Shown: positions 1 to 38,007 of the stretch, piece after piece
Layout: each line of letters opens with the position of its first letter
Position numbering within the stretch: position 1 is the first letter of the stretch
Source: a virus
IMG/VR virus record: IMGVR_UViG_3300032236_000025
Location: 1-38,007 of that record
Reading direction: 5' to 3' (one strand)
Length of the DNA stretch: 38,007 bases
Position numbers and translations under genes: made by a program
Notes under the pieces: generated by a model
Told to the model about the DNA's origin: nothing
Database searches by the model: none
The model's input: only the letters and a program-made list of their open reading frames with translations

Positions 1-123
1 TATTTAACATACACGGGAATAACTGCGCCAACTTATGCAGAAGGTCGTGTTTGGTATGACTCTACTTCCAAGGCTTTGGCTTACTACAACGATGTAAGTA
101 GTGTTACCGCGCACATAAGCCAA
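1..123. repeat. Terminal direct repeat, left copy (assembly circularisation overlap)
   Basis: The first 123 bases are identical to the last 123 bases of the window. The frame of the tail-fibre gene that starts at 37084 runs unbroken from the right copy into the sequence after the left copy, because 801 bases, a multiple of three, separate 37084 from 37885. This is what an assembler produces from a circular or circularly permuted genome. A true packaging repeat inside a structural gene is unlikely. The unique genome is therefore about 37,884 bp. Confidence 0.95.
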
Positions 124-2412
124 GATTTAATTTTAAAAGTAATTAACAATACTGGGTCAACCATTGCTAATGGCTCTCCTGTTTACATTACTAGCACTTC
201 TAGTGGGCAAACATATCCTAATATTGCTCTTGCCAAGGCTGATGTCGCATCAACTTCGGCTGTTATTGGTTTAACAAATGGTTCAATTGCTAATGGTGCA
301 GTAGGTTATGTAACTGCTCAAGGCAGTATAGATGGAGTAAATACAGGAACATTTACTGTTGGACAGGTTCTTTATTTAAGCCCTTATTCAGCAGGTCAAT
401 TGATGAACACAATTCCTCCAACAGGAATTACTGTTCAAGTTGGCGTAGTGTCTTATGTAAATAGTTCTGCTGGCAAAATTTATGTAAAACAAACAACGCC
501 TTTAAATGTACCCGCTTCAATTATTTCTGGGCAAGTTGCTATTGCTAATGGCGGTACAAATGGCACGGCTACACCTACTGCGGGTGCTGTTGCTTATGGA
601 ACTGGCTCTGCGTATGGATTTACTACTGCGGGGACTAGCGGTCAAGTTTTAACTTCTGCGGGTTCTGGAACGCCTACTTGGTCAACGCCAACTACGGGAA
701 CAGTAACAAGTGTTGCGGCATCTGCTGGAACAGGAATAAGCGTTACTGGAAGTCCAATTACATCTAGTGGCACTATAACAATTACAAATACAGCACCCGA
801 TCAAACTGTTTCATTAACTGGCGGTACAGGAATTGCAACTAGTGGTACATATCCTAGTTTTACAATTACCAATAGTTTGCCTGACAGAACAGTTGCAATT
901 TCTAGCGGAACTGGCATATCTGTAACAGGTACTTATCCTAATTTTACTGTTACCAACACTAGCCCATCTTCTGGTGGAACTGTTACTTCTGTTGCAACGT
1001 CTGGCACAGTAAACGGCATTACGCTCACTGGTGGACCAATTACTTCTAGTGGAACTGTAACTCTTGGTGGAACATTAGACCTATCTAGCCCACCTACGAT
1101 TGGTGGTACTACTCCAAATACAGGCACATTTACAACTCTAATTGGTGGTGGTTCTTCTGCTAACTACGGACAACTAACAGGTGGTGCTACTACCAAAGCA
1201 GTTCAATTCCAAACGCTAGGAAGTGATGGCAATGTATCTTTAGCAATCCAACCCAAGGGAACGGGTGCTATTGACCTAGCGGCTGGTTCTAGCGGTGTGA
1301 ACATAAGTAATGGTGGTACTGTTACTGCTATTACTAAAACAGCAAACGGAACTGGTTATACATCTTTTCCTAGCATTGCTATTACTTCCCCTACAACTGC
1401 TGGTGGTGTACAAGCAGTTGCCACAGTTACAACTATGTTGAACATTGCCGCTACGATTGCTAGTGGCGGTACTGGGTACACAGTTAGTGATGTTTTGACA
1501 GTTTCTGGGGGAACTCCAGTATCAAGTTCAATAACACTTACAGTTACATCTGTTTCATCTGGTGTAATTACAGGAATTTCAACTACAACCTTTTTTCAAT
1601 ATTCTGTACTTCCAACAAATCCCGTTTCAGTAACAGGAGGCACAGGCTCTGGTGCTACTTTTAATATTACTTGGACTCCATCCGCAATCAATATTGGAAC
1701 GGCTGGCTCTGGCTACGTAGAACAACCAACAGTAAGTTTCTCAGGTGGTGGTGGCTCTGGTGCTACTGCTTATGCTACTGTGGGTGCGGGTTCAATTATT
1801 CGCTCACTAGGTAGCACTGGAACGCAGTCATTGAGTTTTTATGTTCCAAGCGGTGAAATATTGCGTCTGCGAGATACGGGAACAACTGGCACTTACATGA
1901 TGTTAAACAACACCGCATCTGGTGTTAACTTTATTGCACAAGGGACTGCAAACGCATTTCTTGCTTTTAACTCCAATGGCACTAGCGCAATTCAATTTGG
2001 TACAAACGGAAATACTGGCACTACCCAAATGCAAGTTTCCCACACAACCTCTGCTGTTAACTATGTACAGGTGACGGGTGCGGCTACTACGGGTTCTGTT
2101 GCAATATCGGCTCAAGGTAGTGATGCAAATATTGGATTGCAACTTACACCAAAAGGAACTGGAAACATAACTTCTATTGGTGGATTGGCTCTTTTAAATG
2201 GAACAGCAATTCCTGCTGGTGGAACTTTAAACACAGGATTAAGATTTTCATCAACAGCAAGTTTTGGGGTATTTTTTGGTTCTGGTGCACCTACGTTATC
2301 TGCCGCGCAGGGTTCTATATATTTGCGTTCTGATGGTTCTGGCATAGCAAATAGAATGTACATCAATACAAATGGTTCAACCACTTGGACTAATGTTGTA
2401 ACAGCCGCATAA
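1..2412 (+). CDS. Tail fibre / receptor-binding protein, C-terminal portion (continues from 37084)
   Basis: This is the distal three quarters of a fibre of about 1070 residues whose start is at 37084 across the circular join. Codon 1 of the window is already in frame, so the apparent TTG start at 76 is not real. The protein is rich in Gly, Ser and Thr with beta-structured repeats. One type carries GTVTSVA, GTGISVTG and SSGTITI motifs (about 690-1080). A second module reads NYxQxTGxATT...GSDxNxxLxxxPKGTGxI and occurs twice (about 1160-1290 and 2055-2175). GTGY-type modules lie between about 1320 and 1790. Such proteins form trimeric shafts and tips that bind the host surface. It is the largest fibre gene, sits just upstream of the lysis genes and is probably transcribed from the promoter near 36522. 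The fibre role is inferred from composition and position; the receptor is unknown. Confidence 0.85.
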   Translation, partial: YLTYTGITAPTYAEGRVWYDSTSKALAYYNDVSSVTAHISQDLILKVINNTGSTIANGSPVYITSTSSGQTYPNIALAKADVASTSAVIGLTNGSIANGAVGYVTAQGSIDGVNTGTFTVGQVLYLSPYSAGQLMNTIPPTGITVQVGVVSYVNSSAGKIYVKQTTPLNVPASIISGQVAIANGGTNGTATPTAGAVAYGTGSAYGFTTAGTSGQVLTSAGSGTPTWSTPTTGTVTSVAASAGTGISVTGSPITSSGTITITNTAPDQTVSLTGGTGIATSGTYPSFTITNSLPDRTVAISSGTGISVTGTYPNFTVTNTSPSSGGTVTSVATSGTVNGITLTGGPITSSGTVTLGGTLDLSSPPTIGGTTPNTGTFTTLIGGGSSANYGQLTGGATTKAVQFQTLGSDGNVSLAIQPKGTGAIDLAAGSSGVNISNGGTVTAITKTANGTGYTSFPSIAITSPTTAGGVQAVATVTTMLNIAATIASGGTGYTVSDVLTVSGGTPVSSSITLTVTSVSSGVITGISTTTFFQYSVLPTNPVSVTGGTGSGATFNITWTPSAINIGTAGSGYVEQPTVSFSGGGGSGATAYATVGAGSIIRSLGSTGTQSLSFYVPSGEILRLRDTGTTGTYMMLNNTASGVNFIAQGTANAFLAFNSNGTSAIQFGTNGNTGTTQMQVSHTTSAVNYVQVTGAATTGSVAISAQGSDANIGLQLTPKGTGNITSIGGLALLNGTAIPAGGTLNTGLRFSSTASFGVFFGSGAPTLSAAQGSIYLRSDGSGIANRMYINTNGSTTWTNVVTAA

Positions 2413-2420
2413 GGAAAAAC

Positions 2421-2690
2421 ATGGCATTACTTAAATCAATCGACACAGACTACGGCATACCAGCGACTTATTGGAACATTGGCGCAGTCCAAGAAGACTT
2501 TAAGGGTCAAGGTACAGAAGTCACTTTCTATGGTTATGCCTCACAACAGGCTAGAGAGCAAGGTAAACAACCCTTGTCTGCTGGTAAAGTGCAGATTAGT
2601 GGTGATGAATATGTAGCGGGTGCTGATAGAGCGCAGTTATATGCCATTATTAAACAAAAACCAGAATTTGAAGGCGCAGAAGATGTCTGA
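2421..2690 (+). CDS. Small protein following the tail fibre, function unknown
   Basis: This is an 89-residue soluble protein with no signal peptide or membrane segment. A clear ribosome site (AAGGA) lies six bases before the ATG, eight bases after the fibre stop. The protein carries aromatic and charged residues (YGIPATYWNIG, TFYGYASQQAREQGKQP). Genes of this size between a fibre and lysis cassette often encode fibre-associated or fibre-assembly proteins, but I recognise no family here. Its end overlaps the start of the next gene by eight bases, indicating translational coupling. Confidence 0.75.
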   Translation: MALLKSIDTDYGIPATYWNIGAVQEDFKGQGTEVTFYGYASQQAREQGKQPLSAGKVQISGDEYVAGADRAQLYAIIKQKPEFEGAEDV

Positions 2691-2913
2691 TATTGATTTA
2701 GTCAAATACGGAGTCCTATGGCAAAAAGTCGAAGACTATGAAAGACGCTTTGATGACATGGATAAAAAGATGGACAAAATGGAAGGTCAACTGGAAAAAC
2801 TGGTTGAACTTGCTAACAAAGGGCGAGGTGGTTTTTGGGCTGGCATGGTTCTTATCTCTGCTTTGTCTAGTTTTATTGGCTATGCGTCACACTTGTTAGG
2901 CGGTAAAAATTGA
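2683..2913 (+). CDS. XhlA-like small coiled-coil membrane protein of the lysis cassette
   Basis: The protein has 76 residues when started at ATG 2683; an upstream in-frame TTG at 2620 would lie deep inside the previous gene. Residues about 10-45 form a heptad-rich coiled coil (KVEDYERRFDDMDKKMDKMEGQLEKL). A single hydrophobic segment (about 52-70) follows, then a short basic tail GGKN. This is the plan of XhlA/haemolysin-type holin accessory proteins, membrane-anchored helpers of lysis in tailed phages. It is the first gene of a run of membrane proteins ending in an endolysin. The assignment rests on architecture and context, not on a recognised motif. Confidence 0.65.
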   Translation: MSDIDLVKYGVLWQKVEDYERRFDDMDKKMDKMEGQLEKLVELANKGRGGFWAGMVLISALSSFIGYASHLLGGKN

Positions 2914-3616
2914 CCCTTTTTCTTTGCTTATGCTGGCTCAAGGTGCTTGTAGTGCAATCAAGCAAGGTTGCGCTATGTTGCATGAAGGTCGTATGCAATT
3001 GGAAGGTGCAAAATCCACTATTCAAGGGGTGCAAGCAGACCTTAAAGCAATTAAAGGAATCTGGGATTGGCTGGTTGGTTTGTTTGGTAAAAAACCAGAA
3101 ACCAAGCCTGTGGAGAAAGCGAAAGCCCCAAAGCCCAAAAAAGATCAATCCTATGAAACAATGGAATTGGAAGTTATCAACAATGTTGGAATCCAACTAG
3201 GTAATTTCTTTGACATACAAGCGCAGTTAAATAACTATTACGCATCATTAGAAGCAGAATCAAAAGAGCATTACGACCCAACACAAAACACTTCTAAAAA
3301 AGCAATTGAGCGAGCGTTGGTGGAATTGCAGATGGAAAATCTAGATGCCCAGATTCGTGAACAAATGACAATATACGCGCCAGCAGAATTGAAGGCGATA
3401 TACACAAGATTTTTAAAGATGTATGCCAAAATCCAGCAAGAACAAGAATTTGCTAGGAATGAGGAAATACGAAAAATAAGACAAGAGCGTTGGCAAAAAG
3501 AACAAAACGAAATTAAGTTTATTGAAATAACTTCGGGGATAACTGGCGTGGTGTTTATATCTTTAGTTTTTGGGTGGCTAATGTGGCAACTGCGCGTTTT
3601 GTCGGGTGGATTCTAG
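2909..3616 (+). CDS. Membrane-anchored protein of the lysis region, function unknown; possible ATT start
   Basis: The protein has about 235 residues. Its N-terminus (IDPFSLLMLAQGACSAIKQG) is helical, followed by a Pro/Lys-rich linker (about 70-85), a long charged helical region with coiled-coil character (about 90-205) and one C-terminal membrane segment (about 208-226). The frame opens after a TAG at 2897. The only site with a Shine-Dalgarno-like AGGCGG at proper distance is ATT at 2909, which overlaps the stop of the previous gene; TTG 2924 and ATG 2930 lack such a site. The N-terminus resembles a phage protein group that begins Met-Ile-Asp-Pro in my memory, but I cannot verify this. It may be a lysis helper or an internal virion protein. 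Confidence 0.7.
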   Translation: MDPFSLLMLAQGACSAIKQGCAMLHEGRMQLEGAKSTIQGVQADLKAIKGIWDWLVGLFGKKPETKPVEKAKAPKPKKDQSYETMELEVINNVGIQLGNFFDIQAQLNNYYASLEAESKEHYDPTQNTSKKAIERALVELQMENLDAQIREQMTIYAPAELKAIYTRFLKMYAKIQQEQEFARNEEIRKIRQERWQKEQNEIKFIEITSGITGVVFISLVFGWLMWQLRVLSGGF

Positions 3617-3750
3617 GATGTGTGGCGTTGTGCCTCATAGTCGCTACAACTTCCATTGCGTACATTGAAACGCTATATATGAAAGCGCAGTTAAAAAAAG
3701 AAATCAAGGAACTTCGCAAACTTAAATCGGAATTGAAAGACAGCAAATGA
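3583..3750 (+). CDS. Small membrane protein with coiled-coil tail (spanin-like)
   Basis: This frame encodes 55 residues from a GTG at 3583. It has an N-terminal hydrophobic segment (about 6-26, FVGWILGCVALCLIVATTSI) followed by a Lys/Glu-rich amphipathic helix (KAQLKKEIKELRKLKSELKDSK). This is the architecture of an inner-membrane spanin (Rz type), though short for one. Its start lies inside the end of the upstream gene in another frame, and its stop overlaps the next ATG as ATGA. Without it the bases 3617-3746 would be an unexplained gap. The start choice is uncertain because no strong ribosome site is visible. Confidence 0.55.
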   Translation: MATARFVGWILGCVALCLIVATTSIAYIETLYMKAQLKKEIKELRKLKSELKDSK

Positions 3751-4244
3751 ATGAATTACTTGGTCTACTCAAAGGGGTCGCGCCTACATTGGCAACTGCT
3801 ATCGCTGGTCCTATGGGTGGCATGGCTGTTACCGCTTTGGCTAATAAGTTTGGCGTTGCTGATAGCGTTGAATCAGTTGCAAAGGCTATTGCTGGTGACC
3901 CACAAGCCGCGCAAAAGATAGCAGAACTGGAATTGGAAATGGCAAAGATAGATGCCGCCAATACTGCTGATGCTAGAAAAATGAATTCAGAAATCCAGAA
4001 TTCTGCAACTGCATCATGGCTTGCCAAAAACATTGCTTATGTAATTGATGTGGCAATCATTGCTGGCGCACTAACCATGACATTCGTGGTTTTTATTATT
4101 GGCGTACCAGAACAAAACAAAAGCATGGCATTTACCGCATTGGGTTCGCTATGGACATTGACGGGAACTGTGGTGAATTTCCATAGGGGTTCATCTGCGG
4201 GTAGCAAGGCAAAAACTGAAGAACTTATGAAAGGCGCAAAATGA
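3747..4244 (+). CDS. Holin of the three-TM gene-transfer-agent type
   Basis: The protein has 165 residues. An N-terminal Gly/Ala-rich hydrophobic region (about 8-33, LLKGVAPTLATAIAGPMGGM) is followed by an amphipathic charged stretch (about 35-85), then two strong membrane segments (about 96-120 and 128-146). The C-terminus is VNFHRGSSAGSKAKTEEL. The layout and the RGSSAGSKAK tail match the 'holin of 3TMs, for gene-transfer release' family. Its role is to permeabilise the inner membrane and release the endolysin. It is coupled to its neighbours by ATGA overlaps and lies two genes before the endolysin. Confidence 0.8.
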   Translation: MNELLGLLKGVAPTLATAIAGPMGGMAVTALANKFGVADSVESVAKAIAGDPQAAQKIAELELEMAKIDAANTADARKMNSEIQNSATASWLAKNIAYVIDVAIIAGALTMTFVVFIIGVPEQNKSMAFTALGSLWTLTGTVVNFHRGSSAGSKAKTEELMKGAK

Positions 4245-4552
4245 AAGAACTTTTATTGGCATGGCTTAGTAAGCCAAAAGACAAACCAACTGTGGAAAAA
4301 GTGGAAGTACAAGTTTGGGCATTTGTCGTTAAATCCATCACCATCATGGTGTTAGGCATTGCATTTGGTGTTTTATATGCCGTGGCTTTAGTGCCAGAAG
4401 ATAACGCATTAGCCCCAATTGATGCCGTGTTTTTAGAGATATTAAAAGCCATTGCATTTATGGGCGTAGGCACTATGGGTGGCATTTCTGGTCGCAAGGC
4501 AACTAATGCAATTGCACAAGCAATCGTAGGGGAAGACAATGAATCTAAGTAA
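4241..4552 (+). CDS. Second holin-like membrane protein
   Basis: The protein has 103 residues. A charged N-terminus (KPKDKPTVEKVEV) precedes two hydrophobic helices (about 27-49 and 65-85), the second Gly-rich (FMGVGTMGGISGRKA), and a polar tail. Its start overlaps the preceding holin stop by four bases and its end overlaps the endolysin start by 14 bases. Two-TM proteins in this position usually act as a holin, antiholin or pinholin partner. Which of the two neighbouring membrane proteins sets lysis timing cannot be told from sequence. Confidence 0.7.
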   Translation: MKELLLAWLSKPKDKPTVEKVEVQVWAFVVKSITIMVLGIAFGVLYAVALVPEDNALAPIDAVFLEILKAIAFMGVGTMGGISGRKATNAIAQAIVGEDNESK

Positions 4553-5000
4553 TCATTTCACGCTGGAAGAAGCAACATTTTCTGAGACTGCCGCCCGTCT
4601 GGGTATCAACAACCAGCCATCTGAAGCGCAATTGGCAAACATGAAAATTGCCGCAGAAGGCATGGAAAAGGTACGCGCCTTATTGGGCAAATCTATCCAT
4701 GTAAATTCTTGGTTGCGTTTGCCAGATGTTAATGTCGCGGTGGGTGGGTCTAAAATTTCCAGCCACATGGATGGATGGGCAATTGATTTTGTTTGTAAAG
4801 ACTTTGGCAATCCATTGGCAGTTTGTAAAGCCATTGAATCTGCTGGCATTCAGTTTGACCAATTAATTCACGAATATGCAACTTGGACACACATAAGTTT
4901 TGCACCCGAAATGCGTGGGCAAAAACTTACCATCTTTAGACCGCAAGGCAAATATGTTGCTGGATTACTGTCTAAAGAAGAATACGACAAGCACTTTTAA
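4539..5000 (+). CDS. Endolysin, peptidase M15A family (zinc D-Ala-type carboxypeptidase/endopeptidase)
   Basis: The protein has 153 residues, a typical length for single-domain M15A enzymes. The start MNLSNHFTLEEATFSETA is characteristic of the family, as is the zinc site: SSHMDGWAIDF supplies His76 and Asp83, and WTHISF supplies His118, with acidic Glu112 nearby. It would cleave peptide cross-links in peptidoglycan. There is no signal peptide, so release depends on the holins immediately upstream. It is the last rightward gene and its stop overlaps the stop of a convergent leftward gene. Confidence 0.9.
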   Translation: MNLSNHFTLEEATFSETAARLGINNQPSEAQLANMKIAAEGMEKVRALLGKSIHVNSWLRLPDVNVAVGGSKISSHMDGWAIDFVCKDFGNPLAVCKAIESAGIQFDQLIHEYATWTHISFAPEMRGQKLTIFRPQGKYVAGLLSKEEYDKHF

Positions 5001-5101
5001 TTACTGTCTACGCTAAACCATAGGATAGCCAGTAATATGGCTATTCCTACGCAAGCACCAGTTAGTAAAAGGGCAACAATAATTAGGATGCTTTCAAGCA
5101 T
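4997..5101 (-). CDS. 34-residue single-span membrane protein at the end of the leftward operon
   Basis: The ATG at 5101 (minus strand) is preceded by a very strong ribosome site (GGAGGACAA). The product starts MLESILIIVALLLTGACVG and is almost entirely hydrophobic, ending in a short polar tail (SVDSN). It starts inside the end of the upstream gene (5083-5307) and converges on the endolysin with its stop overlapping the endolysin stop. The good ribosome site and lack of any other explanation for this stretch support a real gene. Its function is unknown; membrane-active microproteins of early operons are often involved in host takeover or superinfection effects. Confidence 0.6.
   Translation of the reverse strand: MLESILIIVALLLTGACVGIAILLAILWFSVDSN
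5022..5048. terminator. Inverted repeat between convergent operons, possible bidirectional terminator
   Basis: ATAGCCA (5025-5031) and TGGCTAT (5038-5044) form a perfect seven-base-pair stem with a GTAATA loop. The stem is extended by AGG at 5022 and TCCT at 5045 with one bulge. It lies 22 bases after the endolysin stop and inside the last leftward gene. No T-run follows on either strand, so it may be a weak or factor-dependent terminator, or may only protect transcript 3' ends. Confidence 0.4.
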
Positions 5102-5307
5102 TTGTCCTCCAATTCTGCAACCCGTGCAGATAAAACTTTGACCATTTCTGTCAATATTGCAACTTCTGCAACCAAACGGGCTTCTTTAGAAGGATGACGC
5201 AAAATCTCTTGTTTGACTTTGCTCATGCGTTCTATGTCATTAAAAGCCTCAATTTCTTCTGCTGTTGCATAACGATAAGGGATTGAAATTCCTATTGGTT
5301 CGCGCAT
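5083..5307 (-). CDS. Small coiled-coil protein, function unknown
   Basis: The protein has 74 residues. The minus-strand ATG at 5307 is preceded by GGAGAGGT, a strong ribosome site located inside the end of the preceding gene. The C-terminal half (about 38-70) is a heptad helix rich in Val, Leu, Glu and Lys (VAILTEMVKVLSARVAELED), suggesting oligomerisation. The N-terminal part contains EEIEAFNDIERM, also helical. No family is recognised. It belongs to the leftward early operon and overlaps both neighbours. Confidence 0.65.
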   Translation of the reverse strand: MREPIGISIPYRYATAEEIEAFNDIERMSKVKQEILRHPSKEARLVAEVAILTEMVKVLSARVAELEDKCLKAS

Positions 5308-5594
5308 ACCTCTCCAATCATTTTCTTAATAGTAAAAAGATTCTTGTGTTGTGGGTATCTTGCATTCCAAAGTCGCGCATAGAACGCAATGTAATCATTG
5401 GAAATTTTGAAATCCTCGCCTGTGGTAACAATATTGACCTCCCACCGAATTCGGTTAATTATCAACCAATGGCTGATTTTGGTTCTGCCTTTATTGATTG
5501 CCTCAAGCGAGAATCGTTCAAAATATAGCCAAACATCTGGATTGGCGCAATGCCATTTCCACCAATCCTGTTTCCGTTCAACATAGGATTTCAT
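5292..5594 (-). CDS. Conserved-looking phage protein with WLIINRIRW motif, function unknown
   Basis: This is a 100-residue basic protein rich in Trp, Tyr and Phe (DWWKWHCANPDVWLYFERFSLE, SHWLIINRIRWEV, DFKISNDYIAFYARL, then KNLFTIKKM). I recall a common small phage protein with the same order of elements (aromatic helix, RIRW, NNYxAxYAR, F-x-R/K), for which no activity is established to my knowledge. It directly follows the SSB-like and ERF genes, so a DNA transaction role is plausible but inferred. Its ATG overlaps the preceding stop. Confidence 0.75.
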   Translation of the reverse strand: MKSYVERKQDWWKWHCANPDVWLYFERFSLEAINKGRTKISHWLIINRIRWEVNIVTTGEDFKISNDYIAFYARLWNARYPQHKNLFTIKKMIGEVCANQ

Positions 5595-5851
5595 TAGAAC
5601 GGCACATCATCATCATTTGGCAAAGGATTGGCTTTAATTGGTGTGCGTTGTTCCCGTTGTTCTTGAGTTTGTTGCTCAAAGACTTGAAACCAGCCGTCAT
5701 AAGTCCCAACAACAGGGGTGGAGTCCATTTTAATTTTCATTTTCCCCATGTCATCAACCCACAATGTCCCGTGAGTTGTCCAAAATGTTTTTTGAACTCC
5801 TTGGGATTCATATTTGCGAAACGCATATTTAATGTCATATTTTTTGGTCAT
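5594..5851 (-). CDS. Small single-stranded-DNA-binding-like protein with SSB-type acidic tail
   Basis: The protein has 85 residues. The N-terminal two thirds alternate charged and aromatic residues (KYDIKYAFRKYE, KTFWTTHGTLWVDDMGK) as in a small beta-barrel. The C-terminus is PLPNDDDVPF, closely matching the acidic DDDIPF tip by which bacterial SSB recruits partner proteins. It is coupled (stop/start overlap) to the ERF recombinase gene, a usual partner of phage SSBs. It is shorter than a full SSB OB fold (about 100 or more residues), so it may be a divergent minimal SSB. Confidence 0.6.
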   Translation of the reverse strand: MTKKYDIKYAFRKYESQGVQKTFWTTHGTLWVDDMGKMKIKMDSTPVVGTYDGWFQVFEQQTQEQREQRTPIKANPLPNDDDVPF

Positions 5852-6462
5852 TTAGATTCCTTAGATAGTTCTGCTTGCTTTTTGATTGCGCTACGGGTTT
5901 TGCTATCTAGCAAAGTCCAAAGTGCAATTTTTTCTTCTGTGTCTGTGACACCGTTTGCCTCATCAAACGCACCGACAACATCTTCTGCTGTCATGCGTTC
6001 TTTGATTGCCTCTGCCACAGCCTCAATGACGGATTGACGTTCTGCGGTAATTGTTGGTTCACTTCTTGTGGGTGCAATGCGTGGTACAGATTTACTGGCG
6101 GCATTACCATCATCATCTTCTGGGGCGATGCCAGCCGCACTCATAAGGCTATATCTCCGCGCATAGGTCAAAGCACTAGCGTACCCTTGGCTATCTTTTT
6201 TGGATGCGGGGAAATGCACAATTCCGCATTCCATCATTTCGCCAGACTCATGAACAAATACGGTTTCAACCATTACACCGTCTGGACAATCATAGTTTTT
6301 TTGTAAAAGATAAATTCCATTGTCATTTAACGCATCAATGACAGCCTCAACGCAAGCGGAGAGGTCTGCATATTTACTGCGGAAATGTGGGTTCAAAGAA
6401 GTTTTTAAAGCGGGTTGGAAAGCCTTCTGCGCTTTTACGAGTGCCGTTGCAATTTTTTGCAT
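5848..6462 (-). CDS. erf: ERF-family single-strand annealing recombinase
   Basis: The protein has 204 residues. The N-terminal domain (about 1-125) carries the ERF signature: KIATALVKAQKAF, NPHFRSKYADLSACVEAV, GIYLLQ, then YASALTYARRYSLMSAAGIA and acidic EDDDGNAA. ERF proteins anneal complementary single strands, mediating phage recombination and genome circularisation, often with an SSB. The C-terminal part (about 140-204) is a charged helical tail. The gene is followed by the SSB-like gene, forming a recombination pair. Confidence 0.92.
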   Translation of the reverse strand: MQKIATALVKAQKAFQPALKTSLNPHFRSKYADLSACVEAVIDALNDNGIYLLQKNYDCPDGVMVETVFVHESGEMMECGIVHFPASKKDSQGYASALTYARRYSLMSAAGIAPEDDDGNAASKSVPRIAPTRSEPTITAERQSVIEAVAEAIKERMTAEDVVGAFDEANGVTDTEEKIALWTLLDSKTRSAIKKQAELSKESK

Positions 6463-6472
6463 AAATTACCTT

Positions 6473-6622
6473 TCAAGAAAACCAAACATAAAACCCGTGG
6501 AGAATTCCAATCGGGAAGAACAATGCGCCAGCCACAAGAAATCCCCAAAGGGTGTGACTAAAACAATAAAAAATGTGTGTTAACCAAGCAAAAAAACACA
6601 TCCAGCCAATAAAAGATGCCAT
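6473..6622 (-). CDS. Small two-span membrane protein
   Basis: The product has 49 residues when started at the minus-strand ATG 6622, which follows GGGGAAAAAATA and overlaps the stop of the upstream gene. Two hydrophobic segments, one starting FIGWMCFFAWL and one about GFLVAGALFFPIGILHGF, cover nearly the whole protein. A longer reading from 6694 would lie inside the upstream gene and lacks a ribosome site. Its function is unknown; it is one of several membrane microproteins in this leftward operon. Confidence 0.6.
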   Translation of the reverse strand: MASFIGWMCFFAWLTHIFYCFSHTLWGFLVAGALFFPIGILHGFYVWFS

Positions 6623-6810
6623 TATTTTTTCCCCGCAACTTCTTCGGCATTTGCCAAGTAATACATAGTTGTTCGCAATAAACCTTCTAAACAACTTATG
6701 CGACAGTAAAGCATCATCACTACATCATCTCCGTGATGTTTAAAAGCAAAATCTTTTGCCCATTGCACAGATTCTTGATAAGTTTTTTCTGGAGTAAATT
6801 CAAATTCCAT
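6622..6810 (-). CDS. Small hypothetical protein
   Basis: The product is a 62-residue soluble protein (MEFEFTPEKTYQESVQWAKD..., ending EEVAGKK). It is acidic at the N-terminus with two predicted helices. The start is one base from the stop of the upstream gene, so translation is likely coupled. It contains no recognisable motif. Two Cys (CRISCLEG) lie in the central helix but do not form a clear zinc site. Confidence 0.6.
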   Translation of the reverse strand: MEFEFTPEKTYQESVQWAKDFAFKHHGDDVVMMLYCRISCLEGLLRTTMYYLANAEEVAGKK

Positions 6811-6951
6811 TTAATTTCCAGTCAATAAAATTGCAAAAATAAATCCAGCCACAAAGCCAGATAACCAAAAAATAACCGTGTCCGCCATAGTTGGATGCGT
6901 TGGGCGATAAGGTCCTTGAATTGCGTTTTGGGTGTAATCGTGATGTTTCAT
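6811..6951 (-). CDS. Small single-span membrane protein
   Basis: The product has 46 residues from the minus-strand ATG 6951, chosen because GGAG lies upstream and the longer form from 7026 would overlap the preceding gene. A polar N-terminus (MKHHDYTQNAIQGPYRPTHP) is followed by one membrane helix (about 25-43, VIFWLSGFVAGFIFAILL). The start of its coding region is directly after the stop of the upstream gene. Its function is unknown. Confidence 0.6.
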   Translation of the reverse strand: MKHHDYTQNAIQGPYRPTHPTMADTVIFWLSGFVAGFIFAILLTGN

Positions 6952-6952
6952 G

Positions 6953-7243
6953 TTAAAAACTCCAAGAGTCAATGTGTTTAGGGTCAATGTAATCATCTTC
7001 ATTGCAACGCTGTTGCTCACGCGCAAAATCTGCGTAGAAGTCTTTGGCTTCTATTGCTAATTCGTCTAAATCTTGCGGGGGGACAATGTTGTAAATGTTT
7101 TCACCATCCCAAGTTAGGGACAGTTCAGCAATGTAGTGGGGGCGTGTTTCCCAATCATCTGTAACATCTGCAAAGTCAATTGTTATGACTACTGGATGTT
7201 CGCGTTGGGTTTTGCTACTAAGCCAAATTGTTTTGAATTCCAT
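6953..7243 (-). CDS. Acidic hypothetical protein, first gene of the inner leftward block
   Basis: The protein has 96 residues and is acidic (VTDDWETRPHYIAELSLTWDGENIYNIVPPQDLDELAIEAKDFYADF), ending in a polar Cys- and Asp-containing tail. An AAGGAA ribosome site lies before ATG 7243. It is the first gene after the promoter at 7290-7317 and its leader contains a hairpin. No family is recognised. Acidic early proteins are sometimes DNA mimics or inhibitors of host proteins, but nothing specific supports that here. Confidence 0.7.
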   Translation of the reverse strand: MEFKTIWLSSKTQREHPVVITIDFADVTDDWETRPHYIAELSLTWDGENIYNIVPPQDLDELAIEAKDFYADFAREQQRCNEDDYIDPKHIDSWSF

Positions 7244-7259
7244 AAATTCCTTTTAAAGA

Positions 7260-7279
7260 CCCCTTGCGTTGCGCTAGGG
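7260..7279 (-). promoter_or_regulatory. Leader hairpin, CCCTA...AAGGG type
   Basis: On the minus strand the leader of the 7243 gene contains CCCTAGCGCAACGCAAGGGG. This can fold as CCCT-GCG with a CAA loop and one A-A mismatch. The same GCCCTA...AAGGG plan and the following GGTCTTT recur in the leader at 9841-9855. It may stabilise the transcript 5' end or act in antitermination. Confidence 0.5.
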
Positions 7280-7289
7280 CATAGTGATG

Positions 7290-7317
7290 ATTATAAGCCA
7301 ACTAACATGGTTGTCAA
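7290..7317 (-). promoter_or_regulatory. Sigma-70-type promoter for the inner leftward block
   Basis: On the minus strand a consensus -35 TTGACA (7312-7317) and a consensus -10 TATAAT (7290-7295) are separated by 16 bases. The spacer carries TGTTAGTTGGCT when read 5'-3' up to the -10, 12 bases nearly repeated at the two promoters near 9866 and 9954. Transcription would start near 7283 and read 6953-7243 and onward to 4997. Confidence 0.8.
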
Positions 7318-7319
7318 GG

Positions 7320-7344
7320 ATTATTTTCTAGGGAGTTTCCCTTA
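7320..7344. promoter_or_regulatory. Candidate operator / upstream element (copy 1)
   Basis: The plus strand reads ATTATTTTCTAGG followed by a palindrome AGGGAGTTTCCCT at 7330-7342, immediately upstream of the -35 of the leftward promoter and overlapping the stop codon of the DUF932 gene. The same ATTATTTTCTAGG...TTTCCCT arrangement recurs at 9905-9927 upstream of the second leftward promoter. It could bind the small Cro-like protein or act as an AT-rich UP element. Confidence 0.45.
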
Positions 7345-8313
7345 CTCCGCTAAAAGCAATTCTTCGGCTACGGCTTTAATTCTGTTGCCTTGACCAAACC
7401 ATGCGTTATTCATGCGGGTATCAACATTGTGTCCGCGCTCATGGTCAATGTATTGAGATACAGCATTCAATAATCCCCATTTAGTGCCATAGACACCGTG
7501 ACGGCTTGCGCCCATACCAGCACCGTCAAAAAGTTCTAAGACTCGTTTAAAACCTCGTGATTCTTTGAATGTATTAGTCTGTTGGTTGTACACGGCTGGA
7601 AACAATTCATTGGTAAATGTTTTGGCGTAATCTTCGCTGACTCCAGCCCGTGCTAATTTGCGATATTTGTCCATCATGCCCTCAAAACCAGAAACAACTA
7701 CGCCAAGACGTTCACGCATCAAACTAGCATCAAAATCAGAACCGTGGGTCAAAATGACTCTGCTGGGTGCAGATTCCATGTCTGCCGCAGATAGCGTGTT
7801 ATTGCAAACCACACGGATACTTGTGAACTGTCCAACTGTTGCAGTTGTCCCGTCAAATGATGTGCTTAACAACAAATATCCCCGTACAGCGTCATCATGT
7901 AAGACCACAGCCTCACGGTTTACATTTGCCAAAGCCCAGATGCGTTTACCGCCTTTGATTGCGCCAGCAACCTCAAGAGAAAATCCCGCAGATTGCACCA
8001 AAGTATTAAAAAACTCCAAAACTTCGCTTGGTTGGTGGATTTTGTAACGGTCTGTAACTACGCCTAGAGGTGCATTTGTATCGTTACGGAAGATTACAAC
8101 TTTGTTGTTTACTTGTTCGTATGCGTGTTCTAAATACGGCTGGAATACAACGGGTGCAGTTTTGGCAAGCCAATCAAGACCCGCCTCTTTGCGCCAAACA
8201 TCAATTGGGGCATCTTTGGTCAACTCTTGACCTAATCCATGCCAAGGCGTTTCGCCTACAAATGCTATTTCGTTTTTGCTTGTGATTCTGTTTGTTTCAA
8301 TTAAGTGTGCCAT
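7342..8313 (-). CDS. DUF932 (phage/plasmid-like TIGR03299) protein
   Basis: The protein has 323 residues, the usual length for this family. Family-type elements are GETPWHGLGQ (about 20-29), DAPIDVWRKEAGLDW, GVVTDRYKIHQPSEV (about 83-97), GAIKGGKRIWALA and RVVCNNTLSAA, with a C-terminal HGVYGTKWGLLNAVSQYIDHERG. DUF932 proteins are widespread in phages and plasmids. Their molecular role is not established, though association with replication and recombination genes is common. It is the last gene of the outer leftward block and has an AAGGA ribosome site. Confidence 0.88.
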   Translation of the reverse strand: MAHLIETNRITSKNEIAFVGETPWHGLGQELTKDAPIDVWRKEAGLDWLAKTAPVVFQPYLEHAYEQVNNKVVIFRNDTNAPLGVVTDRYKIHQPSEVLEFFNTLVQSAGFSLEVAGAIKGGKRIWALANVNREAVVLHDDAVRGYLLLSTSFDGTTATVGQFTSIRVVCNNTLSAADMESAPSRVILTHGSDFDASLMRERLGVVVSGFEGMMDKYRKLARAGVSEDYAKTFTNELFPAVYNQQTNTFKESRGFKRVLELFDGAGMGASRHGVYGTKWGLLNAVSQYIDHERGHNVDTRMNNAWFGQGNRIKAVAEELLLAE

Positions 8314-8321
8314 TTTTTTCC

Positions 8322-8789
8322 TTAGTTAATACCGTTTGCAAGAAGTTCAGATTCATTAATCATTTGATAGGTATAAAGTCTTTCCGCACGGGTCAATTGC
8401 ATTTGTAAATGTGATACGGGCATTCCGCAATCTTTATAGCCTTGCTCAATAGATTTGTAATAGGTTGTCATTGGAGGTTGATACCCTTGGGCATTCATGA
8501 AATAAATCATGGCTTTGAAGGTCTTTTGACCGTTGTAGACTTTTATATATTCACGGTCATACATTCTTGGATAACCTTCGTAACGGTCTAAAGCCTCAAT
8601 GCATTCTGGAGTTACAGACCATAATCCAACTAACACCTCAGAGTCTTTTTCCCATTCAATGTCAGCAACTCCACGAAAAACCAATCGGTAATTCTTGATT
8701 GTTCCTTTGCCAATGAATCTTGCTTTTGGGCAACGAACCGCCATTTGGCTGTGATTCAAGTTACTGCCGTAAGCCGCATAAATAGTCAT
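8322..8789 (-). CDS. Gamma-glutamylcyclotransferase (GGCT/AIG2-like)
   Basis: The protein has 155 residues. It opens with IYAAYGSNLNHSQM, the diagnostic YGSNL loop (7-11), and RCPKARFIGKG. The family's LDxYEGYPxxYxRxxI element is at about 67-82, with Glu71 placed as the expected catalytic acid. GGCT-fold enzymes cleave gamma-glutamyl amides to 5-oxoproline plus the free amine. It is the partner of the amidoligase two genes upstream, which suggests one pathway in which one enzyme makes an amide or isopeptide bond and the other trims or removes it. Its start overlaps the upstream stop by four bases. Confidence 0.88.
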   Translation of the reverse strand: MTIYAAYGSNLNHSQMAVRCPKARFIGKGTIKNYRLVFRGVADIEWEKDSEVLVGLWSVTPECIEALDRYEGYPRMYDREYIKVYNGQKTFKAMIYFMNAQGYQPPMTTYYKSIEQGYKDCGMPVSHLQMQLTRAERLYTYQMINESELLANGIN

Positions 8790-9025
8790 AACAACTCCTT
8801 TTTAATGTTGACTAAAAAATTCCTGTGCATATCGCGTAAAAAATTCTCAGGCGTATCGTGCCTAATAAACTCAAAATTTAAGGTCGCGGATTGCTGTGAC
8901 ACAAACCGCATATATTCGTCATTAGTCTTGCCAACGGTAAAAATGCCGTCTTCGCGCATTCGGCTAACAACGGCATCTGCCGTGTCACCGCTATAAATCT
9001 TGCCGTCAATGGTTATCACAAACAT
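8786..9025 (-). CDS. Small hypothetical protein between amidoligase and GGCT
   Basis: The protein has 79 residues from the minus-strand ATG 9025. The ATG at 9031 is too close to the AAGGA ribosome site. It begins with a beta-type segment (MFVITIDGKIYSGDTADAVV) followed by helical charged sequence (SRMREDGIF, ENFLRDMHRNFLVNIKKE). No family is recognised. Its conserved position between two enzymes of a probable amide-bond pathway makes it a candidate substrate or carrier, but there is no direct evidence. Confidence 0.7.
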   Translation of the reverse strand: MFVITIDGKIYSGDTADAVVSRMREDGIFTVGKTNDEYMRFVSQQSATLNFEFIRHDTPENFLRDMHRNFLVNIKKELL

Positions 9026-9039
9026 GGTCATATTCCTTT

Positions 9040-9822
9040 TTAAATTTTTGCTAAAGCGTCTTTGCGCTCACGGTAAAACTTGCGTACTGCAACATCTGGT
9101 GTAACTTCCAAAAGGTTGTCAAATTTGCCGTCACCAACTTGGCGGATGCATTTGGCGTTAACTGCTGTCTCAACAAAACCGCCAACTAATTTCACCCAAT
9201 TAACCATCTTTAAACCGTTTACAGTTCCAGAGTGCTGTCTAAATTCAACAGTACCGTGGCGTGCCATAGATTCAAGGTTAAATTTGTGGTAACGGCTGGT
9301 GTAAACCGTGCTATTGCGGTCACTATTCATAACTTGGGTTAAATCACGCACACGCACAGCACCGTCAATGGCTTTAAAAGCGGCTTCAAGGTTTGCAAAT
9401 TTGGCGCGTATGGCTTTGCAAAAGGGGTTGTTTCTGCGGCTTTCTGGAACAATGCTGTCAAAGCATGATTCGTATTTCAACCACATTTTGCAAACACGGC
9501 TCAATTGGGGGACTGTCAAATCGCGTCCATCAATGTGGACATGCAATCCGCAACTTTTATTGACTTTTGCGCCAAGTTCTTCAAGCACATTGCCAACCGT
9601 CATAACTTGGGCTAAACCATGTACGCCCTCAAGGATTGGGCTAACTAATTCAAAGGTCATGTCACCAGACAAACTGGCATCGCTAACAATTTTCCAATGG
9701 GGGCGGGTTTCGTGGTTGTAACCCTCAATGTGGCAAATAATTCCAGCCGCATTCAATGCCGTATTAATTGCAATTTTAGTTACACCGTAAGCCTCAATTT
9801 CAATTCCAAATTTGCGGTTCAT
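9040..9822 (-). CDS. Amidoligase-family enzyme (Amidoligase_2, glutamine-synthetase-like carboxylate-amine ligase)
   Basis: The protein has 260 residues from minus-strand ATG 9822, which has a near-ideal AAGGAG site; a GTG two codons earlier is unlikely. Family motifs are in order: FGIEIE (5-10, metal-binding acids), WKIVSDASL and ELVSPIL (about 43-64), CGLHVHID (91-98), then TVEFRQHSGT (191-200). These proteins are predicted ATP-dependent ligases that form amide or isopeptide bonds on peptides or metabolites. It is the first gene of the leftward operon, so it is expressed early, together with a gamma-glutamylcyclotransferase. The substrate is unknown. Confidence 0.88.
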   Translation of the reverse strand: MNRKFGIEIEAYGVTKIAINTALNAAGIICHIEGYNHETRPHWKIVSDASLSGDMTFELVSPILEGVHGLAQVMTVGNVLEELGAKVNKSCGLHVHIDGRDLTVPQLSRVCKMWLKYESCFDSIVPESRRNNPFCKAIRAKFANLEAAFKAIDGAVRVRDLTQVMNSDRNSTVYTSRYHKFNLESMARHGTVEFRQHSGTVNGLKMVNWVKLVGGFVETAVNAKCIRQVGDGKFDNLLEVTPDVAVRKFYRERKDALAKI

Positions 9823-9840
9823 AAACACTCCTTAAAAAGA

Positions 9841-9855
9841 CCCTTTGTTGTAGGG
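9841..9855 (-). promoter_or_regulatory. Leader hairpin, CCCTA...AAGGG type (second leftward leader)
   Basis: On the minus strand CCCTACAACAAAGGG can form a four-pair stem CCCT/AGGG. It is preceded by TATGCC and followed by TCTTT exactly as in the leader at 7260-7279, although the loops differ. Conserved stem ends with changed loop sequence suggest that the structure matters. Confidence 0.45.
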
Positions 9856-9865
9856 CATAGGGAGT

Positions 9866-9893
9866 AGTATAAGCCAACTAACAGCAAAATCAA
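9866..9893 (-). promoter_or_regulatory. Sigma-70-type promoter for the outer leftward block (amidoligase operon)
   Basis: On the minus strand -35 TTGATT (9888-9893) and -10 TATACT (9866-9871) are 16 bases apart. Spacing and spacer sequence (TGTTAGTTGGCT) match the promoter at 7290-7317. Transcription would start near 9859 and read the amidoligase, small protein, GGCT and DUF932 genes. Confidence 0.75.
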
Positions 9894-9904
9894 TACTTTT
9901 TTAA

Positions 9905-9930
9905 ATTATTTTCTAGGTGCTTTCCCTAAT
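9905..9930. promoter_or_regulatory. Candidate operator / upstream element (copy 2)
   Basis: ATTATTTTCTAGG (9905-9917) is identical to the element at 7320-7332 and is again followed after a few bases by TTTCCCT. It lies between the divergent leftward and rightward promoters. It is about nine bases further from the -35 than copy 1, close to one helical turn. A dyad CCTAAT (9925-9930) / ATTAGG (9943-9948) follows on its right side. Confidence 0.45.
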
Positions 9931-9931
9931 A

Positions 9932-9959
9932 TGCAAATAAAAATTAGGTGGCTTACAAT
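9932..9959 (+). promoter_or_regulatory. Rightward early promoter, probably giving a leaderless cro-like mRNA
   Basis: TTAGGTGGCTTACAAT (9944-9959) matches the spacer and -10 of both leftward promoters at 14 of 16 positions compared with the 7290 copy. The -10 is TACAAT (9954-9959) and the -35 region (TGCAAA) is poor. The expected start lies at or near the A of ATG 9966, and no Shine-Dalgarno sits at proper distance, so the message may be leaderless. The CCTAAT/ATTAGG dyad brackets the -35 region and would suit autoregulation. Confidence 0.5.
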
Positions 9960-9965
9960 GTGTCC

Positions 9966-10118
9966 ATGAGTGTACAAGAAGCAGTTAAGTTAGCGGGTAG
10001 CATTAAGGCTTTAGCAGATTTGCTAGGCATTACGCGACCAGCAATTTACCAATGGAAAACTGGTATTCCGCAAATGCGTTTATACCAGTTAAAAGTGTTA
10101 AAACCAGAGTGGTTTTGA
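9966..10118 (+). CDS. Small Cro/YdaS-like helix-turn-helix regulator
   Basis: The protein has 50 residues. Residues about 11-32 (GSIKALADLLGITRPAIYQW) form a classic helix-turn-helix of the Cro/YdaS type, and the remainder (KTGIPQMRLYQLKVLKPEWF) matches the short strand-helix end of such proteins. It is the only HTH regulator seen in the genome and faces the divergent leftward promoter. It likely represses early transcription by binding the dyad elements nearby. It is below usual gene-calling size limits. Confidence 0.85.
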   Translation: MSVQEAVKLAGSIKALADLLGITRPAIYQWKTGIPQMRLYQLKVLKPEWF

Positions 10119-10174
10119 TGTAGTTTTGAGACACGGCTAGGTACGAAGTCATGAGCGTACTGAACAGGGTTTTA

Positions 10175-10218
10175 CACCTTTCCCTTGCCGATGTTTCTTT
10201 TAAGGTGGTGAAAAGGTG
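10175..10218 (+). promoter_or_regulatory. Possible ribosome-site-sequestering structure before the replication gene
   Basis: CACCTTT (10175-10181) is perfectly complementary to AAAGGTG (10212-10218), the ribosome site of the DUF1376 gene, and also to AAGGTG at 10202-10207. Two competing pairings could modulate translation. The rest of 10119-10224 holds only a weak GTACG/CGTAC inverted repeat and no clear gene. Confidence 0.3.
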
Positions 10219-10224
10219 GAAACA

Positions 10225-10983
10225 ATGCACTATTATCAATTTAATATTGGCGACTACGCCAGCCATACGCGCCATTTAGACTTAATGGAAGACCTAGCGT
10301 ATAGGCGATTACTTGACCTTTACTATCTTCACGAACGCCCGTTAAGCGGTGATTCAGCATTTGTTGCCAAGCAATTGGGAATGCGCGATTATGTGGATGT
10401 GGTGGAAAGTGTTTTAAGTGAGTTTTTTGAGACTAGCGCGGAAGGTTGGATAAACAGCCGTGCAGACAAAGAAATAGCCCATTACCATTCAAAAATTGAG
10501 CAAGCGTCAAAGGCTGGTAAAGCATCTGCTGAACGGAGGCTAACCAACCGTTCAACGGGCGTTCAACCAAACAATAACCAAGAACCAATAACCAATAACC
10601 AAGAACCATATTTATTAGAACCTACGGTTCTTGTCAAAACTGGTAAACCAGTTGTTGACCGCATACCTTGCCCAGCAGATGAATTGTTAGAAATCTTCCA
10701 TGCCAAATGCCCAGAATTGCCTAGAGCAATGATGCTTAACCCGACAAGGCGTAGACATTTGGTTAGCCGTTGGCGCGAGGTGGACGCAACAGACAAGTTG
10801 ACCAATAAGCAAGAAGGCATTGAAATTTTTACAGCCTTTTTTGAACGGGTGCAAAAGTCCAATTTTTTATGCGGTAGAACCGTGGGCAAAAATGGCAGAG
10901 TATGGAAGGCAAATTTTGATTGGTTAATTTTGCCGACAAATTTTTTGAAGGTGGTAGAAGGTCATTACGACAATGAAAGGTGA
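10225..10983 (+). CDS. DUF1376 replication protein (replication initiator / primosomal type)
   Basis: The protein has 252 residues from ATG 10225 (AGGTGG ribosome site; GTG 10216 is the alternative). The N-terminal DUF1376 domain is clear: YYQFNIGDYASHTRHLDLM, then LAYRRLLDLYYLHERPL (about 20-40). A low-complexity linker of repeated NNQEP units (about 112-130) leads to a C-terminal domain (about 145-250) with WREVD, FFERVQKSNFLCGR and VWKANFDWLILPTNFLKVVEGHY, typical of phage O-like and DnaT-like replication proteins. It probably binds the phage origin and recruits the host helicase. No phage helicase or polymerase is present. Confidence 0.85.
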   Translation: MHYYQFNIGDYASHTRHLDLMEDLAYRRLLDLYYLHERPLSGDSAFVAKQLGMRDYVDVVESVLSEFFETSAEGWINSRADKEIAHYHSKIEQASKAGKASAERRLTNRSTGVQPNNNQEPITNNQEPYLLEPTVLVKTGKPVVDRIPCPADELLEIFHAKCPELPRAMMLNPTRRRHLVSRWREVDATDKLTNKQEGIEIFTAFFERVQKSNFLCGRTVGKNGRVWKANFDWLILPTNFLKVVEGHYDNER

Positions 10984-10985
10984 AA

Positions 10986-11219
10986 ATGTCATTTAAGTCA
11001 AATTTAACAGCGAAAAAAGAAAACCCACAGGATGAGTATGACCGTTTAATGTGTACCGTGGCTGGTTGCAAAAGACGGTGGACTGTGGATATGGGTAGAC
11101 CAATGTGTTCACAGCACCAATGGTTTGACCAAAAACCCGCGACTATGCGCGATATTGCGGCTTTATTGCCTAACGAACCGAAAACGGTAGAGCAATGGTG
11201 GGATAAGGATGCGTTTTAA
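10986..11219 (+). CDS. Small zinc-finger-like protein
   Basis: The protein has 77 residues from ATG 10986 (ribosome site AAAGG inside the previous stop region). It has a Cys-x4-Cys ... Cys-x2-His arrangement (CTVAGC ... MCSQH) suitable for one zinc ion. A C-terminal tail (PNEPKTVEQWWDKDAF) follows. Located directly after the replication gene, it probably binds nucleic acid or a replication protein. No named family is recognised. Confidence 0.7.
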   Translation: MSFKSNLTAKKENPQDEYDRLMCTVAGCKRRWTVDMGRPMCSQHQWFDQKPATMRDIAALLPNEPKTVEQWWDKDAF

Positions 11220-11486
11220 TGAATAAAAAACAAGCCAATGAAATCCTCAATAGAGTTAAAAACGGAGAATCAATGTCGGTGGCTATCACAACTCAAGCCC
11301 TTCAACTCACGGGAGACATTACACGACTATGCCAGCATGAAAGAGCATCTAGTTCAACACTATGCGTTGATGGCAATGAACAAAGGTTCAATAGACCATG
11401 CGCGTTACATGACACGCCAGTTGGAGAGCGAGTGGGCTGGTCTAGGTATCTTGATTGCAAAACGAATTAAGGAATTAAAAAAATGA
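11219..11486 (+). pseudogene. Early gene apparently split by a +1 frame change
   Basis: Frame A from ATG 11219 reads MNKKQANEILNRVKNGESMS and continues to ITTQALQLTGDI, a good soluble start, but then turns into unlikely Cys/Arg/Ser-rich sequence to a stop at 11470. In the +1 frame, from about 11320 to 11486, the sequence reads LHDYASMKEHLVQHYALMA, then RQLESEWAGLGILIAKRIKELKK, which looks like real protein. Joining the frames near GGAGACATTACAC gives a smooth product of about 88 residues with TGDL at the join. Causes could be a mutation, an assembly error, programmed shifting without a classical slippery site, or two overlapping genes (ATG 11337 has no ribosome site). Function unknown. Confidence 0.55.
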
Positions 11487-11626
11487 AATCCAGAGTTAAA
11501 AAACCAACTAAAGAATATTGCTTGTTAATGGCGCATTATTTTTGCGTTAATAAATGCGAATTAATGATGTGGGATTGGCTGGTAATGTGGGGATTCCATG
11601 AAATGTATATGGAAGCCTATAAATGA
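11483..11626 (+). CDS. Small Met/Trp-rich protein
   Basis: The protein has 47 residues (start MKSRVKKPTKEYCLLMAHYF, then VNKCELMMWDWLVMWGFHEM). It is linked by ATGA overlaps to the gene before and the nuclease after. An AAGGA site lies upstream. It is unusually rich in aromatic residues and Met. No family is recognised; the coupled arrangement and full use of the space support a real gene. Confidence 0.6.
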   Translation: MKSRVKKPTKEYCLLMAHYFCVNKCELMMWDWLVMWGFHEMYMEAYK

Positions 11627-11895
11627 GGTATGCAAAACGAGTTGATGCAAACCAAGAGCAAATTGTTTCCGCATTACGGGCGGCTGGTGCGTATGTATGG
11701 ATTATTGGTTTGCCCGTAGATTTGCTGGTGGGATATAAAAACAGGACAATTCTGGTTGAAATTAAAAGTACCTCAAAAAGCAAATTTACCGTGCTTCAAA
11801 AAGATTTTTTTGCAAATTGGTGCGGTGATGCCTTGGCGCGTATAGATAGCCCAGAAGCGGCTTTAAGGATGTTGCGATGCGTAGATATGAGTTAA
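11623..11895 (+). CDS. VRR-NUC / PD-(D/E)xK-type nuclease, Holliday-junction-resolvase-like
   Basis: The protein has 90 residues. The core GLPVDLLVGYKNRTILVEIKS (about 29-49) provides the Asp and Glu-x-Lys of a PD-(D/E)xK active site, followed by LQKDFFANW, and an upstream Glu/Gln helix (NQEQIVSALRAAGAYV). Stand-alone VRR-NUC proteins of this size are common in phages and are proposed to cut branched DNA. It lies between the replication gene and NinB, fitting a recombination role. Confidence 0.8.
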   Translation: MRYAKRVDANQEQIVSALRAAGAYVWIIGLPVDLLVGYKNRTILVEIKSTSKSKFTVLQKDFFANWCGDALARIDSPEAALRMLRCVDMS

Positions 11896-12293
11896 CCAAT
11901 GCTGGACAAGCCGCAATTCTGTGGCAAACGCTATATCCCAAAATAAAACAGGCTCTTGATGCGGGTAGACCGCTAATCATGGAAATTAAACAAGCCCCTA
12001 AAAGCCGTGACCAAGAAGAAAAATACCATGCAATGATTGGCGAAATTGCAAAACAAGCCGAGCATTTAGGCTCAAAATGGGATGCAGAAAGTTGGAAACG
12101 CTTGTTGGTTGACCAATTTATGCGCGATTCTGGCAAAGGCGGCAATCGTGTTTTGCCCAATTTAGACGGGTCTGGAATTGTCCAATTAGGCGTACAAACA
12201 CGCAATTTTTCAAAAGAACAAGCCAGCGAATTTGTGGAATGGTTGCTGGCATGGGGTGCAAATAACGGAATTACTTATGCGAAAACAAACTAA
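11877..12293 (+). CDS. ninB: NinB (recombination mediator, lambda Orf family)
   Basis: The protein has 138 residues, near the usual length of NinB/Orf (about 145). Family elements include LIMEIKQAPKSRDQEEKYHAMIGEIAKQ (about 33-60), WDAESWKRLLVDQF (about 69-82) and the C-terminal NFSKEQASEFVEWLLAWGANNGI. Lambda Orf binds single-stranded DNA and SSB and replaces RecFOR functions in phage recombination. The start overlaps the nuclease gene by 19 bases. Confidence 0.9.
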   Translation: MRRYELTNAGQAAILWQTLYPKIKQALDAGRPLIMEIKQAPKSRDQEEKYHAMIGEIAKQAEHLGSKWDAESWKRLLVDQFMRDSGKGGNRVLPNLDGSGIVQLGVQTRNFSKEQASEFVEWLLAWGANNGITYAKTN

Positions 12294-12735
12294 ACGGAAA
12301 GTATGGGCAAAAATAAACCCAGTCGCACACGCCATTGCTGGCGCAAGAATCACAGACAAAACAGCGTTAGATAAATTACGCCTTGGCGAATTGTCAGCCC
12401 TAGAATCCATGCGTATGGGTAAAGGCACAATAGAAGATTGGCGATTGTTAACAGACATGATGAACATTTGCGAGACATTTGCCAAAAATGGGATTGGCGG
12501 GGAAGCATTGGAAGATTGCCGCATAGCCCAAGAAAGCCTGTTTAAAGCCGCAAAAAGATATGAGACAACTAAACGCATGGGGTTAGATGGTCTTGGCATT
12601 AAAGCATTGCAGAATGTTTTTGAATGGCACGACCTTCAAAGAGTCAGCGTTGCTAGGTCTGTTTATGAGGAAATGATAGAAAAAACTAGAAATTACCTCC
12701 GTAGTCACGGCAAAGATGTTGTTGAGATTGCTTAA
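12277..12735 (+). CDS. Conserved-looking helical phage protein, function unknown
   Basis: The protein has 152 residues from ATG 12277 inside the end of ninB; a longer frame from 12232 is less likely. It is mostly helical, with the block GARITDKTALDKLRLGELSALE, then DWRLLTDMMNICETFAKNGIGGEALE, and a charged C-terminus. I recall similar proteins beside ninB-like genes but know of no assigned activity. Its stop overlaps the next start. Confidence 0.75.
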   Translation: MRKQTKRKVWAKINPVAHAIAGARITDKTALDKLRLGELSALESMRMGKGTIEDWRLLTDMMNICETFAKNGIGGEALEDCRIAQESLFKAAKRYETTKRMGLDGLGIKALQNVFEWHDLQRVSVARSVYEEMIEKTRNYLRSHGKDVVEIA

Positions 12736-13079
12736 TGTTTCAAAAACACAAATACATTCGCAGTCCAAAATTGCTCAAAGCAGTTGCGGAGTTAGACTGT
12801 CAAAGTTGCGGTTCTGGCTCTGGCTCACAAGCCGCGCACACAAATTGGGGCGGTGGCAAAGGTCGCGGAATTAAAGCAGACGATAATTTAGTAGCCGCTT
12901 TATGCCAAAGTTGTCACTATGAAATAGACCAAGGCAAAAACCTAACAAAAGAACAGCGTAAAGAATTGTGGTTGAAGGCGCATCACAGAACAGTTAAAAT
13001 TCTGCTAGAAACAAACAAATGGGCATCAAATGTGCCTGTACCAAGGGGTGAATCATGGTTAAGTACCGAGCAACCGTAG
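12735..13079 (+). CDS. DUF1364/Ref-like HNH-superfamily nuclease
   Basis: The protein has 114 residues. Zinc and active-site elements are CQSCGSGSGSQAAHTNWGGG (about 22-41), with the His of AAHTN as HNH catalytic candidate, and then DDNLVAALCQSCHYEIDQGK (about 49-68). This is the pattern of DUF1364 and of phage P1 Ref, a RecA-dependent nuclease. It sits in the recombination cluster after ninB. Specific activity is inferred. Confidence 0.75.
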   Translation: MFQKHKYIRSPKLLKAVAELDCQSCGSGSGSQAAHTNWGGGKGRGIKADDNLVAALCQSCHYEIDQGKNLTKEQRKELWLKAHHRTVKILLETNKWASNVPVPRGESWLSTEQP

Positions 13080-13465
13080 AAAGTCAATTACCCCAGAAGG
13101 CTGACCCTGTGATGCAATTCACAATGTGTTTATTGCACAGCGTCACCAACGCGCACATTTTGCATTTAACGACTCAAAGTTACTCTGAACACAAAGCCTT
13201 AGAAGCCTTTTACACAGAAATTGGCGATCATGTAGATGATTTTGTTGAGGCTTTTCAAGGAAAATATGGTTTGTTGCATGATTTCACGGCAGATTACGCA
13301 TTGCCGCCAACAAATCCATTGGCTTATTTAACTTATCTAAAAGATGAAGTAGCAAGTTTGCGGGTAGCCACAAATTTCCCGCAAGATAGTGAGTTGCAAA
13401 ACATTACCGATGAAATCGCGCAACTCATTGATAGCACAATGTATAAACTACGGTTTTTGAAATAA
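13055..13465 (+). CDS. DUF5856 (ferritin-like fold) protein
   Basis: The protein has 136 residues. The four-helix pattern begins MQFTMCLLHSVTNAHILHL, with TQSYSEHKALEAFYTEI (about 42-58) and DDFVEAFQGKYGLL (about 61-74); spaced His, Glu and Asp residues resemble ferritin/Dps-type metal ligands. This matches DUF5856 proteins known from large aquatic phages. No role is established; iron or oxidant handling is conjecture. A strong AAGGGG ribosome site precedes ATG 13055, which lies inside the upstream gene end. Confidence 0.75.
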   Translation: MVKYRATVESQLPQKADPVMQFTMCLLHSVTNAHILHLTTQSYSEHKALEAFYTEIGDHVDDFVEAFQGKYGLLHDFTADYALPPTNPLAYLTYLKDEVASLRVATNFPQDSELQNITDEIAQLIDSTMYKLRFLK

Positions 13466-13650
13466 TGCCGTTGCGACATACAAAAGGCGGCTGGATGTGG
13501 GGAAGCAAAGGTCCGTTTCCCTCTAAAGCCAAAGCGTTATCGGTGGCAAGAGCCGCCTATGCTCATGGATATAAAGAAAATGACATTGAAAATAAAATAC
13601 AAGAAAACAAAAGATTTAATCCCATACGCCCAGAACGCCAGAGCGCATAG
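13465..13650 (+). CDS. Small basic protein, function unknown
   Basis: The protein has 61 residues (MPLRHTKGGWMWGSKGPFPS, then a helical AKALSVARAAYAHGYKE and a basic tail). It starts at the stop of the preceding gene. It overlaps the following ParB-like gene by about 70 bases in another frame, and the last 20 residues are probably only a by-product of that overlap. It is plausible but weakly supported. Confidence 0.45.
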   Translation: MPLRHTKGGWMWGSKGPFPSKAKALSVARAAYAHGYKENDIENKIQENKRFNPIRPERQSA

Positions 13651-14176
13651 TGAAGGGCAAATCGCGCAAATAGCCGCAAGCATTGGGGAATTTGGGTTTA
13701 CGCAACCCGTATTGCTGGATGGTGATAACGGCATCATTGCTGGTCATGGTCGTGTCATGGCGGCTCTTAAATTAGATTTAGAGCAAGTGCCAACCATAGA
13801 ACTGTCGCATCTTAGTGATGACCAAAAACGCGCTTACATAATCGCAGACAACAAAATTGCCGCAAATTCCACATGGGATGAGCAAATGCTTGCTCTAGAA
13901 ATAGACAAATTGAAGGCGGTAGATTTTGATTTAAGCCTTATTGGGTTTCATTCTTTTGAATTGCCAGACCTAAAAGAAAAAGACGATACGGTAGATGTGG
14001 AAGAAGACAAAGAACTCAACTTTACTATTCAGTACAACATTATTTTTGACCATGAAGAACAACAGGATGATTGGTATACCTTTGTGAAATACCTTAAAGA
14101 CACCTATCCTGATGCTGAAACAGTAGCGGAACGCCTCCAATTATTTTTGCGCGGTAACGGCTATGTCACGCGCTAA
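13580..14176 (+). CDS. ParB/sulfiredoxin-fold protein (first of two)
   Basis: The protein has 198 residues from ATG 13580. The N-terminal ParB domain has LIPYAQNARAHSEGQIAQIA (about 13-32), FGFTQPVLLDGDNGIIAGHGRVMAALKL (about 38-65) and the following DDQKRAYIIADNKIA. The C-terminal region (about 130-198) is acidic then aromatic (YNIIFDHEEQQDDWYTFVKYLKD), similar to the tail of ParB proteins linked to phage DNA modification genes. It overlaps the next gene by 14 bases. In this context it resembles IbrB-type partners and is more likely a regulator or specificity factor than a partition protein. Confidence 0.82.
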   Translation: MTLKIKYKKTKDLIPYAQNARAHSEGQIAQIAASIGEFGFTQPVLLDGDNGIIAGHGRVMAALKLDLEQVPTIELSHLSDDQKRAYIIADNKIAANSTWDEQMLALEIDKLKAVDFDLSLIGFHSFELPDLKEKDDTVDVEEDKELNFTIQYNIIFDHEEQQDDWYTFVKYLKDTYPDAETVAERLQLFLRGNGYVTR

Positions 14177-15218
14177 AAAATACATTGATATAGATGTGTT
14201 GACTGCGGCAAAACAACGCATAAACCATTTAATAGACGCATTTGATACTTTGTCCGTTATGTTTTCTGGCGGCAAAGATTCGTTAGTTGTTTTACATCTT
14301 GTAAAAGAAGTCTACGATGAGCGTGGTATCACTAAACCCGTCAATGTAGTGTTTAGAGATGAAGAATTGATACCAATGGAAGTTATTGATTTTGTTAATA
14401 AATATCGCAATGAACCGTGGATAAAAATGGTTTGGTTTGCCGTGCCATTGCAATCTACCAAATATGTCCTTGGTGTTTGCTACAACTACATCCAATGGGA
14501 TAAAAAACGCAAATGGGTTCGTGAAATGCCAGAATGGGCGGTAACGACTCCGCCAGATGATAAACAAGTGTTTGACCAATACAGCATGGATTCCTATGCG
14601 GCTAAATATTACAAAGGAAAAGTCGCATTTTTGACGGGCATTAGGTCTAGCGAATCTATTATGCGGTTTCGCGCATCTGTTAATAAACTCAATGAAAACT
14701 ACATTAATGCGGTTGAATCAACAGATAGGGTAAAACTCTGCAAACCTATCTATGACTGGGAAGAAAACGATGTTTTCCGTTATTTTTATGACCGCAACAT
14801 AGCCTATTGCAAAATTTACGATCAACAAATGTGGGCTGGTCAAGCAATGCGGGTATCAACACCCTTACACGCAGAAAGTTCTAAACGCTTCAATAAAATC
14901 AAATTGAGTGCGCCAGAAATGTATGCCAAACTCATTGAAATATTCCCAGAAATGCTGGCGCATGAGCGTTATTACAGCGAATTAGACAGGGATGGCATAA
15001 AAGAACGCTATGGGCAATCTTATGAAGGCGTGTTGGCATGGATTGAAGAAAACATAAATGAAGAAGGGCAATATAAAAAAGCAATCCAGCGTTACAACAG
15101 CGTCATGGGTCGTGCCGTTAAATTTCCCAATGCTTACCCACCTAAACATCTTCTTAATGCGTTCATGAGTGGCGCATATAAGCGTGAAATTCTCCCTATC
15201 AAAGACAATACAAAATGA
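14163..15218 (+). CDS. PAPS-reductase-like PP-loop protein (IbrA/DUF3440-like)
   Basis: The protein has 351 residues. The N-terminal PP-loop ATP-pyrophosphatase site is VMFSGGKDSLVVLHL (SGGKDS at 35-40), followed by VFRDEELIP (63-71) and GIRSSESIMRFR (159-170). This is the PAPS reductase/IbrA layout. The catalytic ECGxH motif of true CysH is absent. Only three cysteines exist (106, 193, 216), so a DndC-type four-Cys cluster is also lacking. It sits between two ParB-like genes, the IbrA-IbrB arrangement. Possible roles are adenylation-based modification of nucleic acid or regulation; a simple sulfate-assimilation role is less likely. Confidence 0.85.
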   Translation: MSRAKKYIDIDVLTAAKQRINHLIDAFDTLSVMFSGGKDSLVVLHLVKEVYDERGITKPVNVVFRDEELIPMEVIDFVNKYRNEPWIKMVWFAVPLQSTKYVLGVCYNYIQWDKKRKWVREMPEWAVTTPPDDKQVFDQYSMDSYAAKYYKGKVAFLTGIRSSESIMRFRASVNKLNENYINAVESTDRVKLCKPIYDWEENDVFRYFYDRNIAYCKIYDQQMWAGQAMRVSTPLHAESSKRFNKIKLSAPEMYAKLIEIFPEMLAHERYYSELDRDGIKERYGQSYEGVLAWIEENINEEGQYKKAIQRYNSVMGRAVKFPNAYPPKHLLNAFMSGAYKREILPIKDNTK

Positions 15219-15733
15219 CAAATGACCCAATAAACCGCATTGAATGGCGCGTTGCATCAACATTAAACGCTAACGATTACAACCCCAATGTCGTATTTAC
15301 TCCAGAATTAAAACTTCTTGAGCGTAGTATTTTAAAAACTGGATGGGTGCAACCTATTCTTATTACACAAAACGGCACAATCATTGACGGTTTTCATAGG
15401 CACAGGCTGGCTCAAGATAGCGCAAAACTCAAAGAAAAGTATGGTGGCAAAGTTCCATGTGCCGTAATGGATATAAGCGACATTGAGGCAATGATTGTCA
15501 CAATTCGCATGAACCGCGCAAAAGGTAGCCATGTAGCCGTGCGTATGTCAGAAATTGTGCGTAATCTTGTGGACAACATGGGCGTTTTGCCAGAAGAATT
15601 GGCGCAAGACATAGGCGCAACTAAGGCAGAAATTGATTTGCTATATCAAGATGGTGTTTTTAAGATGAAAAACATCAAAGATTACAAATACAGCAAGGCT
15701 TGGATACCAACGGACACAAGGCTAGAAAAATGA
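15215..15733 (+). CDS. IbrB-like ParB-domain protein (second ParB)
   Basis: The protein has 172 residues. The ParB core includes LNANDYNPNVVFTPELKLLERSI (about 17-39), then GWVQPILITQNGTIIDGFHRHRLAQ (about 43-67), and the acidic/basic block DIEAMIVTIRMNRAKGSH (about 88-105). A helical region (about 108-145, with EELAQDIGATKAEIDLL) looks like a helix-turn-helix as in ParB/KorB. It overlaps both neighbours by four bases. With the PAPSR-like gene it forms the IbrA/IbrB pair. Confidence 0.82.
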   Translation: MTNDPINRIEWRVASTLNANDYNPNVVFTPELKLLERSILKTGWVQPILITQNGTIIDGFHRHRLAQDSAKLKEKYGGKVPCAVMDISDIEAMIVTIRMNRAKGSHVAVRMSEIVRNLVDNMGVLPEELAQDIGATKAEIDLLYQDGVFKMKNIKDYKYSKAWIPTDTRLEK

Positions 15734-16284
15734 GATTTAACGCGCCAGAATACATAAATGAATTCACGGCTACGGGACAATTTCCTAAAATTCACAGGAA
15801 TATCGTGGATATGGCGATTGCTCATGTCAAAGGTAGAAAAGGTATTGACCTTTGTTGTAGTCATGGTTTGCTAGGTCAACAACTTATGCAACGCGGCAAT
15901 TTTCAAATGATTGGCGTGGATGGTGATAAAAAAGCCGTGCAATTAGCCCATGAACACAAAATATGGATGGATGTATTTCATTTGGCAATTGGCAAAAATA
16001 CAATGGAAGTGCTTACTAACTTAGTGAAATCCCAAAACTGCACATTTATAGTTGCAAGACGGTGTTTGCCTGAATTGTTTGGTAATGACATGGAATTTGG
16101 TATTGATTTTTTCCATCAAATGCGTGAATTAGGAATAAAAGAAGTAATGCTTGAAGGTAGGGTCGCAACCAAAAACGCTGTCAACCCATTGTTTAGCATA
16201 AATGCAGAAATTGACCTTATTTCCCAAGACTATACGCTTTGGCAACAAGAAGGTAATGTGGCTTATTTACGCGCAATTCAATGA
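15730..16284 (+). CDS. SAM-dependent-methyltransferase-like Rossmann protein
   Basis: The protein has 184 residues from ATG 15730 (ATGA overlap). The segment GIDLCCSHGLLGQQLMQRG (about 38-56) resembles methyltransferase motif I and MIGVDGDKKAVQLA (about 60-73) resembles motif II, with Asp after strand 2. No D/NPPY catalytic motif of amino-methyltransferases and no PC motif of cytosine-5 enzymes are seen, so the substrate is unclear and it could be a non-catalytic Rossmann protein. It is coupled into the ParB/PAPSR cassette. Confidence 0.7.
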   Translation: MRFNAPEYINEFTATGQFPKIHRNIVDMAIAHVKGRKGIDLCCSHGLLGQQLMQRGNFQMIGVDGDKKAVQLAHEHKIWMDVFHLAIGKNTMEVLTNLVKSQNCTFIVARRCLPELFGNDMEFGIDFFHQMRELGIKEVMLEGRVATKNAVNPLFSINAEIDLISQDYTLWQQEGNVAYLRAIQ

Positions 16285-16706
16285 AGGCATATAACGGGTT
16301 TTCTGCTTTGCAAAGAAACAAAGCGCAAGCATGGCTTAACAAACAATGGTCTGCTGGCAAACTACAACGTCCAATGCAATGTTGTTCATGCAAAATAACA
16401 GAAGGCATCATTGATGCTCATGCTGAAGATTATTCTAAACCTTTTGCGGCTGGCAAAACAGACCAATATCACCTCTGTTATCGCTGTCATTTAATGTTGC
16501 ATTGCCGCTTTGCTAATCCCAAGAACTTTGCACATTACTGTCAAATGGTATACGAAGGTACTCAATATCAACCTTTTTATCAACGCAATTGGGTGCAATT
16601 CTCTAGAGAATGTTTAAATGAATTTAACGCGCCTGTGTATGGCGTATCTATGGAAACAACCAACATACTCGCTAATATCCATGCCAACATATCCGCAGAA
16701 CAATAG
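16281..16706 (+). CDS. HNH-like zinc-binding protein
   Basis: The protein has 141 residues. It has CCSCKITEGIIDAHAEDYSKP (about 34-54) and then YHLCYRCHLMLHCRF (about 63-77), a treble-clef with two CxxC pairs and His residues in HNH positions. This resembles a common phage protein type that reads 'IIDAHxEDY...LCxRCHxMxH'. Endonuclease activity is plausible. It is coupled to the preceding cassette gene by a four-base overlap and overlaps the downstream HNH gene. Confidence 0.72.
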   Translation: MKAYNGFSALQRNKAQAWLNKQWSAGKLQRPMQCCSCKITEGIIDAHAEDYSKPFAAGKTDQYHLCYRCHLMLHCRFANPKNFAHYCQMVYEGTQYQPFYQRNWVQFSRECLNEFNAPVYGVSMETTNILANIHANISAEQ

Positions 16707-17106
16707 ATGCACAGAACTAGGATGCAAAGAGCCGCGCTCTAAACTCAACTCATTCTGTATAAATCACGGTGGTAGAGCATTTGTCTCAAAAGAAAGCGAT
16801 AGCATCTATCAAACTCCCAAATGGCGCAACATAAGGCAACGCCAGTTATCTATTCAACCTCTATGTCAAGCCTGTCTTAGTCGCGGTAAAGTAGAAAGCG
16901 CAGTCCATGTAGACCATGTGTTCCCTTGGAAACAGATAAATACCTTAGCCTTCACCTACAACATTTTCCAAAGTCTGTGCCATGCAGACCACAGTCACAA
17001 GACAGCATTAGAAAAACAGGGTAAATTCACGCACTACACCCCAGATGGGGAGAGGCATTACACCAAGGCAGACTATGCCTTCATAGTGCATGATGCCCCG
17101 TCCTAA
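16681..17106 (+). CDS. HNH endonuclease of the packaging module
   Basis: The protein has 141 residues from ATG 16681; an upstream in-frame ATG at 16618 lies in the previous gene. An N-terminal Cys/His cluster (CTELGC ... CINH) precedes the HNH domain: IYQTPKWRNIRQRQL (about 44-58), PLCQAC, HVDHVFPWK (about 78-86), and LCHADHSHKTALE (about 101-113). HNH proteins beside P27-type terminases are established packaging components (for example HK97 gp74) and act with terminase in cutting cohesive-end DNA. It is followed by terS after a 159-base spacer. Confidence 0.88.
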   Translation: MPTYPQNNRCTELGCKEPRSKLNSFCINHGGRAFVSKESDSIYQTPKWRNIRQRQLSIQPLCQACLSRGKVESAVHVDHVFPWKQINTLAFTYNIFQSLCHADHSHKTALEKQGKFTHYTPDGERHYTKADYAFIVHDAPS

Positions 17107-17265
17107 GACGCTTGGGGATTGCCAAGACCCTCAATTTTCGTGAAAACTTAAAAATTTGAGCCTTGAGTCAAAGCAAGCGCGGTCCCAAATTTGCACAATT
17201 GGGGTTGACCTTGGGGGGTATCCCCTGACATGAGGTAAGATTCCTTACACAACATAAGAAATTTT
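17107..17265. other. Intergenic region before terS; candidate packaging or control site
   Basis: No gene is visible. It contains CTTGG/CCAAG (17111-17126), a near inverted repeat CTCAATTTT...AAAAATTTGAG, and a G-rich tract with hairpin GGGG-TAT-CCCC at 17215-17225, unusual in this AT-rich genome. A TAAGAT at 17236 could be a -10, but no good -35 is present. Its position between HNH and terS fits a cos region or late control site; neither is proven. Confidence 0.35.
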
Positions 17266-17721
17266 ATGAATAGATTGCCACCAGAACTCCACATAGTCCA
17301 TGGAACAAAAGCCGAACACAAAGGCAAGCCATTGCCAGAGTCGGTGCGGATGCGTGTGCCAAAAGCAGACTGGCTAGACAACCCAGACGCTTGGGACAGG
17401 AACGCATTTATTAAAGAGACTTCAGAATTCCTGTGGGAAACTTACGGCATAGGCTCTAACCAAGATAAACATGTCTTGGCGGCATTGGCTAACCAAATGG
17501 AAATCTACATTAAATGCATGAAGGGCGTGGAAAAGGGCGGCATTATTACGCAGTTTAATAATGGGCAAACAGTCGGACCTAACCCATTTTTGACTGCTGG
17601 CGATAAAGCCTTAAGTCGCGCCATTGTCCTAATGAATGAATTGGGACTTACTCCAAGAGGGCGGTTGGCTACTAACAAACAAGAAGGCGGCAAATATTCC
17701 AAACTCTTGAGTGGTCCTTAA
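17266..17721 (+). CDS. terS: Terminase small subunit, P27 family
   Basis: The protein has 151 residues, the usual length. The N-terminal PPELHIVHGTKAEHKGKPLP matches P27-type small terminases. The helical centre includes DKHVLAALANQMEIYIKCMK (about 67-86), and the C-terminus carries LSRAIVLMNELGLTPRGRLATNKQ. It recognises phage DNA and loads the large subunit. It lies directly upstream of terL. Confidence 0.85.
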   Translation: MNRLPPELHIVHGTKAEHKGKPLPESVRMRVPKADWLDNPDAWDRNAFIKETSEFLWETYGIGSNQDKHVLAALANQMEIYIKCMKGVEKGGIITQFNNGQTVGPNPFLTAGDKALSRAIVLMNELGLTPRGRLATNKQEGGKYSKLLSGP

Positions 17722-17754
17722 AACTGGTAATGCCAGCGCAAGATGGGGATACAA

Positions 17755-19416
17755 ATGAATTATGAAGACGGCATCCTATATGCGGTGCAAGTCGTAAAAG
17801 GCGAAATTTTAGTTTGCCAAAATGTGCGGTTGGCTTGTCAAAGATTCCTAAATCAACTGGAAGACAAAACTTGGGCTTGGGAATTTCATGTCAAATATGT
17901 TGACCATTTCCTAGAATTTGCCGCAACTCTAAAACACACCAAGGGTCCCGATGCTGGAAAACCCTTACTTTTAGAGCCATTTCAAATTTTTGCCATTTGT
18001 GCCATATACGGATTTAGGTCAAAGAAAAACCTATCAAAACGCATGGTCACGGATGTAATCGTGTTTATTCCCCGTAAGGCTGGAAAGTCAACATTAACTG
18101 CGGCTGTTGCTTTATACGAATTGGCATTTGGCGAGGCTGGTTCAGAAGTTTACAGTCTTGCAACAACTCGAGACCAAGCCAGCATTGTGTTTACTGCCGC
18201 GACAGGATTTATTGACGCTATGCCGTCTGATGTGGCTGGACTGTATAACGCTGGTAGGCATCAAATTATGAAATTTGGCGATACGCAGTCAATGTTTAAG
18301 GCTTTATCCCGTGATGCAAAAAAGACAGGTGACGGTATGAATCCATCATGCGCCATTATTGATGAAGCGGCACAAATTGTGGACAGGAATTCAATTGAAG
18401 TTTTGCATTCTGGTATGGTGGCGCGTCAAAATCCGCTAAGAATCTACATTACTACGGCATCTTTTACCAAAGAAACCAAATTTTATGAGGACATGATGAT
18501 GTTCCAATCCATGCTAAATGGAGAGGCAAACGACAATCCTCGCTGGTTTGGACTTTTGTATAGCCTAGATATTGGAGATGATTGGCGCGACCCAGCAACA
18601 TGGGCAAAGGCTAACCCAATGCATGGAATTTCTGTTTTTGAGGATGCAATTGCACAACGGGCAGAAGAAGCCAAACATAAACCAGCCGCACTTAATGAAT
18701 TCCTTTGTAAAACCTTAAATATCTATGTAAGCGCAAATTCTGCTTGGGTAGACCGCGCATATTGGGATGATGAAAAATGTGCCATAGGCTCACCCCGTGA
18801 GCCAGAGGCTGTCTTTATTGGGTTTGACTTGGCGGCAACCCGTGACTTAAATGCGGTTTGCACTCTTAAAAGATATGCCGATGATGACTTTGAAGCAGAA
18901 TTTAAGTTCTTTTTGCCAGAAGAAGGATATGCTCTAATTCCAAAGCATTACGGGGATATTTTTCGTGTGGCACGGCAATCTGGAATCCTTCATGTAACTG
19001 AAGGAAATGTAATGGATGACCGTGAAATTAGCGACTACATCATTGCACAATGCGCCAAATATGATGTAAAAGAAGTGGGTTTTGATGCTTACAATGCGGC
19101 AAGTTTGGTAGCCAGACTCCATGAATCTGGAATTCCAGTTAAAAAAGTTGGACAAGGCATGGCGGTTTTAAGTAACCCAAGCAAACATGTCGAGAAGTTA
19201 ATAATGAACTATGGCATTAAACATGACCACAATCCGTTTGTTGGTTGGCAGTTATCTAACAGCGAAGTTTATGAGGATGTAAACGGAAATATTAAAGTTA
19301 GAAAAAATGAGGCTGACAAATCTGCCAAAGTTGATGGCATAATCGCTTTAATCATAGCGATGCATTGTTCCTTGGACAATCCAACCATTTCTGGGTTTGG
19401 ATTTAGGACTTTTTAA
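17755..19416 (+). CDS. terL: Terminase large subunit (HK97/phi105 Terminase_1 type)
   Basis: The protein has about 553 residues from ATG 17755, favoured over 17743 because GGGGA lies six bases before it. The ATPase has Walker A FIPRKAGKST (about 104-113) and Walker B CAIIDEAAQ (about 199-207) with the catalytic Glu. Coupling motif TTAS follows. The RNase-H-like nuclease begins at FIGFDLAATRDLNAV with later acids GFDAYN and DKSAKVDGIIALI. It packages DNA into proheads and cuts it. Confidence 0.95.
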   Translation: MNYEDGILYAVQVVKGEILVCQNVRLACQRFLNQLEDKTWAWEFHVKYVDHFLEFAATLKHTKGPDAGKPLLLEPFQIFAICAIYGFRSKKNLSKRMVTDVIVFIPRKAGKSTLTAAVALYELAFGEAGSEVYSLATTRDQASIVFTAATGFIDAMPSDVAGLYNAGRHQIMKFGDTQSMFKALSRDAKKTGDGMNPSCAIIDEAAQIVDRNSIEVLHSGMVARQNPLRIYITTASFTKETKFYEDMMMFQSMLNGEANDNPRWFGLLYSLDIGDDWRDPATWAKANPMHGISVFEDAIAQRAEEAKHKPAALNEFLCKTLNIYVSANSAWVDRAYWDDEKCAIGSPREPEAVFIGFDLAATRDLNAVCTLKRYADDDFEAEFKFFLPEEGYALIPKHYGDIFRVARQSGILHVTEGNVMDDREISDYIIAQCAKYDVKEVGFDAYNAASLVARLHESGIPVKKVGQGMAVLSNPSKHVEKLIMNYGIKHDHNPFVGWQLSNSEVYEDVNGNIKVRKNEADKSAKVDGIIALIIAMHCSLDNPTISGFGFRTF

Positions 19417-19425
19417 GGGGAAATC

Positions 19426-20820
19426 ATGGGAATGTTTGACATATTCACAAGAAAAAATAAGGTTTCCAACGAATCCAATACGCTTTTTGGGCAAACCGCA
19501 CTTGGGAATAACATTGTTTATCAAGGCAATGACAAACGACCAACGGTTAATACCCAAATACTTTATGTCACAACATCCAGCACGACTACGGCTGGCAGAC
19601 CCGTTGATGTATCGTTATTAACCCGCAATAGCACGGTAATGTCTTGCGTGGCAGTCAAAGCCCGTGCATTGGCTCAATTGCCAATCAAAATCATGGCATT
19701 AAATGATTCTGGGGAATATGTTGATGCTTTAATGGATGAAACCGTTGGTGCGCGGGATAAAGTCAAAGCCAAGCAAGTTTATTCATTGCTCACAAATCCC
19801 AACAATTTTCAATCATCTTACGAATTTTGGTATCAATGGATGATGTGGCATGAATTGCTTGGAGAAGCATTTACCCTGTGGTGGAGAAAAAACCAAGAAG
19901 ATTCCACACAAACGCCATTAGAAATGTATGAAATGGACAGTACGCTAATTGCTGTCCAAATTACGCCAACCCGTTATCCAAGTTACCGTTTGTCTACGCC
20001 TTCATATGGATTTTCTAAAGACGAGCCATTGCAATCACATCAAATTATGCATGTCAAAGATTTGGCATGGCAAGGTTCGGCTGGTTTCAATAAAGGCATT
20101 CTTGCGGCAGAATTGATTGGTCTTGACCAAGACATTGATTTGTATGCCAATTTTGTGATGCTTAATGGCGCAAAACCAAGCGGTATGTTTGTCACAGATA
20201 CCGTAATTCCAGACGCAAAATACAAAGAAATAGCGGCAAGACTTAAAGAAGCATGGTCTAGCATGGTGGGTAGTCAACAAACTGACCCAAGCAAAGTTGG
20301 TCAAGGTATGCTTTTGGACAACGGCATGAAATATATGCCATTGGATATGCTTACCCTTCAAGATGCAGATTTAGCCAATCTTAAAGACCAAACAATGAAA
20401 CGGATTTGCGGTTTGTATGGCGTACCGCCAGCAATGTTGCATATTGGCGATCAAAAATACAACAATACACAGACAATGTTGGATGAATTCTATAAATCCA
20501 CTATGTATCCAATCGTAGTAAATTTACAGCAAAAATTAAAACAGGCTTTGTTTAAAGGCTATCCTAATTTATGCGTAGAATTTGATGTGCAAGATTTCCT
20601 AAAAGGCGCACCGCTAGATCAAATGAACTATGTGGTTGCGGGTGTAAATGCGGGGATAATCACGCCCAATGAGGCGCGAGAATACCTTGGAAAACCAAAT
20701 ATGGATGGTGCAAATGAACTCAATGTTAAAAAATCTGATAACCCAATTGCGGGAACTAGCCCTCAAGATACGGGCGGTGGTGGCGGAAATCAAACTAAAA
20801 AAATGAATATTGGCAAATAA
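19426..20820 (+). CDS. Portal protein (HK97 family)
   Basis: The protein has 464 residues with a strong ribosome site (AAGGGGAAATC). Family elements are STVMSCVAVKARALAQLPIKI (about 67-87), LLTNPNNFQSSYEFWYQWM, HELLGEAF, and then AARLKEAW with DLANLKDQTMKRICGLYGVPPAMLH (about 317-341). The C-terminal tail is Gly-rich. It forms the dodecameric DNA entry ring at a capsid vertex. Confidence 0.93.
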   Translation: MGMFDIFTRKNKVSNESNTLFGQTALGNNIVYQGNDKRPTVNTQILYVTTSSTTTAGRPVDVSLLTRNSTVMSCVAVKARALAQLPIKIMALNDSGEYVDALMDETVGARDKVKAKQVYSLLTNPNNFQSSYEFWYQWMMWHELLGEAFTLWWRKNQEDSTQTPLEMYEMDSTLIAVQITPTRYPSYRLSTPSYGFSKDEPLQSHQIMHVKDLAWQGSAGFNKGILAAELIGLDQDIDLYANFVMLNGAKPSGMFVTDTVIPDAKYKEIAARLKEAWSSMVGSQQTDPSKVGQGMLLDNGMKYMPLDMLTLQDADLANLKDQTMKRICGLYGVPPAMLHIGDQKYNNTQTMLDEFYKSTMYPIVVNLQQKLKQALFKGYPNLCVEFDVQDFLKGAPLDQMNYVVAGVNAGIITPNEAREYLGKPNMDGANELNVKKSDNPIAGTSPQDTGGGGGNQTKKMNIGK

Positions 20821-20951
20821 ATTGTCCAGTATTTTTGATTTGATGGTAGTATCGCTCACTAAATACAGAGCGAAATCTGTCCCAGTAAAGCGCGGCAGAC
20901 CATTGACTACAATAAAAGATATAGATCGTTCAAAAGTCGATGAGGTAATAC
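20821..20951. other. Gap between portal and protease with an ambiguous small frame
   Basis: The gap of 131 bases may hold a promoter (TTGTCC at 20823, TAGTAT at 20847, 18-base spacing), though both hexamers are weak. An open frame from ATG 20843 to 21034 would encode a basic 63-residue protein with an AT-hook-like KRGRPL, but it has no ribosome site and overlaps the protease gene by 83 bases. Neither is secure. Confidence 0.25.
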
Positions 20952-21749
20952 ATGACGCAAAACTTAATGATGGTATGCGAAGCGAAATTGGTACTAGAAA
21001 ACCAAGGCAACGCAGAGCCGACAGGGAAGATTGAAGCCGTTGTAACTACTTGGGGTGCGCGTGAAGGCGCAGACGGTAGACGCTTTAATTACCAGCCAGA
21101 AGCATTCATGGATTGGGCAGAATCTTTTTCTAAAGAAAGTCGCCCATTACCAATGTTTGTAAATCATGATGCTGATTCAATCCCAGTTGGTGAATGGACA
21201 TCATTTGAGTTTGATGATAAAGGTATGTCTGCACAAGGGCGTATCTACATGAATACAACACAAGGTTCAGACCTTTACCAAGTAATGAGTGAAAGCCCCA
21301 ATATGTTTGGTGGCGTTTCTGTTGGCGCATACGCTGACGAATATCAATGGGTTAAAGAAGATGGCACACCAATGACAATTGGTAGTGATGACCCATACGA
21401 AAATGGATATTTCCAAATTACAAAAGGTGGATTGCGCGAAGTTAGCGTAGTTATGTATCCAAACAATCCAATGGCAGAAGTGCAAAAATTAGAGTTTTTC
21501 CGTGAAGATGGAACTGCTGATTTAAAAATTTTGGAACGGGCATTGCGCGATGCAAGCCTGTCTAAAAAGGATGCGGTCACAGCCGCATCTATCTTCAAGA
21601 AAGTTCTGGAACAGCGTGATGCCTCCAAACCTATTGAAAATGCGCCCCAACTGAGCGACTCAGATGTGGATGTGACCGAAGCGGAGATTCTTAAAGCCTT
21701 AAATGAGCGCGAGATTCTCAAACAACTTAATACTCGACTGAAAGGTTAA
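20952..21749 (+). CDS. HK97-family prohead protease
   Basis: The protein has 265 residues with GAGGTAATAC before the ATG. The S78-type core has MFVNHDADSIPVGEW (His72) and GGVSVGAYADEY (Ser123), followed by GLREVSVVMYPNNPMAEV, all standard for the family. The C-terminal part (about 185-265) is charged and helical and would be self-cleaved. It processes the capsid delta domain during prohead maturation. Only the first of the two downstream capsid genes carries a delta-like region. Confidence 0.92.
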   Translation: MTQNLMMVCEAKLVLENQGNAEPTGKIEAVVTTWGAREGADGRRFNYQPEAFMDWAESFSKESRPLPMFVNHDADSIPVGEWTSFEFDDKGMSAQGRIYMNTTQGSDLYQVMSESPNMFGGVSVGAYADEYQWVKEDGTPMTIGSDDPYENGYFQITKGGLREVSVVMYPNNPMAEVQKLEFFREDGTADLKILERALRDASLSKKDAVTAASIFKKVLEQRDASKPIENAPQLSDSDVDVTEAEILKALNEREILKQLNTRLKG

Positions 21750-21751
21750 TC

Positions 21752-23101
21752 ATGTCACAAGTTATTTTAGAAAAATTGGATGCAATTGAAGCGGCAAATA
21801 CCGCGAAAATTGAAGAAGTTACTGCACAAGCACAAGCATCTGTGGAAGCCGTTAAAGCGGAATTCCAAGAAATCGTTTCTGCTTTGGAAGCCAAAGTAGC
21901 ATCTGTTCAAGCACCCGCAATCATCCGCGCACCATCCAAAACTGTTCGCACAGATGTAAATCGTTCAGTTAAAGAACAAATTGCCGCCTACTATAAAGGT
22001 GGTCGCAATGTTGAAAAAGAACTGAAGATGTTTGAAGATGAGGGTCAATATGACGCATATTTGGCTGAAGCATCTGCATTGACTGCTGGTGGTGATGGCA
22101 AGGGTGGTCGTACCGCTTATGACCCTGTGTTTGTTGCTTTGCGTTTGGCTAACCCAATGCGTGGCATTTCACGCACAGTTGCAACTGATGGTTCTTCATA
22201 TCAATTTAGATTGAAGAGCGGAAACGCTGGCGCGGCTTGGGGATATTCCATTCAAAACAATGGTTCAACCACAACTGAAGACACAAACATTTGGCAATTA
22301 GTTTTGCAAGATTTGAATGTGCAATTCCCAATCCGTACTGCCGCTTTGGATGACATTGATGGTTTGGAAGCAAATGTGGTTGACGATATGTTGGCTGAGT
22401 TTGCACAATCTGAAGCCTTGTCAATGATTCAAAACAATGACCAAGCCGCACAATCTGGCACTAACCCTTATGGTGGTACTAATGGTTTGCGTGGTCTTGA
22501 CCAATACGCTGGTGCGAATGCTACCTACACAGGTGGAACATTCTCTACACCCGCATTTGGAACAAGCGGTACAGGTTCATCAAGTGGCTTGCATAGCCTT
22601 GCAACCTATGACCAGTTAACAACTAATGCAAACACAGTTGGTGCAAATAACATTTCTTATAAAGATGTGATTAACACCATGTATGCATTGCCACAACAAT
22701 ATTGGACACCAAATGCGCGTTGGATGGTTAACCCAATCTTGGCTCAAGCAATTCGCGGTCTGCAAGACACCAATGGTCGTCCAATCTTTAACTCTGTTGA
22801 ATCATTGAACCCAGACGGCATCATTGGTCAAATGTTGGGCTTTGATGTTGTCATGAACAAGTATCTTGACAATCCTTCACAAGCAACAACTGGTTCTGCT
22901 GGCACAAACAGTTTATACCCAATGTATTTTGCTGATTGGTCGCGTTTCCACACAATCGTTGATCGTTTGAACATGGTTATGCGTAGATACGACCAGACAC
23001 TCCCAGGATATATAACATTTTTTGGAGAAAAAAGATTAGCGACAAGTGTTCGTGATCCTAATGCTGGTGTTCGCTATCGCAGTACAGGAACGGCTACCTA
23101 A
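21752..23101 (+). CDS. Major capsid protein 1 (HK97 fold, with delta-like N-terminal region)
   Basis: The protein has 449 residues. Residues about 1-105 are helical and Ala/Glu/Lys-rich (for example IEEVTAQAQASVEAVKAEFQ), like an HK97 delta scaffold domain. The mature fold follows: GGRTAYDPVFVALRLANPMR (about 118-137), NIWQLVLQDLNVQFPIRTA, ALSMIQNNDQAAQSG with GGTNGLRGL (about 222-246), MYFADWSRFHTIVDR, FFGEKRLATSVRDPNAGVRY near the end. It lies right after the protease. A strong terminator after the gene would boost its share over the second capsid gene. Confidence 0.93.
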   Translation: MSQVILEKLDAIEAANTAKIEEVTAQAQASVEAVKAEFQEIVSALEAKVASVQAPAIIRAPSKTVRTDVNRSVKEQIAAYYKGGRNVEKELKMFEDEGQYDAYLAEASALTAGGDGKGGRTAYDPVFVALRLANPMRGISRTVATDGSSYQFRLKSGNAGAAWGYSIQNNGSTTTEDTNIWQLVLQDLNVQFPIRTAALDDIDGLEANVVDDMLAEFAQSEALSMIQNNDQAAQSGTNPYGGTNGLRGLDQYAGANATYTGGTFSTPAFGTSGTGSSSGLHSLATYDQLTTNANTVGANNISYKDVINTMYALPQQYWTPNARWMVNPILAQAIRGLQDTNGRPIFNSVESLNPDGIIGQMLGFDVVMNKYLDNPSQATTGSAGTNSLYPMYFADWSRFHTIVDRLNMVMRRYDQTLPGYITFFGEKRLATSVRDPNAGVRYRSTGTAT

Positions 23102-23114
23102 TAGTTGCCAACTT

Positions 23115-23141
23115 GGTGGGGGGTTCGCCCCTCACCTTTTT
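23115..23141 (+). terminator. Intrinsic terminator between the two capsid genes
   Basis: GGTGGGGGG (23115-23123), a TTCG tetraloop (23124-23127) and CCCCTCACC (23128-23136) form a nine-pair stem with one G-T wobble, directly followed by TTTTT. This is a textbook Rho-independent terminator with a UUCG loop, 14 bases after the MCP1 stop and 27 bases before the MCP2 start. It should attenuate expression of everything downstream relative to MCP1. Confidence 0.85.
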
Positions 23142-23167
23142 CTTGCAACCCAATTTGGATAAACAAA

Positions 23168-24196
23168 ATGACCATCACCGAAAAAATCCTATCAGGCATT
23201 AAGCAAACACTAGAGACAGGCGATCAAATCAAGATTGATTTGCGCGAAGCGTCTGCAATCACAGGCTCTGGTTATGGGGTTGGTGGTCGCACTTTCTTTG
23301 ATAATGCATTTGCGGCTTTACGCTATGCAAACCCGATTCGCCAAGTAGCGCGTGTTCTTCCCGCTTCTGGCTCTGCTGTTCAGTTTGTCGCTAAGACGGG
23401 TAATGCCGCAAGCCAAACTAATCCTTGGACATATACATTTACGCCTAATAGTGGCACACCAAACACAGACACAAGCATTTGGCAATTGCCTACTCGCGTT
23501 ATCACGGCACAATTGCCAATCCGCACGGCAGTAATGTCTGATGTAAATTATTTAAACGAAACAATTGTTGAAGATTTGGCAATGGAATTTGCGTCTATTG
23601 AAGGCGCATCTATGATTCAAAACAACGACCAATCTGGTTCTACTACTACAACAACTGGTGGAACAAATGGTTTGCGTGGTTTGAATTATTACACCAGCGC
23701 GGCATCTTCTGCTTATGGCTCTAGTGGTTACGCAATCACGGATGGTATACATTCAATTGCAACCTTTACTCAAGCGGCGGCGGCAATCTCTTATAGCGAC
23801 ATTACTGATATGGCGCGTCTGTTTCCGCCACAGTATTGGAATTCACCATATACCGCATGGATGATGCATCCACAAACAATTCACAGTTTGCGAAACCTTG
23901 GTGGCGCGGCAGTTATTAAACAGTTTGCTGAAGTTGGTGATGGTGATGGCGGTGCAGTTACCCACATTTTTGGATTCCCTGTAATTCCTAATGCCAACAT
24001 GAGTTTGGTTGGTGCTGGTAACTTCAGCATCTATTTAGCCGATTGGTCGCGTTTTGTAACTATTGCAGATGTTGAAGAAATGACTGTGCAAGCAATGGAG
24101 CAAACACAGGCTGGATTCATAACCCTGTATGCTGAAAAACGCATGGTCAGCACAGTTCGTGACCCATTTGCTGGTATTCGTTTAGTCGGAGTTTAA
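23168..24196 (+). CDS. Second HK97-fold capsid protein, paralogue of MCP1 without the delta region
   Basis: The protein has 342 residues from ATG 23168; the longer frame from 23105 crosses the terminator. It aligns with MCP1 along the mature core: LREASAITGS and GGRTFFDNAFAALRYANPIR correspond to LAEASALTAG and GGRTAYDPVFVALRLANPMR. TSIWQLP...AQLPIRTA, GASMIQNNDQ, GGTNGLRGLNYY, YLADWSRFVTIAD and LYAEKRMVSTVRDPFAGIRL also match. It lacks MCP1's first ~105 residues. It may form pentons, a minor shell component or an alternative capsid, as gp24 does for gp23 in T4. Confidence 0.9.
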   Translation: MTITEKILSGIKQTLETGDQIKIDLREASAITGSGYGVGGRTFFDNAFAALRYANPIRQVARVLPASGSAVQFVAKTGNAASQTNPWTYTFTPNSGTPNTDTSIWQLPTRVITAQLPIRTAVMSDVNYLNETIVEDLAMEFASIEGASMIQNNDQSGSTTTTTGGTNGLRGLNYYTSAASSAYGSSGYAITDGIHSIATFTQAAAAISYSDITDMARLFPPQYWNSPYTAWMMHPQTIHSLRNLGGAAVIKQFAEVGDGDGGAVTHIFGFPVIPNANMSLVGAGNFSIYLADWSRFVTIADVEEMTVQAMEQTQAGFITLYAEKRMVSTVRDPFAGIRLVGV

Positions 24197-24198
24197 TT

Positions 24199-24867
24199 AT
24201 GTCTGTTGACCAAACAGGCTTTTTAAACTATGGCGCACCTACGCGCAATCCTTTCAATTATGCAAAGGTTGAACAGATTGCCCGTGACATAGCAACGCCT
24301 TGGCTGTCATTAATTGAAATCACCAATCAACTTAACTTGTTTGGTGATGAAAGTCAGGATGAATATTTACAAGGGCTAGAAGTAGCGACTAGACAGGCTA
24401 TTGAAGACTATCTAGGTCTATTTGTATTTCCCGCGTCTTATCGCGTCTGGTACAACGCTTCAAGCCTTTATGGAACGCCTTTAACGCTAGACTTGCCAGA
24501 GGTTAGCCAAAACTACAACGCAACTCAAGCGGGTGTTACTGTAAATGCGGTTAAGTATTGGTCAGATACAACTGTGCCTGTTTTATACACAGTTTCAGCA
24601 ACCACTTATTACTATGACCCATCTGGTAACAAGATTGTTTTGCAAACCTTGCCGACAAATCTAAATTCCAGTATGACAAGCCCTGTCTATTGTGAATACA
24701 CAACTGCATCCAGCCCCATAGCCACATACCCTGTGGTTAAGCAAGCGGGCTTATTGCTTTTGACGCATCTTTATAACAATCGTAGCGATACAACAGACAA
24801 TCAATTGAAAAACATTCCATTTGGCGTGTCGACATTGTTACGCCCTTATAAGCCATTGGTGATGTAA
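24199..24867 (+). CDS. Head-tail connector (gp6-like adaptor)
   Basis: The protein has 222 residues. The N-terminal helical bundle has LSLIEITNQLNL and QGLEVATRQAIEDYLGLF (about 55-72), and the C-terminus VVKQAGLLLLTHLYNNRSDT ... LKNIPFGVSTLLRPYKPLVM is the hallmark of HK97 gp6-type adaptors. A longer central beta insert (about 80-165) is present. It docks below the portal ring. Confidence 0.85.
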   Translation: MSVDQTGFLNYGAPTRNPFNYAKVEQIARDIATPWLSLIEITNQLNLFGDESQDEYLQGLEVATRQAIEDYLGLFVFPASYRVWYNASSLYGTPLTLDLPEVSQNYNATQAGVTVNAVKYWSDTTVPVLYTVSATTYYYDPSGNKIVLQTLPTNLNSSMTSPVYCEYTTASSPIATYPVVKQAGLLLLTHLYNNRSDTTDNQLKNIPFGVSTLLRPYKPLVM

Positions 24868-25212
24868 ATGGCAATAGCGCGGTTTGAAAATATAAGCGTA
24901 AATAGATTGACATTTGGCGCAAGCACATTTGGCGAACAATCAACAACGCAATCACTTTGGTTTTTAACCCGTGCGCGTGTTCATTCTGTGGCTAATCATG
25001 TCAAGATTTCTGAAAAATATCGCGTTTATTCAGATGTGGTGGATTTCACGCTAAATTACACACCCAACACAAAAGAAATGATTGATAACCAAAACCTTTA
25101 TTCCATCAACTGGCGCGGTTTTGATTGGCGTATTGACAATGTGCGGGAAGCGGATGATCGCATGACAGTCAAAATCCTTTGTGTTCGCAATGACCCTGTG
25201 GTGGCTGTTTAA
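24868..25212 (+). CDS. Head-tail joining / head-closure protein
   Basis: The protein has 114 residues and starts directly after the adaptor stop. It is beta-rich (FLTRARVHSVANHVKISEKYRVYSD, ending WRIDNVREADDRMTVKILC), matching the phage head-tail joining family (SPP1 gp16 / HK97 gp7 type) in size, position and the final WxIxxVREADDRM strand pair. It closes the connector channel and accepts the tail. Confidence 0.75.
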   Translation: MAIARFENISVNRLTFGASTFGEQSTTQSLWFLTRARVHSVANHVKISEKYRVYSDVVDFTLNYTPNTKEMIDNQNLYSINWRGFDWRIDNVREADDRMTVKILCVRNDPVVAV

Positions 25213-25628
25213 TGGCACAAATGAATCCAGTTCAGTATGGGAAGGCTATCCAGTACCAACTGGCAAATATAGTCACGCCTGTGCCTGTGTATGCGTCTTT
25301 TAACCGCAACTTTGCAACACAACCCAAATTCTTGACTTGGAATTTGCGGAATGTCCATCAACCCGTTTACACGGGTATTTACCAGCAAGTAAAAGGCATT
25401 GATAGACCAGTTTTCCAGATTTCCATATTTACCCAAGCAATTGAAGATGGTTTCACAATCAGTAATTTGATATTACAATCGTTGCACGGGTATAGCGGTC
25501 TTTTTGGCGGCTCTACTGATGGGTTCTATATTTCCAAAGCAGATGTGCAATGGTTATATAACACATACGACAATACAGACAAATTGGCGCAGATTTTTCT
25601 GGATTGCACAATTGATGTACCAACATAA
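25212..25628 (+). CDS. Tail completion / terminator-like protein
   Basis: The protein has 138 residues with a one-base stop/start overlap. It shows beta-rich segments (VPVYASFNRNFATQPKFLTW, VFQISIFTQAIEDGFTISNLILQSLHGYSG, then LAQIFLDCTIDVPT). Its place between head-closure and tail tube is that of the DUF3168/gpU-type tail terminator, but sequence support is weak. Confidence 0.6.
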   Translation: MAQMNPVQYGKAIQYQLANIVTPVPVYASFNRNFATQPKFLTWNLRNVHQPVYTGIYQQVKGIDRPVFQISIFTQAIEDGFTISNLILQSLHGYSGLFGGSTDGFYISKADVQWLYNTYDNTDKLAQIFLDCTIDVPT

Positions 25629-25666
25629 GACAATTTAACAAACTCTTTTTTTGAAGGAAAATCAAA

Positions 25667-26161
25667 ATGGCTCTCCCAAATAAAATTCTCTCAGGCTTTT
25701 CGGCAACGCTATATGCACAGCCAACTGCATCCCCAACGCCTTTGACTGTTGCTAACCTTTCTACTTATGCAAGCGTTAGCGCAATTGCCGTATCTGGAAA
25801 TCTAGTGCCTGTTGAAGCAATTCCCGCATTTGGTCAAGATGATGCATCTGCTTCTTTCGGTGTGGCTGGTTCGCGTCAATCTGACAAAATCCCAACCCAA
25901 TCTGCACCTACCAGCATGACCATTACTGCCGCATGGAATCCAAGCGATACAGTTTTGTTGTTGTTGCGTGGTGATGCTTATAACGGCATGATTGACCGCA
26001 CTTTTGTTATCTCTGCTACTGATGGCACAGGAATCGTTAACTACGCTTTCAATGGTCGCGTTGGCGAGTGGAAGATTGATAGCCAGCCAAATGCTCAAGC
26101 CAAAGTGACTTTCACAATTCACCCCCGTGGCAATCAATACGGCTGGTCAGCAAGCACTTAA
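25667..26161 (+). CDS. Major tail tube protein
   Basis: The protein has 164 residues with AAGGAAAATCAAA before the ATG. It is an all-beta Ser/Thr/Ala-rich protein with ALPNKILSGFSATLYAQ at the N-terminus, SMTITAAWNPSDTVLLLLRGDAYNG in the middle, and VNYAFNGRVGEWKIDSQPNAQAKVTFTI at the C-terminus, the tube-fold pattern seen in lambda gpV-like proteins. It is expected to be the second most abundant virion protein. Confidence 0.82.
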   Translation: MALPNKILSGFSATLYAQPTASPTPLTVANLSTYASVSAIAVSGNLVPVEAIPAFGQDDASASFGVAGSRQSDKIPTQSAPTSMTITAAWNPSDTVLLLLRGDAYNGMIDRTFVISATDGTGIVNYAFNGRVGEWKIDSQPNAQAKVTFTIHPRGNQYGWSAST

Positions 26162-26162
26162 T

Positions 26163-26378
26163 ATGGCTAAACTAAAAGATGTGCTGGCAACAATGGTCAG
26201 CAGTTATTCTGACTTGACCCTTTTAGCAAGGGGTCAAGTGGTTGATGCTAATGAAGTTGCACAAGCAATTGCAAAGGCAGACCCCGATTCAGCCGAAATG
26301 GTTGCATTACAAGCGTTGGCTAAATGGAATCCTGTGGCAACACAAGAAACCGCACCAGTACAAGAAACTAAAGAATAA
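26163..26378 (+). CDS. Small tail-region protein, function unknown
   Basis: The protein has 71 residues from ATG 26163, directly after the tail-tube stop (TAATATG). It is helical and Ala/Glu-rich (AKLKDVLATMVSSYSDLTLLA, EVAQAIAKADPDSAEMVALQALAKW) with a Pro/Thr/Glu-rich C-terminus. It lies between tube and chaperone genes; a tube-associated or assembly role is a guess. Confidence 0.65.
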   Translation: MAKLKDVLATMVSSYSDLTLLARGQVVDANEVAQAIAKADPDSAEMVALQALAKWNPVATQETAPVQETKE

Positions 26379-26603
26379 ATGCAAATAAAAGACTCAAACG
26401 ATTTGCTTGGCTTTTTGGAAGCGCAAGCCGCAACAGGGGATAAGCAATGGTTTGGGTTTTTGCAACAAAAGATAATAGCAATTACGCTGGCGCACCAGAT
26501 TGCCGCTAACCATGCGGACAAGATGACACCAGATCAAATTGTGGAATATGTGGTTGAACTCAATAACCAAATTTTCCAAAAAATTATAAGTAAAAGGATA
26601 TGA
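26379..26603 (+). CDS. Small tail-region protein, function unknown
   Basis: The protein has 74 residues and starts directly at the previous stop. It is all-helical (NDLLGFLEAQAATGDKQWFG, FLQQKIIAITLAHQIAAN, DQIVEYVVELNNQIFQKI). It has no membrane segment and no recognised family. It precedes the G chaperone by three bases. Confidence 0.65.
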   Translation: MQIKDSNDLLGFLEAQAATGDKQWFGFLQQKIIAITLAHQIAANHADKMTPDQIVEYVVELNNQIFQKIISKRI

Positions 26604-26606
26604 TAA

Positions 26607-27125
26607 ATGACACTAGCAACCAAATTGGGTTCGTCTTACGAATCCATCAAAAACGCGACTAAGCAAAAGAAAATAAAAATCACATTCAACGATACAGAAT
26701 GTGAACTAAAAGTCAGAGTCCCATTTAAAAGGGAAATGGAAGAAATCATGGCTAGGATTTCATCCCCAGACGAACAATTAGTAGAAGCAATCTACACAAG
26801 ACTTTCAGCCCCAATCAAAGAAACTGTGACAAATGCCAATGAAGGCTTTTTGGATGCGGTTAATTCTGAAGGCGAAAAATTAAAAATTACTGATACAGAT
26901 GTGATTGTTGATGGCACATCTGTGCGTCAAGTTGCAAACATTTCTGCTATTTGGCAAACCCAAGTAGAACAATACTTTTCACTTTTGTTAACCGAAACTG
27001 GCGAACCAGTAAACGAAACATTTGAGCAAATCACAGATGAATTCCCAGAATATGCCATTCGGGAAATCGTGTCTAAGATTGATGAAGCCATCAAACCTAA
27101 ATACGAAGACACAAAAAAAAACTAA
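26607..27125 (+). CDS. Tail assembly chaperone G
   Basis: The protein has 172 residues. Its placement after the tail tube and before the tape measure, and its acidic helical composition (VPFKREMEEIMARISSPDEQLVEAIY, FEQITDEFPEYAIREIVSKIDEAIKPKYED), fit lambda gpG-type chaperones. It ends in a run of nine A residues containing the heptamer A_AAA_AAC three bases before the stop codon, which allows a -1 shift into the next frame to make the G-T fusion of about 293 residues. Confidence 0.8.
   Translation: MTLATKLGSSYESIKNATKQKKIKITFNDTECELKVRVPFKREMEEIMARISSPDEQLVEAIYTRLSAPIKETVTNANEGFLDAVNSEGEKLKITDTDVIVDGTSVRQVANISAIWQTQVEQYFSLLLTETGEPVNETFEQITDEFPEYAIREIVSKIDEAIKPKYEDTKKN
27116..27122 (+). promoter_or_regulatory. 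-1 programmed ribosomal frameshift site (G to GT)
   Basis: A_AAA_AAC lies in phase with the G frame at 27116-27122, followed at 27123 by the G stop codon. A short stem TGCGG (27135-27139) / CCGCA (27153-27157) starts 12 bases downstream and could stimulate slipping. The -1 frame stays open to 27487. Confidence 0.85.
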
Positions 27126-27487
27126 GGCGTAGTTTGCGGTTACAAGTCCGTGCCGCAATGGTGTTTAATGGACACACAATTGAATCGGTAGACGCAATAG
27201 ACGAAGACACATTTACCGAAATCTGCGTGATGTATGCAGATAAAGTGCTAGGTTCACGGGCGGTATTTGATGCAATAACTCCGCTTACAACTGCGATATA
27301 TAACTACATCCGAAGCCCAAATACAAGTGCGTTTAGAAGTGACCAAATATTTCCTTGGGTTGTAGAATATGACAACAACCCAGACTATGAAAATAGTCAA
27401 GATGAGGTAAACGATAAATTGTTATTGTTTATGACCCAAGCCCCGAATTTCAACCCAGAAAGGTTTAAAAATGGCGGTTCAGCATGA
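27122..27487 (+). CDS. T part of tail chaperone fusion GT (made by -1 frameshift)
   Basis: These 121 codons follow the slippery site in the -1 frame (LRRSLRLQVRAAMVFNGHTI, then ESVDAIDEDTFTEICVMYADKVLG, and IFPWVVEYDNNPDY). There is no good independent start: TTG 27134 lacks a ribosome site. As in lambda, it is probably made only as an extension of G, recruiting the tape measure to tube subunits. It ends 16 bases into the next gene. Confidence 0.8.
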   Translation, partial: LRRSLRLQVRAAMVFNGHTIESVDAIDEDTFTEICVMYADKVLGSRAVFDAITPLTTAIYNYIRSPNTSAFRSDQIFPWVVEYDNNPDYENSQDEVNDKLLLFMTQAPNFNPERFKNGGSA

Positions 27488-27992
27488 ATTTAGAGTGGAT
27501 GGTTTTGATGAACTATTTGCTGGCATGGCTGAATTGAAAGAAGAAATCGGCAAGGGCAAAACTGACAGAATGTGGCGCGAAGCGTTGACTATGGCGGCAC
27601 AACCAATTCTGGATAGCGCAAAAAACAATGCCCCAGTAGATACTGGACAAATGGCAGACCATATTTATATGAAAGTCCAACGCCCTATGGCGCGGGATAA
27701 AAACGGCAAATATTATGCTGGTGAAATGTATATGGCGCGTATTACTGTCAGCCCAATTAGGGAAGATACAGAACTGCACTTTATTTTAAACAAGCGCGGA
27801 AGAACTCAAGCAGTTTATCGAAATAAACGACCCGTGGCTTTATCGCAAGAATTTGGCAATGCACACAATGGCGCACATCCATTTCTTAGACCAGCATTGG
27901 AAAGTAATGTTAATTTAGTTGTGGAGATTTTGGGGGATAGGATAAAATTGATATTAGATAAGTTTGCAAAAGAGCAAAAGACACAAGGGTAA
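27471..27992 (+). CDS. HK97 gp10-family tail completion protein, in an unusual position
   Basis: The protein has 173 residues. Family signature: DELFAGMAELKEEIGKGK (about 13-30), AALPILDSAKNNAPVDTGQM-type segment (AAQPILDSAKNNAPVDTGQM, about 46-65), and EFGNAHNGAHPFLRPALESN (about 132-151). These proteins normally lie between head-closure and terminator genes; here it lies between the chaperones and the tape measure. It acts at the head-tail junction. Confidence 0.85.
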   Translation: MAVQHEFRVDGFDELFAGMAELKEEIGKGKTDRMWREALTMAAQPILDSAKNNAPVDTGQMADHIYMKVQRPMARDKNGKYYAGEMYMARITVSPIREDTELHFILNKRGRTQAVYRNKRPVALSQEFGNAHNGAHPFLRPALESNVNLVVEILGDRIKLILDKFAKEQKTQG

Positions 27993-27995
27993 CAA

Positions 27996-30263
27996 ATGGC
28001 ACAAATAGGGTCACTATCAGTCAAACTGGGTCTTGTTACTGTTGAATGGGATAAAGCGACAGATAAAGCAATTGGTCAAGCCAAAGATTTACAAAAAGCA
28101 TTTAGTAATCTTGGTAGCGGATTTAAAGAATTAGCAAATGCTTGGTCTACGCTAGGTGGTTCTGTTACGGCTGGCGCGTTTGCTTTTGGCGAATTACTGC
28201 ATTCAACCCTAGAATTTTCCAATGAAGTTAAAGACTTAGCGGGTGCTTATGACATAAGCATTCAAAAGACTTTGCAATTTAGGGATGCTTTGCAAACCTC
28301 TGGCGGTAAAGCAGACAATGCCGCAAAAATGTTGGGTACTCTATTTGCAAAAATAGATGATGCACAAAAAGGAAATGAAGCCGCCATTGCCCAATTTGAA
28401 CGCATGGGTCTGTCATTTCAAGACATTAAAAATGCCAAACCAGAAGAACAAATAAATCAAATTACTAGGGCTTTAGGCGCACTTGGCGAAGGCAGTAAAT
28501 TTGAACAGATCAAACTAATCAAGGAAATGTTTGGTCGTGGTGGCATAGGCGTTGATTTTGAAGAAGTTGGTCACAAAGTAAATCAAACAACGCAAGCGTA
28601 TGACATTCATGCAGAACACATAAAAAAACTTGGTGAAGTTTCTGACAACCTTAAAACAACTTTTGACAATTTAAAAATTGCATTTGCTGGATTTATTGCG
28701 CCATTTGCAAGCGAAGGTACAACCAGCATTGCTAAATTCCAAGCAATCTTAATTGGCATTACAAGTTATGCAGTTGTAAGTGGATTGGGCAAATTGGTTG
28801 CCGCAAGTTATGAACTAGCAAAAGCATGGCAAGCGGTAAGCATTTCTGTTGCTTTGGCTGGTGGTCCATTATCTTTACTTGCCACAATAACTGCTGGCAT
28901 TGCTGGTGCAGTCGCAATAATGCGAACTCCATCATTGCAAAGAAACAAAGCAACTTCATTTCAAAGTTCAGATGAAGGTGACAGAAAGCAAGCGGAAGAA
29001 GAAGCAAGGCAAGCCGCTATTGATGCAGAAAACGAAAAAACATCTAGACGAGAACTAATTGCACAACAAGCCAAAATTAAATTATTAGAACAACAAGTAG
29101 GCTTTGAAAAGCAATTAGGTGCATTAAAAATATCTGGTTTGACCATAGATCATTACGATACACAAATAAAAGAAACTAATGTAAAAAGAGCGCAAGAAAT
29201 TGCACAGATTGAAGCGCAACGGGTGCAGAATTTAAACAAAGTAGATTTATCAGAAGCACAAATTGCCAATATCAATAAAGAAGCCAATGCACAAAGAAGA
29301 CTTGCTGATGAAAAAGCAAATCAGGCTATATCGTTTTTAATTGCACAACGCACAAAAGAAATCGGAATTATTAACCAACAAATAGATTTGCAACACAAAA
29401 TTGCTAATTTTGACCAAGCAAAAATCCAGTTAGAGCGCGATAAGTTTTATATGACTGACTTGCAATATAAGATTGCAAATGAAGAATTAGAAACACAAAG
29501 AAAAATAGCGTCTATAAGACAGCAAATGATTGAAGCAGAACAAAGGCTTGGTCGTGGCAAAACTTTAGATGCAGAAAATGCAAAACTGCAAGATCAAATA
29601 AATATTGAAAAAAGCCTTAGTGAAGCGCGTAAACAATCAATGATGATTGATGAACAAAGACGCACAAGTTTTTCTGAGGGTTGGAATCAAGCATTTAGAC
29701 AATATGCATGGGATGCACAAAACTATTCCAAGATGGGTGCTGATGCTTTTGCCACATTTGCAAATGGCATGAATTCAGCATTGGATAATTTTGTAAAAAC
29801 AGGCAAACTTAACTTTAAAGATTTTGCACAAAGCGTAATTCAAGATTTAATTGCAATCCAATTAAAAGCGCAAGCAATGTCTATTCTTAAAATGTCTGGT
29901 TTAGGCAGTATGTTTGGCATGGGCGGTGCAACCATGACAACGGGTGCATTTGAATATGGCATTAGTGCATCTGGTATGTATGCAGATGGTGGAGACCCGC
30001 CAGTTGGTCAACCTTCAATAGTGGGTGAGCGTGGTCCAGAATTGTTTGTGCCTAAACAGGCTGGCACAGTCATTCCAAACAATACCCTTCAAAGTATGTT
30101 GGGCGGTGGTAGCAATCAACCAAGCATTACCTACAATGGTCCATATATCGCAAACATGAGTGCGATTGACACACAATCAGCCACACAATTCTTGGCTAAA
30201 AACAAAAGCGCAGTTTGGGCGGCAAACCAAACCGCACAACGATCATTGCCACAAAGTAGGTAA
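27996..30263 (+). CDS. Tail tape measure protein
   Basis: The protein has 755 residues, the second longest complete protein here. An N-terminal helical part (for example ATDKAIGQAKDLQKAFSNLG) is followed by a hydrophobic region (about 235-310) suited to membrane insertion, long coiled coils (about 320-545), and a C-terminal lambda-H-like end with NFKDFAQSVIQDLIAIQLKA (about 605-624) and GERGPELFVPKQAGTVIPNN (about 675-694). Its length suggests a tail of roughly 110 nm if 0.15 nm per residue applies. It is preceded by the gp10-like gene. Confidence 0.92.
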   Translation: MAQIGSLSVKLGLVTVEWDKATDKAIGQAKDLQKAFSNLGSGFKELANAWSTLGGSVTAGAFAFGELLHSTLEFSNEVKDLAGAYDISIQKTLQFRDALQTSGGKADNAAKMLGTLFAKIDDAQKGNEAAIAQFERMGLSFQDIKNAKPEEQINQITRALGALGEGSKFEQIKLIKEMFGRGGIGVDFEEVGHKVNQTTQAYDIHAEHIKKLGEVSDNLKTTFDNLKIAFAGFIAPFASEGTTSIAKFQAILIGITSYAVVSGLGKLVAASYELAKAWQAVSISVALAGGPLSLLATITAGIAGAVAIMRTPSLQRNKATSFQSSDEGDRKQAEEEARQAAIDAENEKTSRRELIAQQAKIKLLEQQVGFEKQLGALKISGLTIDHYDTQIKETNVKRAQEIAQIEAQRVQNLNKVDLSEAQIANINKEANAQRRLADEKANQAISFLIAQRTKEIGIINQQIDLQHKIANFDQAKIQLERDKFYMTDLQYKIANEELETQRKIASIRQQMIEAEQRLGRGKTLDAENAKLQDQINIEKSLSEARKQSMMIDEQRRTSFSEGWNQAFRQYAWDAQNYSKMGADAFATFANGMNSALDNFVKTGKLNFKDFAQSVIQDLIAIQLKAQAMSILKMSGLGSMFGMGGATMTTGAFEYGISASGMYADGGDPPVGQPSIVGERGPELFVPKQAGTVIPNNTLQSMLGGGSNQPSITYNGPYIANMSAIDTQSATQFLAKNKSAVWAANQTAQRSLPQSR

Positions 30264-30266
30264 AAC

Positions 30267-30953
30267 ATGGCAACTATTACAGACATTCTTGCTATTGCTG
30301 AATCGGTATCTATCAATGACCAGCGATTTGTTGGACAAGTTATTTCGCGCAACCAACGAATTTCTACTTCTGAAATCATCACAGTTGTGCCGTTTCAGTT
30401 TGAATTTAAACCAAACAATTATTTGCAATACAGCAAAAATCGTGGATTGCTTGCAAACCTTCGCTATTACGACAAAGCCTTACCGCAATATTTAAATTTT
30501 GGTTCTACTGGATGGGTCAATTACATTGCTTATCAAGGTGACATGACCAGTTCGCAAATTGCATCTTGTCAATGGCAAACCAGTTCTTCTGCAAAGAATA
30601 TGGTTCTTGGAAACTTACCATCTATTTCTTCTAGCGCATACATTGTTAAAACTGGCGATTTTTGCCAAATTGGTTTGTATTCTTACATTGCAACGGCAGA
30701 TGTTTTGCGTGGTTCTAGTTCTACTGTCACTATTCCCGTGCATAGAAACCTAATCAATGGACCATTGGGAAGCGTAGTCAATGCGGTTATAGGGCAATAC
30801 GGCACAACAGTTTCTATGGGTGGCAATACCTACACAGGCGTTACATTTCAGATTGTTTTGCAACAATATCCAACTTATACGCTAGTACCAATGACTAACG
30901 ATTCATTTGTTGCGTGGAACTCTACATTTAAAGCATTTGAGTTAGTCCTATGA
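30267..30953 (+). CDS. Minor tail protein (distal tail region)
   Basis: The protein has 228 residues and starts three bases after the tape measure stop. It is beta-rich with many Thr/Ser/Tyr (FVGQVISRNQRISTSEIITV, YIVKTGDFCQIGLYSYIATA, SVVNAVIGQYGTTVSMGGNT). Its position matches lambda gpM/gpL or a distal tail protein. No catalytic motif is present. It overlaps the next gene by four bases. Confidence 0.7.
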   Translation: MATITDILAIAESVSINDQRFVGQVISRNQRISTSEIITVVPFQFEFKPNNYLQYSKNRGLLANLRYYDKALPQYLNFGSTGWVNYIAYQGDMTSSQIASCQWQTSSSAKNMVLGNLPSISSSAYIVKTGDFCQIGLYSYIATADVLRGSSSTVTIPVHRNLINGPLGSVVNAVIGQYGTTVSMGGNTYTGVTFQIVLQQYPTYTLVPMTNDSFVAWNSTFKAFELVL

Positions 30954-31537
30954 ATGTTATTGCACCCGTTGAAAATACAAGCAATATTCGTTATGCGGAT
31001 TTTGTTCAAGTGATTACGCCAACTGCAACATACCGATTTGCAACTACGCCAACAGCATTGACCATTTCTGGCATTGGGACATTTGACGGGCTTGGTTCTT
31101 TGATTGGCATAGGCGAGGTTCAACGCGACATTAAATCAACGGCTAATCAAACATCCATCACATTGGTTGGCATTGATACGGCTTTGCTTGGTTGGGTGCT
31201 AGGACAGGAAATTAAAGGTTCACAAATAACAATGTGGAAAGGTTTTTTTGATACAGATGGCAACCTAATTACTGGCGGTGGAACAGGCGGTCTATATCAA
31301 TATTTTTACGGCTATGTAAACACTTTTACCATTAGTGAACAATGGATGGAAGATGCAAGAATGTTTGTAGGCACTATTGCCGTAAGCGCATCTAGCATTC
31401 AAATTATTCTGCAAAACAGAACAGGTGGCAGATTTACCAATGATGCAAGTTGGAAGTTTTACAACCCAACAGACACAAGCATGAATCGAGTTGGCTTTGT
31501 TTCTACCATCTATTATCCATTTGGGCGAAATGTATGA
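30950..31537 (+). CDS. Minor tail protein (tail tip associated)
   Basis: The protein has 195 residues and is beta-rich (RYADFVQVITPTATYRFATT, GIGEVQRDIKSTANQTSITL, QYFYGYVNTFTISEQWMED), with a C-terminal IYYPFGRNV. The segment around residues 45-70 resembles the strand pattern of distal-tail or DUF2163-like proteins, but the match is only structural in feel. It lies between two tail genes and is coupled by four-base overlaps on both sides. Confidence 0.65.
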   Translation: MNVIAPVENTSNIRYADFVQVITPTATYRFATTPTALTISGIGTFDGLGSLIGIGEVQRDIKSTANQTSITLVGIDTALLGWVLGQEIKGSQITMWKGFFDTDGNLITGGGTGGLYQYFYGYVNTFTISEQWMEDARMFVGTIAVSASSIQIILQNRTGGRFTNDASWKFYNPTDTSMNRVGFVSTIYYPFGRNV

Positions 31538-31950
31538 TTCGTTTAGCCAATAAATTTGACAATGAACAAATTAAAGAATTTCTAAAAGAATTTCACAGAA
31601 GGCATGGCAATGCGCTATCGCTACACATTGACAAATGGTCTGGCAGTTTTGTTGACGAACAATTAACCAAAATCTATGCTGGTCTTGGATTTGTATTGAT
31701 TGCAGATGATGGATTTCTTTGCGCTATAAAAGCCCCATGTTTCTGGATACCAAAACTTTGGATTTTGCAAGAATCAATGTGGTTTAGTACAAGCAAAAAA
31801 ACAAGCGTAAAACTAATGAAAAAATATATAGAAATTGGCAATGAAATGAAAGCACGGGATGAAATCGTGGAGTTTTACATTTCCAATTTTTCTAATGCAG
31901 ATTTGTCTAAATTTGGTGCAACCAAAGTTTGTAATGATTGGGTAATTTAA
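31534..31950 (+). CDS. GNAT-fold acetyltransferase-like protein inside the tail operon
   Basis: The protein has 138 residues from ATG 31534 (ATGA overlap). The layout MIRLANKFDNEQIKEFLKEF, then GFVLIADDGFLCAIKAPCFW, LQESMWFSTSKKTSVKLMKK, and a final GATKVCNDWVI follows the phage GNAT type, in which a substrate-strand Glu-x-x-Trp precedes the motif-A helix. The acetyl-CoA loop (Q/RxxGxG/A) is degenerate (STSKKTS), so activity is uncertain. It occupies the slot where lambda-like tails carry the gpK peptidase. Confidence 0.6.
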   Translation: MIRLANKFDNEQIKEFLKEFHRRHGNALSLHIDKWSGSFVDEQLTKIYAGLGFVLIADDGFLCAIKAPCFWIPKLWILQESMWFSTSKKTSVKLMKKYIEIGNEMKARDEIVEFYISNFSNADLSKFGATKVCNDWVI

Positions 31951-34900
31951 ATGTCTTTTGCACTTTTACCTATATTAGAAAGTGTTGGAATTGTTGGAAT
32001 GACCGCACAAGTTGTGGCATTTGCCATTTCAATGGTTGCATCTTCTATTGTGTCAAAGGCTTTTGCTTCAGACCCGCCAAGACCAAATGCCAATGAAGCA
32101 TCATTAAATACAGGGGCAAACTTACAAGTTGCGCCAGCCACAAACAACAAATTGCCGATTGTTTATGGCAGAACTTATGTTGGTGGCACGATTACAGATT
32201 TAAGCATCACATCAAACAATCAAGACCTTTATTATGTTTTGTCTATTTGCGAAGTGACTGGCGGTGCAAGCCCAGACACAATTACATTTGGCAACATTTA
32301 TTTTGGTGGAAAACTTTGTGTCTTTGATGGCACAGACCAGACAAAAGTAGTTGGATTAACAGACCAATCAACAGGCACAACGGACAATACAGTTAGTGGA
32401 CATCTGTATATCTATTTATACAACAATGGCTCTAATAGCCCAGTCAATTCGTCTACAAGCGCGATTACTGTAATGCAAACAAGTGGTTTGACATTTACTT
32501 GGGATTCAACAAAGTTAATGAGCAATTGTGTGTTTGCAATTGTGCATTTGAACTACAACCAAAACGCCAACATCACAAATATCCAACAAACACAGTTTGA
32601 AATTATCAATCCGCGAAACAGCGCGGGTGATGTTTTATATGACTATTTGACCAATAGCCGTTATGGTGCGGCAATCCCTGTGGCGCAAATAGACACAGCA
32701 AGTTTGACTGCATTAAACACTTATTGCAACCAGACTATTACATACACGCCTTATTCTGGTGGCTCTGCTACGCAACCCAGATTTAAGATGAATGGCTTTG
32801 TGGATACTACAAAGACCATCATGCAGAACCTACAAGACATGGCTAATTCATGCGATTGTCTTTTGCAATACAACGAAATCTATGGTGTGTGGTCGGTTAT
32901 TGTGCAAAGCCCGTCTTACACAGTAGCAATGGACATAAACGATTCAAACATGATTTCGTCTATCAACATTTCTACGCTAGACATTTCTAACACCTACAAC
33001 ATAGCGCAATGTCAATTCCCAGATTTGTCAATCAACAGCGCATTTAATACAACGCAGATTGACTTGGCGGTGGTTGCGCCTTCATTGCTTTATCCCAATG
33101 AACCGGTGAATATGCAGACGATTCAATTAAATCTTTGCAACAACAATGTCCAAGCGCAGATGCTAGGAAACCGATTTTTAAAGTCTGCACGGATGGATTT
33201 GCAAGTTACTTGCACAGTTGGCTATATCGGTCTGGAACTGAATGCTGGCGATATTGTCACAGTCACAAGCGTTAATTATGGCTGGACAGCCAAGTTGTTT
33301 AGAATTACAAAAGTGATTCAAAAGTTTGGTCAAGATGGAGAAATCACAGTTGATTTAACTATGACCAACTATGACCCGACTGTGTTCAATGATGCCAACA
33401 TTACGCAGTTCACGCCTTCTGCAAATACTGGTCTGCCTAATCCAAACATCTTTGGAACTATTCCAACCCCAACAACTTCAAACCTTTTAATTTCTGCGCC
33501 TGTCCCATCTTTTCAAGTTAATGTAACTACATCTAGCGCGGGTATCACGCAATATGCGGAAGTTTGGTATTCGGCATTTTCTAGCCCAACAATGTCTCAA
33601 ATGATATTTGTTGGAACTACTGCGGTGCAATCCAATGGCACACCCTACGGCAACAGCGTGGCAATGCCCCCAGTAACAGTTTCTGGATTAACTGCTGGTA
33701 ATTGGTACTTCTTTAGTCGCATGGTCAATTCTGTGGCTAAGTCTGCATTTAGTTCTGCAAGCGCGGTGCTAAGTTGGAGACCTTTAACTTTCCAATATTC
33801 TGCCCGTTATTTAAGCATTGCTTATGCAACAAGTGCAACAGGCACGGGATTTAGTTCTAGCCCCCGTGGTGGCAAAACATACTTTGGCGTTTACAACTTA
33901 AACAATCCAGTATTTTCCACTTCGCCTTCTGATTACAACTGGTATCCAGCAAGCCCTACATTTGGCACAACTAACTATTTGCTTTGGAATAACAGGACAA
34001 ATAATCTAGTTAGTTTTTCAACAGGCAATGCAGATTTTGCGGCTGGTTCAGCGCAGTTTGTCCCAACAGACACAGCCAACTTTGACCCAACTACATGGAA
34101 CGGGCTAGAAGATGGCTACAACCTTCTTGACCTTAATGTTAGAACAGGGCAGTTAATCCAAACTGGAACTACAACAGTCGGTACAGGCGAAATTGCCATT
34201 AGCAACAACCCACAAGGTCAAGTAGTTGCATCTTTAGCGCAATTGCTTACCTTTGCTGGTGGGGCTTATACCAAAACTTCTTCAGTAGCAAGTTTGACCA
34301 TTGATATTTATGGTCGCGTGGTGGGATTCTCAGCCCCAGATGCTTTTTATTACACAATGACCGCATTTACGGCATCTAGTGGGCAAACAGTATTTAGCGT
34401 AAGCCGTGGCGCAGAATATAAAACTGGAAACTGTTGGGTCTTTAGAAACGGGCTTTTCCTAGATGCAAGCGATTTTACAGATGCATCTTCTACTGTAACT
34501 CTTGGAACTGGCGCAACTGCTGGAGACATTGTTACTGTCATTTCTTTTGCATCTGTTGGCACAATCAATTTGGCTACAACAGGCGCATCTGGCACGGGTT
34601 CTGTGGCTACATTAACATTTGCAACTCAAACAGTCGCGCCATTTACAGTAGGACAAAGCATTGTTGTGGCTGGAGTTACGCCAACGGGCTACAACGGCAC
34701 TAAAACTGTCACGGCTTGCACTACATCTTCAGTTTCATACGCAAGCACCACAACAGGCGCACAAACTGTTGCTGGAACTATTGTCCCGTCTAATCAAACC
34801 TACAATTCATTTAGTCGTAATTCTGCAACTTTGAGCAATCAAGGTTCTTATACGGCATCTGGATTTACTATAAATAGTGGATATGAACTAATGTTTTTAA

Positions 34901-35241
34901 ACGGCACAGTCGTAAACGCACAGGACTACAACATTGTTGGACAGGATATAAACTTTGTAAATGCTTGCACGGGTGATTTACAGATTATCCAATGGTCAAA
35001 CAATAACCTTGGCGTACCCAATGGAACGCCTGTAAACATTGATGCATTCACTATTTCTGGACAGGCTACATATCCATTTACTTATGATATAAACGCAGTT
35101 AATATTTGGAACAATGGCACATTATTGCTGGAAACTGTGGACTATGGCGTGGCTACGGGAAGTTATACACTTTCCACTACGCCAACAGTCAACACAAACA
35201 TTTTGGTTCAACAAACATTTACTAGGACAGGGGCAGTATGA
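31951..35241 (+). CDS. Tail tip / central fibre protein, lambda gpJ-like
   Basis: The protein has 1096 residues. An N-terminal hydrophobic segment precedes ATNNKLPIVYGRTYVGGTIT (about 63-82), typical of J-type proteins. The hub region has IINPRNSAGDVLYDYLTNSR YGAA-type sequence (about 219-243) and LELNAGDIVTVTSVNYGWTA (about 427-446). FN3-like beta domains follow (about 510-620). The C-terminal third has fibre modules including VAGVTPTGYNGTKTVTACTT. It forms the tail tip and probably first host contact. Confidence 0.88.
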   Translation: MSFALLPILESVGIVGMTAQVVAFAISMVASSIVSKAFASDPPRPNANEASLNTGANLQVAPATNNKLPIVYGRTYVGGTITDLSITSNNQDLYYVLSICEVTGGASPDTITFGNIYFGGKLCVFDGTDQTKVVGLTDQSTGTTDNTVSGHLYIYLYNNGSNSPVNSSTSAITVMQTSGLTFTWDSTKLMSNCVFAIVHLNYNQNANITNIQQTQFEIINPRNSAGDVLYDYLTNSRYGAAIPVAQIDTASLTALNTYCNQTITYTPYSGGSATQPRFKMNGFVDTTKTIMQNLQDMANSCDCLLQYNEIYGVWSVIVQSPSYTVAMDINDSNMISSINISTLDISNTYNIAQCQFPDLSINSAFNTTQIDLAVVAPSLLYPNEPVNMQTIQLNLCNNNVQAQMLGNRFLKSARMDLQVTCTVGYIGLELNAGDIVTVTSVNYGWTAKLFRITKVIQKFGQDGEITVDLTMTNYDPTVFNDANITQFTPSANTGLPNPNIFGTIPTPTTSNLLISAPVPSFQVNVTTSSAGITQYAEVWYSAFSSPTMSQMIFVGTTAVQSNGTPYGNSVAMPPVTVSGLTAGNWYFFSRMVNSVAKSAFSSASAVLSWRPLTFQYSARYLSIAYATSATGTGFSSSPRGGKTYFGVYNLNNPVFSTSPSDYNWYPASPTFGTTNYLLWNNRTNNLVSFSTGNADFAAGSAQFVPTDTANFDPTTWNGLEDGYNLLDLNVRTGQLIQTGTTTVGTGEIAISNNPQGQVVASLAQLLTFAGGAYTKTSSVASLTIDIYGRVVGFSAPDAFYYTMTAFTASSGQTVFSVSRGAEYKTGNCWVFRNGLFLDASDFTDASSTVTLGTGATAGDIVTVISFASVGTINLATTGASGTGSVATLTFATQTVAPFTVGQSIVVAGVTPTGYNGTKTVTACTTSSVSYASTTTGAQTVAGTIVPSNQTYNSFSRNSATLSNQGSYTASGFTINSGYELMFLNGTVVNAQDYNIVGQDINFVNACTGDLQIIQWSNNNLGVPNGTPVNIDAFTISGQATYPFTYDINAVNIWNNGTLLLETVDYGVATGSYTLSTTPTVNTNILVQQTFTRTGAV

Positions 35242-35840
35242 CGCAAGCACTTAATTTGGCAAACTTTGCCAACAACTTAAACACAAGTGGGGCAACCTCT
35301 AATGCTGGATTGCAAAACTCTGCGGTCACAGTAACGGCTGGAACGGGTCTTTCTGGCGGTGGTTCTGTTGCTCTTGGTAGTTCTGTATCTTTAGCAAATG
35401 CTGGAGTTACATCTGTTGCGGCTGGTACTGGAATATCAGTAAGCGCGTCAACTGGTGCAGTTACTATTAGTGCATCTGGCGCATCTGGCACAGTTAGTTC
35501 AGTAGCAACAGGCAATGGATTGCAAGGTGGAACTATTACTACTACTGGAACATTAAGTGTTGCTTGTCCATCATTTAATACTGTTGGAAGTTATGCTTTT
35601 GTTGGATTGATTCATCCCAGTGGTACTGGACCTACTTCTGCTTCTTCTGGAAGTAATTATTCTGCTGGTAATGGTAAAGGTCAATTAGTTTCAAGTGCAT
35701 CCTCTCCTACTGCGGTAAGTCCTCAAACAAATAATCTATCTGGTAGTTGGAAATGGATGGGTGGAAATCTTACAATTGGTGGTACTGCTTCTTGTTGTCC
35801 TACATATGTAGGTAATGCTATTGCTTGCCGTGTATCTTAA
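35238..35840 (+). CDS. Short tail fibre / tip protein
   Basis: The protein has 200 residues with a four-base overlap with the J-like gene. The N-terminal ALNLANFANNLNTSGATSNA is typical for fibre attachment, followed by GTGLSGGGSVALGSSVSL and TVSSVATGNGLQGGTITTTG shaft repeats like those of the large fibre. The C-terminal domain (about 110-200) has paired Cys (CCPTYVGN, ACRVS) and aromatic SGSWKWMGG, a plausible receptor-binding head. Confidence 0.78.
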   Translation: MTQALNLANFANNLNTSGATSNAGLQNSAVTVTAGTGLSGGGSVALGSSVSLANAGVTSVAAGTGISVSASTGAVTISASGASGTVSSVATGNGLQGGTITTTGTLSVACPSFNTVGSYAFVGLIHPSGTGPTSASSGSNYSAGNGKGQLVSSASSPTAVSPQTNNLSGSWKWMGGNLTIGGTASCCPTYVGNAIACRVS

Positions 35841-35850
35841 AGGAAAATAA

Positions 35851-36102
35851 ATGTTAACAATTGAATATGCAAAAAATCCAGTCTGGAATAGTGCGGAAGG
35901 CGATCAAATTTTTCTTCTAGTAAAGTTTGAAGAATTTGAAGAAGAACATCCATTTAATGCAACTTCATTTGACCCAATGCCTTATGGTGTGGATTTATAC
36001 AATCGTGCAAAAGCAGGTGAATTTGGAGAAATTGCTCCGTGGGTAGACCCGTTTTTAGCAACTCAACCACAACCACATACGACAGGCTCTCAAACTCTAT
36101 GA
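35851..36102 (+). CDS. Small acidic protein after the short fibre
   Basis: The protein has 83 residues with AAAGGAAAATAA before ATG. It starts MLTIEYAKNPVWNSAEGDQI, followed by FLLVKFEEFEEEHPFNATSF and PYGVDLYNRAKAGEFGEIAPW. The last motif resembles the C-terminal part of tail-fibre assembly or tail-tip associated proteins ('NRAxxGEFGxIAxY'), and fibre-assembly function is likely but inferred. Coupled to the next gene by ATGA. Confidence 0.7.
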   Translation: MLTIEYAKNPVWNSAEGDQIFLLVKFEEFEEEHPFNATSFDPMPYGVDLYNRAKAGEFGEIAPWVDPFLATQPQPHTTGSQTL

Positions 36103-36284
36103 CCTACGGGATTTATCCAAATTCATCACCTGAGTTTCGTATGTTTCAAAAAGCAGACGGAACAATGGTTATGCAAGTTAGGTATATCAACGCACCAATG
36201 GGATACACGGGCAAATGGATGGATATAAAAACGGAGAAAGAAAATGATAAAACGAATCAGCCCGTATCATCAAGTCACTTATGA
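36099..36284 (+). CDS. Small hypothetical protein
   Basis: The protein has 61 residues from ATG 36099 (overlaps previous stop). Core sequence SSPEFRMFQKADGTMVMQVR with YTGKWMDIKTEKEN has beta character. It overlaps the following cupin gene by about 40 bases. No family is recognised. Confidence 0.65.
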   Translation: MTYGIYPNSSPEFRMFQKADGTMVMQVRYINAPMGYTGKWMDIKTEKENDKTNQPVSSSHL

Positions 36285-36525
36285 TGGCGCAACCTTAAGC
36301 ATATTTCATGCTAACAAAGGTGAAGGTTTACCAATTCATGAACACATTTATTCACATTTAATTGTGTGTCATTCTGGTAGTTGCATCATTCGCAAGGAAG
36401 GCATTGAAAAAATAGTAAACAAAAACACACAGCCAATAAATCTTAAGGCTAACGAATGGCATGAAATTGAAGCCTTGGAAGATGGAACTGTTTTTGTAAA
36501 TGTATTTGCTGAAGGAAAATATTGA
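36244..36525 (+). CDS. Cupin-domain protein
   Basis: The protein has 93 residues. Motif 1 is GEGLPIHEHIYSHLIVCHSG (about 27-46), containing the His-x-His metal pair, and the second motif is PINLKANEWHEIEALEDGTV (about 64-83) with a final His. A strong GGAGAAAGAA site precedes the start. Single-domain cupins bind metals or small ligands; substrate unknown. It is an unusual member of a fibre operon. Confidence 0.8.
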   Translation: MIKRISPYHQVTYDGATLSIFHANKGEGLPIHEHIYSHLIVCHSGSCIIRKEGIEKIVNKNTQPINLKANEWHEIEALEDGTVFVNVFAEGKY

Positions 36526-36550
36526 TTGCTTTTTTAATTTCTGCCATAAT
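36522..36550 (+). promoter_or_regulatory. Sigma-70-type promoter for the fibre and lysis genes
   Basis: TTGATT (36522-36527) and CATAAT (36545-36550) are separated by 17 bases, directly after the cupin stop. Transcription would start near 36557 and read 36600 onwards, across the join, through fibre and lysis genes to 5000. Confidence 0.65.
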
Positions 36551-36571
36551 AAATCAACCCTGAGAGTGCTT

Positions 36572-36593
36572 GGGGTAAAGCCCTAGAAAGGGG
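36572..36593 (+). promoter_or_regulatory. Leader with two mutually exclusive hairpins at the ribosome site
   Basis: GGGG-TAAAG-CCC (36572-36583) competes with CCCT-AGAA-AGGG (36581-36592), and the second would partly mask the GGGGAG ribosome site of the 36600 gene. The CCCTA...AAGGGG motif recurs in both leftward leaders. Read on the minus strand it also resembles the TTTCTAGG...GCTTT...CCC operator-like element. Confidence 0.35.
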
Positions 36594-36599
36594 AGAAAT

Positions 36600-37082
36600 A
36601 TGGCGATATTTGCCAAGAATGTATTAACGCAAGTTAGTGGTTTTGACAACCCTATTATTGCTGGTGAACTGGTCTACAACCAGAAAACCTTTTGGAATCT
36701 CACCATGTCAACGGCTGGTGTGCCTGTTGATTTAACAGGTGCAACGATTGACGCATCTATTCTTAGAAGACAAATAAGCAATCTTGTAGACACAAGAAAT
36801 GGTTTGTCTTTTGATATTGCTGATTACACAGTATCAACACCAAGCGCGGTAACGCTAACAATCACAAATCGTAGTGATGCGGCTGGATTGTTTACGCTAG
36901 TAATTGACGAATCTGCATGGTCTGTCATTTCCACAGACCCACAATTAGACATTAACGCGGCAAATCCCGTGGCGTTTAGCGGTCGCATTAAGATTAGTTT
37001 TCCTACTTCTGGAACGACTCCAGCACAAGATTCAATCATCTTTCTTTTATTCTTGGTTCGTTCTGATGGAGTTGTGAATTGA
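36600..37082 (+). CDS. Structural protein upstream of the large fibre
   Basis: The protein has 160 residues with a GGGGAG ribosome site. It is beta-rich: VSGFDNPIIAGELVYNQKTF, NLTMSTAGVPVDLTGATIDA, then AAGLFTLVIDESAWSVISTD and a C-terminal hydrophobic strand SIIFLLFLV. The pattern resembles N-terminal domains of fibre-anchoring or upper-baseplate proteins, which suggests a connector for the large fibre immediately downstream (one base apart). Exact family uncertain. Confidence 0.7.
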   Translation: MAIFAKNVLTQVSGFDNPIIAGELVYNQKTFWNLTMSTAGVPVDLTGATIDASILRRQISNLVDTRNGLSFDIADYTVSTPSAVTLTITNRSDAAGLFTLVIDESAWSVISTDPQLDINAANPVAFSGRIKISFPTSGTTPAQDSIIFLLFLVRSDGVVN

Positions 37083-37083
37083 T

Positions 37084-38007
37084 ATGGCAACAACTCTTAC
37101 CATTGCAAAGGGTGAACCTAGTGATGTGAATGTGACAGTTAACCAGACAGATGTTCTGGTTGCTGGTCAAAATAATGTCAATGTAGAAGTCACGCCAGCC
37201 CCAAGGCTAGAAATCAATGTCGATTACGGCATGATTGGTCCACAAGGCGCAACAGGACAAGCGGCAACGATTGCCGTGGGTACGACCACAACGGGTGCGG
37301 CTGGCTCTAGCGCATCTGTCACTAATTCTGGCACTTCATCTGCCGCAGTTTTTAACTTTACTATTCCCCAAGGTATCCAAGGCATACAAGGTGTCAAAGG
37401 TGATACGGGGGCAACTGGGGCTACGGGTGCGACAGGCGCAACGGGTGCTGGTGTTGCAACGGGTGGAACAACTGGACAAGTTTTAGTTAAAGCAAGCAAT
37501 GCAAACTATGACACCACTTGGTCAACAATTACTGGAACTTTGAGTTATCAAGGCGCATGGGATGCATCTACTAACTCTCCAACTCTTACATCTAGTGTTG
37601 GCACAAATGGTTTTTACTATGTTGTAACTGTTGCTGGTTCTACAAATCTTAATGGAATCACAGATTGGCAAGTAGGCGATTGGGCTATTTTCAATGGTTT
37701 TATTTGGCAAAAAATTGACCAAACAAACTTAGTTACTTCTGTTGCTGGTCGTACTGGTGCTGTTACTTTAACAACGGCAGACATTGGCGGCTTGGGTACT
37801 ATGGCAACCCAAAATGCCAATACTGTTTCTATTACTGGTGGAACAGAATCAGCAGTAACGCACACAAACGATACGATTGGAAATTATTTAACATACACGG
37901 GAATAACTGCGCCAACTTATGCAGAAGGTCGTGTTTGGTATGACTCTACTTCCAAGGCTTTGGCTTACTACAACGATGTAAGTAGTGTTACCGCGCACAT
38001 AAGCCAA
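37084..38007 (+). CDS. Tail fibre / receptor-binding protein, N-terminal portion (continues at base 1)
   Basis: Starts MATTLTIAKGEPSDVNVTVN and continues unbroken through the end of the window; after the 123-base overlap it continues at base 124 to the stop at 2412, giving about 1070 residues. It contains a short collagen-like tract (GPQGATGQA at about 51-59, then a GxY run QGIQGIQGVKGDTGATGATG at about 97-116) followed by a VWQ/FWQ-type beta domain (GTLSYQGAWDASTNSPTLTS) and VTSVAGRTGAVTLTTADIGG, a common phage fibre motif. Collagen-like runs form trimeric stalks. Confidence 0.88.
   Translation, partial: MATTLTIAKGEPSDVNVTVNQTDVLVAGQNNVNVEVTPAPRLEINVDYGMIGPQGATGQAATIAVGTTTTGAAGSSASVTNSGTSSAAVFNFTIPQGIQGIQGVKGDTGATGATGATGATGAGVATGGTTGQVLVKASNANYDTTWSTITGTLSYQGAWDASTNSPTLTSSVGTNGFYYVVTVAGSTNLNGITDWQVGDWAIFNGFIWQKIDQTNLVTSVAGRTGAVTLTTADIGGLGTMATQNANTVSITGGTESAVTHTNDTIGNYLTYTGITAPTYAEGRVWYDSTSKALAYYNDVSSVTAHISQ
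37885..38007. repeat. Terminal direct repeat, right copy
   Basis: This is the exact 123-base copy of the window start. It shows that the contig closes on itself. Annotation that ignores this splits the large fibre gene into two false partial genes. Confidence 0.95.

Follow-up and report, generated by a model that had tools for sequence, protein, structure and literature searches.

Why does a phage genome of about 38 kb carry two adjacent genes that each encode an HK97-fold capsid protein, and what part does the second protein play in the head? The window, meaning the whole stretch of DNA that was analysed, is a virus record of 38,007 bases. Its head and tail cluster is siphovirus-like, with genes for the small and large terminase, portal, S78 protease, the two capsid proteins (termed MCP1 and MCP2), connector, major tail protein and tape measure.

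Two paralogous genes in one head cluster

The features of the head region are as follows:

19426..20820, plus strand: portal protein (Pfam PF04860, 8e-62)
20952..21749, plus strand: prohead protease of the Peptidase_S78 family (Pfam PF04586, 4e-10; PHROG_80, 9e-15)
21752..23101, plus strand: MCP1, HK97-fold major capsid protein with an N-terminal delta-like region, 449 aa, proposed hexamer protein (Pfam, PHROG, RcGTA profile, AF2)
21752..22066, plus strand: delta-like N-terminal region of MCP1 (approximately residues 1-105), absent from MCP2 (MCP1-only segments, predicted helices)
23168..24196, plus strand: MCP2, HK97-fold paralog without the delta region, 342 aa, ATG start, proposed vertex (penton) protein (Pfam, AF2/Foldseek)
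24199..24867, plus strand: head-tail connector/adaptor, the next gene past MCP2 (PHROG_40, 3e-12; PF05135, 2.7e-5)

Elsewhere in the window, a protein with a PAPS reductase-family domain (PF01507, 1.5e-17) is encoded at 14163-15218, and a DUF932 protein (3e-51), for which no role was assigned, is encoded on the minus strand of the early region at 7342-8313.

Both capsid reading frames are intact at these positions, and their description in the initial annotation as tandem paralogous HK97-fold capsid genes was borne out. A BLASTP alignment spanning MCP1 residues 92-441 gave 136 identical positions out of 356 (38%, E = 2e-66), and both proteins matched Phage_capsid (PF05065), MCP1 at 2.5e-26 with 93.1 bits and MCP2 at 1.2e-22 with 81.0 bits, each above the curated cut-off of 24.2 bits. 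All of the motifs that had been listed as common to the two proteins are present. The major head protein family PHROG_10 was matched by MCP1 (1.9e-27) and by MCP2, and the solved chain nearest to both by sequence profile is the RcGTA capsid Rcc01687 (1.4e-8 for MCP1). The assignment of MCP2 to the HK97 fold also held, as an AF2 model made with alignments of relatives taken from viral loci (pTM 0.70, mean pLDDT 65) had the RcGTA capsid 6tb9 as its best Foldseek match (E 4.2e-16) and matched HK97 (1ohg, E 4e-13) as well. The MCP1 model was of low confidence (pTM 0.52, mean pLDDT 55), with the RcGTA capsid 6tsu as best match (E 5.9e-14); the models of both proteins are single-chain models of modest confidence, a kind that cannot tell a pentamer from a hexamer.

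The delta-like region is, as had been claimed, found in the first protein only. In an alignment of both families, residues 5-59, 61-63 and 80-95, plus three short loops, are present only in MCP1, and the MCP1 model has a long N-terminal helix (3-50) followed by helices at 69-111, with approximately 55 residues separating the N-terminal helix from the core. By analogy with HK97, this region would serve as an internal scaffold. The residues ahead of a common EASAxT junction number approximately 105 in MCP1 and 26 in MCP2, where the N-terminal segment is conserved and ends in the same EASAxTGSG-type junction. The earlier claim that the protease processes only MCP1 is unsupported, since MCP2 shares this junction and T4 gp24 loses a propeptide of 10 residues (65 in gp23) to its prohead protease (PMC9958956); MCP2 may therefore also be cleaved.

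As a gene transfer agent capsid is the closest solved relative by both sequence and fold, the two genes could specify two alternative shells, with MCP1 and MCP2 particles of unlike size or kind; MCP2 might, for instance, form a small shell that is empty or resembles a gene transfer agent. This is very improbable, because the genes share a single operon, terminase, portal and protease, MCP2 is without the delta domain and no separate scaffold gene was recognised, and RcGTA is the best match for MCP1 as well.

Comparison with relatives placed the start of MCP2 at ATG 23168 and not at the listed TTG 23105, which would add 21 residues read from an intergenic hairpin; the equivalent ATG begins MCP2 in 122 of 122 pairs of relatives. 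This start and the conserved hairpin had both been overlooked in the initial annotation. Across 30 diverse loci, MCP2 identity is 56-82%. The protein retains the full HK97 core, with 54 alignment columns conserved in both families, as is expected of a capsomer-forming protein. Alignment columns that are fixed differently in the two families were considered as a mark of pentamer specialisation and set aside as uninformative, as there are only two of them and they give no clear sequence mark of this kind.

MCP2 could alternatively be an HK97-fold head protein that lies outside the lattice, as a portal-vertex surround, an internal or assembly-only factor, or an outer layer. It is encoded with the connector genes, directly before the head-tail adaptor, and in one sub-clade it has gained an N-terminal domain that elsewhere is carried by prohead proteases or protease-capsid fusions, both of which would suit such a role. 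We judge it improbable all the same, as the E-loop, spine helix and A-domain typical of a lattice subunit are all retained in the MCP2 sequence, and HK97-fold proteins are almost always subunits of the shell lattice.

The added domain is approximately 100 aa in length, carries the motif YPSAGRIAWALWGGD..K.WA and is found at 12 loci:

L187:5692-7017: MCP2 with the added domain; also in L188, L189, L190, L192, L193, L195, L198, L199, L203, L204 and L206

No Pfam name applies to it, and its PHROG match is PHROG_2859, a family with no assigned function. Its carriers elsewhere are the prohead proteases or protease-capsid fusions of Pontimonas phiPsal1 and Synechococcus S-CBS1, and it is probably present in the Roseobacter CRP phages too. 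The domain thereby ties the MCP2 N-terminus to head assembly, and perhaps also to the protease. In Synechococcus phage S-CBS1 (L272:2465-4975), the protein named 'major capsid protein' is 836 aa long and looks like a protease-capsid fusion: it matches Phage_capsid over 580-832 and, weakly and below the threshold, the S78 protease over 266-374.

Distribution and origin of the pair

The pair proved to be widespread and intact when its relatives were searched for. Wherever at least 1.3 kb of downstream sequence was available (267 distinct loci), MCP2 follows MCP1, and MCP1 likewise precedes MCP2 in all 254 with at least 1.5 kb upstream. Methylophilaceae phage P19250A was the sole one of 50,697 phage records with close relatives of either protein, and it encodes both, adjoining. 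Hundreds of relatives were found in IMG/VR (592 and 445 confirmed in the first two scans), and the pair is also carried on three bacterial or archaeal MAG contigs. Throughout this large family of small (~38-kb) freshwater phages, the genes are always adjacent and in the order MCP1, hairpin, MCP2. The MAG contigs are assigned to different phyla or classes, namely Candidatus Nitrosotalea (L186), Alphaproteobacteria (L185) and Betaproteobacteria (L184), and the archaeal occurrence is probably a binning error.

Purifying selection acts on the two genes alike, with a median dN/dS of 0.11 for MCP1 and 0.13 for MCP2. In a maximum-likelihood tree, built without T4 proteins, 61 MCP1s formed one clade and 61 MCP2s the other (SH-aLRT 92 and 98), and these were mutual closest relatives, with the MCPs of other phages falling outside. 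The pair is thus derived from a single duplication that is older than the radiation of the phage family. The viral scans, together with one genome scan, turned up no single-copy lineage from before the duplication.

The median p-distance is 0.42 for MCP2 and 0.30 for MCP1, so that MCP2 diverges the faster of the two, as might a decaying or selfish duplicate without function. This explanation is refuted by the retention of MCP2 in every locus, its low dN/dS, reading frames that are intact in nearly all loci, and the one ancient origin.

The MCP1 and MCP2 trees conflict in places, and the distance correlation for all neighbouring gene pairs among the relatives is moderate, at 0.13-0.68. There is strong mosaicism of the head and tail genes within the family, and the idea that MCP2 is a special swapped module was rejected, as comparable mosaicism is seen in all the neighbouring gene pairs.

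A terminator-like hairpin between the genes

The junction between the two genes contains one further feature:

23115..23136, plus strand, between MCP1 and MCP2: intrinsic-terminator-like hairpin GGTGGGGGGTTCGCCCCTCACC followed by TTTTT, proposed transcription attenuator

The window has no other strong terminator on its plus strand. In relatives, the gap between MCP1 and MCP2 is 50-77 nt and holds a strong GC-rich hairpin, which was detected at 224 of 225 distinct junctions; the exception, L217, is a record with a frameshift. At least 7 pairs with 5 GC were present at 97% of the 225, the remainder being L217 or hairpins of 6 counted pairs; by the same criterion, hairpins were present at 12% of the adjacent downstream junctions and 6% of those upstream. 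When a U-tract was also required, the count was 118 of 119 MCP1|MCP2 junctions versus 0 of 113 and 2 of 107 at the neighbouring junctions. The stem arms pair at 97.6% of positions, versus 72% when the arms are re-dealt among sequences, and the stem sequences vary widely while this pairing persists (covariation). As a GC-rich hairpin with a U-tract at a conserved place, the element qualifies by sequence as an intrinsic (rho-independent) terminator. At least 4 T within the 8 bases past the stem were found at 126 of 138 distinct junctions; the other 12, which are distant junctions, have fewer, and stopping transcription may therefore not be the role of the hairpin everywhere. Protection of the mRNA is an alternative role at junctions of this kind.

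The hairpin was considered as special to phages with two MCPs, and this was rejected because capsid genes are often followed by such hairpins. In HK97, a putative terminator is annotated directly after gene 5, several single-MCP phages (KS9, ctuI) also have a hairpin after the capsid gene, and in T4 gene 23 is followed by AGGGAACCTTCGGGTTCCCTTTTTT, a terminator directly 3' of the major gene. It follows that the hairpin marks the major gene only and is no proof of a penton role, and that an attenuator fits any role in which less MCP2 is needed. Its position says that MCP1 is in the usual 'major capsid' slot and MCP2 on the predicted low-expression side, with the connectors.

In one relative, an ORF of 180 aa (L003:7462-8004) lies between the hairpin and MCP2, with a GIY-YIG-like motif seen by eye (FYIGKG) and no Pfam family reported; it is placed as SegD is in T4, between genes 23 and 24.

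A proposed two-gene shell and its comparison with known systems

A major gene with a long propeptide, a terminator and a paralog with a short propeptide follow one another as they do at T4 genes 23 and 24, which points to a hexamer role for MCP1 and a penton role for MCP2. On this analogy, the shell is probably built from two genes, with MCP1 forming the hexamers and MCP2, at a lower level, the pentamers. MCP1, with its delta domain, would be the major subunit that forms hexamers and drives procapsid assembly. Some transcription would end at the hairpin, leaving MCP2, the connector and the tail genes expressed at a lower level, and MCP2, with no scaffold domain of its own, would join the MCP1 lattice to form 11 pentameric vertices, at approximately 55 copies versus 360 of MCP1 if the head is T=7. 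As with T4 gp24, the prohead protease may remove a short N-terminal segment from MCP2, which we infer to be present in virions. The junctions that have no good U-tract, the want of a clear pentamer mark and the modest models all speak against a penton role, and the general view that a single protein supplies both capsomers in small phages counts against a two-gene shell.

MCP2 may instead be a minor subunit that co-assembles with MCP1 in both hexamers and pentamers, giving a hetero-capsomer shell as in the Family 2B encapsulins. It retains the full core that this would need, its 38% identity to MCP1 is higher than the approximately 20% between T4 gp23 and gp24 (PMC9958956) and would make mixed contacts easier, and randomly mixed HK97-fold shells do exist (PMC12407261). 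MCP2 is, however, without the delta domain that would guide it into the same capsomers, and the single ancient duplication, universal retention and unequal predicted expression fit fixed, distinct roles better, so that co-assembly appears unlikely, if worth bearing in mind.

If MCP2 is the penton protein, its evolutionary history would be of wider interest. T4 was absent from the tblastn matches up to E = 10, and as no sequence link was found, the likeness to T4 would be convergent. The balance tips slightly towards a second origin of a dedicated penton protein, separate from that in T4, within a large family of small (~38 kb) freshwater phages, where a copy behind the capsid terminator would have become a vertex protein through lower expression and loss of the scaffold domain. 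If true, this would provide a second, independent system in which to ask why and how vertex proteins come about, and how the place of a subunit is set by expression ratio and scaffold-domain loss.

Among known systems, P19250A (KX815270) has the same pair at 62% and 54% identity, adjacent and with the hairpin between; its MCP2 is annotated only as a hypothetical protein, and widespread genes of this kind would be named as shell proteins. Neither a paper on the pair nor a structure from P19250A was found in the openly readable literature. RcGTA (PDB 6tb9, 6tsu, 6tba) provides the closest solved structure to both proteins and differs in that the match goes through one MCP; to our knowledge, it has no paralogous shell protein. 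As in HK97 and other single-MCP phages, the gene order is portal, S78 protease, MCP and connector, the MCP carries a delta domain and the HK97 fold, and a terminator-like hairpin follows its gene. In HK97, however, one gene product (gp5) supplies both hexamers and pentamers, where here there are two genes. JBD30 and Patience were rejected as further two-gene HK97 shells, since 'two major capsid proteins' means something else there, as was phiCbK, in which processing of one and the same gene product yields the putative vertex protein.

The two-component Family 2B encapsulins (Enc1/Enc2) are alike in that two HK97-fold paralogs are encoded and assembled together (PMC12407261), but they enclose compartments that are not viral, have neither portal nor DNA packaging, and mix the two proteins at random. 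In T4, as here, HK97-fold paralogs are encoded together with the vertex gene (here the putative one) downstream of the major capsid gene, a terminator lies directly after the major gene (gene 23; MCP1), and the N-terminal stretch of the second protein is much shorter (for MCP2 and MCP1, the lengths before the EASA junction given above, taken from sequence). T4 gp24 forms 11 vertices and is thought to be derived from gp23 by duplication, and its attachment has been suggested as the protease trigger (PMC9958956). T4 differs from the phages described here: it is a prolate myovirus of 169 kb, has its scaffold as a separate core and uses another protease. It has been called the single virus known with separate HK97-fold proteins for pentamers and hexamers (PMC12407261; PMC13185644), and a strictly conserved pair in hundreds of ~38-kb phage loci would show that division of the shell between two genes extends to small tailed phages.
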